Below, piece after piece: positions 1 to 64,000 of a DNA stretch of 64,000 bases (the first letter of the stretch is position 1; each line of letters starts with the position of its first letter). The translations under genes and the position numbers were made by a program. The DNA is taken from contig WAOW01000005.1 of NCBI GenBank assembly GCA_015521085.1, forward strand, positions 310,001-374,000. Reading direction: 5' to 3'. The notes under the pieces were generated by a model that saw nothing but the letters and a program-made list of their open reading frames with translations, ran no database searches and was not told where the DNA came from. This DNA comes from Candidatus Thermodiscus eudorianus. GTDB lineage: Archaea; Thermoproteota; Thermoprotei_A; Sulfolobales; Acidilobaceae.

Positions 1-212
1 TGCTGCAACTCTTCATAGACTACTACAAGAAGGCCCTGGAGCTGGTCGAGCACGGGATACCGGTGGCCAGGATAAGAGAGGCCATGGGTAGGCTGTACGT
101 TGAGATGGTAAAGGCGAAGTTCGAGGTACCCAACGACCAGTTGGAGAAGCTCGACGAGCTCAGAATGAAGGTCCTCAAGACACTGGACGAGGTGGAGGCC
201 CGGTCCGGGTAG
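1..212 (+). CDS. atpA: A-type ATP synthase subunit A, C-terminal end (partial)
   Basis: The first 212 bases are open in one frame, with the first full codon at position 3 and a TAG stop at 210-212. They encode about 69 residues of a mostly helical tail containing DYYKKALELVEHGIP, which fits the C-terminal helical domain of the catalytic A subunit of archaeal A-type ATP synthases. The catalytic P-loop region lies outside the window. The stop is 14 bases before the start of atpB, and the GAGGGGGTG segment after it can serve as the atpB ribosome binding site, so the two genes form an operon. Identification rests on the short tail plus the atpB neighbour. Confidence 0.88.
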   Translation, partial: LQLFIDYYKKALELVEHGIPVARIREAMGRLYVEMVKAKFEVPNDQLEKLDELRMKVLKTLDEVEARSG

Positions 213-226
213 AGGGGGTGTAAGGG

Positions 227-1624
227 ATGGCTTATGGAGTGAGGGAGTATACTAGGGTAAGGGAGATCAAGGGCCCCCTCCTAATAGTGGAGGGCGTCTC
301 AAACGTCGCCTACGATGAGATCGTGGAGGTCGAGCTGGCCAGCGGCGAGAAGAGGAGGGGCAGGGTACTAGACGTCCAGAGGGGAGTAGCCGTAGTACAG
401 GTATTCGAGGGGACAACGGGCATCACAACAACCGGGACCAGGGTGAGGTTCCTGGGGAGACCCCTTGAGATACCGGTAAGCGAGGACATGCTTGGCAGGA
501 TATTCAACGGCCTAGGAGAGCCGATCGACAACGGGCCCCCGATAGTGGCAGAGGACGAGAGAGACGTAAACGGTGCCCCACTGAACCCGAGCGAGAGGGC
601 CTATCCAGAGGACTTCATCCAGACCGGAGTAAGCGCGATAGACGGGATGAACACCCTGGTCAGGGGCCAGAAGCTACCGATATTCAGCGGCAGCGGCCTG
701 CCCCACAACGTGCTCGCAGCCCAAATAGCCAGGCAGGCAACCGTAAGGGGCGAGGCGGAAGAGTTCGCAGTAGTATTCGCAGCGATAGGAATAAAGTACG
801 ACGACTTCATATTCTTCAAGAAGTTCTTCGAGGAGACGGGCGCCCTAAACAGGGTAGCCATGTTCGTCAACCTAGCCGACGAGCCAGCTATGATTAGGCT
901 GGTGACGCCCAGGGCGGCCCTGACACTAGCCGAGTACCTGGCATACGAGAGGGACATGCACGTCCTAGTGATACTGACCGATATGACAAACTACGCAGAA
1001 GCCCTCAGAGAGATCTCTGCAGCGCGAGAGGAGGTACCTGGGAGGCAGGGATACCCGGGATACCTATACAGCGACCTCGCAAGCATCTACGAGAGGGCCG
1101 GCAGGGTCAAGGGCAAGAAGGGCAGTATAACCCAGATGCCCATACTCACGATGCCCAACGACGATATAACACACCCAATCCCCGACCTGACAGGCTACAT
1201 CACAGAGGGCCAGATAGTCCTCAGCAGGGAACTACACAACAGGGGAATCTACCCGCCGATAAACGTGCTCATGAGCCTCTCAAGACTCATGAAGGAGGGA
1301 ATAGGCCCCGGCAAGACGCGTGAGGACCACGCGGACGTGAGCAATCAGCTATACGCGGCGTACTCCAGGGGAGTAGAGCTCAGGAGCCTAGCAGCAGTGG
1401 TCGGAGAGGAGAGCCTAAGCCCGGTGGACAGGAAGTACCTGGAGTTCGCAGACCTATTCGAGCAGCGGTTCCTAAAGCAGGGAGAAAGGGAGAACAGGAC
1501 GCTGGAGCAGACGCTTGACATAGCATGGGAGATACTAGCCATACTACCGGAGGAGGAGCTGACCAACATAAAGGAGAAGTACATAAAGAAGTATCATCCA
1601 AAGTACAGGAGCCAACAGGCCTAG
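227..1624 (+). CDS. atpB: A-type ATP synthase subunit B
   Basis: This 465-residue protein is the non-catalytic regulatory B subunit of the archaeal ATP synthase A3B3 head. It has the family's usual length. The nucleotide-binding region reads [19 protein letters not shown] (residues 147-165) in place of a true Walker A motif, which is diagnostic of B rather than A subunits. Other family segments are [18 protein letters not shown] and the [12 protein letters not shown] stretch. The ATG at 227 is preceded by a strong purine-rich site. The gene directly follows atpA, but the D subunit that usually lies next is about 59 kb away at 61061-61711. Its stop overlaps the stop of the convergent thiolase gene by 4 bases. 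Confidence 0.97.
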
Positions 1625-2583
1625 CCGAGACCCCTAACCATCTCCCTGATTCTTTCCCTCACCCTAGCGCCCAGAGCCTCGCCCTTCAACTTGAAGGTCA
1701 ACCTGCAGAGCGAGCAGATACCACTACTAGAGAGGAGGCCGCAGTACTTGCACCCCTCGACCCTAGCCTCAGCGGCCGGGTAGCTCGATATCCTCTCGGC
1801 CAGCTTGTTCAGGAAGCCTAGCTTGAGGCTGGGCTTCTCCTCCTCAAGCCTGTTCAAGTACTCCTTGACTCGGAAGTCCAGGCTCGTGAACCTAGCGTGG
1901 GGGCAGTCCCTGTGGAGGTAGGGTAGACCCTTGGCTATAACGTAGAGGAACGACTCCCTCTCGTACACATTGTAGAGGGGCCTTATGCGTGGAGCGGCTA
2001 GCCCCGGTATGCCCTCTGTACTAGGGCCTAGCTTCCTTATTGCGTCGAGCTCTTGAGCTAGAAAGTTCTTGACGGCGAGCGACGCTATGTCGTCGGCGTT
2101 ATGCCCTGTAGCCACCTTGGCGTCCAGCTCCACTCCTACGGCGTTATAGAGGTACCTCTTGACAGCGCCGCATATGCTGCAGGCCGGCCTCCTAAGCCTC
2201 ATAGACGCGCTGGGTATGGTGAAGTCCAGCTCCTCCTGCAGGCTAAACACTATTAAGGGCACGTCTAGGAGCCTGGCCAGCTCCTCCACGATCTTCCTGG
2301 ACCCCCTGCTGTAGTCGCCGATGCCCAGATCGACGTGGAAGGCTATGAGGTCGAACTCTATCTCTCCCCGGAGAGCCGCTAGCGTGGAGAGCAGGGTAGC
2401 ACTATCCTTACCCCCACTAACGGCGGCGACAACCCTATCCCCAGGCCTAACCAATCCATACCTCTTTACAGTCCTCTTAACCTTGGACTCCACGAACTCG
2501 GCATAGTGCGTGCTACAATAATGCCGCCTCTGGTATGGCACGTAGGCTATAGCAGGCCTTCCACACAAGCTGCATCTAGCCAC
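1621..2583 (-). CDS. ttuA: tRNA 2-thiolation enzyme of the TtuA/Ncs6 family
   Basis: This 320-residue N-type ATP pyrophosphatase adenylates a tRNA uridine carbonyl and inserts sulfur (s2T54 in thermophiles, or s2U34 in NcsA paralogues). The PP-loop SGGKDS is at residues 56-61. Two zinc-knuckle regions frame the protein: CSLC plus HYCSTH at the N-terminus and CKYC...CSLC at the C-terminus. C135, C138 (CSIC) and C227 (RDCPH) match the three cysteines that hold the [4Fe-4S] cluster in characterised TtuA. The start overlaps by 8 bases the upstream gene for a ubiquitin-like protein ending in GG, the expected sulfur donor, so the two are translationally coupled. Which uridine is modified cannot be told from sequence alone. 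Confidence 0.9.
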
Positions 2584-2782
2584 CGCTAATCACTCTCACA
2601 AGCACGACCTCCTCCCCCTCAACCTCCTCGTCCTCGGGCAGGGGCGATCCATCGACCAGGACGATATAGGACTCACGCGACAGCCCTAGCTCTCTAAGTA
2701 TCCTCTCACCGGTAACCCTGCCCTCCAACTCCAGCGAAACCACCTTGTTGCCAGGCAGTATCCTAACTCGCACCCTAGCCAC
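2576..2782 (-). CDS. MoaD/ThiS-like ubiquitin-fold sulfur carrier
   Basis: This is a 68-residue beta-grasp protein ending in VRVISGG. The terminal di-glycine is the hallmark of MoaD, ThiS, TtuB and archaeal SAMP proteins, which are adenylated and thiocarboxylated at that glycine. Internal segments ERILRELGLSRESYIVLVDG and LPEDEEVEGEEVVLVRV fit the ThiS/TtuB pattern. It overlaps the TtuA-like gene by 8 bases, which argues that it carries sulfur for tRNA thiolation. A dual role in molybdopterin synthesis or as a protein modifier remains possible. No E1-like activating enzyme is encoded nearby. Confidence 0.88.
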   Translation of the reverse strand: MARVRVRILPGNKVVSLELEGRVTGERILRELGLSRESYIVLVDGSPLPEDEEVEGEEVVLVRVISGG

Positions 2783-2891
2783 CTAAACCACACCCCCGGC
2801 AGAGGGACCCCCAGGCCTCCCGTGATCTCCCTATGCATACATCTATAAGCGCCTATAACGGTCAAGTAGCCAAGCGGGGTGTATTAAGGAG

Positions 2892-3497
2892 ATGTATAAG
2901 CCCTATAGAGGGTCCCTAGCCCCGGCGATCCTAGCAATGACGGTCCTAGCCCTCGCAACCGCAACTCCCCTGATAGCGCATGGGGGCTCGACGTGTAAGT
3001 ACTACTTCGTGATATACGGGCAAGACTGGTGCCCCCACTGTCAGAGGATGGAGAAGTTTGTCAAGGAGACGTATGGCGAGCAGTGCCTGGAGTTCCGCGA
3101 CCTTGACGTCCCCAAGTGGAACGGTAACTTTACCATGATTATAAAGAGGTTGAACAACGTCTACAACGTGCCCATACAGCCCGCGTTCCCACTAACCGGT
3201 ATATGGAAGGATGGAAGGCTAAGGGCCATAGTCCTGGGCGAGGTTACCAAGCCCGACTCGATCGACTACATAGTACAGCGAGCCGACAAAGAGGGGAAGA
3301 ACTGGGTTGTAGTCTTCCTTGGAAGCAAGGCCTATGCTATAAAACCGGGAGAACAGATAATAGAGGCGTTCAAACCCCTAGGAAACAACACCAGCACCCC
3401 TCAGGCCGGCGGGGGTGTTAACAAGACGCTCTTATACGCGGGCATAGCGCTACTAGCCGTTGGAGTGGCTGGCGTGGTGTTGCTAGCCAGGAGGTAG
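2892..3497 (+). CDS. Secreted, membrane-anchored thioredoxin-fold protein (CPHC)
   Basis: This 201-residue protein begins with a hydrophobic export signal (about residues 9-29), followed by a thioredoxin-like domain with the active site WCPHC (C47-C50), as in DsbA-type oxidoreductases. A threonine/glycine-rich linker leads to a C-terminal membrane helix (about 180-198) and a basic tail, so the domain should face the outside. A TATA-like CTATAAG lies near 2841, and AAGGAG sits just before the ATG at 2892. It may form or isomerise disulfides in exported proteins, or reduce apocytochrome cysteines for the ccm system about 13 kb away. The substrate is inferred only. Confidence 0.75.
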   Translation: MYKPYRGSLAPAILAMTVLALATATPLIAHGGSTCKYYFVIYGQDWCPHCQRMEKFVKETYGEQCLEFRDLDVPKWNGNFTMIIKRLNNVYNVPIQPAFPLTGIWKDGRLRAIVLGEVTKPDSIDYIVQRADKEGKNWVVVFLGSKAYAIKPGEQIIEAFKPLGNNTSTPQAGGGVNKTLLYAGIALLAVGVAGVVLLARR

Positions 3498-3512
3498 ACG
3501 CGGGCCTGGAAA

Positions 3513-5414
3513 CTAGGCCAGTTCCAGGAGCTCGCTCGCCATTCTCAGGCTGCGCTTGCCGACCTCCTCCAAAACCCCACGGAGTTCCCCGTCGCTGTAG
3601 CCGCAGGTACGGCTAGCAACCTCATAGTCTTCGCGTAGCAGCTTGCCCCTCCTAGTATACCAGCCTGGGGTTGGGGGCTCCATTTTGAGGTCGGGGACTA
3701 CGATTACAAACTTCGAGTAGCTGGTTCCCGCGATCTTGTCCACTACCTTGGCTTCCGGCGCCTTGGATAGCTCGTGTGGCTCTAGGGGGTTTCTCCTCCT
3801 GAACACGTATATCTTGTCTCTGCCCTCGCTCTTGTAGGGGACGTATCTGTTCCAGCCAATTATGAAGAGGGGGTCGATACACCTCTCTAGTATGTTCTTG
3901 GCCACCGCGTTCACCTCCTGTGGGCTTCCCTTCAACCTCTCTATCACCGTGGTAGCTCTCTCGTCGGCGAGGATGATGCCATGCCAGTGCCTCCTATAGA
4001 TTAGGCCCCTAGCCGCTAGGACTAGGCTTGCGCACGCGTTCCTAAACCACCCGCGCTGGGATTCCCTAGCTGAGGCGTCGGCTTTCCACAGGATGTAGTC
4101 TAGTAGGTCTCTGGCCCTTCCTAAGCCCAGCCTTGTAACCAACTCCATAACCGGTGTATCGGTCAGGTATGCGAGGTCCCTCTCCATGTCACGGTACTCT
4201 CCTCCTATTAAAGGCCGGGCTCTCGCTGGCAGGTTTGCCAGTGCTTCGAGGACGGGATACTTCTCCAGCAGGTCTCTAGCCCGCTCCTCGCCATCCTCCA
4301 GGTCTTTCAGCAGGTAGCGGCCAATGGAGTATAGGAGTGCTAGTGTGCGTGACGCCATGTTGGAGTAGATCATTGATATATCGTGGAGGTACACGTCTCC
4401 ATACATGTATATCCTGGAGAGGAGTATGTTCTCGACAACAGACACCCCCTTATCCAGCACGCCCAGCCCAATGCTGACCCTATACTCCTCGCCGCTGAGG
4501 CTAGAGGTTATCCGGGGGACGACCGTCAAGACAGAGTAATACCTGTTGATGTCCCAAACGCCACTCCTGCTACCAGTATGCACAGTGTCCCGCAGAATGT
4601 AGTCGGCCCTGTCAACATCAATGGGCCCACTCAACAGGCTGGCTATAATGCACTCGGCCACCCTCTCAACATTACCGCGGTCGGCCTCGTACTCGGGGAG
4701 CAGTTTCCCCGCATCGGTTCTCCGGAACATCACCGGCTCGCAGCCAGAGCTCCAGGAATCCTTGTTATAGGCCTTATCAAGTATCGCGGCTACCCTCTTC
4801 AAGTCAACACTCTCACAGGCATACCTAACCTCGGGGCACCTGCCCTTATCTATACAGTCGGCCCTCGAAGCGACTAGGCTCAGCCCGAGGCTCTCGTGGT
4901 CGAAGCCCTCTATCGACAGCTCGCTTACAGTCACCTCCCGGTCGGGGCTGAAGTAGAGGAGGGGATCCCTCAGGGCATCCTCGCCCGGATGGCTAAGTGC
5001 TATGTGCCCCGAGTCGTGGTAGAGGGCTGCCGTCACAGCAACCGGGGTTAGCTCGACTAGCTTCACGGCTAGCTCCTTTAGGAAGCTGGCCAGCCCCTTT
5101 GCTAGAGCCTCAAGCGCGGGATCCTTCCGGTATTTCTCCAGGCTGGGTACCACGTGCTCCTGTATGTTTCTAGCCAGGTGTTCTATAGCCATCTTCATCA
5201 CATGGGCTACTCCGAGGCTGTGCTCGAACCTGTTGTGGACCGCTCCGGGATAGACTAGGTGGGCTAGGCTCAGCTGCTTTATGTCCCTGAGCCTCTGTAT
5301 TGTGAGCGTGTCGACGGCCGTGTCGAAGAAGTCCGAGGGTAGCTCTACGAATTGGTGGACCACGTCCTTCACTATCTTCGTCCTGTACCTGCACTTCTCC
5401 CTATTGTTGGCCAA
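3513..5414 (-). CDS. HD-domain phosphohydrolase (dGTPase/SAMHD1-like)
   Basis: This is a 633-residue HD-superfamily metal-dependent phosphohydrolase. The N-terminal part carries the family signature RLRDIKQLSLAHLVYPGAVH followed by NRFEHSLGV (first histidine H65). The HD pair lies in LYHDSGH (H133, D134), and a later DVDRADYILRD segment supplies the last aspartate. This is the arrangement of dNTP triphosphohydrolases and related archaeal HD proteins. The C-terminal 300 residues are family-specific and not recognised. The gene is transcribed away from the neighbouring 93-residue ORF across a region that holds a 14-bp inverted repeat. Nucleotide specificity is unknown. Confidence 0.85.
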   Translation of the reverse strand: MANNREKCRYRTKIVKDVVHQFVELPSDFFDTAVDTLTIQRLRDIKQLSLAHLVYPGAVHNRFEHSLGVAHVMKMAIEHLARNIQEHVVPSLEKYRKDPALEALAKGLASFLKELAVKLVELTPVAVTAALYHDSGHIALSHPGEDALRDPLLYFSPDREVTVSELSIEGFDHESLGLSLVASRADCIDKGRCPEVRYACESVDLKRVAAILDKAYNKDSWSSGCEPVMFRRTDAGKLLPEYEADRGNVERVAECIIASLLSGPIDVDRADYILRDTVHTGSRSGVWDINRYYSVLTVVPRITSSLSGEEYRVSIGLGVLDKGVSVVENILLSRIYMYGDVYLHDISMIYSNMASRTLALLYSIGRYLLKDLEDGEERARDLLEKYPVLEALANLPARARPLIGGEYRDMERDLAYLTDTPVMELVTRLGLGRARDLLDYILWKADASARESQRGWFRNACASLVLAARGLIYRRHWHGIILADERATTVIERLKGSPQEVNAVAKNILERCIDPLFIIGWNRYVPYKSEGRDKIYVFRRRNPLEPHELSKAPEAKVVDKIAGTSYSKFVIVVPDLKMEPPTPGWYTRRGKLLREDYEVASRTCGYSDGELRGVLEEVGKRSLRMASELLELA

Positions 5415-5444
5415 CGCCCCTGTACACCCGGTTTAAGCCTCCAA

Positions 5445-5557
5445 GTGTATTCGTGGAGTTGCTCCTCCAAGTCCCCAGATACCATAGTATAAGCTTCATG
5501 AATTATATCAGTTACTAGCGTATTCACATCGTATTATCGAGCCCTCCACGAATACAC
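5445..5557. repeat. 14-bp perfect inverted repeat enclosing 85 bp
   Basis: GTGTATTCGTGGAG at 5445-5458 is repeated as its exact reverse complement at 5544-5557. The 85 bases between are AT-rich and contain TATA-like stretches. The block sits between two divergent genes, which suggests either paired operator half-sites controlling both or the termini of a 113-bp miniature mobile element. No convincing target-site duplication is visible outside the arms. Confidence 0.8.
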
Positions 5558-5635
5558 CCCAGGCGGATCCTACTATACATCCACTGGGGAGGGACCCCCG
5601 CGCCTATAGACAGGGACGCTAAGAGGGGTACAGGA

Positions 5636-5917
5636 GTGGAGGAGTGGATAAAGAGGTGCAGCCTCTCGCCGCTAGCATTAGTACTAGGCATCCTGTGGAG
5701 GGGACCCTCAACACTAGACCAGCTACGCGATACCGCGAAGAAACTATACCGGGGGAGCCCTAGGTGCTGGAACCCTAAAACCCTAGACGACGTAGTAGCG
5801 GCCCTGATTGACTATGGGCTAGTAGCCAGGGACGGTGGAGGGTCCCTCAAGCTAGAGAAGCAGAGGCTGCACCCGGTGACCAGGACCATAGCTGAGAAGG
5901 CCAGCCAACTAATCTAG
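5636..5917 (+). CDS. Small winged-helix-like protein of unknown function
   Basis: This is a 93-residue ORF with a GTG start at 5636 preceded by GGGGTACAGGA. The pattern of helices with ALIDYGLVARDGGGSLKLEK resembles the recognition helix and wing of small archaeal helix-turn-helix proteins, but no specific family is recognised. It lies downstream of the 5445-5557 inverted repeat, which could be its own operator if it is a regulator. An exact GAGGGTCCCTC copy is inside the gene (5838-5848), encoding G-G-S-L. The downstream 107-residue gene converges on it with only a 3-base gap. Confidence 0.6.
   Translation: MEEWIKRCSLSPLALVLGILWRGPSTLDQLRDTAKKLYRGSPRCWNPKTLDDVVAALIDYGLVARDGGGSLKLEKQRLHPVTRTIAEKASQLI
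5838..5848. repeat. GAGGGWCCCTC palindrome (T centre), in CDS
   Basis: Exact copy inside the 93-residue gene, read in the Gly-Gly-Ser-Leu frame. Confidence 0.9.
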
Positions 5918-5920
5918 CCG

Positions 5921-6244
5921 CTAAATCCTCTCGACTACGAACACCCACCCAGGCAGGCTACCCTTATTCATCCTCTCAACACTGGAAACCCACTCGTCAA
6001 CGCTACCATACCCGCTGATGGATACGAGCTCCTCTAGAACCTGGTAGTTGACCTTCCACTGCCCACGCACAACCCCCTCAACCCACCTAGCCGACTCCTC
6101 TACCCACACCCTAACCCGGGTGCCGGGCTCTGGGGCGTACCTCCAGATCAATGCAACCCTACCGTTCTCCTCCAAGAACCTACCAGAGGGACCCTCTACA
6201 AGCCTAAGTATCAGGGGGCCAGGCACCCTGCACACCTCCTCCAA
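5921..6244 (-). CDS. Hypothetical protein, PUA/ASCH-like features
   Basis: This 107-residue protein has a beta-rich N-terminal half (LILRLVEGPSGRFLEE, TRVRVWVEE) and ends with VDEWVSSVERMNKGSLPGWVFVVERI, a closing pattern reminiscent of small archaeal PUA or ASCH-type RNA-binding domains. That resemblance is weak and the function is unknown. It is convergent with the 93-residue gene. A GAGGGACCCTC palindrome copy (6186-6196) encodes E-G-P-S within it. The ATG at 6244 is the only plausible start. Confidence 0.6.
   Translation of the reverse strand: MEEVCRVPGPLILRLVEGPSGRFLEENGRVALIWRYAPEPGTRVRVWVEESARWVEGVVRGQWKVNYQVLEELVSISGYGSVDEWVSSVERMNKGSLPGWVFVVERI
6186..6196. repeat. GAGGGWCCCTC palindrome (A centre), in CDS
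   Basis: Exact copy, symmetric out to 13 bases (AGAGGGACCCTCT). Read in the Glu-Gly-Pro-Ser frame of the 107-residue gene on the minus strand. Confidence 0.9.
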
Positions 6245-6307
6245 GGGACGCTCTAGGAACCCTCGACAAGGAATAAAGCTTAAGCCCAGACGCGCATCAA
6301 CGAGCCA

Positions 6308-7210
6308 CTAGAACACTCCCCGCGTCCCACCCTCCAGGAGCCGCGCCATGATGAATGCTACGAGCACCGCGCTGATAGACACCGCTAGTCCTGCTGGCGG
6401 GGTTAGGAGCCTGTCCCCGTATACTAAAACCGAGAAGGAGCCCGCGATCCCGTTGATGACGCCATGCCCTATAGCCGCTGCATAGACCGAGCCAGACCTG
6501 GCCCTCAGGATCAGCAGGACTGATCCAAAGGAGACAGTGAATAATGTGAAGACTAGTAGAGCAGGCACTCCACCAGAGGATCCACCACAGCCGCCTGGGA
6601 GGGGGATCCTAAAGTCGTAGCCATAGTATATTAGGGGGGCGTGCCAGAGCCCCCACAATACACCTATGACGATGGCCTTACCGGTTAATCCGATTCTATC
6701 GTCTATTGCCTCGACTAGGTATCCCCGCCAGCCTATCTCCTCGCCTAGAGCTACTGCGGCGTTGATCGTGGCCCCTGCTACCACGCCGAGCGGTATGGTT
6801 AGTAGTATGAGTGTGTAGGGGGTCCCCTGGAGGCCTTTGCACGGCCCTAGCCTGCCCCCTAGGCCTAGTGCTATTGGTATCGAGAGGGTGTAGACTGCTA
6901 GCGGGGCTAAGGCCGCCGCTACTATATACCTCGCCTCTATGCCCTTCAACCCGACTAGGCTCTTCACGGCCTCTATGCTCCTTACTCCTTCCGCGTAGAG
7001 GGCTAGGAGCGTGCCTGTTGCTGGAAGCCACATTCTAGCCACTAGTACTGGTAGTAGCTTTAACTGCGTCGTGATGTGTGTCGTTGTGGCCTCGTTTGTC
7101 ATGGCCTCTTTTAGCGGTTCTAGTATGTATGCGTAGTCTAGGAGGAATGCGGGTATGAAGGCTACTGCCAGGTATATCAGTAGACCGGTCTTCCTTCTTG
7201 TGATATGCAT
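6308..7210 (-). CDS. CPBP-family intramembrane metalloprotease (CAAX-protease-like)
   Basis: This is a 300-residue multi-pass membrane protein with about eight hydrophobic segments. The active-site motif is ALGEEIGWRGYLVEA (about residue 152), followed by LWGLWHAPLIYYG (about 185) and a third motif with AAAIGHGVIN. These are the glutamate and histidine motifs of the CPBP/Abi family, which includes eukaryotic Rce1 and bacterial protease-like bacteriocin self-immunity proteins. The substrate is unknown. Because three proteins in this window carry PEP-CTERM-like tails, note that this is not an exosortase or archaeosortase: it lacks their Cys-Arg-His motifs. Confidence 0.88.
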   Translation of the reverse strand: MHITRRKTGLLIYLAVAFIPAFLLDYAYILEPLKEAMTNEATTTHITTQLKLLPVLVARMWLPATGTLLALYAEGVRSIEAVKSLVGLKGIEARYIVAAALAPLAVYTLSIPIALGLGGRLGPCKGLQGTPYTLILLTIPLGVVAGATINAAVALGEEIGWRGYLVEAIDDRIGLTGKAIVIGVLWGLWHAPLIYYGYDFRIPLPGGCGGSSGGVPALLVFTLFTVSFGSVLLILRARSGSVYAAAIGHGVINGIAGSFSVLVYGDRLLTPPAGLAVSISAVLVAFIMARLLEGGTRGVF

Positions 7211-7318
7211 ATCAGTACCCCGGGATTCGAGGTATTAGTCATGTAATTGTAGTACTTGATCTAAAGATATAAATGTTGGGTCGAGACAGATATGTAAGGA
7301 CATGATACCAGAAGGGGG

Positions 7319-7894
7319 ATGGCCACATTGCAATCCACAGCTCTACTCGTAAGTGGCACCGACCTGGTGAAGATCGAGCTGGCCAGCAAGCTCATACTAG
7401 GAGTCCTAGCTCTCCTATGGATATCCGTAATCATAGGAGTCAAGGTCAGGAGGATTGGCAGGGCCAAGCGCATCCTAGCTATACTCTTCGCGGTCATCGC
7501 GACTCTAACGGTCATGGGCGGGCTGATATACATATTTAGGCCCGGGACCCAGTACGGGGTTTGGATCGAGGACGACGAGGTCCTAGTCAGATTCTATGCG
7601 GACGGAACCGTCGCCTACAACATCTGCGACTCCAACATAACGCTCCTGCCAGTAGACAGCGTAGACAAGCTACTCTCCATAAGGACAAACGGCATAGCAG
7701 ACCCGTCGACAGGCCTCTACGCGGGATACTTCAAGGCGAGCAACGGACTGGAAGCCTATGTACTCGTACACAAAGCCGCCACAGACCATGTACTAGCCAT
7801 ATCCAACGGCGACACCATGGCCCTCATAGGCCTAAAGGGGGTCGAAGACATCTACAGGGAACTAGCCCTAGTCCAAGACAACTCATGCCGCTAG
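7319..7894 (+). CDS. Membrane-anchored protein of unknown function
   Basis: This 191-residue protein starts at the ATG at 7319, with AGAAGGGGG immediately upstream and a TATA-like AGATATAAAT near 7265. Two hydrophobic helices (about residues 23-41 and 56-75) separated by a basic loop RRIGRAKR are followed by a soluble domain of about 115 residues beginning YGVWIEDDEVLVRF. No family is recognised. The soluble part is compact and beta-rich, possibly extracytoplasmic. An 11-bp GAGGGACCCTC copy lies in the gap after the stop. Confidence 0.6.
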   Translation: MATLQSTALLVSGTDLVKIELASKLILGVLALLWISVIIGVKVRRIGRAKRILAILFAVIATLTVMGGLIYIFRPGTQYGVWIEDDEVLVRFYADGTVAYNICDSNITLLPVDSVDKLLSIRTNGIADPSTGLYAGYFKASNGLEAYVLVHKAATDHVLAISNGDTMALIGLKGVEDIYRELALVQDNSCR

Positions 7895-7903
7895 CCGCCG
7901 AGA

Positions 7904-7914
7904 GAGGGACCCTC
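7904..7914. repeat. GAGGGWCCCTC palindrome (A centre), intergenic
   Basis: Exact copy 10 bases after the stop of the 191-residue membrane protein gene. Confidence 0.9.
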
Positions 7915-8001
7915 CCTGGACCCCCGAGGCGGCGGGCCAGTACTGTAAGGGTAGCATTAAATAACGCCCCCAGATGAAGGGCTAGGGAGTGGCTGGAGAC
8001 G

Positions 8002-9003
8002 TTGATCCCGGCAATCCACATCAAGATACGGAGGATAATACACAGGCTCGCCAGGAGGAGGTTCCTACTCCTACTAATAGTCTTCGCCATCCTATGGGTC
8101 TCCAGCGCCACACTATTCTACAGGTATGAGAGGGTTAACGGGGTAGACTTCGCCACGAGCCTCTACTGGGCCTTGATAACAATGGCCACAGTTGGCTACG
8201 GGGACGTAGTCCCCTCGACCAGTATGGGCAGGGTCGTTGCTAGCGTCGCGGCCGTGTTCGGGATAGCGGTGTATACGCTCTTCATATCTACCTTGGCGGA
8301 TTACTTCATGGAGGCAACGGTGAAGGCCGCGATGGGGCTTGGGATACTGCATGGTAAGAGGATTATAGTCATCGGGGAGGGACCCGTCTGCGACGAGGCG
8401 GTTAGGGAGCTTGTGGCCAATGGCTTGAGGAACCAGGTTGGATGGCTGATGGAGAACCAGCCGAAGACGAGGCCCCCGGTAGACTATATCGTTGGTGGGC
8501 TTGACGAGGAGGACTTGAAGAGGGCTGGCGTCGAGGGGGCCGATTATGTGCTAGTCTGCTACAACGACGATAGCAAGGCCATCCACGCGGCGGCCCTGGT
8601 CAAGGGCATGAACCCGAGGGCCAACCTAACGGTCTTGGCTAAGGACGAGGCGACCATAAGGATACTGAGGCAGATGAAGGTAGACAACATAGTGCCCATG
8701 GCGGTACTAGGCAGGCTACTGGCGAGCGCCACCTTCGAGCCCTCAGTGACGACATTCCTAAGCGACGCGACGACGGCCAAGGGGGGAATAGACCTCGCGG
8801 AATACAGTGCTAAGGGCAAGACCGTGAGGGAGGTCGAGGAGGAGACAGGCTACAGGGTGGTAGCCCTAATCGACGACAAGGGCAGAATAAGGCTCCCAAA
8901 GCCGGAGGCGAGAATCAAGGAGACCGAGAAGATAGTGGTACTGAGGGAGACCAGGGGAAACGAGGAGGTAGAGGGTGGAGACCGAGGACGAGGCACTGGC
9001 TAG
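8002..9003 (+). CDS. Two-helix potassium channel with RCK (TrkA-N-like) domain
   Basis: This 333-residue protein starts with TTG. A first membrane helix (about residues 13-32) is followed by the pore loop with the K+ selectivity filter TVGYGD, a second helix (about 75-98) and a Rossmann-type RCK domain starting GKRIIVIGEGPVCDEA. The layout matches MthK-type ligand-gated channels. The usual GxGxxG dinucleotide loop is altered to GEGPVC, so the regulatory ligand may not be NAD(H). The coding end overlaps the downstream zinc peptidase gene by 29 bases, implying coupled translation. Confidence 0.9.
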   Translation: MIPAIHIKIRRIIHRLARRRFLLLLIVFAILWVSSATLFYRYERVNGVDFATSLYWALITMATVGYGDVVPSTSMGRVVASVAAVFGIAVYTLFISTLADYFMEATVKAAMGLGILHGKRIIVIGEGPVCDEAVRELVANGLRNQVGWLMENQPKTRPPVDYIVGGLDEEDLKRAGVEGADYVLVCYNDDSKAIHAAALVKGMNPRANLTVLAKDEATIRILRQMKVDNIVPMAVLGRLLASATFEPSVTTFLSDATTAKGGIDLAEYSAKGKTVREVEEETGYRVVALIDDKGRIRLPKPEARIKETEKIVVLRETRGNEEVEGGDRGRGTG

Positions 9004-9322
9004 GGCCGTAGAGCTAATACTCCAAGCCAAAACCGAGGAGGCGCTGGAGCTGCTAAGCAAGCACTACAAGATAGCAACGCCCAGGCTCAAAATAGGGCTA
9101 CCAAAGAAGTGTAGGAGGGCGCTGGGATGCTACACGCCCAGGGACAAGACAATACACCTACGCTCAAGCAGCGAATACACAAACCCCTTCATAGTCCTCC
9201 ACGAGTACTACCACCACCTGAGATACAGGCTGGGCACCCACAGGGGTACAGAGAGACACGCGGACCAGTACGCCCTCAAAGCGATAAACGCCTGGAAGAA
9301 ACTCTATGCTACAGAAGCATAG
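8975..9322 (+). CDS. Small zinc metallopeptidase-like protein (HEYYHH)
   Basis: This is a 115-residue protein with a GTG start inside the 3' end of the channel gene. It contains VLHEYYHHLRY, an HExxH zinc site, and a downstream ERHADQYA that can give the third ligand, as in compact SprT/M48-like archaeal peptidases. Its N-terminal 50 residues are helical. The substrate is unknown, and the overlap with the K+ channel gene suggests joint expression. Transcription stops before the tRNA-Thr promoter at 9326. Confidence 0.7.
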   Translation: METEDEALARAVELILQAKTEEALELLSKHYKIATPRLKIGLPKKCRRALGCYTPRDKTIHLRSSSEYTNPFIVLHEYYHHLRYRLGTHRGTERHADQYALKAINAWKKLYATEA

Positions 9323-9325
9323 CGT

Positions 9326-9332
9326 CTTTAAA
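9326..9332 (+). promoter_or_regulatory. TATA box of tRNA-Thr
   Basis: CTTTAAA sits 31-37 bases before the tRNA 5' end, the usual archaeal TATA spacing, with a GCGT purine/GC element just upstream. Confidence 0.65.
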
Positions 9333-9362
9333 CCCCAACACGGTCAAGAATACTATACTGGT

Positions 9363-9438
9363 GCCGCCGTAGCTCAGCCGGCAGAGCGCCGCCCTGGTAA
9401 GGCGGAGGTCCCGGGTTCAAATCCCGGCGGCGGCTCCA
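9363..9438 (+). tRNA. tRNA-Thr (anticodon GGT)
   Basis: The cloverleaf is complete. The acceptor GCCGCCG pairs with CGGCGGC (9428-9434), the D stem is GCTC/GAGC, the anticodon stem CCGCC/GGCGG closes the loop CTGGTAA with anticodon GGT, and the T arm is CCGGG-TTCAAAT-CCCGG. The discriminator is T at 9435 and CCA (9436-9438) is encoded. There is no intron. The last 16 bases of the T arm and acceptor (9415-9430) are duplicated at 12341-12356, marking this gene as an integration site. Confidence 0.97.
9415..9430 (+). repeat. Attachment site copy inside tRNA-Thr (attL)
   Basis: GTTCAAATCCCGGCGG within the T arm and acceptor stem. Identical to the copy at 12341-12356. Confidence 0.85.
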
Positions 9439-9674
9439 AAACATCATTATAGAGTACAATACAAGTTAAAATTAGAAACAATCAAGTCCTCGACTATACT
9501 GCTATCAATTATTCAATCAATCTTCAGATCTGCTCTATGCTCGCTGTACGCGCTTGACTCCATAGAGGCGTAGAGCAGGGATTATGCGACTAGAGTCTTA
9601 GCTACAAGCCATGCCTCCTAACCAAGCCTCAAATAGCGGGATGGAGATTAATGGCCATGCAACTTTGAGTTTGG

Positions 9675-10547
9675 TTATGGGATGCATGGCGGGGGAGTTC
9701 GGTGGTTGAGAGTTGCGTAGTATTTGTATGTTGGTTTACGATTGGTCGAGTCTTTGAGGTCTTGTATGGCTTCTTTTAGGCTTGACCATGTGTATATTTC
9801 TAGGGTTTTGCTTGTGTCTAAGAGCATCACGTATAGTGTTGCTTGTGCGTGCGCGTTTTCACATATCGTCTCGAGTTGTATCTCGTATAGTTGGGCGTAA
9901 TGGGGGGTGGCAATATCAGGCGTCTGTGTTACGGGTTTTAGGTACTCTATTGTTGGAGGTTCACCGCAGCATGGATCCTCTACTAGGGGGGCTCGTAAGA
10001 AAGGTTTCGTATAGAATGTCAGTATGCAACCACTAGCCTGGATCATGCTTGCAGCTATGGTACCGGGTCTTGCTTTGTGGACTGCCTCGCACCTGGCTTT
10101 TATCCGTGTATGGTATACTATAAGGTCTACGAGCGTTTCTTCTCCGGGGTGTATAGTTATAGGTTTATACGAGGCTTGCAGGTTGTCCTCTGGATTATCG
10201 GCCCAGTGGAGTTCGAACCACCTCGACCAGGCTCCTGGGACGTCTTTATCCTCCCTTAGCTCTGATAGCTCTGATAACTTAAACCTCATTTTAGCTAAGC
10301 ATTGCAATGCTGGTTTTCTCCCTTTATTCACGATGGGAATGCTTATTACTGCACCGTAGGGGTTGCATAATGATGTTGAGTATCTGGGTATCCAGGCCCA
10401 TGAACTAGGCGCGTATTCCAGACGGGTTAAGGCCTCACCTGTTTTTATTTCCAATTTGGGCTTTGCTAGAACTCTATCGTACGTCTGCCATAGCAAGCTC
10501 ACGATGCCTGGAATCGAGGAGACTAGTGCAACTCCTAGGTCTCCCAC
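9675..10547 (-). CDS. Orphan protein of the tRNA-Thr element
   Basis: This 290-residue protein starts at the ATG at 10547. A short hydrophobic N-terminal stretch (about residues 5-20) precedes a soluble region rich in Cys (12 cysteines, including DPCCGEPP), Pro and Tyr. The segment ISIPIVNKGRKPALQCLAKMRF followed by IHPGEETLVDLIVYH looks like a beta-sandwich. No family is recognised. Its codon usage (more ATA/TAT, fewer GC-ending codons) differs from the core genes. It is divergent from the 333-residue gene, and the 264 bases between them would hold both promoters. Confidence 0.6.
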   Translation of the reverse strand: MGDLGVALVSSIPGIVSLLWQTYDRVLAKPKLEIKTGEALTRLEYAPSSWAWIPRYSTSLCNPYGAVISIPIVNKGRKPALQCLAKMRFKLSELSELREDKDVPGAWSRWFELHWADNPEDNLQASYKPITIHPGEETLVDLIVYHTRIKARCEAVHKARPGTIAASMIQASGCILTFYTKPFLRAPLVEDPCCGEPPTIEYLKPVTQTPDIATPHYAQLYEIQLETICENAHAQATLYVMLLDTSKTLEIYTWSSLKEAIQDLKDSTNRKPTYKYYATLNHRTPPPCIP

Positions 10548-10811
10548 TACCTAGCCCGCCTCTCCGCCGTTATCACCTGCAAAATTAAAGTGTTGGAGGA
10601 ATCAGCTAGCGAAGTCCTCATTTACTCTAACATTAACTATAGTCTCCTTCTCAAGATGGCTTCTTCCTTGAAAGCGATAAGATGCTATCTCTCGATGGGA
10701 ACGCATTAGCGTGCATTCAAGGTATGAGTTGTGATGTTATCCGGGAAGCCCCTCGGTAAAGAACCCAAATATTAGGCTGGAGTCTCTAACGGTGGTAAGG
10801 GTATAACTAGT

Positions 10812-11813
10812 ATGCCCAGATTCACGACTACGTTAAGAAAGCCAGGACTGACCTACGCGCTACTTCTTCTCTTAGCTGGTATAGTAATCTTAGCTCTAGG
10901 TATTAGTTTGGAGAGTAGATTAAGCAATGCATTCCTAGGTATCGGTACAGCCCTCGTATCCTCTGGCGCGATAATGACAGCCCAGTCCCTGGCTCAGCTA
11001 GAGATCCAGGAAGCCTTAGAGAGCAGGAGGGAGCATAAGCTAAAGCTGAACGAGCTAGCCGGGCGTATCCTTGAAGGGGATGAAACCCGTTCCTTCCTAA
11101 AGAATGGATTAGAAGGCACGGAGTTCGACGTGTTCTCCACGAGACCATGTCAAGCACTCGAAGGGTTTAAGGGATATAATTATATCCTTCTAGAGGATCT
11201 AGACAATCACCTTGAAGGCAAGCCCGTGAAGAAGTTACAGGAAATCTGTGAAACGCTTGAAGTCCAAACGAGCTCTCTAAGGAGAGAGGTAGATAAGGTA
11301 TCCCTCAACCTAGTAGAGCCTATCTTACTGAAACTAAGCAGCCGATATACTGAGCTAGAAGCTAATAGAGATGGGTTAAGAGGCTTCATAGGACATCTAA
11401 TAGAATACGCTGTAAAGAACATGCACTATAAACAGCTTGCATGGACGCCTGAGATTCTGCTAGAAGAGGTTCTACGTCAAATGGTAGAAGCTATGGAAAG
11501 CTTAGGACTCAGAATAAATAAAGTAATTAAACAAAACAAGGAACACGTAGAAATAAGAATAGGTGTATATGCCTTAGGACATGTAGAAGCCCTTCAGGCA
11601 ACCCGTGAGAGTCTTCAGGAAGCTCTCAGAGAAATATTAGAGAAGACCTTAAGACAGGAAATACCCAAACACGCCAAGAGCCTAGTATCAAAAGCGGAGG
11701 AATCCTCAAAAACAGTACGCAAGGCGGAACAAATTAGACAAGAATTAGTACGACAACTACGCGAACTAAAGGCAAAAACCTACCTTCCTGGTATCTGCTC
11801 CTATATAAAATAA
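10812..11813 (+). CDS. Membrane-anchored coiled-coil protein of the tRNA-Thr element
   Basis: This is a 333-residue protein. Two adjacent hydrophobic helices (about residues 14-32 and 40-58) form a hairpin, followed by about 270 residues dominated by charged heptad-like helices such as VQTSSLRREVDKVSLNL and EALREILEKTLRQEI. The product should sit on the cytoplasmic membrane with a long rod. No enzymatic motif is visible. With the divergent 290-residue gene it makes up the coding content of the element. A role in entry exclusion, defence or partition is possible but not supported by any motif. Confidence 0.65.
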   Translation: MPRFTTTLRKPGLTYALLLLLAGIVILALGISLESRLSNAFLGIGTALVSSGAIMTAQSLAQLEIQEALESRREHKLKLNELAGRILEGDETRSFLKNGLEGTEFDVFSTRPCQALEGFKGYNYILLEDLDNHLEGKPVKKLQEICETLEVQTSSLRREVDKVSLNLVEPILLKLSSRYTELEANRDGLRGFIGHLIEYAVKNMHYKQLAWTPEILLEEVLRQMVEAMESLGLRINKVIKQNKEHVEIRIGVYALGHVEALQATRESLQEALREILEKTLRQEIPKHAKSLVSKAEESSKTVRKAEQIRQELVRQLRELKAKTYLPGICSYIK

Positions 11814-12340
11814 CATAATTATAGTTGTTTATAGTTATATTTAACGTAATGTAAGCAGGTGTAAGCGGATTAGGTCTGAGACACATAACAGAAAGTCGTG
11901 TATAGATATAGCCGAGATCTCAAGGGAGTTAGACAAGTTGGTTCCCTGTCAGTTAGTTTTACTTCGAGGATTAGCACGAGGCGAGGTCAAGTCCTCGTGG
12001 TGTTATCTAGGGAGTGCTAGCTTGTGGATGGAGTTAGGGTTGACGGGGGGATTTGAGTATTAGAGGAGTGGGCCCACGCTACTCTACTAGTGATACCTTA
12101 GTCTTTCTCTAGACGCCTATCCCGGTATTCTGATTTTGAGTGGAGCTAGCCTGATAGAGGGAGAGTGCGTCGGGATTGAGTTTATAGGTCCATTAACCTT
12201 GCTATATGCTTGCTATACACGATATACTTGCGTCTCGCCTTAAATCGAGTGGAAATCTCGGCTCTGCACAGATAGTCGTCCAGCAGACTAGCATAGCCCT
12301 ATATTTGTTAACATCCTTCCTCCCTTAATCACGCTCTAAT
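11814..12340. other. Gene-free right end of the integrated element
   Basis: There are 527 bases without a credible ORF on either strand. It starts with an AT-rich tract (TATAGTTATATTTAACG) and ends at the attachment repeat. No replication-origin iterons were recognised by eye. Confidence 0.5.
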
Positions 12341-12356
12341 GTTCAAATCCCGGCGG
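12341..12356 (+). repeat. Attachment site remnant (attR)
   Basis: GTTCAAATCCCGGCGG, a 16/16 match to tRNA-Thr 9415-9430. The match ends abruptly on both sides and no other tRNA structure is present, so this is a partial duplication and not a tRNA gene. Confidence 0.85.
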
Positions 12357-12424
12357 ACTTTCCTCTTTATTAGCTGTTCTTTTTAGCCGCCGAGCACATA
12401 CCATCTCCAGAGAGGTACCCTGAG

Positions 12425-12920
12425 TTGGCCGATGCGTTACTCATCCGAGGCCGACTGGCCAGACGCGTCAGAGAGGAGGCCGAGAAGCTGGGTTTCAGCG
12501 TTGAGGAGTACCTTGTCGAGGTTCTTAGCCAGAGCCTCGACCCGAAGGACAGGGCTCGGGAGTATGTCGAGGCAGCGGAGGATCCGGTTGAGGAGGCCCG
12601 GGAGGAGCTTGAGAGGGGTAATGTTCGTCAAGCGGCTGAGAAGCTTTGGGGCGCCGCCGTTCTAGCGGTGAAAGCCTACGCATACTGGAGGGAAGGTAAA
12701 CGTTTAGCCAGCCACGGGGAGCTCTGGGAGTGGAAGAGGAGGCTTGAGGAAGAGCTGGGAGAATGGGTAAGCGACTCCTCGACTCCTGGTATGCTGCCGT
12801 GCTATGCATACCTGCTTCTATGAAGGCTGGTGTACCGGGAAGGATATCGCTACCGCCTGGAAGAGAATAGTGAAACTCGTAAAGGAGGTAGCCTCCCTGA
12901 TAAAGCGCTCCAAGGATTAG
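12425..12920 (+). pseudogene. PaREP1-family protein, frameshifted
   Basis: The first about 120 residues (TTG start at 12425) match the archaeal PaREP1/HEPN-like pattern: YVEAAEDPVEEAREELERGNVRQAAEKLWGAAVLAVKAYA, then SHGELWEWKRRLEEELGEWVSDS. After about 12780 this frame degenerates. The expected C-terminal part continues in other frames: WYAAVLCIP from 12787, and FYEGWCTGKDIATAWKRI with VKLVKEVASLIKRSKD from 12816 to a TAG at 12918-12920. At least two frame changes are therefore needed to restore the product. The gene lies 68 bases beyond attR. Sequencing error cannot be excluded. Confidence 0.72.
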
Positions 12921-13229
12921 GCCAGGATCTTCTCTCCCATCCAGTCGATGTGGGGTTCGAAGCCTGCTAGTCCAGCCCTCTGCATTAACGTAGCCTGTAC
13001 CGCTATAGTAGTCTCCGGCAACCCTTCCGGTTACCCTAAGTATATTATAGTATAAGCAAATTTTCAATAAATATGGGTTTGGAACTGGGGTTCGATCGAT
13101 GAAATCGTATACTCTAGAGTATATTTGACAAGGCGGGTAGGATTGAGAAGCCGTTCTTAGGAGGTCGAGGTATGAAGCCCCCTGGATAGAGCTTACGAGG
13201 CGGGGCCAGGCATAGCTCTACACCGTGGT
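12921..13229. other. Gene-poor stretch with a possible coding remnant
   Basis: No complete gene is seen. On the minus strand, about 35 codons (roughly 12921-13026) read AVQATLMQRAGLAGFEPHI then DWMGEKILA and stop, which looks like a detached protein C-terminus, but it has no start and its family is not recognised. The rest is AT-rich. Confidence 0.35.
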
Positions 13230-14099
13230 CTATATATACTTTAGGAGCTTGGCATTGGCGTGCCTAGACCTCGCCAGGGCCAGCCACTCCTCAAGAGATG
13301 ACCCCCTGAGGCGCTTCCACCAATCCCTCCTAACCTGGTTGACTCCTGCCACATTGATCTCGTAGTATGCAATGCCCTCCTTCTCAGACAGCTTAACCCT
13401 AATCCACCCAGAGACGTCAACGGCACCAGACGCCCACCACTCTCCATACTCCTCCATGTCAGAGGGAGGGACTATCACGTGACTCGACCCGCCGCCATGG
13501 AAAACGTATCTCTTCGTCCTGAAGGGATAGGCTGCGAAGTCAGCGCCTATTACTGGCGTGAAGAAGTCCAGGGCCCTGGACAGGTTAGCCTTTATCCAGT
13601 GTCCCTGCAGGCTGAACATGTATGACGGGTTAACGAACACGTCTGCCCCGGCCAGGAATAGTTCGAGGGAGGCCTCGGGGAAGCTCCAGAAATCAGCGCA
13701 CACCGCTACTCCAAGCCTAGCCTTCCCAATGTCAACCACTGTATAGGGCCCATTCCAAGCCTGGAAACCCCACAATCTGCTCTCCAGCCTACCGATGAAC
13801 CTCTTCCTCTGCCTCGCGAGGACCTCTCCACGGGGCGAGTATATTGTTGCCGTGTTGTAGAGGGACCCTCCCTCGCGATATGCAATCCCCGCAACCACAA
13901 AAGCTCCTAGATCCCTCACAGCCTCTACTAGATCCCTCGTCTCATGGAACGGGAAGTATTCTGGGAAAACAACAAGATCCGGCTCATAAACTGCCGCCTG
14001 GTCTAGTAGCTTAACCGCCTTCTCCGGGTTCCTCCTATCGGCCGGGTCATTATCGACTGGCACAGGCTGTACCACCGCGACCTTGAGCGTGCTAGACAA
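13230..14099 (-). CDS. Carbon-nitrogen hydrolase (nitrilase superfamily)
   Basis: This 289-residue protein has the complete Glu-Lys-Cys catalytic triad of the superfamily: E47 in VVFPEYFP, K99 in RQRKRFIGR and C134 in LGVAVCADFW. The length is typical for a single nitrilase domain, as in amidases, omega-amidases and N-carbamoyl amidohydrolases. It hydrolyses a C-N bond of a small cytosolic substrate that cannot be named from sequence. An iterated palindrome copy at 13860-13870 encodes Gly-Gly-Ser-Leu. It stands alone, with upstream gene-free sequence of about 325 bases. Confidence 0.88.
   Translation of the reverse strand: MSSTLKVAVVQPVPVDNDPADRRNPEKAVKLLDQAAVYEPDLVVFPEYFPFHETRDLVEAVRDLGAFVVAGIAYREGGSLYNTATIYSPRGEVLARQRKRFIGRLESRLWGFQAWNGPYTVVDIGKARLGVAVCADFWSFPEASLELFLAGADVFVNPSYMFSLQGHWIKANLSRALDFFTPVIGADFAAYPFRTKRYVFHGGGSSHVIVPPSDMEEYGEWWASGAVDVSGWIRVKLSEKEGIAYYEINVAGVNQVRRDWWKRLRGSSLEEWLALARSRHANAKLLKYI
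13860..13870. repeat. GAGGGWCCCTC palindrome (A centre), in CDS
   Basis: Exact copy inside the nitrilase-family gene, Gly-Gly-Ser-Leu frame on the minus strand. Confidence 0.9.
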
Positions 14100-14424
14100 C
14101 CGCGTACCCCCGCACTGGTGTATTGTCTCGGGATCCTCTTAACATTCAACGTCTCGCAAGCGAGGGGCACCCCAATCGTATTCCCTTGCGGACTAGTATC
14201 TTTCCTTTACCGAGTCTCCAGGACTCAGTCCTCGACCAACATATCAAACAACTATACAATACCGATACCCCTCGTGGACCCCGTCGAGGAAGAAGATATT
14301 AGGCGTCCCCCGGAGGGAGACTAGAGAAGATAAAGGGCGAGGAGAAAGACTAAACCCGACAGGCCAGTCCCACGGGTGAGGACCCATAACCTTCAACAAC
14401 TACCCCACAGGAGACAATTCAAGG
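14100..14424. other. Intergenic region, no gene seen
   Basis: 325 bases between the nitrilase and nitroreductase genes. A 68-codon ORF at 14118-14324 has no coding character and is not called. An in-frame TGA at 14377-14379 limits the nitroreductase reading frame. Confidence 0.5.
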
Positions 14425-15150
14425 GTTTTCAAAGAGATAGTCTATGCCAGACGGTCAATCAGAAAATACAAGCCCGAAAAGATTCCAGAGGAGGACATAA
14501 AGGAGATCATGGAGGCAGCCAGAAGGGCTCCAACCGACGCAGCCCTACACCTATGGAGTGCAATATGGGTGAGGGACCCCCAGACGAAGAAGAGGATAGC
14601 AGAGCTGACGAGGCAACCACACATAGAAGAGGCCTCAGACTTCTTCCTCTACATAGCCGACCTCCACAGGCTACAGAAGCTACTAGAGTACAGGGGAGAG
14701 GAACTAGGGGACGTGGACCACGCACTGCTACTCTTCGCAGCGATAGACGCGGGGATAGCGGCCGAGAACATGGCGCTCGCCGCCGTAAGCATGGGTTACG
14801 GGACATGCTTCATCGGGGCAGTCCACAACGCGGCTAAAGAGCTTATAGAACTCCTCGGGCTACCCAAGAGAACATACCCGTTATTCGGCCTAGTAATAGG
14901 AGTCCCCGCCGAGGAGCCGCCGCTAAGGCCTAGAATGCCCCTCGGAATTCTCTTCCACAGGGAGAGATACAGGGAGTACACCGACGAAGACCTAGCCAAG
15001 GCGTATGAGGTAATGGCCCCGATAACCAGGAGGAGAGACTACCTGAGACTACTAAAACGATACGTCGGAAAGGGAGGCTACTTCGAGTCGAGGAATAGAG
15101 AGATCCCGAGGCTGCTAAGGGAGATGGGCTTTAAGATATGCACTAGCTAG
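14425..15150 (+). CDS. Nitroreductase-family flavoprotein (start unclear)
   Basis: The protein has the FMN-binding nitroreductase fold, with a C-terminal half MALAAVSMGYGTCFIGAV and ELLGLPKRTYPLFGLVIGVP. The first ATG (14509) would begin at MEAARRAPT and delete the conserved flavin-binding N-terminus. That N-terminus is present in frame upstream: VFKEIVYARRSIRKYKPEKI from 14425. Yet there is no ATG, GTG or TTG between the in-frame TGA (14377) and 14509. Either a rare start codon is used or the 5' end is damaged. An AGGAGA stretch at 14408-14413 lies about 10 bases before 14425. The substrate is not predictable. A near copy of the iterated palindrome is at 14571. Confidence 0.78.
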   Translation, partial: VFKEIVYARRSIRKYKPEKIPEEDIKEIMEAARRAPTDAALHLWSAIWVRDPQTKKRIAELTRQPHIEEASDFFLYIADLHRLQKLLEYRGEELGDVDHALLLFAAIDAGIAAENMALAAVSMGYGTCFIGAVHNAAKELIELLGLPKRTYPLFGLVIGVPAEEPPLRPRMPLGILFHRERYREYTDEDLAKAYEVMAPITRRRDYLRLLKRYVGKGGYFESRNREIPRLLREMGFKICTS

Positions 15151-15350
15151 TTGTATCGCCTATAAGGAATATCCCTGGGAGGCGTTCTCCACCTCCAGAT
15201 ATATTTTATTTAATAGATTTAATAAACTTATTTTCTATGTGTGAATGTGTGAGACACGGTTAATTTTTAGGGATTGCTGCGTGTCTCCCTGCATTATGGT
15301 ATTTTAGCGGGTTCCAGGGGCTTGTCTCGTGGTATCGATGGTGTGCGGCG

Positions 15351-15635
15351 TTGGAGAGTAAATCCGGGTTTTCGGTCGCTATCGCCATCATTGGCGCCTT
15401 GATTATACTGGCTGGCATCGCTATAGCATACCAGGCTTATAGCTCGTATAGCGTGGAGCTGGTAAAGGAGGATCTAGAGGCTAACCTGTCCTATGTGCTC
15501 CAGACGCTGGCTGTGGTGGGGTTGAAGGGCGTATTCCTAGGGATAATGATCTGGGCCGGCTCGATACTATTGAGGTACGGCTTGGAAAACTGGAAGGCCG
15601 AATGCCCCGTCACGCGTGGGTCAGAGGAGAGATGA
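15351..15635 (+). CDS. Small two-helix membrane protein
   Basis: This is a 94-residue protein with a TTG start at 15351. Two hydrophobic helices (about residues 8-28 and 52-72) flank a short charged loop VELVKEDLEANLSYV. Its stop TGA overlaps the ATG of the next gene (ATGA), so it is the first member of a coupled three-gene membrane cassette. No family is recognised. Confidence 0.6.
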   Translation: MESKSGFSVAIAIIGALIILAGIAIAYQAYSSYSVELVKEDLEANLSYVLQTLAVVGLKGVFLGIMIWAGSILLRYGLENWKAECPVTRGSEER

Positions 15636-16015
15636 GGGGAAGCGCCTCCCTGGGCTTCATAGGCTCGGTAGTAACATTCATGTTCATACTAGCCTCGATA
15701 GCCCTCTCCATACCACTGATAGTTTTCGCCACCGAAGCCTACAGTAACCCCAACCTACTCCAAGTGCAGGCTTCGCTGGAGCAGATAAACGAGACCCATG
15801 CTAGGCTGAACGCGACCATATACTATAGCGGGAGCGTCCCCCTGAAGGACTTCTCGGTCAAGATAGGCGATAAGTGGTATAACCTTGGCACGATCAAAAA
15901 CGGGGAGACTAGGATCTCGATAATCGTTGAAACCGGATCCCTCGTAGCGAAGGAATACTCCTTCTCGATAGGCGGGCTCTATCCCGTGAAGTTGGAGGTC
16001 GAGAAGGTTGGATAG
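15632..16015 (+). CDS. Single-pass membrane protein with beta-sandwich ectodomain
   Basis: The start was chosen at ATG 15632, which overlaps the upstream stop (ATGA) and has GAGGAG just before it. A longer form from 15602 is open but less likely. The 127-residue product has one N-terminal helix (GFIGSVVTFMFILASIALSI) and an outer domain with NATIYYSGSVPLKDFSVKIG then NLGTIKNGETRISIIVE, whose topology resembles archaeal pilin or ArlF/G-like proteins. This is a structural impression, not a family match. The middle gene of a three-gene cassette. Confidence 0.6.
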   Translation: MRGSASLGFIGSVVTFMFILASIALSIPLIVFATEAYSNPNLLQVQASLEQINETHARLNATIYYSGSVPLKDFSVKIGDKWYNLGTIKNGETRISIIVETGSLVAKEYSFSIGGLYPVKLEVEKVG

Positions 16016-16448
16016 GCCTGCCAGGATGGTCATGCGGGGCCTTATAGGCCTCCTCATAGGGCTAGTCTACTACTTCCTATACGTCGTGCTACTGCCAAAA
16101 TACCTGATACCCCTGCTATTGGCCGAGCCAGAGACCATCTACTCCACCAGCATAGTAGAGGCATCAGTCATAATACTAATCATGGTATCCATATTCGAGA
16201 GGGTGCTGGAGCACCCGGTGGCCGCCGCCTTCAGGCTAGTCTCCAAGGTGCTAGGAGTCATTATACTCTTCTACATCACCAACGGGGGCCTTATCACGGG
16301 GTCCGTGGAGTACGCCGGGGAAGTACTCTATGCCACGGTAGACCTAAGGATACTACTCTACGTGATTGCCGCTGGCTCCCTGGTAGGGGGCCTAGTGGAC
16401 GCGGGATCAGCCATAGTCAGGTATAGCGACGCTGGCGCGAGGAGATAA
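16008..16448 (+). CDS. Multi-pass membrane protein of unknown function
   Basis: This is a 146-residue protein with four hydrophobic segments and no soluble domain. The TTG start at 16008 overlaps the previous stop by 8 bases, and an alternative ATG lies at 16026. Coupling to the two preceding membrane genes suggests one complex. The gene ends 14 bases before the convergent ccmB stop, with an imperfect copy of the palindrome (16452-16462) in the gap. Confidence 0.6.
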   Translation: MDRPARMVMRGLIGLLIGLVYYFLYVVLLPKYLIPLLLAEPETIYSTSIVEASVIILIMVSIFERVLEHPVAAAFRLVSKVLGVIILFYITNGGLITGSVEYAGEVLYATVDLRILLYVIAAGSLVGGLVDAGSAIVRYSDAGARR

Positions 16449-16462
16449 AGGGAGGGTCCCCC

Positions 16463-17116
16463 TCACAGTATCTCATCGGCCAGGACCGCCGCTACGAGCG
16501 AGAAGCCTACAGCAGCTATCACAGCCAGCAGGACAGGCTTGAAGGAGCCCGTGAAGGCGGAGGTCACAGTTATCTGGAGTGCAGGGGCCGATAACACCAC
16601 TATCACCGATGGCGGTATGACCGGGCTGGCCCCCGTGTGTATCGAGATGGCGCTAGCGACTCCCGCGACTGGCGCGAGGTAGAGTGCGAGCCCCGCCATA
16701 GAGGCGATAAGAGCCTTAACCAGCTCGACCTCCAACCCCCCAAGTACACTGGTCGCAGCCACCGTTACGAGCGCAATGGAGAAGAGCATAACCGCATAGT
16801 AGACTGTGCGCGCCGCGAAGAGTAGCAGCGCCGAGAGGGGCTGACTCCTCAACACGTCTAGGACCCCGATGGCCGCCTCCCTAGCATACCCGTAGGCCGA
16901 TAGGAAGGTTGCCTCGAAGACGAGAACCGCCGCCAGGGTGGCGGTGACGGCGAGGGCCTGCTCTGGTAGGCTGTAAGCGTAGAGGCTCGACATGTACCCG
17001 GCTACCGACGAGGTCATGACGGCGAACACTATACTGGCCACTATCTCCGAGGCCCCCCGGAGGGTTAGGAGGAAGTCCCTCGCAACCAAGGCCCTAAACT
17101 GGCTCCAGCCTTCCAT
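16463..17116 (-). CDS. ccmB: Heme exporter permease CcmB-like
   Basis: This 217-residue protein has six hydrophobic helices, starting with FRALVARDFLLTLRG, the cytoplasmic entry typical of CcmB, and containing FEATFLSAYGYAREAAIGVLD. With CcmA it forms the ABC transporter that drives release of heme-loaded CcmE during cytochrome c maturation. The gene overlaps ccmA by 23 bases and is last in the minus-strand locus ccdA-F-C-E-A-B. Length matches CcmB (about 220). Confidence 0.87.
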   Translation of the reverse strand: MEGWSQFRALVARDFLLTLRGASEIVASIVFAVMTSSVAGYMSSLYAYSLPEQALAVTATLAAVLVFEATFLSAYGYAREAAIGVLDVLRSQPLSALLLFAARTVYYAVMLFSIALVTVAATSVLGGLEVELVKALIASMAGLALYLAPVAGVASAISIHTGASPVIPPSVIVVLSAPALQITVTSAFTGSFKPVLLAVIAAVGFSLVAAVLADEIL

Positions 17117-17723
17117 CCCTCAACACCAGCACCCTAGACCAGTCATAGAGCTTCTTCGTAGACTCGTCCGGGCTAGTAGCCACCACACAACCAGCCTCGG
17201 CCACCCTAGAAATAATGGCTGATACAGCCTCTCTACCATTCTGGTCCTGCCCCGTGTAGGGCTCGTCGACTAGGAGGAGCGCGGGCTCCCCTATTAGGGC
17301 CCGGGCTAGGTCGGCCCTCCTCCTCCAACCGAAACTCAACTCCCCAACCCTCCTCTCCATAACCCCGGTAAGGCCCAGTAACTCTAGGGCCCAGCCCGGC
17401 ACGGGCTCCCCGCGTAGCCTGGAATAGAACTCCAGGTTCTCCCTAACGGTCAGCTCAGGGTAAAGGCCGGGCTTGTCGAGCACCAGACCTATATGTCTCC
17501 TTGCAAACGCCTTCTTCGTGCTCAAGCCGTTTATGAAGGCTTCTCCCCCATCAACAGGCTCTATACCAGTTATTATCTTGAGGAGTGTAGTCTTCCCCGA
17601 CCCGTTGGGTCCCAGTATTAGTACGACATCGCCTGCGCTGGCCTCCAGGTTTAACCCGTCGAGCACCTTGCCTACGCCATAGTAGGTTTTGGTGACGTTA
17701 GAAACTCTCAGGCTACAGGACAA
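17094..17723 (-). CDS. ccmA: Heme exporter ATPase CcmA-like
   Basis: This is a 209-residue ABC ATPase. Walker A is GPNGSGKTTLL (residues 38-48), the signature is LSFGWRRRADLARAL, and Walker B is ALLLVDEPYTGQDQ. The small size and position between ccmE and ccmB fit CcmA, which powers heme transfer from CcmE. The signature LSFGWRRR departs from LSGGQ in the way CcmA proteins often do (LSAGQQRR). The start is ATG 17723. Confidence 0.87.
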   Translation of the reverse strand: MSCSLRVSNVTKTYYGVGKVLDGLNLEASAGDVVLILGPNGSGKTTLLKIITGIEPVDGGEAFINGLSTKKAFARRHIGLVLDKPGLYPELTVRENLEFYSRLRGEPVPGWALELLGLTGVMERRVGELSFGWRRRADLARALIGEPALLLVDEPYTGQDQNGREAVSAIISRVAEAGCVVATSPDESTKKLYDWSRVLVLRDGRLEPV

Positions 17724-17758
17724 TCCCAGGGACCCCTCCTGGCCCGGGGGAGAGAGGA

Positions 17759-18175
17759 TTACGAGTTGACCTGGGGAGCCTTATAGCCCTCGTGGCACCC
17801 CTTGAGCATCTGCGATATCTCAATATAGCCCAGGTACTCTCCCATCCGGTGGGGGTAGAAGGTCCCCTGTACGACGACCTGCTGGCCTATCATCCAGTCC
17901 CCGGGCTTCCTGCCATGGAGCCCTATGAACTCCTCCAGGCTGTAGTATGCTATGATCGAGGCCTTGCCGTCGCTCAACACGAACACGACTTGTTTGTTGT
18001 CGCGGGTGATCCAGTAGTCTGTCACCGTCCCTTCTATGGTCACGCGCACAGGCCTATCTGCTCCTGCCAGGCTTGATACGCTCCTGTAGCCCTCCTCTCC
18101 GCCCGAGAACACTATTATCGCAGTCGCTATCATCACGACGCCTATCAAGAGTATTATGAGCCTCCCCTTCCTCAC
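17759..18175 (-). CDS. ccmE: Heme chaperone CcmE, CxxxY type
   Basis: The start was chosen at GTG 18175, two bases after the ccmC stop. A longer ORF to 18262 would run into ccmC. The 138-residue product has an N-terminal anchor (RLIILLIGVVMIATAIIVF) and an OB-fold with VRVTIEGTVTDYWI, VVFVLSDGKASI and VVVQGTFYP. The heme-binding motif near the end is KGCHEGY, i.e. CxxxY instead of the HxxxY of most bacteria. The cysteine variant is known from archaea and some sulfate reducers and is thought to bind heme through cysteine. Confidence 0.9.
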   Translation of the reverse strand: MRKGRLIILLIGVVMIATAIIVFSGGEEGYRSVSSLAGADRPVRVTIEGTVTDYWITRDNKQVVFVLSDGKASIIAYYSLEEFIGLHGRKPGDWMIGQQVVVQGTFYPHRMGEYLGYIEISQMLKGCHEGYKAPQVNS

Positions 18176-18177
18176 AC

Positions 18178-19218
18178 CTAACCACCCAGCCTCTTGGATA
18201 AGAGTAGGGTCCCCCCGTATACTAGTATTATGTAGAGAAGGATATTCACGTATACCCCCCAATGGTTCAGAACCCTCAACTCCTCCACCGCCCTACACGA
18301 GCCACCGCTACCGCCCTTGTAGAGGATAGTGTGGCCTATAATGGAGGGCTGAAGACTGCCATCGGGCAACTCAAGCACTGCCGGCTCGATGGGGCTGGGT
18401 CCCCTATAGGTTATACACTCCTCCATGCCTCCGTGGAACACGGTGGCCTCCAACACACCATCCTGCATAGTCGCGTTTACAACCACCCCGGTCTCGCCGC
18501 CCATATAAGAGGCGGACCCGTAGCCCGCTATAGCCAGCCCAGCTACGAGTGGTACGGCGAGGGCCTTCCAGAGCTCAACCCTCCTAGAGACGGCGAGGGC
18601 TAGGAGGAAGCTAGCCACCACCACTACCAGCATCCTGGCGCCGAAGAGTAAGGCTGCCCTACCCTCTAGGAAGCTAGCGGTGTCGCTGGTAACCGGGTGC
18701 AGGCTGGGAGCTAGGTACGGTAGCGCGAAGCTCACGGGGACCGTCGTGAAGGCTAGTATGGCGTATGCCATGGAGACGCGGCTCCTCTTGGCCGGGTCCT
18801 TTATCGAGTACCTTACAACTAGATACACCGTGTATGCCGCGAACATCAACAGCACACCAGACTCCCTTGGGTCCCAGTTCCAGGGGGACCCCCATGACTC
18901 GCTGGCCCAGATACTGCCAGTGGTGAGCGTCGCCATAGAATATGCGAGGCCCACCAGTATGAAGGAGTGAGCAACACCCTCCAGGTCCCTGCCCGTCTTC
19001 AAGTATGTGGCTGCAAGCACCATTGCCGTGGCGAAGAGTATGTAGCTGGTCACGGCTATCGGCACATGGATGTATATGCTCCTGTAGGCTGTTGGATCGC
19101 CCAGGGGGACCACACCGGGGTAGGGTCCCCTGAACACGCTATAGGCCAGTAGCCCTACATCCACCAGGGCCAGCGCGGCTATCATGTACAATAACCTACT
19201 CCTCACTGGATTCACCAC
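18178..19218 (-). CDS. ccmC: Heme transporter CcmC-like
   Basis: This 346-residue membrane protein has the tryptophan-rich heme-handling motif ESWGSPWNWDPRESG (about residues 108-122), which is specific to CcmC, flanked by hydrophobic helices. It is longer than bacterial CcmC (about 240). The additional C-terminal part includes an exported loop with three cysteines (ECITYRG, GSCRAVEE) before the last helix. It transfers heme to CcmE. It overlaps ccmF by 23 bases upstream and abuts ccmE downstream. Confidence 0.87.
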   Translation of the reverse strand: MVNPVRSRLLYMIAALALVDVGLLAYSVFRGPYPGVVPLGDPTAYRSIYIHVPIAVTSYILFATAMVLAATYLKTGRDLEGVAHSFILVGLAYSMATLTTGSIWASESWGSPWNWDPRESGVLLMFAAYTVYLVVRYSIKDPAKRSRVSMAYAILAFTTVPVSFALPYLAPSLHPVTSDTASFLEGRAALLFGARMLVVVVASFLLALAVSRRVELWKALAVPLVAGLAIAGYGSASYMGGETGVVVNATMQDGVLEATVFHGGMEECITYRGPSPIEPAVLELPDGSLQPSIIGHTILYKGGSGGSCRAVEELRVLNHWGVYVNILLYIILVYGGTLLLSKRLGG

Positions 19219-22063
19219 CTCTCCTCGAGCTAAGGCCTGTGATCACGGCCGTGGCTATGCCCGTGAGGAACAGGCCCGCGCCCCCTATCCAGACGAGCCT
19301 GATGCCTGGCACTATCTTGGCCCTGATATAGAGGCCCTCGGTGGCTATACTGGAGTTGTCCGGGTCGAAGTGCTCGGATAGCGTGTAGAGGGTGAGGGCC
19401 TCGTGGAGCATTTGGGCTGGCTGGTTCATGGCTAGCTGCACCACGTAGTTGGGGTTGCCCTGGTCGTATAGGTTAGCCGCTGCTAGCACTGAGGCAAGGG
19501 AGAAGGCCCTCGTCGGGTCGAGCTCCTTGGAGACCGAGTGGAGGTAGTATACTATCAGCTCGTGGTACCCCTCGCGGAGGGGCGGGTACACTTCCAGGTA
19601 GACGTCGGCGGTGGGAAGCCTAACCACCAGGGGCGTGGCCACAAGCCCTCGGACCCCCTGTAGTTCTCCGTTGAGCTCGAACCTCTGGACTATAGTCTTG
19701 GTGGTCACGGAGCGGCCGGACTCGACCTGGAATGTCAGTTTGAGTATCGCGCCCTCCGCTACCTGTGTCGGGGTAGGTGGGTACCCGAGGCAGGTCTCGG
19801 GCCACGTACAGTTCGCGGGGAACAGCTCCCTCCTGAAGGAATCCACTCCCCCGTCGAGGAGCACCCTGCCCAGCCTCGTCTCGTTCAGGAACCTGAAGAG
19901 CTGCATAGTGTACTCGTTGCTCCTAAACAATCCCACATAGTAGATCGCCTCATCGCTCAGCACCGCTGGAAGATTAACGCCATTTATGCTCCCGTTTATC
20001 GACAGCATGGAATCCCTAACCCTATAGGCTGGCCCGCCCGCCGGGGCCTGCCCGGTCCCATGGCTGACTAGTGTTACCGAGGCCCCCGTCACGTTCACCG
20101 TCAAGTCTCCCAGCTTGATCGAGCCCCTAGAGGGACCCTCCAGGTACCTGGCACCCTCCAGGCCCTCCGTCGGGCTGACCAGTACGTCGCCCACCACGAC
20201 GAGCTGGAGGGTGACGTTTGGCTCCTCGCCCGGCCTTATAAGCAGTAGGCCGGTGGCGTTCTCCAGGACTACCTGGTAGGTCCCATTGCTCGTCACGTTC
20301 CCGGTGGGAAGCGATATGGTGGGGTTGTAGACCTCCAGGTGGCCCTGTCCGTGGATCCCGTCCAGAAGGCCTAGTAGTCCCATCCGCTTCAACTCCTCCA
20401 GCCCCTTCACGGCCTCCTGGTAGGCCTCGTCGAGCCCAGTAACGAGTAACGCTGGAGCCACGCTCCCAGCATAGAATATAGGGCTCCTTCCCGCGTAGGG
20501 CGTATACGCGTCTATAACACCCTCCTGGAGTCTGTACTCGTAGGAGAGTAGCTTGATCCTCACACCATCTAGGACTAGCTCGTCCCCCACCTTCAACCGG
20601 GTATCCGTATAATACGAGGAGTTATAGCTGTAGGGGCCACTCACCAACAAACCCAACACAAGCACGGCCGTGAAGAAGTGAATAGCCAGCCTGGCAGCGA
20701 CCAGTCTATTCCTCTTGAAGAACCTGGCGATGCCCATTAGGCTCGCGGCCAACGCTATACCAGTCCACGGCAGCACCACCAGGATATAGATGTTGGTGAG
20801 GAGGCTACTCTTCGGGGAAACGACAACCCGGCCGAGGTACCCCAGGAGGCTCAACGCAATAGACGAGGCAGTACCGGAGGCTAGCAGTCCCACGGCGTTG
20901 TCCCACTTGAGCCTCTCCCCGAGCATCGAGAGGGGCATAGCGACTAGCAGGGCTAGAAGGGCTGGCGCTAGCAGGGGGTGGTAGACTCGTATACCGCTAT
21001 CGCCAGTAGGGGCGGACCCTATCCTGCCAAGCAGGACCCCCACGGTGGACCAGAGCATTATAGCCAGCGTCACGAGTCCCATGTAGAAGAGTGAGAGGCT
21101 GGAGACCTTCACCCCAAGCCAGTAGGGCCTACGCCTGTCAAACACAGCCAAGACCCTAAGAGCTTCCACATCCCTCAAGGCGAGGACAAGGAACACCAGG
21201 AACCCGGCCCCTGCAACCGTGACGGTAGCCGCCGCCGGAGACGCGAAGCCGTGGAGCTCCGACAGTCCAGCCCGGGTCACGAGTAGGGCCAGGAACACCC
21301 CCGCCGCCGACATGTATAGTAACGTTTGCCCGGCCCTCCTATCGACGGGGAAAGCGTGTAGGGCTGCCGTGAGCAGTAGCCATGGGACGAGCTCGGAGAC
21401 CTCCACTGGATCCCAGGCCCAGTAGCCTCCCCACCCGAGGCTCTCGTAGCTCCACACCCCGCCGAGCAGGAGGCTTAGGGATAGGATGCTCCATGCAACC
21501 AGAGCCACCAACCTCCCACGGAGGTCCCCGGCTACGAGGGCGGTCACTGCCGCTAGGAGGGAGGAGTACGCTAGGAACGTCGCGAGCGGGTGCGGGTATA
21601 TCCACGGGCTCTGGAGGAGGGGGTTTAACCCCGCGCCTGCATAGGCCTCCACGCTGTTGTAGGTGAAGGCGTTGTTCTCAAGCGCTAGGGTTACTAGGGC
21701 TAGTACCATCAACCCGCTGGAGGCCAGGAGCACTCCATTGACTCTCCTGCGCGAGAGGAGTAGGATTATGAGCGAGTACACGCTAGCCAGGGCCGCTAGG
21801 CTCCCGCCCCCACCGGCCCAACTCGACGCGAGCCTGTAGATGAACTCGTGTCTACCACTATACTCGTAGACTGGTAGTAGCGTATAGTCTTGTATCACGT
21901 AGGCCCAGATGTATGGTATCCAGGCAACTATAACCAGGAGTAGACCTGCTCTCCATGCGTTAATCCACCTCCGCCCGCCACCACTCCGATAGCATAGTAG
22001 CCCCGCGGCCGGCGCGGCCGCCGCTCCGATAAGATAGGGGTATCCCGTGTAGTGGAGCCCCAC
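19196..22063 (-). CDS. ccmF: Cytochrome c heme lyase CcmF
   Basis: This 955-residue protein is larger than the bacterial norm (about 650). About 14 hydrophobic helices include the WWD heme motif GWGGYWAWDPVEVSELVPW (about residues 208-226), specific for CcmF. A very long extracytoplasmic region (about residues 490-925) follows, with many N-x-S/T sites, then a final helix and a basic tail. CcmF ligates heme to CxxCH sites, and the octaheme cytochrome at 23310 is the obvious client. No ccmH or ccmI is seen, so the large external domain may take over apocytochrome binding; this is inference. A palindrome copy is at 20130-20140. Confidence 0.92.
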   Translation of the reverse strand: MGLHYTGYPYLIGAAAAPAAGLLCYRSGGGRRWINAWRAGLLLVIVAWIPYIWAYVIQDYTLLPVYEYSGRHEFIYRLASSWAGGGGSLAALASVYSLIILLLSRRRVNGVLLASSGLMVLALVTLALENNAFTYNSVEAYAGAGLNPLLQSPWIYPHPLATFLAYSSLLAAVTALVAGDLRGRLVALVAWSILSLSLLLGGVWSYESLGWGGYWAWDPVEVSELVPWLLLTAALHAFPVDRRAGQTLLYMSAAGVFLALLVTRAGLSELHGFASPAAATVTVAGAGFLVFLVLALRDVEALRVLAVFDRRRPYWLGVKVSSLSLFYMGLVTLAIMLWSTVGVLLGRIGSAPTGDSGIRVYHPLLAPALLALLVAMPLSMLGERLKWDNAVGLLASGTASSIALSLLGYLGRVVVSPKSSLLTNIYILVVLPWTGIALAASLMGIARFFKRNRLVAARLAIHFFTAVLVLGLLVSGPYSYNSSYYTDTRLKVGDELVLDGVRIKLLSYEYRLQEGVIDAYTPYAGRSPIFYAGSVAPALLVTGLDEAYQEAVKGLEELKRMGLLGLLDGIHGQGHLEVYNPTISLPTGNVTSNGTYQVVLENATGLLLIRPGEEPNVTLQLVVVGDVLVSPTEGLEGARYLEGPSRGSIKLGDLTVNVTGASVTLVSHGTGQAPAGGPAYRVRDSMLSINGSINGVNLPAVLSDEAIYYVGLFRSNEYTMQLFRFLNETRLGRVLLDGGVDSFRRELFPANCTWPETCLGYPPTPTQVAEGAILKLTFQVESGRSVTTKTIVQRFELNGELQGVRGLVATPLVVRLPTADVYLEVYPPLREGYHELIVYYLHSVSKELDPTRAFSLASVLAAANLYDQGNPNYVVQLAMNQPAQMLHEALTLYTLSEHFDPDNSSIATEGLYIRAKIVPGIRLVWIGGAGLFLTGIATAVITGLSSRRGGESSEE
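20130..20140. repeat. GAGGGWCCCTC palindrome (A centre), in CDS
   Basis: Exact copy in ccmF, Glu-Gly-Pro-Ser frame on the minus strand. Confidence 0.9.
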
Positions 22064-22066
22064 GCC

Positions 22067-23116
22067 CTACCACCCCCAGAGGATTATGACGCCCGCCGCG
22101 GCTAGGACCGCCCCCGCGATCTGCTGGCTGAGCTTATAGTTTGAGGTCAGCCTCGACAAGAACCCTCCAGCGCTGTAGAGGGTTGCGAGGCCTATACCAG
22201 CCCCGAAGGTTACGAGTATGGATGATGCGAGCGCTCTAGTGACGCCCAGCGACCCGGCTAGGGCTATGGCCCCGGCCACCAGGGGGAGGCTGCACTGCGC
22301 GGCCAAGAGTCCCAGCCCGAAGCAGGAGACGGAGCCGGTCTTGACGGGCGGGAGGGTCCCTCCCATGACCATGTAGGCCCCGGCCATAACCGCGAAGAGT
22401 GACGCGGCGTATCGGAGCCACAAGACGATCCCAGTTATGACGCTTAGAGCTATCGAGACCCCAGCCGCGACTATAAACAGGCCCAGTGTAGATGCGACCG
22501 CGCATCTAACCGGGGATTCACCCCTGCCTATGGCTCCAAGCGCCACTACTAGTGGAGCTACGCAGGGAGATAACGCTATGCCTATGCCAGCCACCACCAT
22601 TGCAGCGGGCCATATAGTCTGTAGCGAGCCGAGTAGTCTAGAGGTCTCCCCGTTGTCCTTTGAGGCCTTAGAGCAGGACTCTTCTATCCAATCCTTCATA
22701 GCCTTGGCGGGGTCTGGTCCTGGGAAGGCTCCTACGTGCCTCGATACAGTATCCCCATTCTCGTCGAATACTAGGAACGTCGGCGTGCCGGTTATCCTGT
22801 ACATGGTGAAGAGTTGTATCGTGGCATCGCTGTACCCTACGTCGGCCACGCCGATACCGTCTTCTCCGGGCTCCAGGATCTTCCAGTGGGGAAGCATTCT
22901 CTCGCAAACCGGGCATGTAGGGCTCCAGAACATTACTGCTGTGCACGTCTTATTCGAGATTATCTCCTTCAGTTCAGTGTTTAACGCTGGAGGCGTTATG
23001 GTCTGGCTTGGTATCGTGTTGAGCGCCCATCCCGTTACGGCGGCTGCTATCATGAATATTGCGAGGATGTGCGTTAGCCTGAGGTCTCCCCTTTTTGGTA
23101 GTTGTAGTCTTGCCAC
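22067..23116 (-). CDS. Thioredoxin-CcdA fusion for cytochrome c maturation
   Basis: This is a 349-residue two-part protein. An N-terminal anchor (about residues 16-32) leads into an extracytoplasmic thioredoxin domain with the active site SPTCPVCERM (C68-C71, CcmG/ResA role). A six-helix CcdA/DsbD-beta membrane domain follows, with cysteines in ALSPCVAPLV and AAQCSLPLV. The CcdA part would pass electrons across the membrane to the fused thioredoxin, which then keeps CxxCH thiols reduced. It is the first gene of the ccm locus and has only 3 bases before ccmF. A palindrome copy lies at 22352-22362. Confidence 0.9.
   Translation of the reverse strand: MARLQLPKRGDLRLTHILAIFMIAAAVTGWALNTIPSQTITPPALNTELKEIISNKTCTAVMFWSPTCPVCERMLPHWKILEPGEDGIGVADVGYSDATIQLFTMYRITGTPTFLVFDENGDTVSRHVGAFPGPDPAKAMKDWIEESCSKASKDNGETSRLLGSLQTIWPAAMVVAGIGIALSPCVAPLVVALGAIGRGESPVRCAVASTLGLFIVAAGVSIALSVITGIVLWLRYAASLFAVMAGAYMVMGGTLPPVKTGSVSCFGLGLLAAQCSLPLVAGAIALAGSLGVTRALASSILVTFGAGIGLATLYSAGGFLSRLTSNYKLSQQIAGAVLAAAGVIILWGW
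22352..22362. repeat. GAGGGWCCCTC palindrome (T centre), in CDS
   Basis: Exact copy in the thioredoxin-CcdA gene, Gly-Gly-Thr-Leu frame on the minus strand. Confidence 0.9.
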
Positions 23117-23309
23117 GGCCGACCCTCATCCTAAACTAGACTAGCACTTCAGTCTATATATCTAGCATTGTTTTCATAATCCTTGCCTCTTACTGAAAGG
23201 TGTTTAACAAGGTTAAAGATAAAATTATATATACTAGTCATTAAGAGAATATATGCTATATAGGTGTTAAACAATAAGTCTATGTAGAGTATATACAAGT
23301 ATCAATGGG
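23117..23309. promoter_or_regulatory. Divergent control region, ccm locus / octaheme cytochrome
   Basis: 193 AT-rich bases separate two divergent transcription units. A 12-bp direct repeat AGGTGTTWAACA occurs at 23198-23209 (T) and 23262-23273 (A), each holding a near-perfect TGTTTAACA/TGTTAAACA palindrome. TATA-like elements lie between them (ATTATATATA at 23224-23233, ATATATGCTATATA near 23249). The arrangement suggests a repressor or activator that co-regulates cytochrome and maturation genes. Confidence 0.6.
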
Positions 23310-24932
23310 GTGCCTAACCCCTTGGCAGAGAATACACTACTAGAATGGAGGACGATCACCGTAGTGATCCTAGTCATACTGCTGGCCGTCTCGATCCTAG
23401 TCCTAACAGGAGGAGAACACGAGGTCAACTACCAGCCAGTCGAGAGGCACAAAGTAGACCACACACAACTCTGGAAAGAGGCCGGGATAACATCATACAA
23501 CGGGAGCGGCACCTGCATATCATGCCACAGAGACGATGTATACGAGGTATTCCACAGCTACCACTACCAGGAGGCATGGCTAGACACGGACATAGCCGGG
23601 GTCACAAACGCGCTAGTAGGGGGCAAGTACGTCTACAACGACTTCTGCGGCGCCATATTCTGGGAAGGAAACAAGAACATAAACTACATAGGGAAAGCAG
23701 TCCTCAAAGCCCCACCCCCAGAGTACAAAGACCTAAAGGGCAAGTTCATAGCAAGCGGCTGCAGCATGTGCCACGGAGTGAGCATGGGCCTAATACCTAG
23801 CGACAAGCCCACCAAGGAGCAGCTGGAGAACATAGACTGCCTTGCATGCCACGCCGACCCCAAGGTCTACATGGCCGGGGGCCCGGGCGTAGTGAAGTAC
23901 CACTACAAGATAGTATACAAGGACGAGAACGGCGTCTGGAGGTACATGGTCAACCCAGACATAAGCGTCGAGACCCTGGCCGCCAACATCTACGACAAGC
24001 CAACCAGCACAAACTGCCTCGCATGCCACGCCTTCAGCGGCGGAGGCCCCCACTACAAGAGGCCAAACCTAAGCCCCGACATGCTAGGAGAGGTCAGCGA
24101 GGACTTCGACGTACACCTAGCCAACGGACTGAGCTGCATAGACTGCCACAAGGTCGAAGACCACCACTTCCCCACGAAGTCAGCCGACACATGGAGCAGG
24201 GAGCCCGGACACGTGCCGAGCTGCACGGACTGCCACGGAGACAAGCCCCACACGGGAGTAGTGGGATGGATACTCAACACCTTCCACACCGAAAAGGTCG
24301 CATGCCAGGTATGCCACATACCAACGATCGCCCACGGCGAGTACCCGACCGACACCCTGAGGAACTGGAGCAAAGCCGAGTTCCTCCCCAAGGCGGGCAA
24401 GTACGAGCCCGAGATAGACCTGGAGTCCAACGTGGAGCCCGTCTACGCCTGGTACAACGGAACAAGGCAAGTATACCTCTGGCCCAACCCGACGACGCCC
24501 AACGAGGAGGGCGAGGTAATCTACGTGAAGCCCCTAGGCTCAAAGGACGATCCAAACTCCAAGCTATACCCCTTCAAGCTACACTACGCGGTAGTACCCT
24601 ACAGTAGCGTCGAGAAGACCATAGTCCCGGTGAAGGTGGGCATAGTATTCGCGACGGGCAACGTGACAAAAGCCGTAGAGACCGGGGCGAAGCTAGCAGG
24701 GATGGAGTGGGACGGCAAATGGGTAACCCTAGTAAGGTACATGCAGGTTAACCACGGCGTACAGCCAGCAGACAAGGCACTATACTGCTTCGACTGCCAC
24801 GGCTTCAGGGAGAAGAGGATGCCATGGCACCTACTAGGATACGGCCACTACCCAGAGATAGCTTTCACAGGAATAGTACTAGCCACGATCCTGGTAATAG
24901 GAGTTATCGTATGGAAGATCATAAAGAAGTAG
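23310..24932 (+). CDS. Octaheme c-type cytochrome, membrane-anchored
   Basis: This 540-residue protein (GTG start) has eight CxxCH heme sites, beginning at residues 69, 151, 177, 236, 276, 305, 332 and 493. An N-terminal helix (about 16-33) and a C-terminal helix (about 515-535) would anchor both ends with the heme domain outside. The heme spacing and phrases ACQVCHIPTIAHGEYP and VNHGVQPADKALYCFDCHG resemble the octaheme tetrathionate reductase family. A hydroxylamine/nitrite-type octaheme enzyme is the main alternative. No CxxCK site is present. It is divergent from the ccm locus that should mature it. Likely role: a terminal reductase or electron conduit in anaerobic respiration. Confidence 0.88.
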   Translation: MPNPLAENTLLEWRTITVVILVILLAVSILVLTGGEHEVNYQPVERHKVDHTQLWKEAGITSYNGSGTCISCHRDDVYEVFHSYHYQEAWLDTDIAGVTNALVGGKYVYNDFCGAIFWEGNKNINYIGKAVLKAPPPEYKDLKGKFIASGCSMCHGVSMGLIPSDKPTKEQLENIDCLACHADPKVYMAGGPGVVKYHYKIVYKDENGVWRYMVNPDISVETLAANIYDKPTSTNCLACHAFSGGGPHYKRPNLSPDMLGEVSEDFDVHLANGLSCIDCHKVEDHHFPTKSADTWSREPGHVPSCTDCHGDKPHTGVVGWILNTFHTEKVACQVCHIPTIAHGEYPTDTLRNWSKAEFLPKAGKYEPEIDLESNVEPVYAWYNGTRQVYLWPNPTTPNEEGEVIYVKPLGSKDDPNSKLYPFKLHYAVVPYSSVEKTIVPVKVGIVFATGNVTKAVETGAKLAGMEWDGKWVTLVRYMQVNHGVQPADKALYCFDCHGFREKRMPWHLLGYGHYPEIAFTGIVLATILVIGVIVWKIIKK

Positions 24933-24967
24933 CGAGGCAGACCCTAACCTACACAATTCCTAATCCA

Positions 24968-25000
24968 CTTTTTAATAATGATTATTGTTATTATTAAAAG
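24968..25000. terminator. Bidirectional terminator-like hairpin
   Basis: CTTTTTAATAAT (24968-24979) faces ATTATTAAAAG (24990-25000) between the converging ends of the cytochrome gene (24932) and the secreted-protein gene (24994). T-runs occur on both strands. Confidence 0.5.
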
Positions 25001-26460
25001 GACTGTGCTGGTGTAGAGCCTCCAGGACTCATCGATTGCCTCCTACCATAATACATGACAGCTACTAAGGCTATAGCAAGCACTGCGAGGCCCACATACC
25101 AGGGCTCTGGCACCGGATAAGGCACCGAACCACCCTGCGTCAAATCATAGTAAGTTATCCCAGAGCCGCTACTTCCTACAGCAGAAGGCGCATAGCTGGG
25201 GCTAGACTGGGTTCCAGGTCCTGCGCCCGTAGCTGTGTATATGTAGTAGGGTCTAGCGCCCTCTGTGCCTTCCCTAACGATGTCTCCAGTAGCGCCATCG
25301 ACCCACGCGACTATTGGATCGCTGTATCGGAGGACTTTTCCAGAGTAATAGACGGTATCGGTGTAGGCTCTACCCTTAGCTACAAGATCAATGGCTGTAA
25401 CGAGTATGTCGTATTCGACCCCGGTATTGTTGTTTGAGAATATATAGGCGGCTCCGCTGTTAGAACCCGTAGCTACAATGATACCATACGCCTCTCCATC
25501 ATAAGAATCTGCTACATAAGCTACCGGAGTTAGCGAGGTACTATCGGTACTGTCGATGAATACCCACCCAATCTTGTCTAGATACTTGTAATAGTATAAG
25601 TCTCCGCCAGCCGCTACGAGAAAGCCATTAGTATAGTTGGCTATAGCGCTCTCAAGATCACTTGTTATCTTGCTAGAGATTATAGACACGTTGCTAACAG
25701 ACGCTATACTGCCATCGCCGTCAACCCTGTACAATTGAAGCTGCAGCGTATAGCCGATCCTAGCTAACACACCTTCATAATACGTTGTACCTATTTTCGT
25801 AACGGCCATATCATAAACCTCGTCTCCCGAGACAATGATATTCCGAGTGTAAGTGAGACTATTTAATCCCTGGTTTAGTGATATCGAGGCTGTCATATTA
25901 TACAAATATACCCTACCGCCCGCGTCGATTGAAGCCAACAAGAGTATGTATATGCTGGTTTCACTAGGAGTTGGAACCGAACTAGGTATCACGTCCAGAT
26001 CTATCGGGTCCTCATAGTCTCCTTTAATTTGTATGGAGTCCGATCCAATGTAACTCAATGTTCCGTCTGGATTTATGTTAAAGACGATAATCCTTATCTC
26101 CTGTACAATTGATCCTATGCTAGAGGGTAGCACTCCAGCAACCCATAGCTTGTTATCGGGCCCCACCTTACAGGCCACATACACTGTACTACTAGTGGAA
26201 TTAACCTGTTGAGCGTAGCCAGTCCTGGTTGAATCGAGGCTATTCACCTTGTATATTACCCCGGTATTAGATTGGTTTCCGACAACGTAGAGCAGGCCTT
26301 GCGATGGATCGCCGCATACACTCTTAGTCTTAGCTACACCGCCAAGTGTTACGAGGCCCTTTGTACCCAATGCTACGGTTACTTGCGCGCCTACAATTCC
26401 TACAAGCACGAGCGCTATTATCAAGGCCGTGGCTATTATCTTGGCTTTGTTCGTTTGCAT
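24994..26460 (-). CDS. Secreted protein with VPEP C-terminal sorting-like signal
   Basis: This is a 488-residue protein. A signal peptide (about residues 7-30) is followed by a beta-rich repetitive region with propeller-like segments such as KSVCGDPSQGLLYVVGN and DGDGSIASVSNVSI, possibly a beta-propeller. The tail reads PYPVPEPWYVGLAVLAIALV, then YYGRRQSMSPGG: a VPEP box, a membrane helix and basic residues. The same tripartite end occurs in the two beta-helix proteins of this window. In bacteria such tails are cut by exosortase and in archaea by archaeosortases. The ligand or role is unknown. It is convergent with the cytochrome gene and may be a surface partner. Confidence 0.75.
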   Translation of the reverse strand: MQTNKAKIIATALIIALVLVGIVGAQVTVALGTKGLVTLGGVAKTKSVCGDPSQGLLYVVGNQSNTGVIYKVNSLDSTRTGYAQQVNSTSSTVYVACKVGPDNKLWVAGVLPSSIGSIVQEIRIIVFNINPDGTLSYIGSDSIQIKGDYEDPIDLDVIPSSVPTPSETSIYILLLASIDAGGRVYLYNMTASISLNQGLNSLTYTRNIIVSGDEVYDMAVTKIGTTYYEGVLARIGYTLQLQLYRVDGDGSIASVSNVSIISSKITSDLESAIANYTNGFLVAAGGDLYYYKYLDKIGWVFIDSTDSTSLTPVAYVADSYDGEAYGIIVATGSNSGAAYIFSNNNTGVEYDILVTAIDLVAKGRAYTDTVYYSGKVLRYSDPIVAWVDGATGDIVREGTEGARPYYIYTATGAGPGTQSSPSYAPSAVGSSGSGITYYDLTQGGSVPYPVPEPWYVGLAVLAIALVAVMYYGRRQSMSPGGSTPAQSF

Positions 26461-26610
26461 GGTTATCAGTCCTCCCTTAGGCTATCTCCTGTAGGATTTT
26501 ATATTAGAAAACTTTGTACAGATGCCTAAATATTAGTTTGTAATAGTACTTATCTGTTAGAATTAGTTTATAGATGTTATTATATTAACAACCACAAGGA
26601 TTAATGACTT

Positions 26611-28134
26611 CTATAGATAGCCCTCTATGTTTATCTTTCTAATCTTCTTGTAGAATGCTACCCGGGAGTTGACGTACTCCATAAGCTCCTCCTCCGATAC
26701 CCTCTCACCCTTCTTCAGCCAGACCCGCGCAACCGGCTTCTGGCCTACCTCCTCGTCGGGCTCGCCGTATACGATTGCCCTGGCTACAGCTGGATGTTTC
26801 TCTAGTATGATTTCCAGATCCCGTGGTAGTATCGCATATGCCTTGTACTTTATCAGCCTCTTCCTGACGCCTCTAAAGTATAGTAGCCCGTCCTCGTCCA
26901 TGTGGATGAGGTCTCCGGTCCTCAGCCACCCGTCTACGAAGGCCTTCTCGTTCTCCTCGGGGTATTCGTAGCCTTTCATTATCCATGGGGCCTTGGCTAG
27001 GAGCTCGCCTGTCTCCCCAGGGCCCAGTTCCTTGCCGGGGTCCTCGGGGTCTACTAGCTTTACGTCTACGCTTGGTAGTGGGATTCCGAGCGTGCCCTTC
27101 ACGTGGGCCAGGTGGATCGGCTGGAGTGTTATGACGAGGCTCTCGGTCATTCCATAGGCTTGTACGAGTGGTGCCCCGAGCTTCTCCCTGTATTGGTCTT
27201 GGGTCTCCGGCTTTAGTGGTGCACCCGCTGAGATGCCTAGCCTCAGCTTCCCATGCATTGCTTCGTCTGCCTCGGCTACTAGTTGTTCGTGCATGAGTGG
27301 TGCTCCTGCGATGTACGTGGCGAGGCCCTCGCTTACCAGGCTCTTGGCCAGTCTTTTGTTCCATCTCCTCATAGCTACGACCGTTGCTCCTACTAGGAGT
27401 GGCGAGAGTAGTGAGAGCTGTAGTCCTAGCACGTGTGTTATAGATGCTACTAGTAGTGAGGAGTCCTTCTCGCTGAGCCCGGCCATTAGTGCCAGCGCCT
27501 TTGACGACGTGTATAGGCCTCTGTGGTGGTGTATTGTCTGCATTGTCCTCCCGGCTATGCCGGAGTAGTAGAGCGCGATGGAGTCGTCTAGCTCTCCTAT
27601 CTCGGGCTCGCTGTAGCCCCTTGCCAGTAGGGCCTCTGTGAAGCCTGCCACCTCTAGGCCTCCCGTCTTCTCGCCCGGAGTCTGGTCTGTTAGGAGGACG
27701 TGGCGTATCCCGGCTTCCTTTATCACGTCCTTGTTCTCCCTGTAGAACTCGCTGTCCATTATGTAGGCTGTGAACTCGCGGCCTTCTAGCTGCATCGCCA
27801 GGTCCTCGCCTATGGTGAGGGGGTCTATCAGGACGGTTCTGGCGCCTGTTGCTAGCGAGCCTAGTAGTGCTGCTATGGCTTGTATCGTGTTCCGCGCTGA
27901 GAAGGCTACTTGTGTACCCTTTTCTGCGCCTTTGGACTGGAGCCATGAGGCTATTGACTCGGTCGTCTTCTTGAGGTTTTTGAAGGTGATGCATGTCAGG
28001 TCTTCGGCTTGTATTAGCGCGCATTTCTCTGGGGGTTTGTCGCGTAGTATGGCCTTGTGTATTGGTTCGAACTCGCTGTCTAGTTCGTGGGGTATGCCTT
28101 TGGGCCAGACTTTGTGCCAGGGTCTGGGTTGCAC
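26611..28134 (-). CDS. Acyl-CoA synthetase-like AMP-ligase
   Basis: This 507-residue ANL-superfamily protein has motif A5 QAYGMTES, motif A7 GWLRTGDLIHMDEDGLLYF and an HPAVARAIVYGEPDEEVGQ-type C-terminal subdomain. The usual nucleotide loop TSGTTGxPK is degenerate (YYSGIAGRTMQT), and the C-terminal end stops soon after KKIRKINI, so adenylation may be weak or altered. It would activate a carboxylic acid with ATP and CoA. It is divergent from the livG operon across 88 bases, suggesting a joint function with the imported acid. Confidence 0.82.
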   Translation of the reverse strand: MQPRPWHKVWPKGIPHELDSEFEPIHKAILRDKPPEKCALIQAEDLTCITFKNLKKTTESIASWLQSKGAEKGTQVAFSARNTIQAIAALLGSLATGARTVLIDPLTIGEDLAMQLEGREFTAYIMDSEFYRENKDVIKEAGIRHVLLTDQTPGEKTGGLEVAGFTEALLARGYSEPEIGELDDSIALYYSGIAGRTMQTIHHHRGLYTSSKALALMAGLSEKDSSLLVASITHVLGLQLSLLSPLLVGATVVAMRRWNKRLAKSLVSEGLATYIAGAPLMHEQLVAEADEAMHGKLRLGISAGAPLKPETQDQYREKLGAPLVQAYGMTESLVITLQPIHLAHVKGTLGIPLPSVDVKLVDPEDPGKELGPGETGELLAKAPWIMKGYEYPEENEKAFVDGWLRTGDLIHMDEDGLLYFRGVRKRLIKYKAYAILPRDLEIILEKHPAVARAIVYGEPDEEVGQKPVARVWLKKGERVSEEELMEYVNSRVAFYKKIRKINIEGYL

Positions 28135-28222
28135 GGCCTTACACCGTATTACAATTACCAGTTGTATAATATTTTACTATTTCGCTCATTAAATCGGAAG
28201 ATTTTTTACAGTGGGATAGGCT
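28135..28222. promoter_or_regulatory. Divergent promoter region, AMP-ligase / livG
   Basis: 88 AT-rich bases with TATA-like TATAATATTTTA and an imperfect dyad TACAA-(7)-TTGTA near 28153-28169 that could be an operator for both directions. Confidence 0.4.
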
Positions 28223-29098
28223 ATGTTGTTAGTCGGTGGTCTTTTGGGGGGACGAGCCTTAGAGCTTAGATTGGAGACTCCTAAAGTCGACCACATATGG
28301 GATAAGGGGGAGTTCTACGAGAAGAAGGAGTACGAGAAGGAGACCCTGGTGAGGACCGAGGACGTCGTCGTCAAGTTCGGCGGCATAAGGGCGGTGGACG
28401 AGGTCTCGATAAGCGTAGAGCGGGGAGAGATACTAGGCATAATAGGGCCCAACGGCGCTGGCAAGACCAGCCTCCTAAACGTCATATCGGGCTTCTACAA
28501 GCCCTCAAGCGGCCGGGTCTACTTCAAGGACATGGACATAACCAAAATGCCTCCCCATGAGAGGGTTAAGCTAGGCATATCCAGGACATTCCAGCATAGC
28601 GAGCTCTTCCTAAGCATGACCGTTGTAGAGAACATAATGACGGGCCTCCACCCGTGGATGAAGGGCAACACTCTAACCTACGCCCTATGGACGCCTGGAG
28701 TACAAGAGTGGGAGGAGTGGGCCAGGGAGAAGACAGAGCACGTCATAGACCTACTAGACCTACACATGTACAGGCACCACGTAGTCGGCAGCCTATCCCC
28801 AGGAGTCCAGAAGAGGGTCGACCTAGCCAGGGCCATGGTCCAGGACCCGGAAGTAATATTCATGGACGAGCCAATGGCCGGCTTGACGAGAGAGGAGAAG
28901 GAGGACCTGGTGAGGGCTGTCCTTGAGATCTACGAGACCCGCGGGGTAACCTTCGTCCTGGTCGAACACGACCTGGAGGTCGTGATGGACATATGCAATA
29001 GGGTGGTTGTTATGGACTTCGGGAAGGTGATCGCCGAGGGCAAGCCCGAGGAGGTAGCAAAGGACCCGGTAGTCCTCCACGCCTTCATAGGGTTATAG
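28223..29098 (+). CDS. livG: Branched-chain-type ABC importer ATPase LivG
   Basis: This is a 291-residue ABC ATPase. Walker A is GPNGAGKTSLL, Walker B VIFMDEPMAGL and the switch VLVEHDLEVV, with the insertion between Q-loop and signature typical of LivG. The signature is unusual: LSPGVQKRVDLARAM instead of LSGGQQR. About 40 charged residues precede the normal LivG start. An internal GTG at 28349 is an alternative start. First gene of livG-acs-livH-livM-livK-livF. Confidence 0.9.
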   Translation: MLLVGGLLGGRALELRLETPKVDHIWDKGEFYEKKEYEKETLVRTEDVVVKFGGIRAVDEVSISVERGEILGIIGPNGAGKTSLLNVISGFYKPSSGRVYFKDMDITKMPPHERVKLGISRTFQHSELFLSMTVVENIMTGLHPWMKGNTLTYALWTPGVQEWEEWAREKTEHVIDLLDLHMYRHHVVGSLSPGVQKRVDLARAMVQDPEVIFMDEPMAGLTREEKEDLVRAVLEIYETRGVTFVLVEHDLEVVMDICNRVVVMDFGKVIAEGKPEEVAKDPVVLHAFIGL

Positions 29099-29112
29099 AG
29101 GAGCGTGGAACC

Positions 29113-31071
29113 ATGCTGTCGAGCGAGGTCCTACTAGAGGAGGTCAAGTCCCGGAGGGGCGAGGAGCCCTACGAGACAACCTTCCAATGGCTCCTCTACG
29201 AGAGGGCTGTCAAGACGCCGCGGGGCACGGCCTTCCGCTGGAAGCGCTACGGCATCTGGCACAAGTTCACCTGGAGAGACTACTTCGAGAGGGTCGCGTG
29301 GGCCGCGCTGGGCCTGAAGGAGCTGGGCCTTGAGGAGGGCGATAAAGGGGCGTTCATGACCTCCAATAGGCCGGCCTGGATAATCTACGAGATGGGGGTC
29401 CAGACGGCTGGCGGCGTCAGTATAGGCATCTACAGAGATAGCCTCAGCGACGAGGTAGCCTATGTTCTTGAGAGGAGCGATTCGAGGTACGTGCTAGTAG
29501 AGGGCCAGGAGCAGCTAGATAGAGTGCTCGACTCGGGGGTCGACGTTGACAAGATAATAGTCGACGAGGCTAAGGGCCTCCACCAGTACCGCGGGAGCCT
29601 CGGGAAGAAGATCATAACCTTCGGCGACCTACTAGTCATCGGGAGGAAGGCCTACAAGTCCAACGGCGACAGGGCTCTAAAGAGGATGCTCGCAGACCTA
29701 GACCCCGACATGATATGCGGCCTCTTCACCACGAGCGGCACCACCGGGCTCCCCAAACTGGCAATGCTCTCCTACAAGAGCATGCTCGCCATGGCCTACC
29801 AGCTAAACGACTGGGACCCCGTGGGCGAGGACTGGGAGTACGTCTCCTTCCTGCCGACGGCCTGGATAGGGGAGCAGATGATGAGCATATCATGGCACAC
29901 GCTCTCCGGGTTCAGGGTGAACTTCCCAGAGACGCCGGACACCATGTGGCACGACTTCAGGGAGATAGCACCCCACTTCCTATTCGCGCCGCCCAGGATA
30001 TGGGAGAGGATAGCGAAGGACATAATGGCCAAGATAGAGGACAGCGACCCCCTAAAGAAGGCCGCCTACAGGATAGCCATGTGGATAGGCGAGAGGGCCG
30101 CCAAGACCAGGCTCGTCAAGGGCAGGTCCAAGCCCACGCTACCCTGGAGGATACTCCACTACGTAGCCTACTGGCTGGCCTTCAGGCACATACTCGACAA
30201 GAACGGGCTGAAGAGGGTTAAGAGGGCCTACACGGGCGGGGCAATGATAGCGGAGGACTACATCTTCTACTACCACTCGCTGGGGGTAAACCTCAAGCAG
30301 ATCTACGGGCAGACGGAGGTCGCTGGTATAGCTGTGGTGCACCCGGACGACGACGTCAGGGCGGATACCGTGGGCAAGCCGCTTCCACTGACAGAGGTCC
30401 GCATAGCCGAGGACGGCGAGATACTCATAAAGAGCCCAGCGTTGATGAAGGGATACTATAAGAACGAGGAGGCCACTAGGAAGACCATAGTAGGCGGGTG
30501 GCTGAAGACCGGCGACGTGGGCGAGCTCACCGAGGACGGCCACCTCAAGATCAAGGATAGGGCCAAGGAGATAATAGTCCTGGAGGACGGCACTGTCGTA
30601 GCCCCGCAGATAGTCCAGAACAAGCTGAAGTTCAGCCCCTACATAGGGGAGGCCGCTATAATAGGCTCCGGCAAGCCGTACCTGGTGGCGCTACTCAACA
30701 TAGACTTCGAGACAGTCTCCCGCTGGGCTGAGAGGAGGAGGGTAGCCTTCACGAGCTACTCCGACCTATCGCAGAAGCCCGAGGTTCTCGGGCTCTTGAA
30801 GAGGGAGGTTTCCAGGGCTAACAATAGGCTCCCTGAGAAGATGAGGGTCAGGAAGTTCGCAAGCCTCTTCAAGGAGTTCCACCCGGACGACGAGGAGATG
30901 ACTAGGACGAGGAAGCTGAGGAGGAAGGTCATAGAAACCAGGTACGCGGGACTCATAGAGGCCATGTACCAGGGAATGGAGGAGTACGAGCTGACCGTCG
31001 TCATGAAGCTGGAGGACGGCAGGCGAGTGCCGGTCACCAAGAAGGTGAAGATAATAGACGTGTCGAGGTGA
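29113..31071 (+). CDS. Long-chain-type acyl-CoA synthetase inside the liv operon
   Basis: This 652-residue AMP-forming ligase of the FadD/LACS type has a nucleotide loop TTSGTTGLPKLAML (about residue 208), YGQTEVAG, and GWLKTGDVGELTEDGHLKIK with DRAKEIIVLEDGTVVAP. All adenylation motifs are intact. It lies 14 bases after livG and 6 bases before livH, so it is cotranscribed with an importer for branched-chain amino acids or other acids. The inference is that the importer's cargo is a fatty, aromatic or branched carboxylate, which this enzyme traps as the CoA thioester. Chain-length preference is not predictable. Confidence 0.9.
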   Translation: MLSSEVLLEEVKSRRGEEPYETTFQWLLYERAVKTPRGTAFRWKRYGIWHKFTWRDYFERVAWAALGLKELGLEEGDKGAFMTSNRPAWIIYEMGVQTAGGVSIGIYRDSLSDEVAYVLERSDSRYVLVEGQEQLDRVLDSGVDVDKIIVDEAKGLHQYRGSLGKKIITFGDLLVIGRKAYKSNGDRALKRMLADLDPDMICGLFTTSGTTGLPKLAMLSYKSMLAMAYQLNDWDPVGEDWEYVSFLPTAWIGEQMMSISWHTLSGFRVNFPETPDTMWHDFREIAPHFLFAPPRIWERIAKDIMAKIEDSDPLKKAAYRIAMWIGERAAKTRLVKGRSKPTLPWRILHYVAYWLAFRHILDKNGLKRVKRAYTGGAMIAEDYIFYYHSLGVNLKQIYGQTEVAGIAVVHPDDDVRADTVGKPLPLTEVRIAEDGEILIKSPALMKGYYKNEEATRKTIVGGWLKTGDVGELTEDGHLKIKDRAKEIIVLEDGTVVAPQIVQNKLKFSPYIGEAAIIGSGKPYLVALLNIDFETVSRWAERRRVAFTSYSDLSQKPEVLGLLKREVSRANNRLPEKMRVRKFASLFKEFHPDDEEMTRTRKLRRKVIETRYAGLIEAMYQGMEEYELTVVMKLEDGRRVPVTKKVKIIDVSR

Positions 31072-31077
31072 AGAATA

Positions 31078-31953
31078 GTGGATGTTGGCATTATACTCCA
31101 GTCGACTCTTAGAGGCGCCATAATCGGCATAATCTACGCGATGATAGCCCTCGGCTACAACATAGTCTATAGAGTCAATAAGTCGATAAACTTCGCCCAC
31201 CCCACTATAGTACTCTTAACAGCCTACGTCGCGCTAATGGCATCGTACAGGTACGGCCCCCTGGTATCCTATACGCTAGCGATAGTCACAGCCATAATAA
31301 CTAGCGTGGCTATAGAGAGGCTCGTGGCCAGGCCGCTCCTAGGCAGGAACCCCATCGCCCTGATAGGGGCGACGCTGGGAGTATACTACCTGTTGAAGGG
31401 CGTCACCCTAACCATAGGAGGAGGCACCACGGCCGCGCTACCAATACCCTACAGGGTATACTCGTTCGGGGCAATCAAGATGGCCTCGAACGACATCGTA
31501 TCGCTCGTGGGAACAACCCTAGTCCTAGCGACGATAATCATACTCCACAACAGGACCAGGCTGGGCGCTGCTATGAGGGCTGTGGCGGAGGACGTTATCG
31601 GGGCGGCCGCGTACGGTATACCGGTTAGGAGGCTCCTGGTACTGAGCTGGGTGCTAGCAGGCCTCGTCGGAGGCTTCGGAGGCATATTCCTGGCCGTCAA
31701 GAACCAGGTCTCGGTAGAACTTGAATACTATGCCATAAGGGCGCTGGCCGTAAGCCTGATCGCTGGCCTAGACAGTATCGGTGGGGTAGTGGTCGGGGGC
31801 ATAGCCCTGGGTATAACTGAGGAGCTGGGGAGCCTCCTGCTAGGCGAGTACCTGCCGGGTATAGGGTATGATATCGCCTTCTTCATACTCTTGCTGGTCT
31901 TGTTTGTGAAGCCTTATGGGCTGTTCGGGACGGAGAGGATCGAGAGGATCTAG
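31078..31953 (+). CDS. livH: Branched-chain-type ABC permease LivH
   Basis: This is a 291-residue membrane protein with a GTG start. It has about eight helices and the family segments MIALGYNIVYRVNKSINFAH and AGLVGGFGGIFLAVKNQ, then GLDSIGGVVVGGIALGITEE. It is one of the two permease subunits of the Liv-type importer and is 12 bases before livM. Confidence 0.92.
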   Translation: MDVGIILQSTLRGAIIGIIYAMIALGYNIVYRVNKSINFAHPTIVLLTAYVALMASYRYGPLVSYTLAIVTAIITSVAIERLVARPLLGRNPIALIGATLGVYYLLKGVTLTIGGGTTAALPIPYRVYSFGAIKMASNDIVSLVGTTLVLATIIILHNRTRLGAAMRAVAEDVIGAAAYGIPVRRLLVLSWVLAGLVGGFGGIFLAVKNQVSVELEYYAIRALAVSLIAGLDSIGGVVVGGIALGITEELGSLLLGEYLPGIGYDIAFFILLLVLFVKPYGLFGTERIERI

Positions 31954-31965
31954 AGGTGGTGTAGG

Positions 31966-33003
31966 ATGCCTGCTGGAGTGTTCAAGGAGACCTACAGGTC
32001 TGACATGGCCCATCTAAGGTATCCTATACACTATGCGGGCCTCATCATAGGGCTCATACTAGCCTTCACCGCTCCACTATACTTGAAGGGCTACTACCTC
32101 AGCCAGGCGATCGTGTTCATGATCTTCCTAGTGGCCACCGTCGGCTTGAACATAACGCTGGGGCTGGCTGGTCTAGTGAGCCTAGCCCACGGCGCGCTGA
32201 TGGGTGCTGGAGCCTATACCGTCGCGCTCCTGGCTTCGAGGCTGGGGCTCAACACGCTACTGGTACTCCCCTTGGCCGGCCTGGCGGCTGCTGGCCTCGG
32301 GTTCATACTGAGCCTCCCCAGCTTCAAGCTCAAGGGCTACTATCTTGCCATGGCTAGCCTGGCCGCTCAATTCATACTGGAGTACATCTACTCCTTCCTA
32401 GCCCCGGAGCAGTACATCAGCATGCCCTTCGAGACCAAGGAGATAAACGGCGTGTTCTTCGGCGAGGGGGTCCCCCTCTACTACCTAAGCCTCATAGTCA
32501 CCCTGGTACTGCTAGTGGTGGCGGCCAACATTGGCAGGGGGAGCCTGGGCAGGGCTATGAAGGCGGTCAGGGACAACGATGTGGCGGCCGAGATAGTGGG
32601 TATAAACGTTACCAGGACAAAGGCCCTCGCGTTCACCATAGGAGGCTTCTACGCCGGGATCGCGGGTGGCCTCTACGCGATCTACAGCTCCGGTATAGGC
32701 TGGGAGGGCTTCACCCTCCTCACATCGATAGAGCTGCTCGGCATGGTGCTGATCGGGGGGCCTGGTAGGATTGTGTGGGGGAGTATACTTGGAGTTCTCC
32801 TCTTGAAGACTGGGTGGACGAACCTGGAGAGCTACTTGAGCCCGTGGCTTATAAGCGCTGGCCTCGACATAATAGCCTCGTCGGCGAAGTACATTGTCCT
32901 GGGAGTCCTTATAGCCTCGTTCATTATAATCGAGCCCGAGGGGTTCATAGCTATACTTAGGAGGATAAAGGAGTACCTGCGGCTGTGGCCTTACAGCTAT
33001 TAG
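31966..33003 (+). CDS. livM: Branched-chain-type ABC permease LivM
   Basis: This 345-residue permease is the partner of LivH. Helix-rich segments and the family motif LGRAMKAVRDNDVAAEIVGI, the EAA-like coupling loop, are present, followed by FTIGGFYAGIAGGLYAI. It ends just before an AT-rich gap with its own promoter signals for livK. A larger GC palindrome, GAGGGGGTCCCCCTC (32464-32478), lies inside the gene. Confidence 0.92.
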   Translation: MPAGVFKETYRSDMAHLRYPIHYAGLIIGLILAFTAPLYLKGYYLSQAIVFMIFLVATVGLNITLGLAGLVSLAHGALMGAGAYTVALLASRLGLNTLLVLPLAGLAAAGLGFILSLPSFKLKGYYLAMASLAAQFILEYIYSFLAPEQYISMPFETKEINGVFFGEGVPLYYLSLIVTLVLLVVAANIGRGSLGRAMKAVRDNDVAAEIVGINVTRTKALAFTIGGFYAGIAGGLYAIYSSGIGWEGFTLLTSIELLGMVLIGGPGRIVWGSILGVLLLKTGWTNLESYLSPWLISAGLDIIASSAKYIVLGVLIASFIIIEPEGFIAILRRIKEYLRLWPYSY

Positions 33004-33010
33004 TTCGTCT

Positions 33011-33107
33011 ATTACCCTCCTTCATATTTATATAATATCACATGTTTTATTAATATAAATTATAGGGTAATGTACATGTTCGCCACGTAGAAAAACTCTT
33101 TTATATT
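33011..33107 (+). promoter_or_regulatory. Promoter/operator region of livK
   Basis: ATTACCCT (33011-33018) is mirrored by AGGGTAAT (33064-33071) around an AT-rich core, and CTTTTATATT (33098-33107) makes a good TATA box. This allows the binding protein to be transcribed separately and more strongly than its membrane partners. Confidence 0.5.
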
Positions 33108-33167
33108 GAAGTGGGCACACATTTAAATCGAACTATATATTCCTCAAGGGGAGAAGGGTGGGATCGA

Positions 33168-34466
33168 GTGGATCTTAAAGTCGCAGGAGGCGTAATCCTC
33201 GTAATAATAATCATACTCGCCGCGGCCTATGTCTTCATGGGCAAGGGAGGAGGCGGAGGAGCAGAGACGACGACAACCGCAGCACCCGCGAAGGAGATCA
33301 CGATAAACGTCGGCCTCCTAGTAGACGAGACCGGCCCGACCAGCGACGTAGGCAAAGGATACTCGCTCGGTGCAGAGACCGCGCTGAAATACTTCAACGA
33401 GAAAGGCATATACACCAAAGACGGTGTCAGGGTCAAGATAAACTACATAAAACGTGACTACGCTTACAAGCCCGACCAGGCAGAGGCCTTCTACAAGGAG
33501 TTCAAAGAGAAATACCATGTTATAGCGATAATCGGGTGGGGAACCGCCGACACCGAGAAGCTAAGCGACACCGTGGCGAAGGACAAGGTAGTATACATAA
33601 GCGCCAGCTACTCGGCGAAGCTTACTGTCAAGCCCTACAACTTCTTCCCAGCACCAGACTACAGCACACAGGCATGCGCAGGGCTAAGCTTCCTAGCCCA
33701 GGAGAAGCCTGGAGGCAACCTAGTACTACTATACGATCACAAAGTAGCCTACAGCCGCAGCCCAATACCAGCGATAAAGAGCGTGGCCCAACAGCTGAAC
33801 CTAAACCTGGCCGGAGACTTCGACCTGCCACTGAAGGCTACAGAGTCCACGGCCGAGACCGTGATCAGCGACGCGGCGACCAAGAACCCCGACTGCTTCT
33901 GGTGCGGCAACACAATAAGCAGCTGTACCCTAGCCGTTAAGGCGATGCACAAGCTAGGAGTCAACGGCATCCTACTGGCAAACGTCTGGGGCTTCGACGA
34001 GAGGGTAGTAGATCTAGTAGGCGAGGCGGGCTACGGCAGGATGGCCGGAGTCTCGCCCTTCGTATACCCGATGTTCGCCGACAGCCTAGGAGCCAAGGGG
34101 ATAGAGACGCTCCGCGAGGCCGCGAAGATGTTCAACGTGCCGAGCGACAAGATAGACCTAAGGTTCACCCAGGGCTTCCTCAACGTATGGCTACTAGTGC
34201 AGGCCATAGAGAGGACCGACTCCCAGAGCCTACAGCAGAAGGGCGGAGAAGCCCTGAAGGCGGCACTAGAATCTTCGTGCAACGGGGAGCCGTTCTCCTT
34301 CGGAGGCCTGACCGCCGACGTACTACGCTTCTGCCCAGGAAACCACGTGCCCTACGTGAAGAGTTACGTCGTAGTACTCGACACTGATGGCACCTTCAAG
34401 ATCAAGGGGCCCTTTGAGCCGCCGAAGGGCGCTAACTGTGCGCAGATAACCATCCAGCAGGGCTAG
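33168..34466 (+). CDS. livK: Branched-chain-type ABC substrate-binding protein LivK
   Basis: The start was chosen at GTG 33168. The upstream in-frame GTG (33111) lies too close to the TATA box at 33098-33107. The 432-residue product has an N-terminal membrane anchor (VILVIIIILAAAYVF), then a glycine/threonine-rich linker and a type I periplasmic-binding fold starting INVGLLVDETGPTSDVGKGY. Cysteines are scattered through the domain. Anchoring by a helix, not a lipobox, is common in crenarchaeal binding proteins. The ligand is probably an organic or amino acid. A poly-T stretch follows the stop. Confidence 0.9.
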   Translation: MDLKVAGGVILVIIIILAAAYVFMGKGGGGGAETTTTAAPAKEITINVGLLVDETGPTSDVGKGYSLGAETALKYFNEKGIYTKDGVRVKINYIKRDYAYKPDQAEAFYKEFKEKYHVIAIIGWGTADTEKLSDTVAKDKVVYISASYSAKLTVKPYNFFPAPDYSTQACAGLSFLAQEKPGGNLVLLYDHKVAYSRSPIPAIKSVAQQLNLNLAGDFDLPLKATESTAETVISDAATKNPDCFWCGNTISSCTLAVKAMHKLGVNGILLANVWGFDERVVDLVGEAGYGRMAGVSPFVYPMFADSLGAKGIETLREAAKMFNVPSDKIDLRFTQGFLNVWLLVQAIERTDSQSLQQKGGEALKAALESSCNGEPFSFGGLTADVLRFCPGNHVPYVKSYVVVLDTDGTFKIKGPFEPPKGANCAQITIQQG

Positions 34467-34488
34467 CGTAGCCCACTCTTGTAACATC

Positions 34489-34495
34489 CTTTTTT
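34489..34495 (+). terminator. Poly-T terminator after livK
   Basis: A CTTTTTT run 23 bases past the livK stop, the usual archaeal oligo-T terminator. Confidence 0.5.
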
Positions 34496-34541
34496 CCCTC
34501 CCATTGTATCTTATAGTGTCGGGTCATGTGGTGCACTGGAT

Positions 34542-35324
34542 TTGAACATGGTGGAGTTGAAGAACGTGGAGATAATGTACCATCCCTTCATACTTGTAAT
34601 AAAGAACCTAAACCTAGTGGTCAAGAGCAACAGCATAACAGCCCTCATAGGACCCAATGGAGCCGGCAAGAGCACCCTACTGAAGGCGATCTCGGGCGTT
34701 ATAAAGCTCGAAAGGGGGAGGGTCACCCGCGGGGAGATAATCTTCGAGGAGAAGACCAGGATAGAGAACAAGGACCCCGACTGGATAGCCAAGCTAGGCA
34801 TAGTATACGTCGCCGAGGGCAGGAGGATATTCAGGGAGCTCACAGTCCAAGAGAACATTGACGCGGTCGCCTTCGCATGGGGCAACATAGTGGACCCCAA
34901 CATAGTATACGAGTACTTCCCACGCCTCAAAGTCCACAGGAACAGGAGGGCCGGATACCTGAGCGGCGGGGAGCAGCAGATGCTAGCCATAGGACTCGCA
35001 CTGCTAGCCAAGCCGAAGCTGATGCTCCTCGACGAGCCGAGCCTTGGCCTGGCGCCTAAGATAGTCACCCAGGTCTACGAGAACATCAAGATGATGCACG
35101 ACAACGAGGGCATCACAATGCTACTAGCGGACCAGAACGCCGTGAAAGCCCTAGAGATAGCGGACTACGGCTACATAATGGAGAACGGTAGGATAGCTAC
35201 AGAGGGACCCGCAGAGGTCCTTAGAGAAGACAAGGACGTGAGGGAATTCTACCTGGGCATGGGCGCCCAGAAGATCAGCTACAAGACCGTGAAATGGTAT
35301 CACCGGAAGAAGAGGTGGGTATAG
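34542..35324 (+). CDS. livF: Branched-chain-type ABC importer ATPase LivF
   Basis: This is a 260-residue ABC ATPase with Walker A GPNGAGKSTLL, signature YLSGGEQQMLAIG and Walker B MLLDEPSLGLAP. It is the second ATPase of the importer and, unlike livG here, has a canonical signature. The start is TTG 34542, with ATG 34548 as an alternative. A near copy of the palindrome (GAGGGACCCGC) occurs near 35202. Confidence 0.92.
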   Translation: MNMVELKNVEIMYHPFILVIKNLNLVVKSNSITALIGPNGAGKSTLLKAISGVIKLERGRVTRGEIIFEEKTRIENKDPDWIAKLGIVYVAEGRRIFRELTVQENIDAVAFAWGNIVDPNIVYEYFPRLKVHRNRRAGYLSGGEQQMLAIGLALLAKPKLMLLDEPSLGLAPKIVTQVYENIKMMHDNEGITMLLADQNAVKALEIADYGYIMENGRIATEGPAEVLREDKDVREFYLGMGAQKISYKTVKWYHRKKRWV

Positions 35325-35430
35325 CCCTCCAGCCGGCTCGATCCTCCTCCAAGCCCTCGGGTTTTTAACCGCATAACAATACAACATTATAATATCCTAG
35401 CACGTATTGTAGTCCCCCGGGGCGGCCTGG

Positions 35431-36654
35431 TTGAGGAAGCTGCTACTCTCGATAGCGATAGTAGCCTTCTCAGTAATGTTCTCGATATCAATAGTGGGCC
35501 CACTGCTCTCAAGCCTAGCCGAGGCAGAAGGGATACCACTAGGCGACAAGCCAAACACCTCGATAGGAATCATATTCTCCCTAGGAGGATTCTCCCTAGC
35601 CCTATTCCAGATCCCGCTAGCCAGGCTGGCCGACAGGCTGGGGAGGAAGTGGTTTGTCTTCTGGGGAAGCCTAGGGGTAGCCCTGTCAGTCCTACTCATA
35701 GGCTACGCCCGTGAAGTGGCGGAGGCGCTAGGCCTCCACGTAACCCTAGACCCGCTTGGCTGGGACGAGTCAACGATTATGCTAGCGCTGGCGCGTACGC
35801 TGCAAGGTATAGCGGCTGCAGCCACCTGGCCAGTCCTACTATCAATACTAGCCTCGGAGCTGCCGGTCGAGTCGATGGGCACGGCCATGGGTGTCTTCGG
35901 TGCCTCCTTCGGGCTCGGGATGAGCCTAGGCCCGGTCGCGGGGCCAGGGGTCTCCGCGAAGCTCGGAATCCACGCCCCCTTCATACTATCAGCGGTACTA
36001 GCAGTTCTAGCGGCTTTAGCCTCGCTTGCTATAAAGGAGACTAGGGCCTACGGGGAGAGGCGGTCGAAGAAGAGGGCCTCGGTCAGGGATCCACGCCTGA
36101 TAAGCCTTGGACTAGTCGCCTTCACACTCCTCTACGCGATGGGCGCCCTAGTGGTCATCTATCCAAGGTATATGACGAGCGAGCTAGGCCTAAGCCTGGG
36201 AGACCTGGCCGTTGCAATGGCCCTAGCCAGCCTAACCTACTCGCTACTACAACCCCTGACAGGCAGGCTAGCCGATATTGTCGATAGGAGGCTCCTAGTA
36301 GTGGTAAGCCACCCGCTAGCCGGGATAGCGGTATTACTAGCTGGGCTCTCAAAGGATACACTAGGGATCTACGCCTCCATGCTGCTCTTCGGCCTAGCTG
36401 GCGCGTTGACTTTCCCAGCGGCAACGGCATTGCTAGGAAGCATAGCCCCTAAGGGCCTAGAGGGAACATATACCGGGATCTACAACGCGATGCTCAGCTT
36501 CGGAGTGACTATCTCGCCGATAACCGTGGGCCTGCTAGCAGACTACCTCGGCTATAAGGCGGCATTCGCAAGCGTCTTCCCCACGGTCCTAGCGGCGACG
36601 GTCACATTCATCCTACTCTATAGGAGACCAGGCCATCCACTCCACGAGGAATAG
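35431..36654 (+). CDS. MFS transporter
   Basis: This is a 407-residue protein with about twelve helices and a TTG start. The MFS loop motif between helices 2 and 3 reads ARLADRLGRKWF, repeated in the second half as TGRLADIVDRRLL. It belongs to the drug/metabolite efflux or sugar-type branch, and the substrate is unknown. It follows livF by about 100 bases and could belong to the same acid-transport programme. Confidence 0.87.
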   Translation: MRKLLLSIAIVAFSVMFSISIVGPLLSSLAEAEGIPLGDKPNTSIGIIFSLGGFSLALFQIPLARLADRLGRKWFVFWGSLGVALSVLLIGYAREVAEALGLHVTLDPLGWDESTIMLALARTLQGIAAAATWPVLLSILASELPVESMGTAMGVFGASFGLGMSLGPVAGPGVSAKLGIHAPFILSAVLAVLAALASLAIKETRAYGERRSKKRASVRDPRLISLGLVAFTLLYAMGALVVIYPRYMTSELGLSLGDLAVAMALASLTYSLLQPLTGRLADIVDRRLLVVVSHPLAGIAVLLAGLSKDTLGIYASMLLFGLAGALTFPAATALLGSIAPKGLEGTYTGIYNAMLSFGVTISPITVGLLADYLGYKAAFASVFPTVLAATVTFILLYRRPGHPLHEE

Positions 36655-36671
36655 GATGGTAGAGGGCGTTA

Positions 36672-36682
36672 GAGGGACCCTC
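36672..36682. repeat. GAGGGWCCCTC palindrome (A centre), intergenic
   Basis: Exact copy between the MFS gene and the small membrane gene, about 30 bases upstream of the latter's TATA-like TTATAT. Confidence 0.9.
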
Positions 36683-36734
36683 CTACGAAGACCTTCGTCG
36701 AACGCTTCACTTATATCCCCCGTCGAATGTAACA

Positions 36735-37031
36735 GTGAGTCACTCCGGCGACCGAGTAGTGATTGATGCGACACAGGCACTGGGAGTCGCGGGGATGCTA
36801 CTAGTCTTCGCCAGCTTCACTGTCAGGAACTGGCTGTGGCTCTACACGCTCAACCTGGCGGGAACACTACTACTAGACCTGTACGCGGTCCTACAGGGAG
36901 ACCCGGTCTTCACACTGCTTGAAACCGGGATTGCCCTCTTCCTACTCTACAGGGTTGGGAACGAGCTAAGGGTTAGAAGACTGGAAAAGAGGGTTAGAGG
37001 CAGGAACCACTCCTCTACAAGCGGCGGGTAG
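36735..37031 (+). CDS. Small three-helix membrane protein
   Basis: This is a 98-residue protein with a GTG start that fits leaderless initiation from TTATAT at 36710-36715. Three hydrophobic helices with the phrase VRNWLWLYTLNLAGTLLLDLYAVLQ resemble a class of small uncharacterised membrane proteins. The tail is strongly basic (RVRRLEKRVRGR). Function unknown. Confidence 0.6.
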   Translation: MSHSGDRVVIDATQALGVAGMLLVFASFTVRNWLWLYTLNLAGTLLLDLYAVLQGDPVFTLLETGIALFLLYRVGNELRVRRLEKRVRGRNHSSTSGG

Positions 37032-37056
37032 CCCCCCCATCCTCGGCGGATCCGCT

Positions 37057-39375
37057 TTATCCCTGGGCTTTCAATAGGCGATACAGCTTCATTATTCCAC
37101 CGGAGAGTTTAGCCACCTCTTCCTCGGAAGGCTCCTGGCCCAGGATCACCCTCATCAACAACAGCTCGTCACCAACCATCCCCTCCGGGGGATCCTCCAG
37201 TATCCGTCTCGCCTTCTCTCTCGCCGAATCCAGGTCACCCTCCAGGTAGTCTAGGACCGCCTCCTCCCACTGGATATCGCCTTCGACGTATCCGATGAAC
37301 CTGTTCTCCTTGGCCTCGGCCAGCCTGGCCCTTGCTCCTCTGAGGTCTCTCTCTACGATGCTAGTGTATATGAAGAGCGGCGATGCGAGAGCCATTATAT
37401 GCTCCCTCAAGTCGCCGTAGAGGAGGCTGGCGACCTCCTCTACCTCGGCTAGGGTCTTCTTGAGACCGCTTATCTCCCCCATGTAGCTCTGTATGACTGC
37501 TATGTGGACCAGTGCGACGGCATAGTTACCGAAGTCCTCTTTCTCAAGCTCTATCTGGGCCTCTCTTATCGAGTTGTTTAGAGCCCTCTCCAGGTCGCCC
37601 TCGTAGAATGCGATAACGGTATCGCTCCCAAGGATTGTTGGCTCTATAACCTTCTTCAGATCCCGGGGTAGCTCCTGGTAGATGGACTTCGCCTCGTCTA
37701 GTAGATTCTTTCCCTCGTCCATCTTTCCCGTTTTCACGAGCAGGCCTGCGAGGAGGGCAGCTACCCTGGCGTATAGTGGTTTCTTGCTCCTCAGCCGCTC
37801 GACGTGTTTCTGTAGTGTCTTGACTCCTTCTTTGAGGCCTAGCTTGTTTGTTGAAACCTCGATCAAAGTCTTCTCTATCGTGAATAGGGATCGCTGGTAT
37901 AGCGTTAACCCGCTGCAGTACTGGAGCTTCCCGACTATACTATGGTATAGGCCGAAGCAGCAGGTCATCCAGCTCGAACCATATAGCAGGCGTTCCTCGA
38001 TCACCGGGACTATATCGTCTATGAAGCAGTTCTCTGCCATGAGGAGCAGGCCCTGCATCCTCCGTTTTATGTCCGGGTGCCTGCTTAGGGCCCGGGCCAC
38101 TTGCCTCGCCAGGAGCCTCAGCCTGTGTGTAGAGGCTACTTTTGGCAAGCCGGCTATCCGCTCCCTAACCTTCACCTCATCATCCAATACCTCGATGAAG
38201 CCGAGCCTCTTGAGAGCGTTTAGCCGCCTGGAGCAGGTTATCTGCTTGAGGGCGAGTATATCGCATAGCGTCTCCGCTGGCAGGGTCCCTCCACTAGCTA
38301 TCAGTAGTTCGAGTATTAGCTTGTCGTTCTCGCCGAGTATCTCGCCTATCTCCGACTCGTAGTATGAGGTCACCGCCCTGTTTATGCACTCGTCCAGCGG
38401 TAGTCCCGTTGACTTGTACAGGTTTATGATCCCGTGTACTAGGAGTGGTATGCCCCCGCTCGACTTCGCGATCCTAGCGACATCACTCCTCGACAGGTTG
38501 ATGGTTATATCTCTGGCTAGCGTCTCTAATAGCTCTGCCGTCGCCTCAGGGGGTAGGGGCCCGACCTCTAAGTCGAGTACTCTGCCCTTCCAGTATGGGA
38601 GCTTCTTCTCCCTATACCTTGATATAATGAAGACCCTAGCCGGGTTCTCGATCTTCTCGGCTAGGGAGAGGGCGTACTCTCTAGGCTCCTTGCCTATCTC
38701 GTGGAAGTCGTCGAACACTATCACAGCCGAATGCATGCTCAGTAGCCTGGCGAGGGTTTCGACGCCACTGTTAAGTATGCTTCTCGCATCCATCCCAGTT
38801 ATCGTTGATGCCAGGAGGGATAGCTTCCACTTCAGCGTCTCTCCAGTGTCTGAAGGGATTGGAGTGTACCAGTATACGGGGTCGCTCCCTCTATAGCGCC
38901 TAATGTACCATGCTACTAGGCTCGACTTCCCAACGCCTGGCAGGCCCCAGACGTGTATTATTGGAGCGTTAGAGGAGTGTATCGCGTATAGCTCCTCCTC
39001 CCTCCCTATGGGGTCCTGGTATTCTGGGATTATGCTCCTCCTCAGCCTAACCACGTCTCTATAGGTCTCGCCCTTGGAGAATGATACTTCGAGGGCCCCG
39101 CCATCGAACCTGATACTGAATCCCTCTATGTTTAACTCGTAGATCTTCACGTTCCTACCGCCTATCCTCTTCCAGCGGCTTCTTACAACGCCTAGCTTCT
39201 CAAGGTGCTTCAGCCTTCTAGATATCGATGTCTCGTCTTGTTGGAGTACCTCCGCTATCTCCCTCGTGTACGAGGGTCTCATGCTCAGTAGCATTAGTAT
39301 CTGGATGTTTACCTTGTTCTTTATCGTGTTCAGCAGTACATCTAGCTTCTCGGCTGGCTCGGGCGACTCGACCAC
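37057..39375 (-). CDS. STAND-type regulator: HTH, NTPase and helical repeats
   Basis: This is a 772-residue protein. An N-terminal ArsR/MarR-like winged helix (residues 15-80: TREIAEVLQQDETSISRRLK then HLEKLGVV) is followed by a STAND/NACHT-like NTPase with Walker A VWGLPGVGKSSLVAW (about 142) and Walker B SAVIVFDDFHEIG (about 216). The C-terminal 350 residues are TPR-like helical repeats. Bacterial relatives (MalT type) use ligand-gated oligomerisation to control transcription. Some STAND proteins act in defence. The target genes are unknown. It is not co-directional with its neighbours. Confidence 0.82.
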   Translation of the reverse strand: MVESPEPAEKLDVLLNTIKNKVNIQILMLLSMRPSYTREIAEVLQQDETSISRRLKHLEKLGVVRSRWKRIGGRNVKIYELNIEGFSIRFDGGALEVSFSKGETYRDVVRLRRSIIPEYQDPIGREEELYAIHSSNAPIIHVWGLPGVGKSSLVAWYIRRYRGSDPVYWYTPIPSDTGETLKWKLSLLASTITGMDARSILNSGVETLARLLSMHSAVIVFDDFHEIGKEPREYALSLAEKIENPARVFIISRYREKKLPYWKGRVLDLEVGPLPPEATAELLETLARDITINLSRSDVARIAKSSGGIPLLVHGIINLYKSTGLPLDECINRAVTSYYESEIGEILGENDKLILELLIASGGTLPAETLCDILALKQITCSRRLNALKRLGFIEVLDDEVKVRERIAGLPKVASTHRLRLLARQVARALSRHPDIKRRMQGLLLMAENCFIDDIVPVIEERLLYGSSWMTCCFGLYHSIVGKLQYCSGLTLYQRSLFTIEKTLIEVSTNKLGLKEGVKTLQKHVERLRSKKPLYARVAALLAGLLVKTGKMDEGKNLLDEAKSIYQELPRDLKKVIEPTILGSDTVIAFYEGDLERALNNSIREAQIELEKEDFGNYAVALVHIAVIQSYMGEISGLKKTLAEVEEVASLLYGDLREHIMALASPLFIYTSIVERDLRGARARLAEAKENRFIGYVEGDIQWEEAVLDYLEGDLDSAREKARRILEDPPEGMVGDELLLMRVILGQEPSEEEVAKLSGGIMKLYRLLKAQG

Positions 39376-39578
39376 CAGCTCGACCTGCTATACGGGGATC
39401 CACTCTAACCCTATAGCATGGAGTGCTATAAAGCTTTCTAATTAATGAAAACAAGTGAGAGATATTATACTAGCGGGGTGACGGGCCTGCCAGGGCCAGG
39501 CGAAACTCTGAATTTCAGAGCCTCATATAAACTAAATAAGAAGCCCCTGGAGGGATCTAACAGGGGGAAGAAGGAGGG

Positions 39579-40190
39579 TTGGAGGAGGACAGAGAAGCCC
39601 TAATCCGTGAAATGTCCGATGTAGCAGCCATAGCCGTTAAGATAAGGAAGTTCCTAAACCACATAGCATCATCATTCTCATTCTACGTATACTCCCTCGG
39701 AGTCATAGGCCCCCTCCTAGTGGCTAAAGGGCTCGGGGAGATGCTCGGGGGCAACCCCGACTACTGGAACACGGGCGGGATTATACTCGGCGTCCTCATA
39801 GCAACCTACCTACACGGCACACTCCTCTCAAAGATCGTCAGAAGCCTCGGGGTAGAAAGGGAGGCTTCAAGGTCGAAGTACGCCCTGGTACTCTTCATGC
39901 TAATCTTCTTCGGCATAGGGATAGCCTCATACCTAGTAGGAGAACTCATACCCTCAGCCAGCAGCGTCTCATGGTACCCACCACTAGCGGTACTGCTACT
40001 GGTAATCTACCTATTAATGAGGTCAGAGTACACGTTCCCACACCTAGTAGCGTCGATAATCATGCTAGCCACCTCCCCCCTCGTACTATACATGGGCTCC
40101 ATCGACATAGCCATAGGCCTACTACTCATATCATACCTAATCGCCGGGACGCACAGCGCATACAAGGCCCTGGAGGAGCTCGGCGGATAG
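39579..40190 (+). CDS. Multi-pass membrane protein paired with HTH regulator
   Basis: This is a 203-residue protein with a TTG start preceded by GAAGGAGGG. Five to six hydrophobic helices follow a short cytoplasmic N-terminus. Its stop is two bases before the start of a winged-helix regulator gene. Such membrane/HTH pairs often sense membrane or surface states. No family is recognised. Confidence 0.65.
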   Translation: MEEDREALIREMSDVAAIAVKIRKFLNHIASSFSFYVYSLGVIGPLLVAKGLGEMLGGNPDYWNTGGIILGVLIATYLHGTLLSKIVRSLGVEREASRSKYALVLFMLIFFGIGIASYLVGELIPSASSVSWYPPLAVLLLVIYLLMRSEYTFPHLVASIIMLATSPLVLYMGSIDIAIGLLLISYLIAGTHSAYKALEELGG

Positions 40191-40192
40191 AT

Positions 40193-40525
40193 ATGCCGGA
40201 TAGAGGGACCCCTCACATGCAGCTATCCCGGGAGGCCCAGATACTCTTCAACCACAAGCGCTTCATAATAACAACGATACTCTACATCAGGGGGTCCCTC
40301 ACGATGGCCCAGCTTAGGAAGGCCACAAACCTGTCATGGGGCGATCTAGACTCAAACATCCGGTACCTACACAGGCACGGCCTCGTGACCTACCGTAGAA
40401 CCATCACGGAGTCGGGCCCGAGGTCGATCGTCGCTCTCACAAAGAAGGGAGCCGAGGCCTATAACGAGCTGACATCTTACCTCTCCCAATACCTCGCAGG
40501 CAAGAGAGACTCCAAGACAGGTTAG
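40193..40525 (+). CDS. Winged-helix transcriptional regulator
   Basis: The start was chosen at ATG 40193, directly after the upstream stop; ATG 40217 is the alternative. The 110-residue product (MPDRGTPHMQLSREA...) has a MarR/PadR-like winged helix: GSLTMAQLRKATNLSWGDLD as recognition core, then YLHRHGLVTYRRT and a wing RSIVALTKKGAEAY. A longer open frame from 39971 runs through the membrane gene and is not real. It probably controls the membrane gene or the surface protein downstream. Near copies of the palindrome lie at 40203 and 40290. Confidence 0.8.
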   Translation: MPDRGTPHMQLSREAQILFNHKRFIITTILYIRGSLTMAQLRKATNLSWGDLDSNIRYLHRHGLVTYRRTITESGPRSIVALTKKGAEAYNELTSYLSQYLAGKRDSKTG

Positions 40526-40803
40526 CCCCGACGACAGTAAACCCTGGGGGCCGCATAGCCCCGTGTTAATACGTGGACCCCGGAGGGCGTTTTCCTCTAT
40601 ATAGAAATAGACCGGCTTTAGGCTGGATCCAAGACTTAATTAGGGGGTGATTGTGTAATATGGGTCTTAATAAAGATTTTATATCAGGGTTAATAAAGCC
40701 GGTTTGAGGCGCAGCATCTGAACCTTAAATAGGAGGCGACACAATACTTTATAACATAGTTTATTATAAAATGAATTAGTTATATCAGCGAGGCGTCTCA
40801 TCG
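40526..40803 (+). promoter_or_regulatory. Upstream region of the large surface protein
   Basis: 278 bases, AT-rich toward the gene. TATA-like CTTTATAAC (about 40748) and TTATTATAAAA (about 40762) lie 40-55 bases before the ATG at 40804. AATAAAGATTTTATAT near 40670 may be a second promoter. No other gene is seen. Confidence 0.5.
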
Positions 40804-43800
40804 ATGAACTATAAGTGGATGAAGCTAATCATCCTACTATCACTGGCTCTAACCGCAACACTCCTAATAACACACGGAGAGGATGGAGGATCAGGCGACC
40901 TCGTTATAGCAAACACTACAACCCTACGAAACCGCGTACTAACCATACAAGGAAGCCTAATAATAGAGCCAGGCGGAAAGCTGATCCTAGAGAACTCTAC
41001 CATAATACTAGACGAGACAAAAGATTTTCAGTACAACGTGACTGTAAAGGGAGAACTAGACCTCAACGATAACTCGAAGATCAATACTACGAGCGGATAC
41101 AAGTACACAGTCTACGTTGACAACGGAACACTAACCATAAACAACTCCGCACTAGAGAACATAGGCGGCAACAGCGGACCAGGCATCAGCGCCTCAGGCG
41201 AATCCCCGAGGCTAGAGTTCCATAACGCGCTGATAACCTACAAGGGATACTACATGAAGATCCTAGTCCATGTAGATACAAAGACTGACGGAGTGGAGGC
41301 GACGCTGGGCAGGCTCTCCGTAAACGGTCTGAGGACCCAGTCGGAGGACGGCAACGTACCGCAGAACTATATGATCAAGGTCGAGGGCGACACGGTATTC
41401 AGTATAACGGGCGTGGACTTCCTAGACGGAAAGCTGACGGGGTGGAGCGATATCTTCATCTCCTACTCTGCCTCCACTACTAGAATCCCCTCAAATATAA
41501 CATTGAATCTAACCAGCTCCAAGGCGGATACAATCAAGGTATACTCCTACAAGAAGCTCAACCTACGAATACACAACGTTACAGGCGGCACATTAACGGT
41601 GTCCGGCAGCTATAATGTGTTCCTGAACGCTAGTGTGACGAACTCTACGTTCACAGGTAAAATAGACGTGGACTACTCTGAACTCTACGCCAGGGACTTA
41701 AACGCGCAGTCGATAAAAGCCGAGAACACAAACGTGACCATAATAGACTCGGCTATAACGAACCCGGGTAACGACGGCGTCTACGTGTACGAGTCCCTCA
41801 AAGAACACTTCAGCATCAACCTAACCAACGTTAAGATAATCAACGTGACACAGGGCTACTACTATGGAGAGCAGAGTGGCGTAAAGATACATCAAGCCAA
41901 CAGAGACACAGAGGTACACATCAAGAACCTAACGGTGACCAGGAAACCCGGAGAGGAGGGAGTCCCCGGCATATACATCGGCGACGTGAAGGGCGCCGAG
42001 ATACACGTATCAGACTCTGAGATCCCGGGCATAGAGATATCGACCGATAAAAACTTCTTTGACGGTGGAATGTCGGAGAGGGTAAACCTATACCTGTCAA
42101 ACGTGAAGTCATCCCTCGACGGGAAGCCGATAGTAGTCTACAGAGGCTCTAGCAGCAGCAAGTTGTCGGGAAGCTATGCGCAGATCTTCATATACAACTG
42201 TAGCAACATCGAGGTAGGCAACATGTCCTTCACAGAGAGCATCCCGAACCCACTGGTAATAGCGGGGTCCTCGGACATCAAGGTTAGCAACATAACGACA
42301 AACAACAGCGTCTTCCACGCGGCAATCCTAGTCCTAGACTCACGCAACATAGACCTGGAGGGGTTGAGGATCAATTCGTCGACAACCTCGCAATATACCA
42401 GGAGCATAGCTCTGGTCAACGCGAGCGACGTGACTTTAAACAACTCGGAGATATGGGGCGGAAGCGACTACCAGTTCGCGAACGCCCTACTAATAAGCTA
42501 TAGCACTCTGGAAATGGACAAGACCTCCATCACGTCCACTGTATCCAACTCGATAGCAGTACAGGCGATCAAGTACTCGACCCTGAGCATCACAGACTCA
42601 AACATCACAAGCGCCTCCACGGGGATAAAAGCGGCCGGGTCAACAGACATATCGCCTCCACAATCCCTCTCCATATACCACTCCAGCGTCACAGCCGGTT
42701 ACAGGGCGGTGGTAAACGATAACAGGCTTATAATACAGTCCTCAAACCTGACGGTCGAGACGGAGAGCCCCCGATCATCCTCATACGTCCTAGCTCTATC
42801 GCATCCGAGGTATTTGCTGGTCAACGCCTCAAAACTTGAGAGCACCATAGCCTCGGGGTACATAGACTCCATAGTCTACCTCGACGCCGGTAACGCTGGA
42901 AACCTCAACCTGACACTCACAGGCAACAACCTCACAGGGCCAGCCAAATACGGCATCTATGTCGCGTCCTTCACCAATGCAAGCAGTAGCCTGGTGATAA
43001 AGGATAACTCGCTCCAGGGACAGATAGTTTCGATCCTGCTAAAGTCCTCCGAGGGAGCCTCGGTAACGGACAATAGAATAACGTCTGGGGCAAGCTCTCC
43101 TGGCGGCATAGTGTTGAAGCCCTCTAGCATAGGCCAGACCCTACACGAGATACAGGGCAACCTGATCGACGGACGTCCAATAACATACCTCTACAGGGAT
43201 ACCGCCATAGGCCTACATGGATTCGGCCAGATAATAGCCGTGATGTCTCACGTCGAGGCAGAGAATACCGGCATCACGGGATACCCAGGGGTGGTCCAGC
43301 TCTACTCCTCCACAATGACGGTCAAGAACGCTAGCATAACGGCCCCCTACAGCGACAATGGAGCGCTGGACTCCTACGAGAGGCAGGACGCCCCTGTATT
43401 CAAGACGGAGTACAGCTCGACCCTGACAATAGAAGGTTCGAGGATAAACGCCAAGACGAGCCTGATATTATTCGAAGTCGAGCTAAACGGGGGCACTGGA
43501 GAGGGACTAGTCCTAAACAACACTAGGATAGAGGGGACAGCCTATAGGCTAGTGGATACGACGGCCCAGGTGTCCATAGGCATATACAACTCCGTGATAA
43601 ACTGGAACGCGACCATCGAGGGAAGCCTAAACCATGAGATCACCAGGATGTACTGCAACACCGGCAATCCAGGCCTAGAGTTCGACCTAGTAAACACTAG
43701 GGTGACGATAGCCAGTGGCAAGAAGTTCGACCTGGAACAGGTGAGACGAGTCTACTGGAAGAACGTGACCGTAGAATCATCCAGCAAAACCGGGATTAGC

Positions 43801-45609
43801 GACAACGTGTTGATCTTGAAGGATGTCCGGTCCGCTAGGATAGACGATGCCAGCTTTATTGGGGTCCCAGGCGTGCATATTGAGAGAGCGCTCGTATACG
43901 TCACGGGAGGGGGAGTCTATAACATAACTAATCCAGCGTACGCGGGGTTGCTCGATGCAAGATACTATACTAGCCGTGCTTTCATCGACGGGGTCGTGTT
44001 TAATAATGTTACGGGCAAGATGATCTACGTTTATAGCAGTAGTGGAGGAGAGTTCGGGCTAGCGAATATTGGGTTGGACGCTACAGTGAGTAGCTCCAGC
44101 AATAGCTACTTCCTCTCATTAATGTACAGGGGGACAGTCTATACCGGCAACCTAGTAGCCAACCATTCCACTGGCACGCCGATATACGTGAACGGTGGAA
44201 CACTCTACATGCACTACTCATCGCTGACGAACAACACCTGCTACGGCCTCAGAGTCCAGGGAGGGGCTGTAAACGCTACACACAACTACTGGGGAGACTC
44301 GAATGGTCCAGTGTTTACTGAGTCGTGTGACGCCAAGGATCCAGAGGAGGTCTACAACACGACAACCATATACTATAGGCCCCCTCTGGTAAACCTGCCG
44401 CGAGAGAACGACACTACTCCCCCGACAGTTAGCATCACATCTCCAGCCGACAACGCCGTCTTGAAGGGCTTGGCATGGTTTAACGTATCCTACAGCGACG
44501 ACTATGGTGTTATGGCGGTTGTGATCCTTGTGGACGAGCAGCCCGCCGCGATCCTATTCGAGGGCAATAACTCTGCCAGGATCGATACGTCCATCTTCAA
44601 GGACGGCAACCACACGATATACGCTATCGCATACGACTACGCAGGCCATACAAGCATCGTTAGCATAGGAGTGGAAATCGAGAATAGCAAGCCCTCTGCG
44701 AACATAACGGAGCCCATCAACAACAGCATTGTATCCGGCTACCTGACGATCAGGTACTACGTCTACGACGATAACCTCGACACCGCGAGGCTCTACGCCA
44801 ACAACACGGTCATCTCATCCACGACGAGGACCGGCTACACGAGCTACACGCTCAACACGAAGAGCTACAGTGACGGCCCACTATGGCTCAAAGTCACAGC
44901 GGTAGACGAGGACGGGCAGACCTCCGAGTACAGGATACTCGTGACCATAGACAATACCCCGCCCTCGCTGATCGTAGACACTCCAGGCAACAACTCCTAC
45001 ATCAGGGGCACCAGGCAGGTCAAGTTCTCAACCCACGACAGGCACCCGAAGGAGTACAGGATCTACCTCAACGGCACCCTCATAGAGAACGACACCTCCA
45101 CAGGAACCATCACCTACAACCTAGACACCACGAGGTACCAGGATGGGCGGTACAACCTGACGATCTACACGGTAGACAGGGCCGGCAACGCTAACGCGAC
45201 TACAAGATTCATTACTATAGACAACACTCCCCCCAGCGCAACCATACAGTCCCCCAGCAACGGGCAAGACTTGACGGGGACCGTCAACATAACAGTCGAC
45301 GCCAGCGACGCCATAGGCTTAAGATACGTAACCATATACATCAACGGGACCCTGGTATTCAACAAGACAGTCGACCCCGACAACCCCACAGACCCAACCT
45401 ACACCTATGAATGGGACACCACCAAATACCAAGACGGCACCTACAACATCACAACAGTAGTCTACGATCTAGCCGGCAACACCGACACAGACCAGAAAAC
45501 CGTGCAGGTACTAAACGCACAGCCAGTACCGGAGAGCGGCCTCCTAGCACTCGTAGCCCTAGCCATAGCCCTCCTGGTTCTCCTCGCCAAGACGAGGAGG
45601 AACCGCTAA
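40804..45609 (+). CDS. Giant beta-helix surface protein with Ig-like domains and VPES tail
   Basis: This 1601-residue protein has a signal peptide (about 6-25) followed by about 1150 residues of right-handed parallel beta-helix repeats rich in N-x-S/T sequons, ending with HNYWGDSNGP (about 1160). Four Ig-like domains follow, each opening with a PPS/KPS...SP-N motif near residues 1202, 1296, 1382 and 1471. The end is PVPESG (about 1573), a membrane helix and KTRRNR. It is a predicted glycosylated cell-surface protein, perhaps an S-layer-associated adhesin or polysaccharide-binding protein. The protein at the right edge of the window is a collinear paralogue across the last about 450 residues. 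Confidence 0.85.
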   Translation: MNYKWMKLIILLSLALTATLLITHGEDGGSGDLVIANTTTLRNRVLTIQGSLIIEPGGKLILENSTIILDETKDFQYNVTVKGELDLNDNSKINTTSGYKYTVYVDNGTLTINNSALENIGGNSGPGISASGESPRLEFHNALITYKGYYMKILVHVDTKTDGVEATLGRLSVNGLRTQSEDGNVPQNYMIKVEGDTVFSITGVDFLDGKLTGWSDIFISYSASTTRIPSNITLNLTSSKADTIKVYSYKKLNLRIHNVTGGTLTVSGSYNVFLNASVTNSTFTGKIDVDYSELYARDLNAQSIKAENTNVTIIDSAITNPGNDGVYVYESLKEHFSINLTNVKIINVTQGYYYGEQSGVKIHQANRDTEVHIKNLTVTRKPGEEGVPGIYIGDVKGAEIHVSDSEIPGIEISTDKNFFDGGMSERVNLYLSNVKSSLDGKPIVVYRGSSSSKLSGSYAQIFIYNCSNIEVGNMSFTESIPNPLVIAGSSDIKVSNITTNNSVFHAAILVLDSRNIDLEGLRINSSTTSQYTRSIALVNASDVTLNNSEIWGGSDYQFANALLISYSTLEMDKTSITSTVSNSIAVQAIKYSTLSITDSNITSASTGIKAAGSTDISPPQSLSIYHSSVTAGYRAVVNDNRLIIQSSNLTVETESPRSSSYVLALSHPRYLLVNASKLESTIASGYIDSIVYLDAGNAGNLNLTLTGNNLTGPAKYGIYVASFTNASSSLVIKDNSLQGQIVSILLKSSEGASVTDNRITSGASSPGGIVLKPSSIGQTLHEIQGNLIDGRPITYLYRDTAIGLHGFGQIIAVMSHVEAENTGITGYPGVVQLYSSTMTVKNASITAPYSDNGALDSYERQDAPVFKTEYSSTLTIEGSRINAKTSLILFEVELNGGTGEGLVLNNTRIEGTAYRLVDTTAQVSIGIYNSVINWNATIEGSLNHEITRMYCNTGNPGLEFDLVNTRVTIASGKKFDLEQVRRVYWKNVTVESSSKTGISDNVLILKDVRSARIDDASFIGVPGVHIERALVYVTGGGVYNITNPAYAGLLDARYYTSRAFIDGVVFNNVTGKMIYVYSSSGGEFGLANIGLDATVSSSSNSYFLSLMYRGTVYTGNLVANHSTGTPIYVNGGTLYMHYSSLTNNTCYGLRVQGGAVNATHNYWGDSNGPVFTESCDAKDPEEVYNTTTIYYRPPLVNLPRENDTTPPTVSITSPADNAVLKGLAWFNVSYSDDYGVMAVVILVDEQPAAILFEGNNSARIDTSIFKDGNHTIYAIAYDYAGHTSIVSIGVEIENSKPSANITEPINNSIVSGYLTIRYYVYDDNLDTARLYANNTVISSTTRTGYTSYTLNTKSYSDGPLWLKVTAVDEDGQTSEYRILVTIDNTPPSLIVDTPGNNSYIRGTRQVKFSTHDRHPKEYRIYLNGTLIENDTSTGTITYNLDTTRYQDGRYNLTIYTVDRAGNANATTRFITIDNTPPSATIQSPSNGQDLTGTVNITVDASDAIGLRYVTIYINGTLVFNKTVDPDNPTDPTYTYEWDTTKYQDGTYNITTVVYDLAGNTDTDQKTVQVLNAQPVPESGLLALVALAIALLVLLAKTRRNR

Positions 45610-45704
45610 CCCCCACTTTCTTCGCCTCTCCCCGAACACATGTCTACGCAAGCTATCGACCCTACCAGTCCCAATTTACGGCTTCCTTACCTGGAAGGGC
45701 TGGG

Positions 45705-45715
45705 GAGGGACCCTC
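45705..45715. repeat. GAGGGWCCCTC palindrome (A centre), intergenic
   Basis: Exact copy in the gap between the convergent surface-protein and SRPBCC genes. Confidence 0.9.
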
Positions 45716-45723
45716 AAGCCATA

Positions 45724-46197
45724 TCAAGCCAGTGGATACCATTCCCCAGATTCTAGAAGCTTCTTCGCCTTCTGTAGGCCTTCATGCATGTGGGCGCTTA
45801 TCCTCCTAGCAACCACGAGGGAGTCGAGGACCGGCCCGATCGGCCCCCATGAAAGCCTGTAGTCTAGCTCCATCTCCACGAGGGTCCCTCTGCCTCCCGG
45901 CTTGAATATGCCTGTGAGCTCGTACCAGGCGAGGGGACCCTTCTCAACCCTAACCATGACGTCTCGGAACCCCCTATTCCACTCGAACTCCACAGCCCTC
46001 GTCACCCAGATGAGGTCTAGCGGCCCGACTCTGGCCCGGTACCTGACAGTCGATCCGACCCCTAGAACCGTGCCTTCTATCCTCTCAGCGCTGACTATCG
46101 ATGGATGCCACTTTGGCGCGTTCACGCCATCCGCGATGAACCCGAACACCCTGTCTACAGGCGCGTTTATCTCCACCCGGAACCTGAGCCTCGCCAT
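45724..46197 (-). CDS. SRPBCC (START-like) ligand-binding domain protein
   Basis: The start was chosen at ATG 46197 (MARLRFRVEINAPVDRVFGF); the open frame extends 30 codons further but without coding character. The 157-residue product has the SRPBCC helix-grip fold pattern: INAPVDRVFGFIADGVNAPK, WHPSIVSAE, then a long C-terminal helix with RRISAHMHEGLQKAKKLL. Such domains bind hydrophobic ligands (polyketide cyclase, START). It is the last gene of a minus-strand set with a membrane protein and a GMC oxidoreductase. Palindrome copy at 45880-45890. Confidence 0.85.
   Translation of the reverse strand: MARLRFRVEINAPVDRVFGFIADGVNAPKWHPSIVSAERIEGTVLGVGSTVRYRARVGPLDLIWVTRAVEFEWNRGFRDVMVRVEKGPLAWYELTGIFKPGGRGTLVEMELDYRLSWGPIGPVLDSLVVARRISAHMHEGLQKAKKLLESGEWYPLA
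45880..45890. repeat. GAGGGWCCCTC palindrome (T centre), in CDS
   Basis: Exact copy in the SRPBCC gene, Arg-Gly-Thr-Leu frame on the minus strand. Confidence 0.9.
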
Positions 46198-46297
46198 AAC
46201 ATGGCCCCACCACATGTAACAGGCTGCCCCGCGGGGAAAAGCCTTTGAAGCCCTCGGAGGGCATGGGGAGGTAAATGATCGTGGCATTGGATTTCTA

Positions 46298-46684
46298 CTA
46301 GCACCTCCTCGACTTGTTGAGAGCCACCACGTATAGCGCGAGCGAGACCAGCGCTATAGCGCCGTCGACCATCGAGTTCAGCTTCAGGGCCCCGACTGTA
46401 GGATACCTAGCGTACCAGGCCATGCTTGAAACCGACGAAACAAGCTTTCCAACCCCCAGCGGGAGCAGCATGGCCCAGTACCTCTCCGGGTTCACCGCCA
46501 CCAGCAGGGCTAGAATCGATACAGTGGCCATGAATGCGAGAGCCAGAGAGTGCCACAGCGCTGCATCGCTGTCCACGCCCGTGCCAGGGAATGTCGTGGG
46601 CGAGAAGGCGAAGACTAGGCCGACGATGACGAAGCCTAGAAAAGCCAGCAGGGCCAAGACCCTGACTATACCCCAGAACCTCAC
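46298..46684 (-). CDS. Four-helix membrane protein in GMC operon
   Basis: This is a 128-residue protein with four hydrophobic helices (about 8-28, 45-62, 69-90 and 105-122). Its ATG overlaps the stop of the upstream GMC oxidoreductase (4-base overlap), so it is translationally coupled to it and could anchor the enzyme or pass electrons. No quinone or heme ligands are obvious. Function unknown. Confidence 0.65.
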   Translation of the reverse strand: MRFWGIVRVLALLAFLGFVIVGLVFAFSPTTFPGTGVDSDAALWHSLALAFMATVSILALLVAVNPERYWAMLLPLGVGKLVSSVSSMAWYARYPTVGALKLNSMVDGAIALVSLALYVVALNKSRRC

Positions 46685-48516
46685 CTCGGGCCACCCAAGT
46701 CCCTAGAGATACTCCTCGAAATAATCAGTGCAATGGCGTTAATTGTAAGCTGTGGGTTCACCCGGGTCGTCGACGGGAGGACCGAGGCGTCAGCCACGTA
46801 AAGGTTCTCCACTCCATAAACCCTACCACCCCCGTCGACGACACCCGCATCGGGGTCGCTAGCCATCCTGGCAGTACTCATGGGGTGGTAGGCGCTCAGC
46901 TTGTAGCCCCGGGGCCCTGTAGACTCAAGGAGCCTATCGAGCTCGGAGAGACTCCTAACGCCCCGGCCCCTCTTCAACGGTGGATAGACCTTCTCCGCGC
47001 CGGCCGCGAATAGGATCTCGGCCGACAGCCTGATGCCGGCCTTCACCTTCTCCAGGTCGTTCGTGCATAGGTTGTACCTGGCGACGCCGAAGAGCCTGAA
47101 CCCGAAGACATTGCCAACGCACGAATCACTGGTCTGGACTCCGATAGAGGCCAGCCTCGGATAGTTAGCTAGCTCGCCTATTGGGAGGCTCGCAGCACTA
47201 TACCCAATGCCGGGCGGGGGGAAAGTCGCCAGGAGCAGGGTGTGATGCTCCTCTAGGAGGTCGTCCACGTAGTATGATTGCATGGTACCCCTCCAGCCAT
47301 AGATGGCCTCCGGCATAACGGCGCTGACGCCAGCAGCCGGGTGTATATGGAGGTGGCGCCCCAGGCTCCTAGACCCGACCCCGGACTTCTTCAGCAGCCT
47401 TGGAGTATTGAGTGCGCCAGCAGAGACAACCACGGCTCTAGCCGCGATCCTCCTCGATACATTCCCTAAACGAACAACCACGCCGACAGCCCTGCCATTC
47501 CCCACGAGTATCTTCTCGACGACGGCGCCGGTATAGATCTCGGCCCCGTTCTCAACCGCCTCCCTCAGGAAGCCGAGCCTCATATCAACCTTACCACCAC
47601 ATGGACAGCCGAAGGCGCACTCCCCGAGCCCCCTGCACCCGGAGATGGGCCTACGAACTGGGCCATGGCTGAGCCCTAGGGACTCGGCGCCCCTCCTCAT
47701 GACCATCGCGTTACCGCCTAGGAGGGCCTCGGGGACGGGCTTTACATTGAGCCTCTCCTCGACTATCCTATATGCCTCCCCTAGCTCGTCAAGGCCGATG
47801 TTCACCCCCGTCTCCCTCCTCCACTCGGCCAAGGCGTCCTCGGGGACCCGGAACATGGTGCCGGAGTTGACGGTTACAGTCCCGCCTAAGACCCTTCCAA
47901 AGGGGAGACTGATGCTAGGGACTCCCCAGGTGAACGTCAATCCACTATCCCAATAATACTTCAAAGCCCTGTAGACTGGGTGCTCCCCGTACAGTTCCTC
48001 AAGCCTGGGCTCCGGCCCCGCCTCGAAGACTGCGACACGGTACCCCTCCCTCGACAGGCTCCACGCCACGACGGCACCGCCAGCACCGCTGCCGACAACC
48101 ACGACGTCATAACTCTCTCCAGGCCCCTTGGACGCGGAGAGCTCGACGTGTCTACACTCGGTGACGGGCGGGAGACGGTTGCTCCTCCTGTAACCTATCT
48201 TCCCAGCCTCCCCTTCATCGGTATAGTACGCTGCGAGCAGGAGGAACTCGAACATCCCGATCAAATCGCTGATCAAGCTCTCGGGACTCAGCCTCTCCAG
48301 CCACTCCCGCCTCTCCTCCACGCTCAGCCTGTTGAAGGTCTTCAGCTTACTCTTCAGTGGGGCTAGGTTAACCAGTAGAGACGCCGTGTTCAACAGCTTC
48401 CTAGGCCCCCTGTCGATGACGGGGATCATCTTCTCCCCGAATACTTCAACGGGCCTCACAGTACCCAGCTCGGCCTCGGAGAGACTCCTTAAAACGGCTA
48501 GGAGCCTACCAGACAA
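46681..48516 (-). CDS. GMC-family FAD oxidoreductase
   Basis: This 611-residue protein has an FAD dinucleotide site VVVVGSGAGGAVVAWSLSRE (about 139-158), the second GMC signature GRVLGGTVTVNSGTMFRVPE, a cysteine-rich CRGLGECAFGCPCGGK (spacing like a small metal or Fe-S site), and the C-terminal catalytic region YHPMSTARM with NPQLTINA. The closest style is the long-chain alcohol/cholesterol oxidase branch. It oxidises an alcohol substrate and passes electrons to an unknown acceptor. About 130 extra N-terminal residues are helical. First gene of a three-gene operon with the membrane protein and SRPBCC protein. Confidence 0.88.
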   Translation of the reverse strand: MSGRLLAVLRSLSEAELGTVRPVEVFGEKMIPVIDRGPRKLLNTASLLVNLAPLKSKLKTFNRLSVEERREWLERLSPESLISDLIGMFEFLLLAAYYTDEGEAGKIGYRRSNRLPPVTECRHVELSASKGPGESYDVVVVGSGAGGAVVAWSLSREGYRVAVFEAGPEPRLEELYGEHPVYRALKYYWDSGLTFTWGVPSISLPFGRVLGGTVTVNSGTMFRVPEDALAEWRRETGVNIGLDELGEAYRIVEERLNVKPVPEALLGGNAMVMRRGAESLGLSHGPVRRPISGCRGLGECAFGCPCGGKVDMRLGFLREAVENGAEIYTGAVVEKILVGNGRAVGVVVRLGNVSRRIAARAVVVSAGALNTPRLLKKSGVGSRSLGRHLHIHPAAGVSAVMPEAIYGWRGTMQSYYVDDLLEEHHTLLLATFPPPGIGYSAASLPIGELANYPRLASIGVQTSDSCVGNVFGFRLFGVARYNLCTNDLEKVKAGIRLSAEILFAAGAEKVYPPLKRGRGVRSLSELDRLLESTGPRGYKLSAYHPMSTARMASDPDAGVVDGGGRVYGVENLYVADASVLPSTTRVNPQLTINAIALIISRSISRDLGGPR

Positions 48517-48659
48517 GGGATACCCGACCCACTAAAGATAGGCACCATAAACGAGTTATACAGGTTACCATACAGTCACGCGCAGGAAAACCGTTCTCCA
48601 TATTCCGGGCTTCGGGATCTCCCTTATCCGTCCTATCCGGCCTTCGGGGGTGGCCCCTA

Positions 48660-48670
48660 GAGGGACCCTC
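48660..48670. repeat. GAGGGWCCCTC palindrome (A centre), intergenic
   Basis: Exact copy 39 bases before the HAD gene. A second copy lies just inside that gene at 48723. Confidence 0.9.
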
Positions 48671-48708
48671 CCCCCATCTCTTATAACGGGGCTGCTAGAG
48701 GGTTTCCT

Positions 48709-49368
48709 ATGACGGTTGCAGAGAGGGTCCCTCTAGTGGAGTCTGGGTGTAGGCTGAGGCTTGTAATGTTTGACCTAGATGGCACCATCATCGACACCAT
48801 GGAGGTGTACGCAGGGCTAGCCTCCCAGATAGTCTCCAACATTGTTAGAGGCTTTGACGAAGACTATGTCAGGGAGGTGTACTTGGCCACGGCTGGCCGT
48901 AGCTTCCGAGACCAGCTACAGGCGATGGGTGTGCCGGGGGAGATGATAGAAGGAATCGCCGCCCGCTTCGAGGAATCCAAGATCAAGTCTCTGAGAGATG
49001 TGAAGCCCGCCGGGAGGGTCGTCGAGAGGATTAAACTGTTGAAGCGCTCCGGCCTGAGGGTAGCGCTCTCGACTAACAACGAGTGCAGGGTCATAGAGGG
49101 CCTAGACTGGGTTAAGGGGCTCTTCGACTATATACTCTGCCACGACCCCGACAGGGGGATTGGGAAGGGCAAGCCCCACCTGGAGATGCTCCTGGAGGCC
49201 GGCTTTAGGAGGTGCGAGATCGTCTTCGTGGGAGACAGTGATTACGACCTAGAAGTCTACAGGCCTCTGGGGGTCAAGACTCTGAGGACCCGTGGATTGT
49301 GGCGTGCAGACGATAATACCGTCGAAGAGATACTAGAGCTAGCCGGCAGGGGTGGAGGGACCCTCTAG
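48709..49368 (+). CDS. HAD-superfamily phosphatase
   Basis: This is a 219-residue protein. Motif I is FDLDGTIIDT (nucleophile D22, D24), motif II is VALSTNN, motif III includes the lysine in GIGKGKPHLEM and motif IV is VFVGDSDYDLEVY. The layout and helical cap (residues 30-100) match phosphoglycolate/beta-phosphoglucomutase-type phosphatases. The substrate is unknown. Two exact palindrome copies occur at the ends of the gene: 48723 (Arg-Val-Pro-Leu frame) and 49355, just before the stop. Confidence 0.88.
   Translation: MTVAERVPLVESGCRLRLVMFDLDGTIIDTMEVYAGLASQIVSNIVRGFDEDYVREVYLATAGRSFRDQLQAMGVPGEMIEGIAARFEESKIKSLRDVKPAGRVVERIKLLKRSGLRVALSTNNECRVIEGLDWVKGLFDYILCHDPDRGIGKGKPHLEMLLEAGFRRCEIVFVGDSDYDLEVYRPLGVKTLRTRGLWRADDNTVEEILELAGRGGGTL
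48723..48733. repeat. GAGGGWCCCTC palindrome (T centre), in CDS
   Basis: Exact copy near the start of the HAD gene, read in a third frame (Glu-Arg-Val-Pro-Leu). Confidence 0.9.
49355..49365. repeat. GAGGGWCCCTC palindrome (A centre), end of CDS
   Basis: Exact copy directly before the TAG stop of the HAD gene (Gly-Gly-Thr-Leu-stop). Confidence 0.9.
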
Positions 49369-49420
49369 CTCCCAGGGCATATACACCACACGAGGGAGAA
49401 GGCTGCTGGCGGCGGATAGC

Positions 49421-50107
49421 ATGGACGACGTCTGCAAGATAACCCTCACGTGGAACCCAGTCACCGGGTGCCTACACGACTGCACCTACTGCTACGCCCG
49501 TAGGCTCGTTGAAACACGGCTCAAGGACACCAGGAAGTATAGGGATGTGGGATTCAAGCCGAAGCTACACAGGTACGAGCTGAGGCGGAGGTTCAAGCCC
49601 GGCTCCTACGTGTTCGTGAGCGACATGGGAGACCTCTTCGGAGACTGGGTGCCCAGGGATTGGATAGCCCTCGTACTAAACACGATCAGGAAGAACAAGG
49701 GCACCCGGTTCCTCCTATTAACCAAGAACCCCTCCAGGTACCATGAGTTCCTAGACTCCATGCCCGGCAACGTGGTGCTCGGCGCAACAATAGAAACCAA
49801 CAGGGACGAACTCGCCAGGAGCCTCTCAAAGGCCCCACCGCCCAGCGAGAGATACAGGGCCATGGCGGGGCTAGAGTGGAGGGAGAAGCTAGTGGTGGTC
49901 GAGCCAATACTAGACTTCGACCAGGAAACCCTAACCAGGTGGATAGCCAGGATAGAGCCCCGGGGAGTATACATAGGATACGACAACTGGGGCAACAAGC
50001 TACAAGAGCCACCACTAGAGAAGACCCTAAACCTAATCAAAAGCCTTGAAGAGCTAGGGTTAAAGGTATGCAGGGGCACCATCAGGAAAGCATGGTACCA
50101 GCCATAA
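49421..50107 (+). CDS. DUF5131/Gp37-like radical SAM-type protein
   Basis: The start was chosen at ATG 49421, giving MDDVCKITLTWNPVTGC. An upstream GTG at 49352 is open but overlaps the HAD gene. The 228-residue product has the cysteine motif GCLHDCTYCYAR (Cx3Cx2C) for a radical-SAM [4Fe-4S] cluster, then FVSDMGDLFGDWVP and LLLTKNPSRY, the hallmark phrases of the phage Gp37/Gp68 (DUF5131) family. The reaction is unknown. The family is common in phages and prophage-rich genomes, which may hint at acquisition. Confidence 0.87.
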   Translation: MDDVCKITLTWNPVTGCLHDCTYCYARRLVETRLKDTRKYRDVGFKPKLHRYELRRRFKPGSYVFVSDMGDLFGDWVPRDWIALVLNTIRKNKGTRFLLLTKNPSRYHEFLDSMPGNVVLGATIETNRDELARSLSKAPPPSERYRAMAGLEWREKLVVVEPILDFDQETLTRWIARIEPRGVYIGYDNWGNKLQEPPLEKTLNLIKSLEELGLKVCRGTIRKAWYQP

Positions 50108-50168
50108 CCGTCCAGCTAACACAGCTGTTATATGCAACCGGCAGAAAACAGTATATAGGGGTGAAAGA

Positions 50169-50732
50169 GTGTATGGCCTGGAGGGTGTTATCAGGAGCAT
50201 ATACCGGGAGCTTGAGCGTTTAGGCTATAAGCCGGTAATTATTGGCACCTATGCGTTAATCCTCCAGGGCTGGCTCCCATCGGGGTATCTAGAGGAAACC
50301 AAGGATATTGATGTGTATATCGACGAGCCCATGGTAGTATTCGACGATAGGATTGAGGAGAGGATGCTAGCTCTCGGGCTTAGTATAGGAAGATCGGAGT
50401 CCGGTGGCTTCTATGTAGACGCTGGCAAGCCCGTGGAAATTGTCTACCCTATACACGACTTCTTCATTCCGAGAGTCCTATTGGAGCACACTGTGGTAGT
50501 TGGAGAATTGAGGGTGCTTGAGGGCCATGCTACGCTAGTCGCTAAGGCTCTTGGCTCCTCTATCGAGCACCTGGCTCCAATTATTAAAGCTATGAGTGCT
50601 GAAGTCAAACCCCAGAGACTATTCGGTCTTCTCGAATGCATTGTTGGCGAAGTAGAGCCTTCGAGATATGAGGTTGCTAAGAGAAGAATAGATGCCTTCA
50701 TCAAAAGATATTTAACAAATAAAGAAAGGTGA
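50169..50732 (+). CDS. Nucleotidyltransferase-fold protein
   Basis: This is a 187-residue protein with a GTG start. The N-terminal region VIIGTYALILQGWLPSGYLE followed by TKDIDVYIDEP has the GT(Y/S)-x-DxD arrangement of the nucleotidyltransferase superfamily, as in AbiEii-like toxins and DUF6036-type proteins. The stop overlaps the start of a second unknown gene by 4 bases (GTGA), so the pair could be a toxin-antitoxin or accessory module. It begins an accessory segment extending to 52.3 kb. Confidence 0.7.
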   Translation: MYGLEGVIRSIYRELERLGYKPVIIGTYALILQGWLPSGYLEETKDIDVYIDEPMVVFDDRIEERMLALGLSIGRSESGGFYVDAGKPVEIVYPIHDFFIPRVLLEHTVVVGELRVLEGHATLVAKALGSSIEHLAPIIKAMSAEVKPQRLFGLLECIVGEVEPSRYEVAKRRIDAFIKRYLTNKER

Positions 50733-51349
50733 TTCAAGTGAAAGTCGATCTCGGTGCCCTCATACCTGCCCTCAGAGATTGGACTCTTTGCATCGACGAG
50801 CCCACTTGTGAGTGTGTGATTTGCATTGAGTTACCGGAGTGGGCGGAGGAGCTCGGCGAGCGTGAGAGAGTATACCTGGCCCTCTACATCGCCTCCAGAC
50901 GCCTACTCGACTACAGGCTGGCCGCCGCCATGCATATCTATATGGTGAAGAACAGGGTTGCGCTAAAGCCAGAGATATTACTACGGGGCTTCAGAGAGTC
51001 CAGGACGACCTCCAAGGTCCCGCGAGCCGTTGAGGACGAGGGACCCTATGTATGGGAGGCAGTACTCTACAAGGGAATACTCTACGCGCAGGGAATACTG
51101 AGCCTAGACAAGCCAGTTATAGTCAAGGTAGAGCCTCCAAGGGATAAGCGGGGAAGGGAGAAGCTACGAGTTCTACTAGAGGGCAAGAGAGTGACAGTCA
51201 AGGGTAAGACATACCATGTCGGAGGCCTCATCAAAGAACTCGGCGGGCGAAGAATAGCGCCCTGGACATACCTGGTACCCAAGAGGAACCTGCCAAGACT
51301 ACTCGGACAAGTACCGAGAGCCCGTGTATCCATACTAGCTCCATCATGA
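50729..51349 (+). CDS. Unknown protein coupled to nucleotidyltransferase
   Basis: This is a 206-residue protein with a GTG start overlapping the upstream stop. An N-terminal CIDEPTCECVICIELPEW has four closely spaced cysteines (C-x6-C-x1-C-x2-C), a possible zinc site. A helical middle with RVYLALYIASRRLLDYRLAA follows, then a basic beta-rich C-terminal part (REKLRVLLEGKRVTVKGK). No family is recognised. The coupling points to a shared function with the nucleotidyltransferase. Confidence 0.6.
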   Translation: MIQVKVDLGALIPALRDWTLCIDEPTCECVICIELPEWAEELGERERVYLALYIASRRLLDYRLAAAMHIYMVKNRVALKPEILLRGFRESRTTSKVPRAVEDEGPYVWEAVLYKGILYAQGILSLDKPVIVKVEPPRDKRGREKLRVLLEGKRVTVKGKTYHVGGLIKELGGRRIAPWTYLVPKRNLPRLLGQVPRARVSILAPS

Positions 51350-51473
51350 CATCACGCTTTCCACCTAGGGCTTTGGGACAACGGTTAGGCATAGGTAGAT
51401 GTCGAAGCCTTCCTAAAAATTAAAATCATCGTAGAAGGAAACGTTGGTGAGTTGTGATAGGTTTTCTTTATTT

Positions 51474-51915
51474 TTATTTAAGAAGTTCTCTTATAGCCTT
51501 TGTTATACTCCACACCTTTATAATTCCAGTTTCAGCTATTCTGTTAAAGTCATTATCGTTTGTTATGAGTATAGCATTTGCTTTTAGACAGGTTGCAGCA
51601 TGGTATAGATCAGCGTATTTCTTTTCTGGAATAAAAGGTTTACATATATCTATATGATTATGATCTGGTTCGACTAGAACCGCTTTACCTACGATTAGTG
51701 AATAAAGGATTTCCTGCTTGCTCTCTTATATGTGGAAGCTTGCTTGAGAGTTTATCCAGCCAAGACCTGTACTCTTCGAGAAGAACACTATTAATAACAA
51801 CCTCTATGCTGGGGTCACTGAGAAGTTTGTGGATAAGGCGTGTCGTCTCGGTATAGCCTGATTTAAAGGCTGCTATAAAGACGTTAGTATCTAGAAGAAA
51901 TCTTCTCTTTTGCAA
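51474..51915 (-). pseudogene. PIN-domain toxin, frameshifted
   Basis: The frame from ATG 51915 gives the PIN N-terminus RRFLLDTNVFIAAFKSGYTE and stops after 76 residues at 51685. The remaining PIN motifs continue in another frame: YADLYHAATCLKANAILITN then DNDFNRIAETGIIKVWSI, ending at a TAA at 51474-51476. One base change near 51700 would rejoin them to about 146 residues, normal for VapC. The antitoxin gene is intact and overlaps the start by 32 bases. The toxin is probably inactive, unless the shift is a sequencing error. Confidence 0.78.
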
Positions 51916-52168
51916 TTCTGTTAGCCTCTTCCTCGACCTCGCTAGAAATCTTCTCTAGGTCTAGCCCGGCCTTTGCGACCTCTTCGGCGAGTTCTCGTAG
52001 CACCTTTTCAACGTCAATCTTTTTAAGAACTAGAGCGTCATCTCTAATATTTAAGACAAGTAGTCTATCCCCGTTCTTCAGGTTAAGCTTCTTCCTAACT
52101 CGACTAGGGATAACAATCCTACCCTTCTTGTCAATAACAACTATCTCCACAAATCCCACCTCTCCCAC
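51884..52168 (-). CDS. AbrB/SpoVT-type antitoxin
   Basis: This is a 94-residue protein with the swapped-hairpin AbrB DNA-binding domain: VVIDKKGRIVIPSRVRKKLN, then GDRLLVLNIRDDALVLKK. The helical C-terminal half VEKVLRELAEEVAKAGLD would bind the toxin. A GTG at 52150 (VEIVVID) is an alternative start. It precedes and overlaps the broken PIN gene, forming a VapBC-like operon that normally represses itself. Confidence 0.85.
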   Translation of the reverse strand: MGEVGFVEIVVIDKKGRIVIPSRVRKKLNLKNGDRLLVLNIRDDALVLKKIDVEKVLRELAEEVAKAGLDLEKISSEVEEEANRIAKEKISSRY

Positions 52169-52329
52169 TTACCCCACGATTAGCAGTAGTATGACACCAG
52201 CTATAAGATTTCTCTATTCTTTTCAGCCTTTACCAGCGGCACTTCGAATATTAAAATAAAATAATAAATATTGTTAAATATCCTCAATTAAGCATCCCCA
52301 TTCATTTCATCATAAATTGTAATATGTGG

Positions 52330-52337
52330 TTATATAT
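52330..52337 (+). promoter_or_regulatory. TATA box of the aspartokinase operon
   Basis: TTATATAT centred about 27 bases before the ATG at 52361 predicts a leaderless transcript starting at that codon. Confidence 0.65.
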
Positions 52338-52360
52338 AGCGTCTCTTCCGAATCCTTATA

Positions 52361-52699
52361 ATGTATAGTGTTGTCTTGGATGGCTTAGGTGAGGCAGTTG
52401 CTCCAAACGAGGTAGCTGTCCGCGGACTCCTCTCTCCTCCGGGCTACATAGGGTTTACTCCGTTAAACTGTATAGGCCATGGCTCTCTCTATAGCGTGGC
52501 TCTGGGGCTGACACTTCTAACCTCTCCCACAACTGGTTGCTGTTGCCTGGATAGTCAGCATCTACCAAGGAGGCTAATCGTGTATGGTTTTGATTACCAT
52601 CGTAATAACGAAGCGAATCATTGTCGACAAGAGACACTGGAGACTGTGCAAGGTCCACCACTGTGGCAACGGTTCTCTCAGCGTTGCAGTAGCTGGTGA
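52361..52699 (+). CDS. 112-residue leader ORF upstream of aspartokinase
   Basis: The ORF begins at the predicted transcription start (TATA at 52330-52337) and its stop overlaps the aspartokinase GTG start by 4 bases (GTGA), so it is probably translated and coupled. No family is recognised. It contains a run of threonines (TLLTSPTTG) followed by CCC, and the C-terminal third looks poorly constrained. It may be a true small protein, a regulatory leader for a threonine-family operon, or a decayed gene. Confidence 0.45.
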   Translation: MYSVVLDGLGEAVAPNEVAVRGLLSPPGYIGFTPLNCIGHGSLYSVALGLTLLTSPTTGCCCLDSQHLPRRLIVYGFDYHRNNEANHCRQETLETVQGPPLWQRFSQRCSSW

Positions 52700-53805
52700 T
52701 AGCGATGGCCTGGGTGGTCGTGAAGATAGGGGGCTCGATACTAGAGTCCGCCAGAGACTATCTACGAGCAGCCGAGTCGCTGCAGAGACACTATCTATCG
52801 AGGGGCATTAGGGTAATCACAGTGGTCTCGGCCGCGAGCGGCGTGACAGACCTGATACTAGAGGCCCTCAAGGGCTCCATGGAGGCCAAAGAGGAGGCGA
52901 TACACAGGGTCCTATCCATAGCGGGAGGGGTTGGAGGGGCAAGCCTCGAATCGATGATAAGCAAGGTGCTGGAGCCCCTTGAAAAAGTTGGAGGCGGCAT
53001 TGTAGATCCCTGGGTGAAGGCTAGGCTCCTCTCGATAGGCGAGGCCGCGAGCCGCATGACCCTGGTCCAAAGCCTCCAGAGCCTGGGAGTTAAGGCCGTG
53101 GAAATCCCAGCGCCTGAACTCGTGAGGGCTTGGGGAGATCCGTTGAACTCCAGGATAGACTACCGGGAGACCTCGGCCAGGCTCAGCGCTATCGCGGGGA
53201 GGCTAGGGGAGTACCAGGCCGTGGTAGTAGACGGGTTCGTGGCTATGGGTGAGGAGGGAGTGGTGGTCTTGGGTAGGGGAGGCTCCGACTATACGGCCAC
53301 AGCCCTGGCGGCACTCTCCGACGCCAGGCACGTGCACCTAGTCACAGACGTGGACGGCATATACAGCGCGGACCCCGCCATCGTCCCAAAGCCACGCCGC
53401 GTGGAGGCCCTCGGTTACAGGGAGGCCGCGGTCGCCGCGAGTTATGGTGTGAAGAAACTGCACCCGAGGACCTTCGAGCCCATAAACACTATCAGGCCCG
53501 TCGAGGTTAGGATCGGGGCCTGGACCAGGTGGACCCGGATAGCCGGGGTCCCCGAGGTTAAGCCCCCGAGGGTCAAGCTAGTCGCCTCAAGGAGGGTAGA
53601 CGGCGTGGCCCACGTCTCCCTCATAGGCTCTGGACTCGCCTCTCCCGAGCTTGTCTCGGGAGCAGTCGCCGCGGTCAGGAATGCTGGACTGGAGTTCCAC
53701 GAGATGATCCTCTCCCCCGGGAACCAGTCGCTGGCCTTCAAGGTGGACAGAAGCCTAGAGACGGCTCTAGTGAACGCGCTCCACGGCCTAGTAGGGGTGT
53801 ATTAG
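52696..53805 (+). CDS. lysC: Aspartate kinase
   Basis: This is a 369-residue protein. The N-terminal kinase lobe starts VVVKIGGSIL with VITVVSAASGVTDLIL. The aspartate-binding part includes GRGGSDYTATALAA and VTDVDGIYSADPAIVP, followed by a short C-terminal ACT region (VAHVSLIGSG, LSPGNQSLAFKVD) for allosteric control. It makes aspartyl phosphate, the first step to lysine, threonine and methionine. ATG 52705 is an alternative start, but the GTGA overlap favours 52696. Immediately followed by asd. Confidence 0.93.
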   Translation: MIAMAWVVVKIGGSILESARDYLRAAESLQRHYLSRGIRVITVVSAASGVTDLILEALKGSMEAKEEAIHRVLSIAGGVGGASLESMISKVLEPLEKVGGGIVDPWVKARLLSIGEAASRMTLVQSLQSLGVKAVEIPAPELVRAWGDPLNSRIDYRETSARLSAIAGRLGEYQAVVVDGFVAMGEEGVVVLGRGGSDYTATALAALSDARHVHLVTDVDGIYSADPAIVPKPRRVEALGYREAAVAASYGVKKLHPRTFEPINTIRPVEVRIGAWTRWTRIAGVPEVKPPRVKLVASRRVDGVAHVSLIGSGLASPELVSGAVAAVRNAGLEFHEMILSPGNQSLAFKVDRSLETALVNALHGLVGVY

Positions 53806-53806
53806 C

Positions 53807-54877
53807 ATGGTGGAGAAGCTCCGGGTAGCGGTTCTAGGCGCGACGGGCATAGTGGGTCAGAGGTTCGTGGCCAGGCTATCGCGCCATCCATGGTTTGAAC
53901 TCGAAGCCCTATACGCATCGCCAGAGAAGGCCGGCTACAGGTATGGTGACGTCGTCGAGTGGGTGATCGACGAGGAGCCGAGAGAGGACGTGTGGGAGAT
54001 GCGTCTCAGAAAGCTCAGGGTGGAAGATGTGGCGCGAGAGGGCTTCGACCTGGTGTTCTCCGCCCTATCCTCAAGCGTGGCCGCCGCTGTCGAGGCTGAG
54101 TTGGCTAGGCTGGGGGCTAGGATCGTGTCGAACGCCAGCCCCTACAGGATGGAAAGGGACATACCACTGTTGAACCCCGAGGTCAACGCGGACCACGCAG
54201 TGCTAGTCGAGAAGCAGGCCAGGCGCGGGTGGAGGGGGTGGATAGCCAAGGTCCCCAACTGCTCCACCGCAATACTAACCCTCGCCCTAAAGCCCGTCCA
54301 CGACAAATACAGGATAAAGAGGGTGATGGTAGCCACCATGCAGGCAGTCAGCGGCGCAGGCCTCCGAGGCGTCCCAGCCACCATGATAACCGACAACATA
54401 ATACCACACATACCAGGCGAGGAGGAGAAACTAGCCCGAGAGACGCGCAAGATACTAGGCCGCCTAAGAAACAACGAGATAACACAAGCAGACATGACGG
54501 TGACAGCCATCACAACAAGAGTCCCCGTACTAGACGGCCACCTAGAAGCAGTATTCATAGAAGTCGAGGAAACACCCCAAACCCCCCAAGAAGTCGCGGC
54601 GACGCTGGAAGAATACAGGGGCAACAAGATCAAAAACCTAAAGCTACCCACAGCCCCACAGAAACCAGTAATAGTCAAACACGAAGAAAACAGGCCACAA
54701 CCAAGACTAGACAGGAACGCCGGAGACGGCATGACAGTCACAGCCGGGAGGATCAAGATAGACCAGGAGAACAACACGATAAAAATGATAATACTAGGGC
54801 ACAACACGATCAGGGGGGCAGCCGGGACAGGAATACTAATAGGCGAACTAATGCACAAACAAGGACACACCAACTAA
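53807..54877 (+). CDS. asd: Aspartate-semialdehyde dehydrogenase
   Basis: This 356-residue protein has the NADP-binding loop VLGATGIVGQRFVARL, a conserved SNASPYRME and the catalytic cysteine in KVPNCSTAIL. It reduces aspartyl phosphate to the semialdehyde and follows aspartokinase with no gap, so they form an operon. Length and the late NAGDGMTVTAGRI segment match the archaeal enzyme. The last third is markedly A-rich at the codon level. Confidence 0.94.
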   Translation: MVEKLRVAVLGATGIVGQRFVARLSRHPWFELEALYASPEKAGYRYGDVVEWVIDEEPREDVWEMRLRKLRVEDVAREGFDLVFSALSSSVAAAVEAELARLGARIVSNASPYRMERDIPLLNPEVNADHAVLVEKQARRGWRGWIAKVPNCSTAILTLALKPVHDKYRIKRVMVATMQAVSGAGLRGVPATMITDNIIPHIPGEEEKLARETRKILGRLRNNEITQADMTVTAITTRVPVLDGHLEAVFIEVEETPQTPQEVAATLEEYRGNKIKNLKLPTAPQKPVIVKHEENRPQPRLDRNAGDGMTVTAGRIKIDQENNTIKMIILGHNTIRGAAGTGILIGELMHKQGHTN

Positions 54878-55258
54878 GACGTCTTTATTAATAGGAGATA
54901 TACTATACTTGAGGGAAACCCTAAGTCAAAGCGCAGAACACCCCCACAAGCTTCACCGCACATTTTATGGATTATAACTAAAGAGCTCCTAGAAGATAAT
55001 TCTCTAAGGTACTAGTAAAGCTCGAAAGAGACCTAGCGAGAGTATTGGCTGAGTGCAACGAGTGTAAAAGAAAAGCACTAGATCGCCTAGAAATATACAA
55101 GGCGGAGCTAGAAGACCTACTAGCACAAGAGCCTACCTTTAGCCGATAACATCTCTATTATCTGGTGTTAGGTAAGACTTGGACGCCCGTTCTTTTAGGT
55201 ACAAGACATATAATAGTATTACTGTAGTACTGTGGTAAATGAACACTGGTGAAGCTGA
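54878..55258. other. Gene-free stretch with possible small remnant
   Basis: 381 bases. From about 55004, 46 codons read KLERDLARVLAECNECKRKA then LDRLEIYKAELEDLLAQ and a TAA at 55147, a helical peptide with no good start codon, perhaps a fragment. A TATA-like CATATAATAG at 55206 precedes the next gene. Confidence 0.4.
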
Positions 55259-56278
55259 TTGCGGTTACTTACTAGCATTGGTGGCTGGCCTTCAGAGCAA
55301 TATAGAGAAAAAATAAAGATGGCAGCAAGAATCATAAAACAAATGGAGGATATGAAATTTATTAATGATATTTTCTTCATAAGAGCAGTGTTCTCAGCAT
55401 ATCCTCGAGCTATTTATGGCCCTTCTCCCCTTGTAGCTCCTTACACCGAGCTGTGGGATCTAGAAACGACAGAGTTCTCAAAACTAGTAGAATTAGCTAA
55501 TAAGATATCTCAAGCTTATTCCGATCGTAATAAAAATTTAATAGCTAGAAATTCGCAATTAAAGATTTATCTTGCCGTTAAGGCTTTGGATGAAAATCTG
55601 GCCGGATCTTTAACTATAAGGATTTCAGGGTTTGAAAAGAGAAATTATGGCGATATTGAACTATATCTTTATAAGTTAGACGGTGACGAAGAGACGGAAT
55701 TTTTCGACTTGCTGAGAGAGCATATTAAGCAGGATAAATATATAGCGACTCGGCTAGCTGATTTGTCTGAATATATCCTTAACGAAATTGGTAGTGTTAA
55801 GTTTACTACAATAATGGGAGTAGATGATTCGATTAAGTACGGCTATGGATCTATGTTAATTGCTGCACATGGAGGGCCGACTGGCCAAGCGTTTCAAAGC
55901 CACATCGCATTAATTAGGAGATACGCGAAATATAGAGTAGATACCCTAAGGAGGAGATCAGAGTATTATGAAGTTGAGTCTGATATAGTGAAGAAACTTG
56001 GATCGATTTATAACTTTAACAAGGTCGTCGGTGCCTTTATAGCTAAACGGAACATTAAAACCATTATGGAAGCTTTTGAAAAAGAATATAGGAACTCTGG
56101 CGTAGAAACTTCACAGGGTAGCTATATAGTCGTGGCTAGGGATGGAACTTTAAGTCAAGCTTATGGTAATATTTTAAAAATAATTAAAATAATGTTAGAA
56201 CCATTCGCGGATGAGAGGCAGTTCAATAGACTAGTTGAAAATGCTGTAAAAAAGATTAAAGAAAAACTTTATTCCTAG
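55259..56278 (+). CDS. AT-rich orphan protein of accessory island
   Basis: This is a 339-residue, mainly helical and charged protein with a TTG start. No catalytic motif is recognised. Segments include GDIELYLYKLDGDEETEFFD and GVETSQGSYIVVARDGTLSQ. Base composition is far more AT-rich than the core genes, implying transfer. An ATG at 55239 fits a leaderless promoter but leads to a stop after 25 residues in another frame, so the N-terminus is uncertain. It converges with the next gene, overlapping by 4 bases. Confidence 0.6.
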   Translation: MRLLTSIGGWPSEQYREKIKMAARIIKQMEDMKFINDIFFIRAVFSAYPRAIYGPSPLVAPYTELWDLETTEFSKLVELANKISQAYSDRNKNLIARNSQLKIYLAVKALDENLAGSLTIRISGFEKRNYGDIELYLYKLDGDEETEFFDLLREHIKQDKYIATRLADLSEYILNEIGSVKFTTIMGVDDSIKYGYGSMLIAAHGGPTGQAFQSHIALIRRYAKYRVDTLRRRSEYYEVESDIVKKLGSIYNFNKVVGAFIAKRNIKTIMEAFEKEYRNSGVETSQGSYIVVARDGTLSQAYGNILKIIKIMLEPFADERQFNRLVENAVKKIKEKLYS

Positions 56279-56988
56279 CTACTTGTCATATATTTTCTAA
56301 TACCAGCTGGTATATAGATCACTGGAACCGGAAATAGACCTCTACTCCCTACCTTTGTAAGGAAACCAGTAGACTTATCCCTTTCTAAGCCTTTAGGCAG
56401 AGCAGATCTTCTTGTGGCTATAAGTACTATGAAGGTACATGATTTTTTAAGTTCTTTTGGCAAGTTAGTGTACGATGATATTAATTGATCTTGGAATTTT
56501 ACAGGCGATCTCGAGCCTGGATTCTCTTTTTCTTCTATTATTAGTGTGAGGCCTTTTGCTGAAATAATTATGTAGTCCGGATTCTTAAAAGTTGCTCCTT
56601 TTATCATGTAGAGTTTTGCGATTTCATCTTCATTACAGTAGACGGCCTCTGGACAATTTTTCTTTAATATTTTACTAAGATCTCCATTATTGCATTCGGT
56701 TTCGCATTCCTCAAGTTTTTCTTTTATCCCTTTTATTAAATCTAAGGTTGATTTCCTAAATGGACATTGGTATGGAAGCGCTAGCCTATTGAACCAGTTC
56801 TTAAATTTTTTATTATTTTCAAAATTTATTAAAACTTCTTCTATATGATCCTCTATCATGTCTAGATATTTTATAAATTTACGATAGTCTATATCACATC
56901 GGCACACCTTGCAGTGACCATTATTTAGGCACAGCTCAATAAACTTTGTATCACACGTACCAATTTGAACCATTCTAATCACTCTCAT
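56275..56988 (-). CDS. Putative PD-(D/E)xK-type nuclease of accessory island
   Basis: This is a 237-residue protein. KNPDYIIISAKGLTLIIEEK has a PD, then E-x-K (EEK) spacing typical of restriction-like nucleases, with a following Q-containing helix (KFQDQLISSYTN). Nine cysteines, several paired (CKVCRC near the N-terminus), suggest a metal site. AT-rich like its neighbour. A defence or mobile-element nuclease is plausible, but the motif is short and the call tentative. Confidence 0.55.
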   Translation of the reverse strand: MRVIRMVQIGTCDTKFIELCLNNGHCKVCRCDIDYRKFIKYLDMIEDHIEEVLINFENNKKFKNWFNRLALPYQCPFRKSTLDLIKGIKEKLEECETECNNGDLSKILKKNCPEAVYCNEDEIAKLYMIKGATFKNPDYIIISAKGLTLIIEEKENPGSRSPVKFQDQLISSYTNLPKELKKSCTFIVLIATRRSALPKGLERDKSTGFLTKVGSRGLFPVPVIYIPAGIRKYMTSS

Positions 56989-57303
56989 TTAATTATTATA
57001 TTTTGCAAGACGTTTTCTTCTCTACCTTCCATGATATTTACGTTATCCTACAAAATAAAAGTTGTAATCCTTCAATTTCCCGGTTAACCTTTATATCTAT
57101 TCATCGGTTCAATAGTATACTGTGACTATAGAGGGTATAGGTATACTTTCAGTGAGAGAGCAGTTGCTCCTATCGATTATCTTATATTATCGGAAGCGTG
57201 GGTGGGGCTACTATAGGACCGGAAGAATTCTCTGGCTCTGGCTTGAGGCCTAGAACCCGAATAACACGCATTTGAGCGGTTCTAGGATATTATTGTAGTA
57301 ATA

Positions 57304-57934
57304 ATGGAGAGTCCACTGATACTTGTAAATGTCGCAACAACCCGTAGACTATTCGAGAAACCCGATGATGAAGATGAGGGACCCTCAATTATCTCTGAAG
57401 GGTATTTGAGGCTCTGTAGGACGCAGAGAGTAATTATCGGTGCCTTAAAGGGCCTAAACGGCAGAGCTCTTTTTCATAGTATTTTGTAGAAGTTATAAAG
57501 CAACTTGGAGTATGGGATGATGCAGTTAAGAAGAGTATGGGTAGCTCTGAAAAAGGCTTAAGGTTTGAGGGCTCGTAGATTCTTGTAATGGTGTCTGCTG
57601 GATTTCAAGGAAGCTTGGAAAAGTTCCTATAATGGTTGAGAACTTCAGGGTTGAAAACGAGCTCGGAGGCGTAATCTAGGTTTGGAGTAAGAAAGAGTAT
57701 GGTAGAAACGCCTACTTGGATGAAGCTTTAGATTTAGCTGTACTACATGGTGCTAAAAGAATTGTCCGAGTGGAGCTTTTAATAGGCCTTAATGATAGGT
57801 TTGCTGAGTTTATGGGAGAACATGGCATTAGCATCATTAAAATCTATAGGGACAGGAGTCCTCTTTGGCTGGATAGAGCTAGGCTCGAAGCTTCCTTCGA
57901 TAGGCCTCCGAATCTTTATCCCTCATCCTGCTGA
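57304..57934 (+). pseudogene. Decayed gene in three frames
   Basis: Coding-like pieces succeed one another in three different frames: SPLILVNVATTRRLFEKPDD (57304-57489), VEVIKQLGVWDDAVKKSMGS (from 57486) and EYGRNAYLDEALDLAVLHGA then KRIVRVELLIGL (about 57690-57934). Internal stops and shifts separate them. The original family is not recognised. A palindrome copy sits inside at 57376. Confidence 0.45.
57376..57386. repeat. GAGGGWCCCTC palindrome (A centre), in pseudogene
   Basis: Exact copy in the decayed gene at 57304-57934. Confidence 0.9.
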
Positions 57935-58022
57935 GATACCATTGGGTTAGGTTGATGGAGGATTTGTTCTTCTTATTGGCTAGGAGTTATTGATTCACGG
58001 GGTTCGGGGTGTGGTGTTGCAG

Positions 58023-58268
58023 TTATTGGTTTAGGCATTTGAGTATGCATTCTCCTTTTTGTGTTATTTTTAGGAGTGCTTGTCGTGGTGGTCCTGGTTC
58101 TAGTGTTTTTGTTATGAATCCTAGTCGTTCTAGGGCTTCTGCCCATCGTGAGGCTGCGTTGTAGTTTAGGCCTGTTTTGTTTGCTAGTTCTTGTATGTTT
58201 ATGGGTCCTGCTGCTATTGCTTCTAGTGTTAGTTTTAGGTTTGAGAGGGTTTCTTCGAGCCTGGGCAT
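58023..58268 (-). CDS. Small winged-helix DNA-binding protein
   Basis: This is an 81-residue protein with a typical archaeal winged helix: INIQELANKTGLNYNAASRW as helix-turn-helix, then ERLGFITKTLEPGPPRQALL forming the wing and KITQKGECIL. The start is ATG 58268. It is probably a regulator of accessory genes, and no partner gene is adjacent. A different frame spans the same bases but lacks coding character. Confidence 0.7.
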   Translation of the reverse strand: MPRLEETLSNLKLTLEAIAAGPINIQELANKTGLNYNAASRWAEALERLGFITKTLEPGPPRQALLKITQKGECILKCLNQ

Positions 58269-58675
58269 TTGTGTTCACCTCTTTTTGGCTATTTGGTTAT
58301 TGTTGTTGTTTAATATTTCGGAGTTTCTATGGAGTAAAGTTTAATATGTTAGATTTGATCCTAGTTCAATAGTAAACTAGGTAATAGGAGTAATGTTGTA
58401 GAGATGTTGTAGAGGGTTACTGTGATCTATTCTGTTGGGATAGGGTATGTGTTGCGTGGTGTTGTTAAGGGTTTAGAGGAGTTGTAAGTTTATCCAGTTG
58501 TCTGCTAGGAAGGCTAAAGGTCTTGGTGATGGCCTGTTTAGGGTTAGGATTCGTGTTGAGTAGTTTTCCAGGGGGTCTTGTCCAGGTTCCTGGACAAGAT
58601 CTTGACAAGGGTTAGTGAAGGGAGTCTGTTAGAGGGGAGTTAGTGATGGTGGAGAGTGGTTCTATGTTTAGGAGA
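58269..58675. other. Gene-free stretch before tRNA-His
   Basis: 407 bases with no credible ORF. The one clear structure is the near-perfect 22-bp palindrome at 58577-58598. Confidence 0.5.
58577..58598. repeat. 22-bp palindrome
   Basis: CTTGTCCAGG and its exact reverse complement are separated by only two bases (TT). Could be a dimeric regulator site or a strong hairpin. Confidence 0.65.
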
Positions 58676-58754
58676 TGGGGCCCGGGCCGGGATTTGAACC
58701 CGGGACCTCCGGATCCACAGTCCGGCGCTCTAACCAGGCTGAGCTACCCGGGCC
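58676..58754 (-). tRNA. tRNA-His (anticodon GTG)
   Basis: Read on the minus strand, the acceptor GCCCGGG pairs with CCCGGGC, an encoded G-1 at 58754 pairs with discriminator C, and CCA (58678-58676) is encoded. The anticodon loop CTGTGGA gives GTG. The D arm GCTC/GAGC and T arm CCGGG/CCCGG are intact, with no intron. The extra 5' G is the histidine identity element. Confidence 0.96.
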
Positions 58755-59028
58755 ATGCTCGACCGCCCAGATAGTAGTTCACCGCCCCCATAGAGGGGCT
58801 CATCCCGGGCCCCAGCGTGCCGTTTACCTGCTCTGTTGGTCTTAGGGGTTTAATTCTTTATGAACACGGCTCTCATGGCTACGGTACTCCATTCCCTTTG
58901 GGGGCTTTACTAGCTCTTCCCTCGATGCTCTAGGCAGGTCTAGCCTGATGATGTCGTCGTGTGTAGTGGTGTTGTCTATGGCGTAGCTTGTCCTGGTCCT
59001 TCCGAGCTAGGTTGGCACGTAGTTTTAC

Positions 59029-59493
59029 TTATGAAATTATATTTAAATATTTACTGTTTATTTCTTCTTTTACAGCTATCTCATGTAACCGTTTGTCCCC
59101 GGTTAGGAATAGGCTTGAATCAACATATTTTGCTGACGCAATTTGTATTGCGTCGGCCTCGTAGATGTGGTATTTTTCTATTAGCTTCCAACTATCTCTT
59201 AGAATTTTTATCTTCAATGGCACAATCAATGCAACTCCTAGTTTTATCATCCTCCTAGCCTCTAGTAGGAACCTGTTCTTGACAATCTTGAACGCATGAT
59301 CATCGATTCTACCGGTGCTTCTGGCTTTATCGAAGGCCCCTAGAACCTCTCCGATATTCCATATACTATAGGATAGCTTAACCTCTCCCGAGTATGATTT
59401 GATGTAGAGCTTTCTCACAAAATCACTGCCTGGCTCTTCAATATATCTTTTTATTATAGCACTGCTATCCAGATAAATTATTTGATCGTTCAT
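59029..59493 (-). CDS. vapC: VapC-type PIN-domain toxin
   Basis: This 154-residue PIN ribonuclease has acidic residues in IYLDSSAIIKRY, EADAIQIASA and LTGDKRLHE. Unlike the copy at 51474, it is full length. It is predicted to cleave RNA when released from its antitoxin, whose gene overlaps the start by 29 bases. Confidence 0.87.
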   Translation of the reverse strand: MNDQIIYLDSSAIIKRYIEEPGSDFVRKLYIKSYSGEVKLSYSIWNIGEVLGAFDKARSTGRIDDHAFKIVKNRFLLEARRMIKLGVALIVPLKIKILRDSWKLIEKYHIYEADAIQIASAKYVDSSLFLTGDKRLHEIAVKEEINSKYLNIIS

Positions 59494-59746
59494 CCCTCAT
59501 AACCCGGATTAAATCGCTTACAGTACCCTCCCGGGCCTTTATTGGCTCAAAATCTATCTCGTAGTTCTCGGAGCCAGCTAGGTCTAATAGTGCATCCTCC
59601 AATGCATCCTCGATAATCTCATTACTAATCATCTCTTCGAGGAGCCTGCTAGCCTCCACACCCTTTTTAGATGCATACCTCTTAAACCTCTCCCATAACT
59701 CCTTATTGATATATATGCTCGTCTTAACCTTAACCACCCTAAACAC
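59465..59746 (-). CDS. vapB: VapB-type antitoxin
   Basis: This 93-residue protein starts with a ribbon-helix-helix DNA-binding part (KVKTSIYINKELWERFKRYA) followed by an acidic, helical toxin-binding half. Together with the downstream vapC it forms an autoregulated toxin-antitoxin operon. Confidence 0.82.
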   Translation of the reverse strand: MFRVVKVKTSIYINKELWERFKRYASKKGVEASRLLEEMISNEIIEDALEDALLDLAGSENYEIDFEPIKAREGTVSDLIRVMRDERSNNLSG

Positions 59747-59868
59747 CTCTATTACAGAATATACCGAAACCCGTATTAAACGTTAACCAGGAAGTACTCT
59801 CCGTTACAACTCAAGTCAATACTGGTTCATGTGGTTGACATATGGCCACGCAGCGGGCTCCTTCAGCT

Positions 59869-60549
59869 TCAGCCGGCAGCGTTTCGCGGTGCAGACGCTA
59901 TTATGGATGCAACCCCGCTGGCATCGACCATGGCCTCGACCTCTCCCAGCTCGTATAGCGTGCGGCTGTTGGGGAGTTGGAGGTATGCGAGGGCCTCGTC
60001 ACCCGTGAGCACTATGTTATAGTAGTAGGGGTCGAAGTAGTCCAGGTAGCCCGTTACCCTGTCGTAGATGGGGGAGTCCTCCACGCCCTCGACAATCAAT
60101 AGTAGGAGGGAGCCGACACGCACCATATCATACTCGCCCTGCCTAGAGAAGCCCCTCGGGCTCCAATCCCCCGGCCCACAGGCGGTAGAGGCGTCAAGGA
60201 GTTTCACGGCCGACTCTATAGCCGCTAGTGCATGCCTCCTGCCAGGACTATGCGTGTCGCCCCAGAGGACTAGCTTCAGCCACTCGTCACGTGCCAGGGC
60301 ATAATAGGAATCTAACAGGAGCGCCTCCCGATACTGATCCAGCAGCACGCTGCACCTGGATCCGTAAACCCTTGAGGCCAGGGGGCTCGCACCCGAGGTG
60401 TCAAGGCCCAGTAGGGCAGTTGAGGCAGAGATCCAAGCCTTCCTAATAGCCCACTCATAGTCCCTGGCATAATAGTCGTTCCAAGCCGACACCAGGGTCG
60501 ACCGGGCCCGGGCCTGGAGGCTCGAATGCATACTCCATGTAACCCTCAA
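59869..60549 (-). CDS. Unknown helical protein, HEPN-like impression
   Basis: This is a 226-residue protein. The N-terminal half has long helices with WNDYYARDYEWAIRKAWISA and DQYREALLLDSYYALARDEW, reminiscent of HEPN-type proteins, but the RxxxxH motif is not clear. The C-terminal part is beta-rich. ATG 60549 or the internal ATG seven residues later may be used. No family recognised. Confidence 0.5.
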   Translation of the reverse strand: MRVTWSMHSSLQARARSTLVSAWNDYYARDYEWAIRKAWISASTALLGLDTSGASPLASRVYGSRCSVLLDQYREALLLDSYYALARDEWLKLVLWGDTHSPGRRHALAAIESAVKLLDASTACGPGDWSPRGFSRQGEYDMVRVGSLLLLIVEGVEDSPIYDRVTGYLDYFDPYYYNIVLTGDEALAYLQLPNSRTLYELGEVEAMVDASGVASIIASAPRNAAG

Positions 60550-60566
60550 TGGGGACCCCCCAGGGG

Positions 60567-60577
60567 GAGGGACCCTC
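60567..60577. repeat. GAGGGWCCCTC palindrome (A centre), intergenic
   Basis: Exact copy, first of the cluster. Confidence 0.9.
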
Positions 60578-60620
60578 TACCAGGGGCCTTATCTGATGTC
60601 CTGGCCCCGATCACAACCCG

Positions 60621-60631
60621 GAGGGACCCTC
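60621..60631. repeat. GAGGGWCCCTC palindrome (A centre), intergenic
   Basis: Exact copy, second of the cluster. Confidence 0.9.
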
Positions 60632-60681
60632 TAGCCCACCGGGCTCTCAGCTTTCAGCACTCACCACCAGGCCCCCTAGTA

Positions 60682-60692
60682 GAGGGTCCCTC
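60682..60692. repeat. GAGGGWCCCTC palindrome (T centre), intergenic
   Basis: Exact copy, third of the cluster; a near copy follows at 60702. Confidence 0.9.
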
Positions 60693-60825
60693 CATACCAT
60701 TAAGGGTCCCTCCTGGGAGGGTAATATCGTCACTACCGGTGTTACCCCCATATGTCTCCTGGTATTATGTCCTGGTCGGGCCTTTACAAGCCACGCGCAC
60801 TATATAGTGGTTGGGTGTGTGGTAG

Positions 60826-61074
60826 ATGGCTCTACACGACCTCGCAGCGGTGATAGACTCACTCAGGCACGCGATCAGCTTCAGCGCTGGGAACATAGGG
60901 TATTACCTGGCGGCGGCGGGCCTCGCCATACTGGTCGTAGCGGGCCTGTTTATAGGAGGAATGCTGGTCTACAGGGGGCTCAAGAACATATCATACATGG
61001 AGACGGGGGAGTTCGCCAAGTTCCTACTCGCGTCCGCGATCGTGTTGATAGTCCTGGGAGCTATCTGGCCATAG
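60826..61074 (+). CDS. Small two-helix membrane protein next to atpD
   Basis: This is an 82-residue protein with two helices (about 25-46 and 63-80). It converges on atpD and overlaps its end by 14 bases. A proteolipid (K) subunit was considered because of the neighbour, but the glycine-rich helices and the membrane carboxylate of that family are absent. Function unknown. Confidence 0.55.
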
Positions 61075-61711
61075 CCTCTGCCTCCCTCTCCTCAAGCTTT
61101 CTCTTCAACATCTTCAGCCTGACGAAGTCCTCCCTCATACGCTCGTCGAGCACGCTCTTGATGAACTTTATAGCTGACTGGTAGCTGGGCAGGATCACGT
61201 AGTCCATGGCGTTCACCAGCCTCTGCGTCTCCCTCAGCTCGTCTATGAGGCGGCGGAGCATCTCCTCGTACTCGGCTAGCTTTAGGATTGAGGGGAGGAG
61301 CCTGGCCAGCATGTTCCTACTCTCCCTCAGCCTCGGGCTCGCGTCAAGCGGGTACGGGTTACCCGGTATGGTCTCCTCCACCACCTGGAAGGTAGGGGTT
61401 TTCACGGCGAAGAGCACCCTCGTGCCGACCCTGACCCTGGTGCTAGGCGGTATGGCCATCGTATAACTCCTGGCCCTAGCCTCCCCCTCCTCCGCGAGGC
61501 CCTGATAGTAGTATGCGAAGAGCTTGTATATGTCCCTGAAAACCTCGTTCTGATACTTGTTATACTCCTCCCCCGCGCTCTTGATGTAGTGTAGGAGGAC
61601 CTCCCTCTTCTCCTCCATCACGCCACGGATCTTCCTAAGCATCTTCTCCTCTCTCCTGAGGCGTATCAGGTTTATCTTCGTCGGCAGCACCTTCCTCGGA
61701 TCAATCGCCAA
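61061..61711 (-). CDS. atpD: A-type ATP synthase subunit D
   Basis: This is a 216-residue protein with long antiparallel helices forming the central stalk. The N-terminal [20 protein letters not shown] and C-terminal [20 protein letters not shown] are the family's conserved ends. It couples catalysis in A3B3 to the rotor. In many archaea it lies directly after atpB, but here it is about 59 kb away, on the opposite strand and without other ATPase genes beside it. Confidence 0.92.
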
Positions 61712-61822
61712 CAGCCTACCCCTCTCCCCAGTCCACAGCCACTAGTACACCACACCATAATATTACAGTTTCGACAAGAGCGTCCGCAAAGACCCGCTTA
61801 GGATTAAAAAGAAAGTAGTGGT

Positions 61823-64000
61823 CTACGGCCGTTTTCTGCGTGTATAGGCTACTAATAGGGTGGCGATGGCCAGCAGGGCTGCTAGGGGCGTGTAGCCCGG
61901 CTCTGGGACTGGTGTTGGATTAACCAACACGTTTACGGAGTCTGTCTTGGTGTTTCCCGCAGGATCGGCTGCGACCGCCTGTATGGTATAGCTCCCCGGC
62001 GGTTCCCTGGTCGTGTTCCAGTCGTAGGTGTATGGTCCTGGGCCCGTCTGGTTCGACACCAGGGTCCCGTTGATGTATATGGCCACCCAGGCTATCCCGT
62101 TGGCGTCGCTCGCGTCAACAGTTATCGTAACGGTCCCGGCAACCTGGTCCCCATCGCTTGGCTCTGTTATCGATACGCTTGGCCTCGTGTTGTCGAACTT
62201 GTAGATCCTCCACTCGCTGGCCCTGTTCCCGGCGGTGTCATTCGCTATGATCGTGATGTTGTAGGTGCCATCCGCGTAGTCGGTTGTCGCCACGGTTATC
62301 GTGTGGGTCCCCGAGGACAACGCGCCCTGCTCTATCAAGGTACCATTCAAGTAGACCATGTAGCTATCCGGGTGAACCTCCGACGCGGTGAACCCCAGGC
62401 TGAGATCCCCAGAGACCACCGAGTTATTCGCTGGCCCCGTAACCGTTAGCGCGGGAGCCGTATTGTCCACTGTGAGCGTTATCGAGTCGGAATCATAGTT
62501 GCCGTCCAGGTCCCAGGCCTCCAGGGTTAGAGTATGGCTTCCATCCGCTACCCGTGAGGAGTCCCAGGAGACCGTGAAGTAGCCTGTCGTGTAGCCACTC
62601 CATATACTCGTGCCGTCGACTTTGAGCGTCCAATTCTTGAGGTTGTCATCGTAGACATAAACGCGCACATCGACTCGGCCACTTACAAGAGCACCATTCT
62701 CGGGCTCTAGTATACGGGCAGAGGGATGATAGTTCTTCACATTAATCCCAATAACCCTCTCCGCCCTATTACCGGCCCAGTCAAGGGCTACAACCCTCAA
62801 GTTATAGTATCCGTCTGGGAACTTGGAGGTATCAACACCAACCGTGCCCGCCGGGGGATAGGCTACACCGGCTATTGAATCGTTCAAGAACACCATAACC
62901 ACCATGACCCCGTAGTCGTCGCTGTAAGTGAAGTTGACATCTATCAAGCCGCGGACGTCAACACCATCACTTGGAGCAGTCACGTTGATGGCTGGCGGGG
63001 TAGAGTCGCTAGGAGGCGCCCCTAGGTAGGGCGAGTACGTTAAGCTCCCAATCCCAGAGGAATAGTAGATCTCCTCGGGATCCGTGGCATCGGCTCCTAG
63101 GGTCGTCACGTTAGGCCCATCGGAGCCGCCCCAGTAGTTATCCGTGACATTCGCCGTCCCGCCTCTAACCGTTAATCCATACCCCGGGTTCCTCGATACC
63201 ACCGACTCATGTACTGTGAGGGTCCCTCCGGTTATACGGAGGGGCTCGCCTCCTATACCTGTAGCGTTCAGCCCCGCTATCCTAAGGTTCCCACCGTTAG
63301 CCTGGAACACCGCCCAGCCGCTAACTGGGTCAGTATTTGTCCATGTCGTCTCGTCGAGGATGGGTGAGATCACGTTGGTTGTCCCCGAGCGAACGTCTAA
63401 GATTGTGTCTTTTGTGTGCGTTATTCTTGGCTGGTCGAATACCGTGTCGCTGCTCCATATTGTAAATAATGCTCCAGCGCCTCTGTCGCTAGTCGATATA
63501 TTCATTTCTCTGGCGTAGAATACGTGTGTGTCCACCAGGTAGATTCCCCTGGTGTCGATGAATTCTACCCTGCTGAGCGTCAATGAGTAGATGCTTCTGA
63601 GGTCGAAGGCATAGTTTGTTATTATGGTTCCCGGCTGTGGCGAGTGGACGGATACATTCTTCATTAGCACCCTGTTCCCGTCATCGATATCCAGGACGTT
63701 GTATACAGTGGTGTTTATCTCTGTATCTCTGATCTCAAGCTGATCTATAAACGCCAAATAAAAGTTGTTTAGCGTTGGGTTGGTGCCATTTATCGTTATT
63801 ATAGAGTTTGATATGTATAGTCTGGGCAGCGAGCTGGTTCTCGACGAGTAGAGGAACCTGTATGCACTGCCAGTTATGTTGGCCCCGTTGAAGACAAGCG
63901 TTGAATGGTCCTCGTTATCGCTTGAGCTTGATAGGTATATCACGGTGACGTACTGCGAGTTCGACTCTATGCGCGAGTTGACGAATTCTATGTGGGAGTC
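61823..64000 (-). CDS. Beta-helix surface protein with Ig-like domains and VPEP tail (partial)
   Basis: The frame stays open to the right edge, so the N-terminus is outside the window; at least 725 residues are present. After beta-helix repeats ending DNYWGGSDGPN come four Ig-like domains with the same openings as the 1601-residue protein (YSDDYGVM, YVYDDN, MVYLNGTLIEQG, VTITVDASDA), then PTPVPEPGYTPLAALLAIAT and a YTRRKRP tail. It is a clear paralogue, so the organism has a family of such exported, probably glycosylated proteins. Palindrome copy at 63218. Confidence 0.87.
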   Translation of the reverse strand, partial: DSHIEFVNSRIESNSQYVTVIYLSSSSDNEDHSTLVFNGANITGSAYRFLYSSRTSSLPRLYISNSIITINGTNPTLNNFYLAFIDQLEIRDTEINTTVYNVLDIDDGNRVLMKNVSVHSPQPGTIITNYAFDLRSIYSLTLSRVEFIDTRGIYLVDTHVFYAREMNISTSDRGAGALFTIWSSDTVFDQPRITHTKDTILDVRSGTTNVISPILDETTWTNTDPVSGWAVFQANGGNLRIAGLNATGIGGEPLRITGGTLTVHESVVSRNPGYGLTVRGGTANVTDNYWGGSDGPNVTTLGADATDPEEIYYSSGIGSLTYSPYLGAPPSDSTPPAINVTAPSDGVDVRGLIDVNFTYSDDYGVMVVMVFLNDSIAGVAYPPAGTVGVDTSKFPDGYYNLRVVALDWAGNRAERVIGINVKNYHPSARILEPENGALVSGRVDVRVYVYDDNLKNWTLKVDGTSIWSGYTTGYFTVSWDSSRVADGSHTLTLEAWDLDGNYDSDSITLTVDNTAPALTVTGPANNSVVSGDLSLGFTASEVHPDSYMVYLNGTLIEQGALSSGTHTITVATTDYADGTYNITIIANDTAGNRASEWRIYKFDNTRPSVSITEPSDGDQVAGTVTITVDASDANGIAWVAIYINGTLVSNQTGPGPYTYDWNTTREPPGSYTIQAVAADPAGNTKTDSVNVLVNPTPVPEPGYTPLAALLAIATLLVAYTRRKRP
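63218..63228. repeat. GAGGGWCCCTC palindrome (T centre), in CDS
   Basis: Exact copy in the partial surface-protein gene, Gly-Gly-Thr-Leu frame on the minus strand. Confidence 0.9.

Follow-up and report, generated by a model that had tools for sequence, protein, structure and literature searches.

A threonine tRNA gene in the 64-kb stretch of DNA analysed here (the window), which comes from a heat-loving archaeon of the family Acidilobaceae, is followed, 2926 bp downstream, by a second exact copy of a 16-bp piece of itself, which raises the question of what lies between the two copies and how it came to be there. The original prediction had recognised this duplication and, between the copies, two genes of 290 and 333 aa with long gene-free flanks, all of which we found at the locus, and had proposed a non-autonomous or decayed integrative element. 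Our comparison with related genomes indicates that the segment is very probably what remains, in degenerate form, of a plasmid or provirus, an integrative element of the Acidilobaceae/Aeropyrum group, which would have been inserted by its own integrase and would then have decayed. The features of the locus are listed below in window coordinates.

9363–9438, + strand: tRNA-Thr(GGT) called by ARAGORN, the rebuilt target gene, its 3' half being the putative attL copy
9415–9430, + strand: proximal copy of the 16-mer GTTCAAATCCCGGCGG, tRNA positions 53–68
9439–9580, + strand: element's left end, with homology to the stretch from tRNA to integrase start in the G015 and G016 elements
9532–9576, + strand: left double repeat GCTCTATGC-TC-GCTGTACGC with inverted GCGTAGAGC, differing at 4 positions from the repeat in intact relatives
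9544–9615, + strand: putative relic of an integrase start, interrupted in frame by a stop near codon 10, the remainder being deleted
9675–10547, − strand: P1, 290 aa, modelled at low confidence with a beta-rich body and a helix at the N-terminus, homologue in the G011 tRNA-His element (50% identity, E 6.6e-78)
10812–11813, + strand: P2, 333 aa, modelled (pLDDT 75) with hydrophobic helices at the N-terminus and a long helical domain, homologue in the G016 tRNA-Val element (37% identity, E 2.5e-64)
11943–12014, + strand: relic of a gene situated close to the right end in G015 (tblastn over 64 kb: 16 of 24 residues, E 7.9e-6)
12201–12220, + strand: right-end double repeat GCTATATGC-TT-GCTATACAC, 2 mismatches to the repeat of relatives
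12341–12356, + strand: distal copy of GTTCAAATCCCGGCGG, probable attR remnant
12425–12823, + strand: PaREP1-family gene (Pfam PF05942, E 5e-16; synteny), host flank just past the distal repeat

The target tRNA and the second copy of its 3' end

Empty counterparts of the site, proposed as a check in the original prediction, are present in four relatives, G007, G011, G012 and G039, the last being a genome of another family. In each of them the window's PaREP1 gene has a homologue directly behind tRNA-Thr(GGT), without an insert between, the distance from the tRNA end to the PaREP1 match being ~170, 390, 230 and 275 bp, respectively, whereas 2.9 kb separates the two genes in the window. Because the relatives have tRNA and PaREP1 directly adjacent, we regard these 2.9 kb as inserted. 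The same 2.9 kb in the same place, which would have spoken against insertion, was not found in the relatives searched. A same-genus genome, G002, carries the upstream genes and the tRNA as in the window, but a CRISPR-like array with the repeat GTTGAAAACAAGCAAGACTAAGAG lies ~0.6 kb downstream of its tRNA-Thr (L057, about 12790–13887). The PaREP1 gene of the window appears frameshifted compared with the four relatives (12425–12925; the frame changes from 0 to 2 and then to 1 around 12780–12800), suggesting either a pseudogene or a sequencing error.

The proximal 16-mer lies inside tRNA-Thr(GGT). When up to three mismatches were allowed, GTTCAAATCCCGGCGG had 4 matches in the window against 0.35 expected. 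It had been recognised from the outset that the 16-mer might simply be common as a tRNA fragment, and it is indeed frequent in tRNAs: 14 of the 15 exact copies in the host genome (G000; 1.52 Mb, 10 contigs, 95.5% complete) fall within tRNA-type 3' ends, namely ARAGORN-called tRNAs, apparently intron-split tRNAs that ARAGORN missed, or two tRNA-Arg 3' halves. The only copy outside such an end is the distal one in the window. This copy is without tRNA positions 69–76, being followed by ACTTTCC and not by CGGCTCCA, and no recognisable tRNA sequence lies to its left.

The closest comparison is offered by Acidilobaceae archaeon JALWEI01 (G015), which carries an intact element in the same tRNA-Thr(GGT) on contig JALWEI010000021. 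In both cases the tRNA is intact and part of its 3' half is repeated at the far end, over 16 bp in the window and over 50 bp (tRNA positions 27–76, on another contig) in G015. Since G015 duplicates 50 bp, the 16-mer, originally taken for the attachment duplication, is probably a shrunken remnant of a longer one. The gap of 68 bp between the distal 16-mer and PaREP1 is smaller than at every empty site, which fits a deletion of tRNA positions 69–76 plus some host flank.

Instead of the distal 16-mer, the real attR could be a weaker tRNA-like stretch at 12236–12268, whose spacing from the right-end repeat equals that of attR in G015. With tandem tRNA 3' halves present elsewhere in the host genome, this spacing may be read as a sign of at least two insertions, one after the other, at tRNA-Thr: the outer 16-mer would stem from an older element and the 12236–12268 stretch from a later one. 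However, the match of the stretch is not significant, ~5–6% of shuffles reaching the same score, and we consider such a history unlikely.

The element ends and the fate of the integrase

Returning to a single decayed element, both of its ends have counterparts in relatives. With the tRNA excluded, the left end matches the G015 element at 69% over 102 bp (E 3.6e-5) and the G016 tRNA-Val element at 75% over 55 bp (E 3.6e-5). In register with this DNA homology, the translated stretch LYALDSIEA*SRDY aligns to LYASGSMEAYSKN of the G016 integrase, an alignment that is weak alone (E 0.88); a search for further integrase fragments within the element yielded none that was convincing. The earlier statement that the segment has no integrase thus holds for the body of the gene and not for its start, which is present as a putative relic with a stop. 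Because only this start remains, we file the segment as a remnant and not as a functional type II (pNOB8-like) member, in which a whole tyrosine integrase gene would lie beside att. At the right end, the relic was detected with an 82-aa G015 gene as the query, and a stop follows soon after the match in the window.

Double repeats accompany both ends. The pattern in relatives is a double 9-mer, GCTATACGC-TT-GCTATACGC, joined in several elements by a third, inverted copy. It either follows the tRNA closely or overlies the integrase start in the tRNA-Thr element of G015, the tRNA-His element of G011 and the tRNA-Val elements of G016 and L086, as well as over a broken integrase in the Aeropyrum genome L087. 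Within the 64 kb, four or fewer mismatches are seen at two sites only, 9532 and 12201, one close to each element end, compared with 0.08 such sites per 64 kb of simulated sequence; in 60 simulated sequences of 64 kb, no site with three or fewer mismatches occurred. In G015 a weaker copy, with 5 mismatches by visual count, immediately precedes attR. It is possible that the double repeats serve as recombinase-binding or operator sites. A double repeat also lies beside tRNA-Thr(GGT) in G018 (L053:6399–6521) with no integrase following, probably a second relic of the element family at this tRNA; in the same genome an exact copy of tRNA positions 40–76 is found ~1 kb upstream of tRNA-Thr.

The G015 element resembles the window segment in its target tRNA, its left end including the integrase start, its right-end gene and the double repeat. 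It differs in its intact tyrosine integrase (451 aa) and complete 50-bp attR, and it is apparently much larger, although split over contigs. The G011 tRNA-His element and the G016 tRNA-Val element, the latter in an Aeropyrum-like genome, share with the window the double repeat and a homologue of P1 and P2, respectively, but occupy other tRNAs, possess an integrase (~50% identity to the G015 enzyme) and have a larger gene content. The G015 integrase is 25–31% identical to Sulfolobales plasmid integrases. Plasmids of the pNOB8 type (type II) in Sulfolobales use att sites of about 40–50 bp in the tRNA 3' half (PMC8371274); like them, the relatives have an integrase gene that is whole after insertion and att in the tRNA 3' half, but they are distant in sequence and the window copy has lost its integrase. 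In Sulfolobus islandicus, a degenerate SSV-like remnant resides in tRNA-Thr[GGT] (PMC3718332). That remnant is alike in its tRNA and in its severe decay, yet it is SSV-like (fusellovirus), whereas the window's relatives have the whole integrase gene beside the tRNA. Searches of phage records with the G015 integrase and the G016 element returned no relatives.

The lack of a complete integrase between the repeats could also mean that the segment never had one of its own and was a non-autonomous cassette mobilised in trans by a helper sharing the att site, the dependence that the original prediction had favoured. Integrase-less insertions with long tRNA 3' copies do exist, at tRNA-Thr in G028 and at tRNA-Arg(GCG) in the host genome, but a same-family integrase start can still be made out at the left end of the window segment and its distal att is eroded to 16 bp. 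Moreover, no helper integrase was found in the host genome, of which ~4.5% may be missing. The genome search for a tyrosine integrase turned up, as the only PF00589 match, a XerA-like protein (217.7 vs the NCBIfam cut-off of 220), and a direct search with the G011 integrase, which itself falls below the Pfam model, gave no match. We therefore regard mobilisation in trans as very unlikely; of the two alternatives first put forward, non-autonomous or decayed, it is decay that agrees with the empty sites, the end relics, the G015 element and the foreign GC content.

Integrase-less insertions were observed at several tRNA genes. A 965-bp insertion in tRNA-Arg(GCG) of the host genome (L059:8073–9115, G000:C2) is bounded by 49 bp that repeat the tRNA 3' half exactly and contains only an AF2212-like/PIN toxin–antitoxin pair. 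On another contig (L060, G000:C6, about 954–4335), four tRNA-Arg(CCG) 3' halves stand in tandem, with the toxin–antitoxin-like pairs DUF433/DUF5615 and UPF0175/DUF3368 between or beside them; no full tRNA-Arg(CCG) was found in the assembly, and the contig begins just upstream. Inverted repeats of similar spacing, judged by eye, precede the tRNA-Arg 3' halves (L059 near 8160; L060 near 930, 1490 and 3170) and read GTTGCA...TGCAAC or CGTCCCA/TGTCCCA...TGGGACG/TGGGACA. An origin of the tRNA-Arg fragments from split-tRNA genes was weighed and discarded, since they begin near position 27 and not at the anticodon splice point, and since they look like att copies. In G028, of another family, tRNA-Thr(GGT) carries a 5.0-kb insertion (L054:4206–9245) bounded by a near-complete copy of positions 28–76, with a DNA methylase gene and a 476-codon frame of unknown function and no integrase. 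Such defence-type cassettes between tRNA 3' halves (toxin–antitoxin, putative restriction–modification) might form a class serially inserted in trans, with the window segment as a worn member, but we give this idea very little credence.

The two remaining genes

P1 and P2 are both fully open. They had been described as orphans, but homologues of both are found in integrase-bearing elements, and the G011 element with the P1 homologue also encodes a VirD4/HerA-like ATPase. Among 214 genomes of the order, P1 was found in four besides the host's and P2 in a single one, and no relative has the two together. The G015 genome contains a P1 fragment, on a contig other than that of its tRNA-Thr element. 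Amino-acid changes per site are rarer than silent ones in both P1 (pN 0.36, pS 0.76) and P2 (pN 0.40, pS 0.67), which speaks for selection on these genes in elements, though not necessarily after insertion. In P2, identical codons at residues identical to the G016 homologue are more frequent in residues 49–77 (window ~10959–11045; 16/24) than elsewhere (33/96), with p 0.005 for a region that was picked after being seen.

Searches of P1 and P2 against Pfam, PHROG, PADLOC, NCBIfam and PDB sequences gave no confident match. The P1 model was too poor for a fold search, and the P2 model found nothing among PDB folds below E 0.001 (best 0.13). No relatives of P2 were found in viral contigs or phage records, and a channel-gene query of the genome contigs had no match. 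From the predicted helices, a membrane role for P1 and P2 may be guessed.

The composition of the segment is foreign, with a GC content of 45% vs 54% and a GC3 of 0.42–0.47 in the element genes vs 0.66–0.75 in neighbouring genes. Although the 16-mer is common to many tRNA genes of the genome, ordinary host genes beside a chance tRNA-like 16-mer are an extremely improbable explanation and were rejected because of the empty sites in relatives, to which the element homologues of P1 and P2, the element sequences at both ends and our own estimate of ~1e-6 chance occurrences of an exact 16-mer in 3 kb are to be added.

Proposed capture of the element by the chromosome

Taken together, insertion followed by decay is supported by the four empty sites, the integrase-bearing relative in the same tRNA, the relics at both ends, the foreign composition and the finding of no other integrase. 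We propose that the element entered the 3' half of tRNA-Thr(GGT) by recombination through a tyrosine integrase of its own. The element would have brought a new 3' half that kept the tRNA intact, and the host's original 3' half would have moved to the far end. The integrase gene would have gained a stop and then been deleted beyond its first codons, the bulk of the element would have been lost, and the far att copy would have been reduced to 16 bp, leaving P1 and P2 as element genes that are still open. With no integrase and an eroded att, excision would no longer be expected. The order of these steps and the present immobility are what we infer from the compared sequences; most likely the element was immobilised through loss of its own integrase.

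Against this scheme stands the distal repeat, which is perfect over 16 bp, and the remaining 34 bp known from G015 have left no clear trace. This would be an odd outcome of point decay, and two deletions would be needed. The insertion may, given the open P1 and P2, be more recent than assumed or still of use. The scheme is further weakened by the lack of a relative combining P1 and P2 and by the division of the G015 element between contigs.

Sulfolobales often carry degenerate remnants at their tRNA genes, and integrase loss and att mutation are described routes to gene capture (PMC8371274). The insert is a further case of the decay already described at archaeal tRNA genes. It would document the capture of an element by the chromosome in which the integrase was lost, one att was eroded and two genes survived. 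The conserved repeat pattern, in turn, marks the ends of a poorly described Acidilobaceae/Aeropyrum element family and can serve for finding further members.
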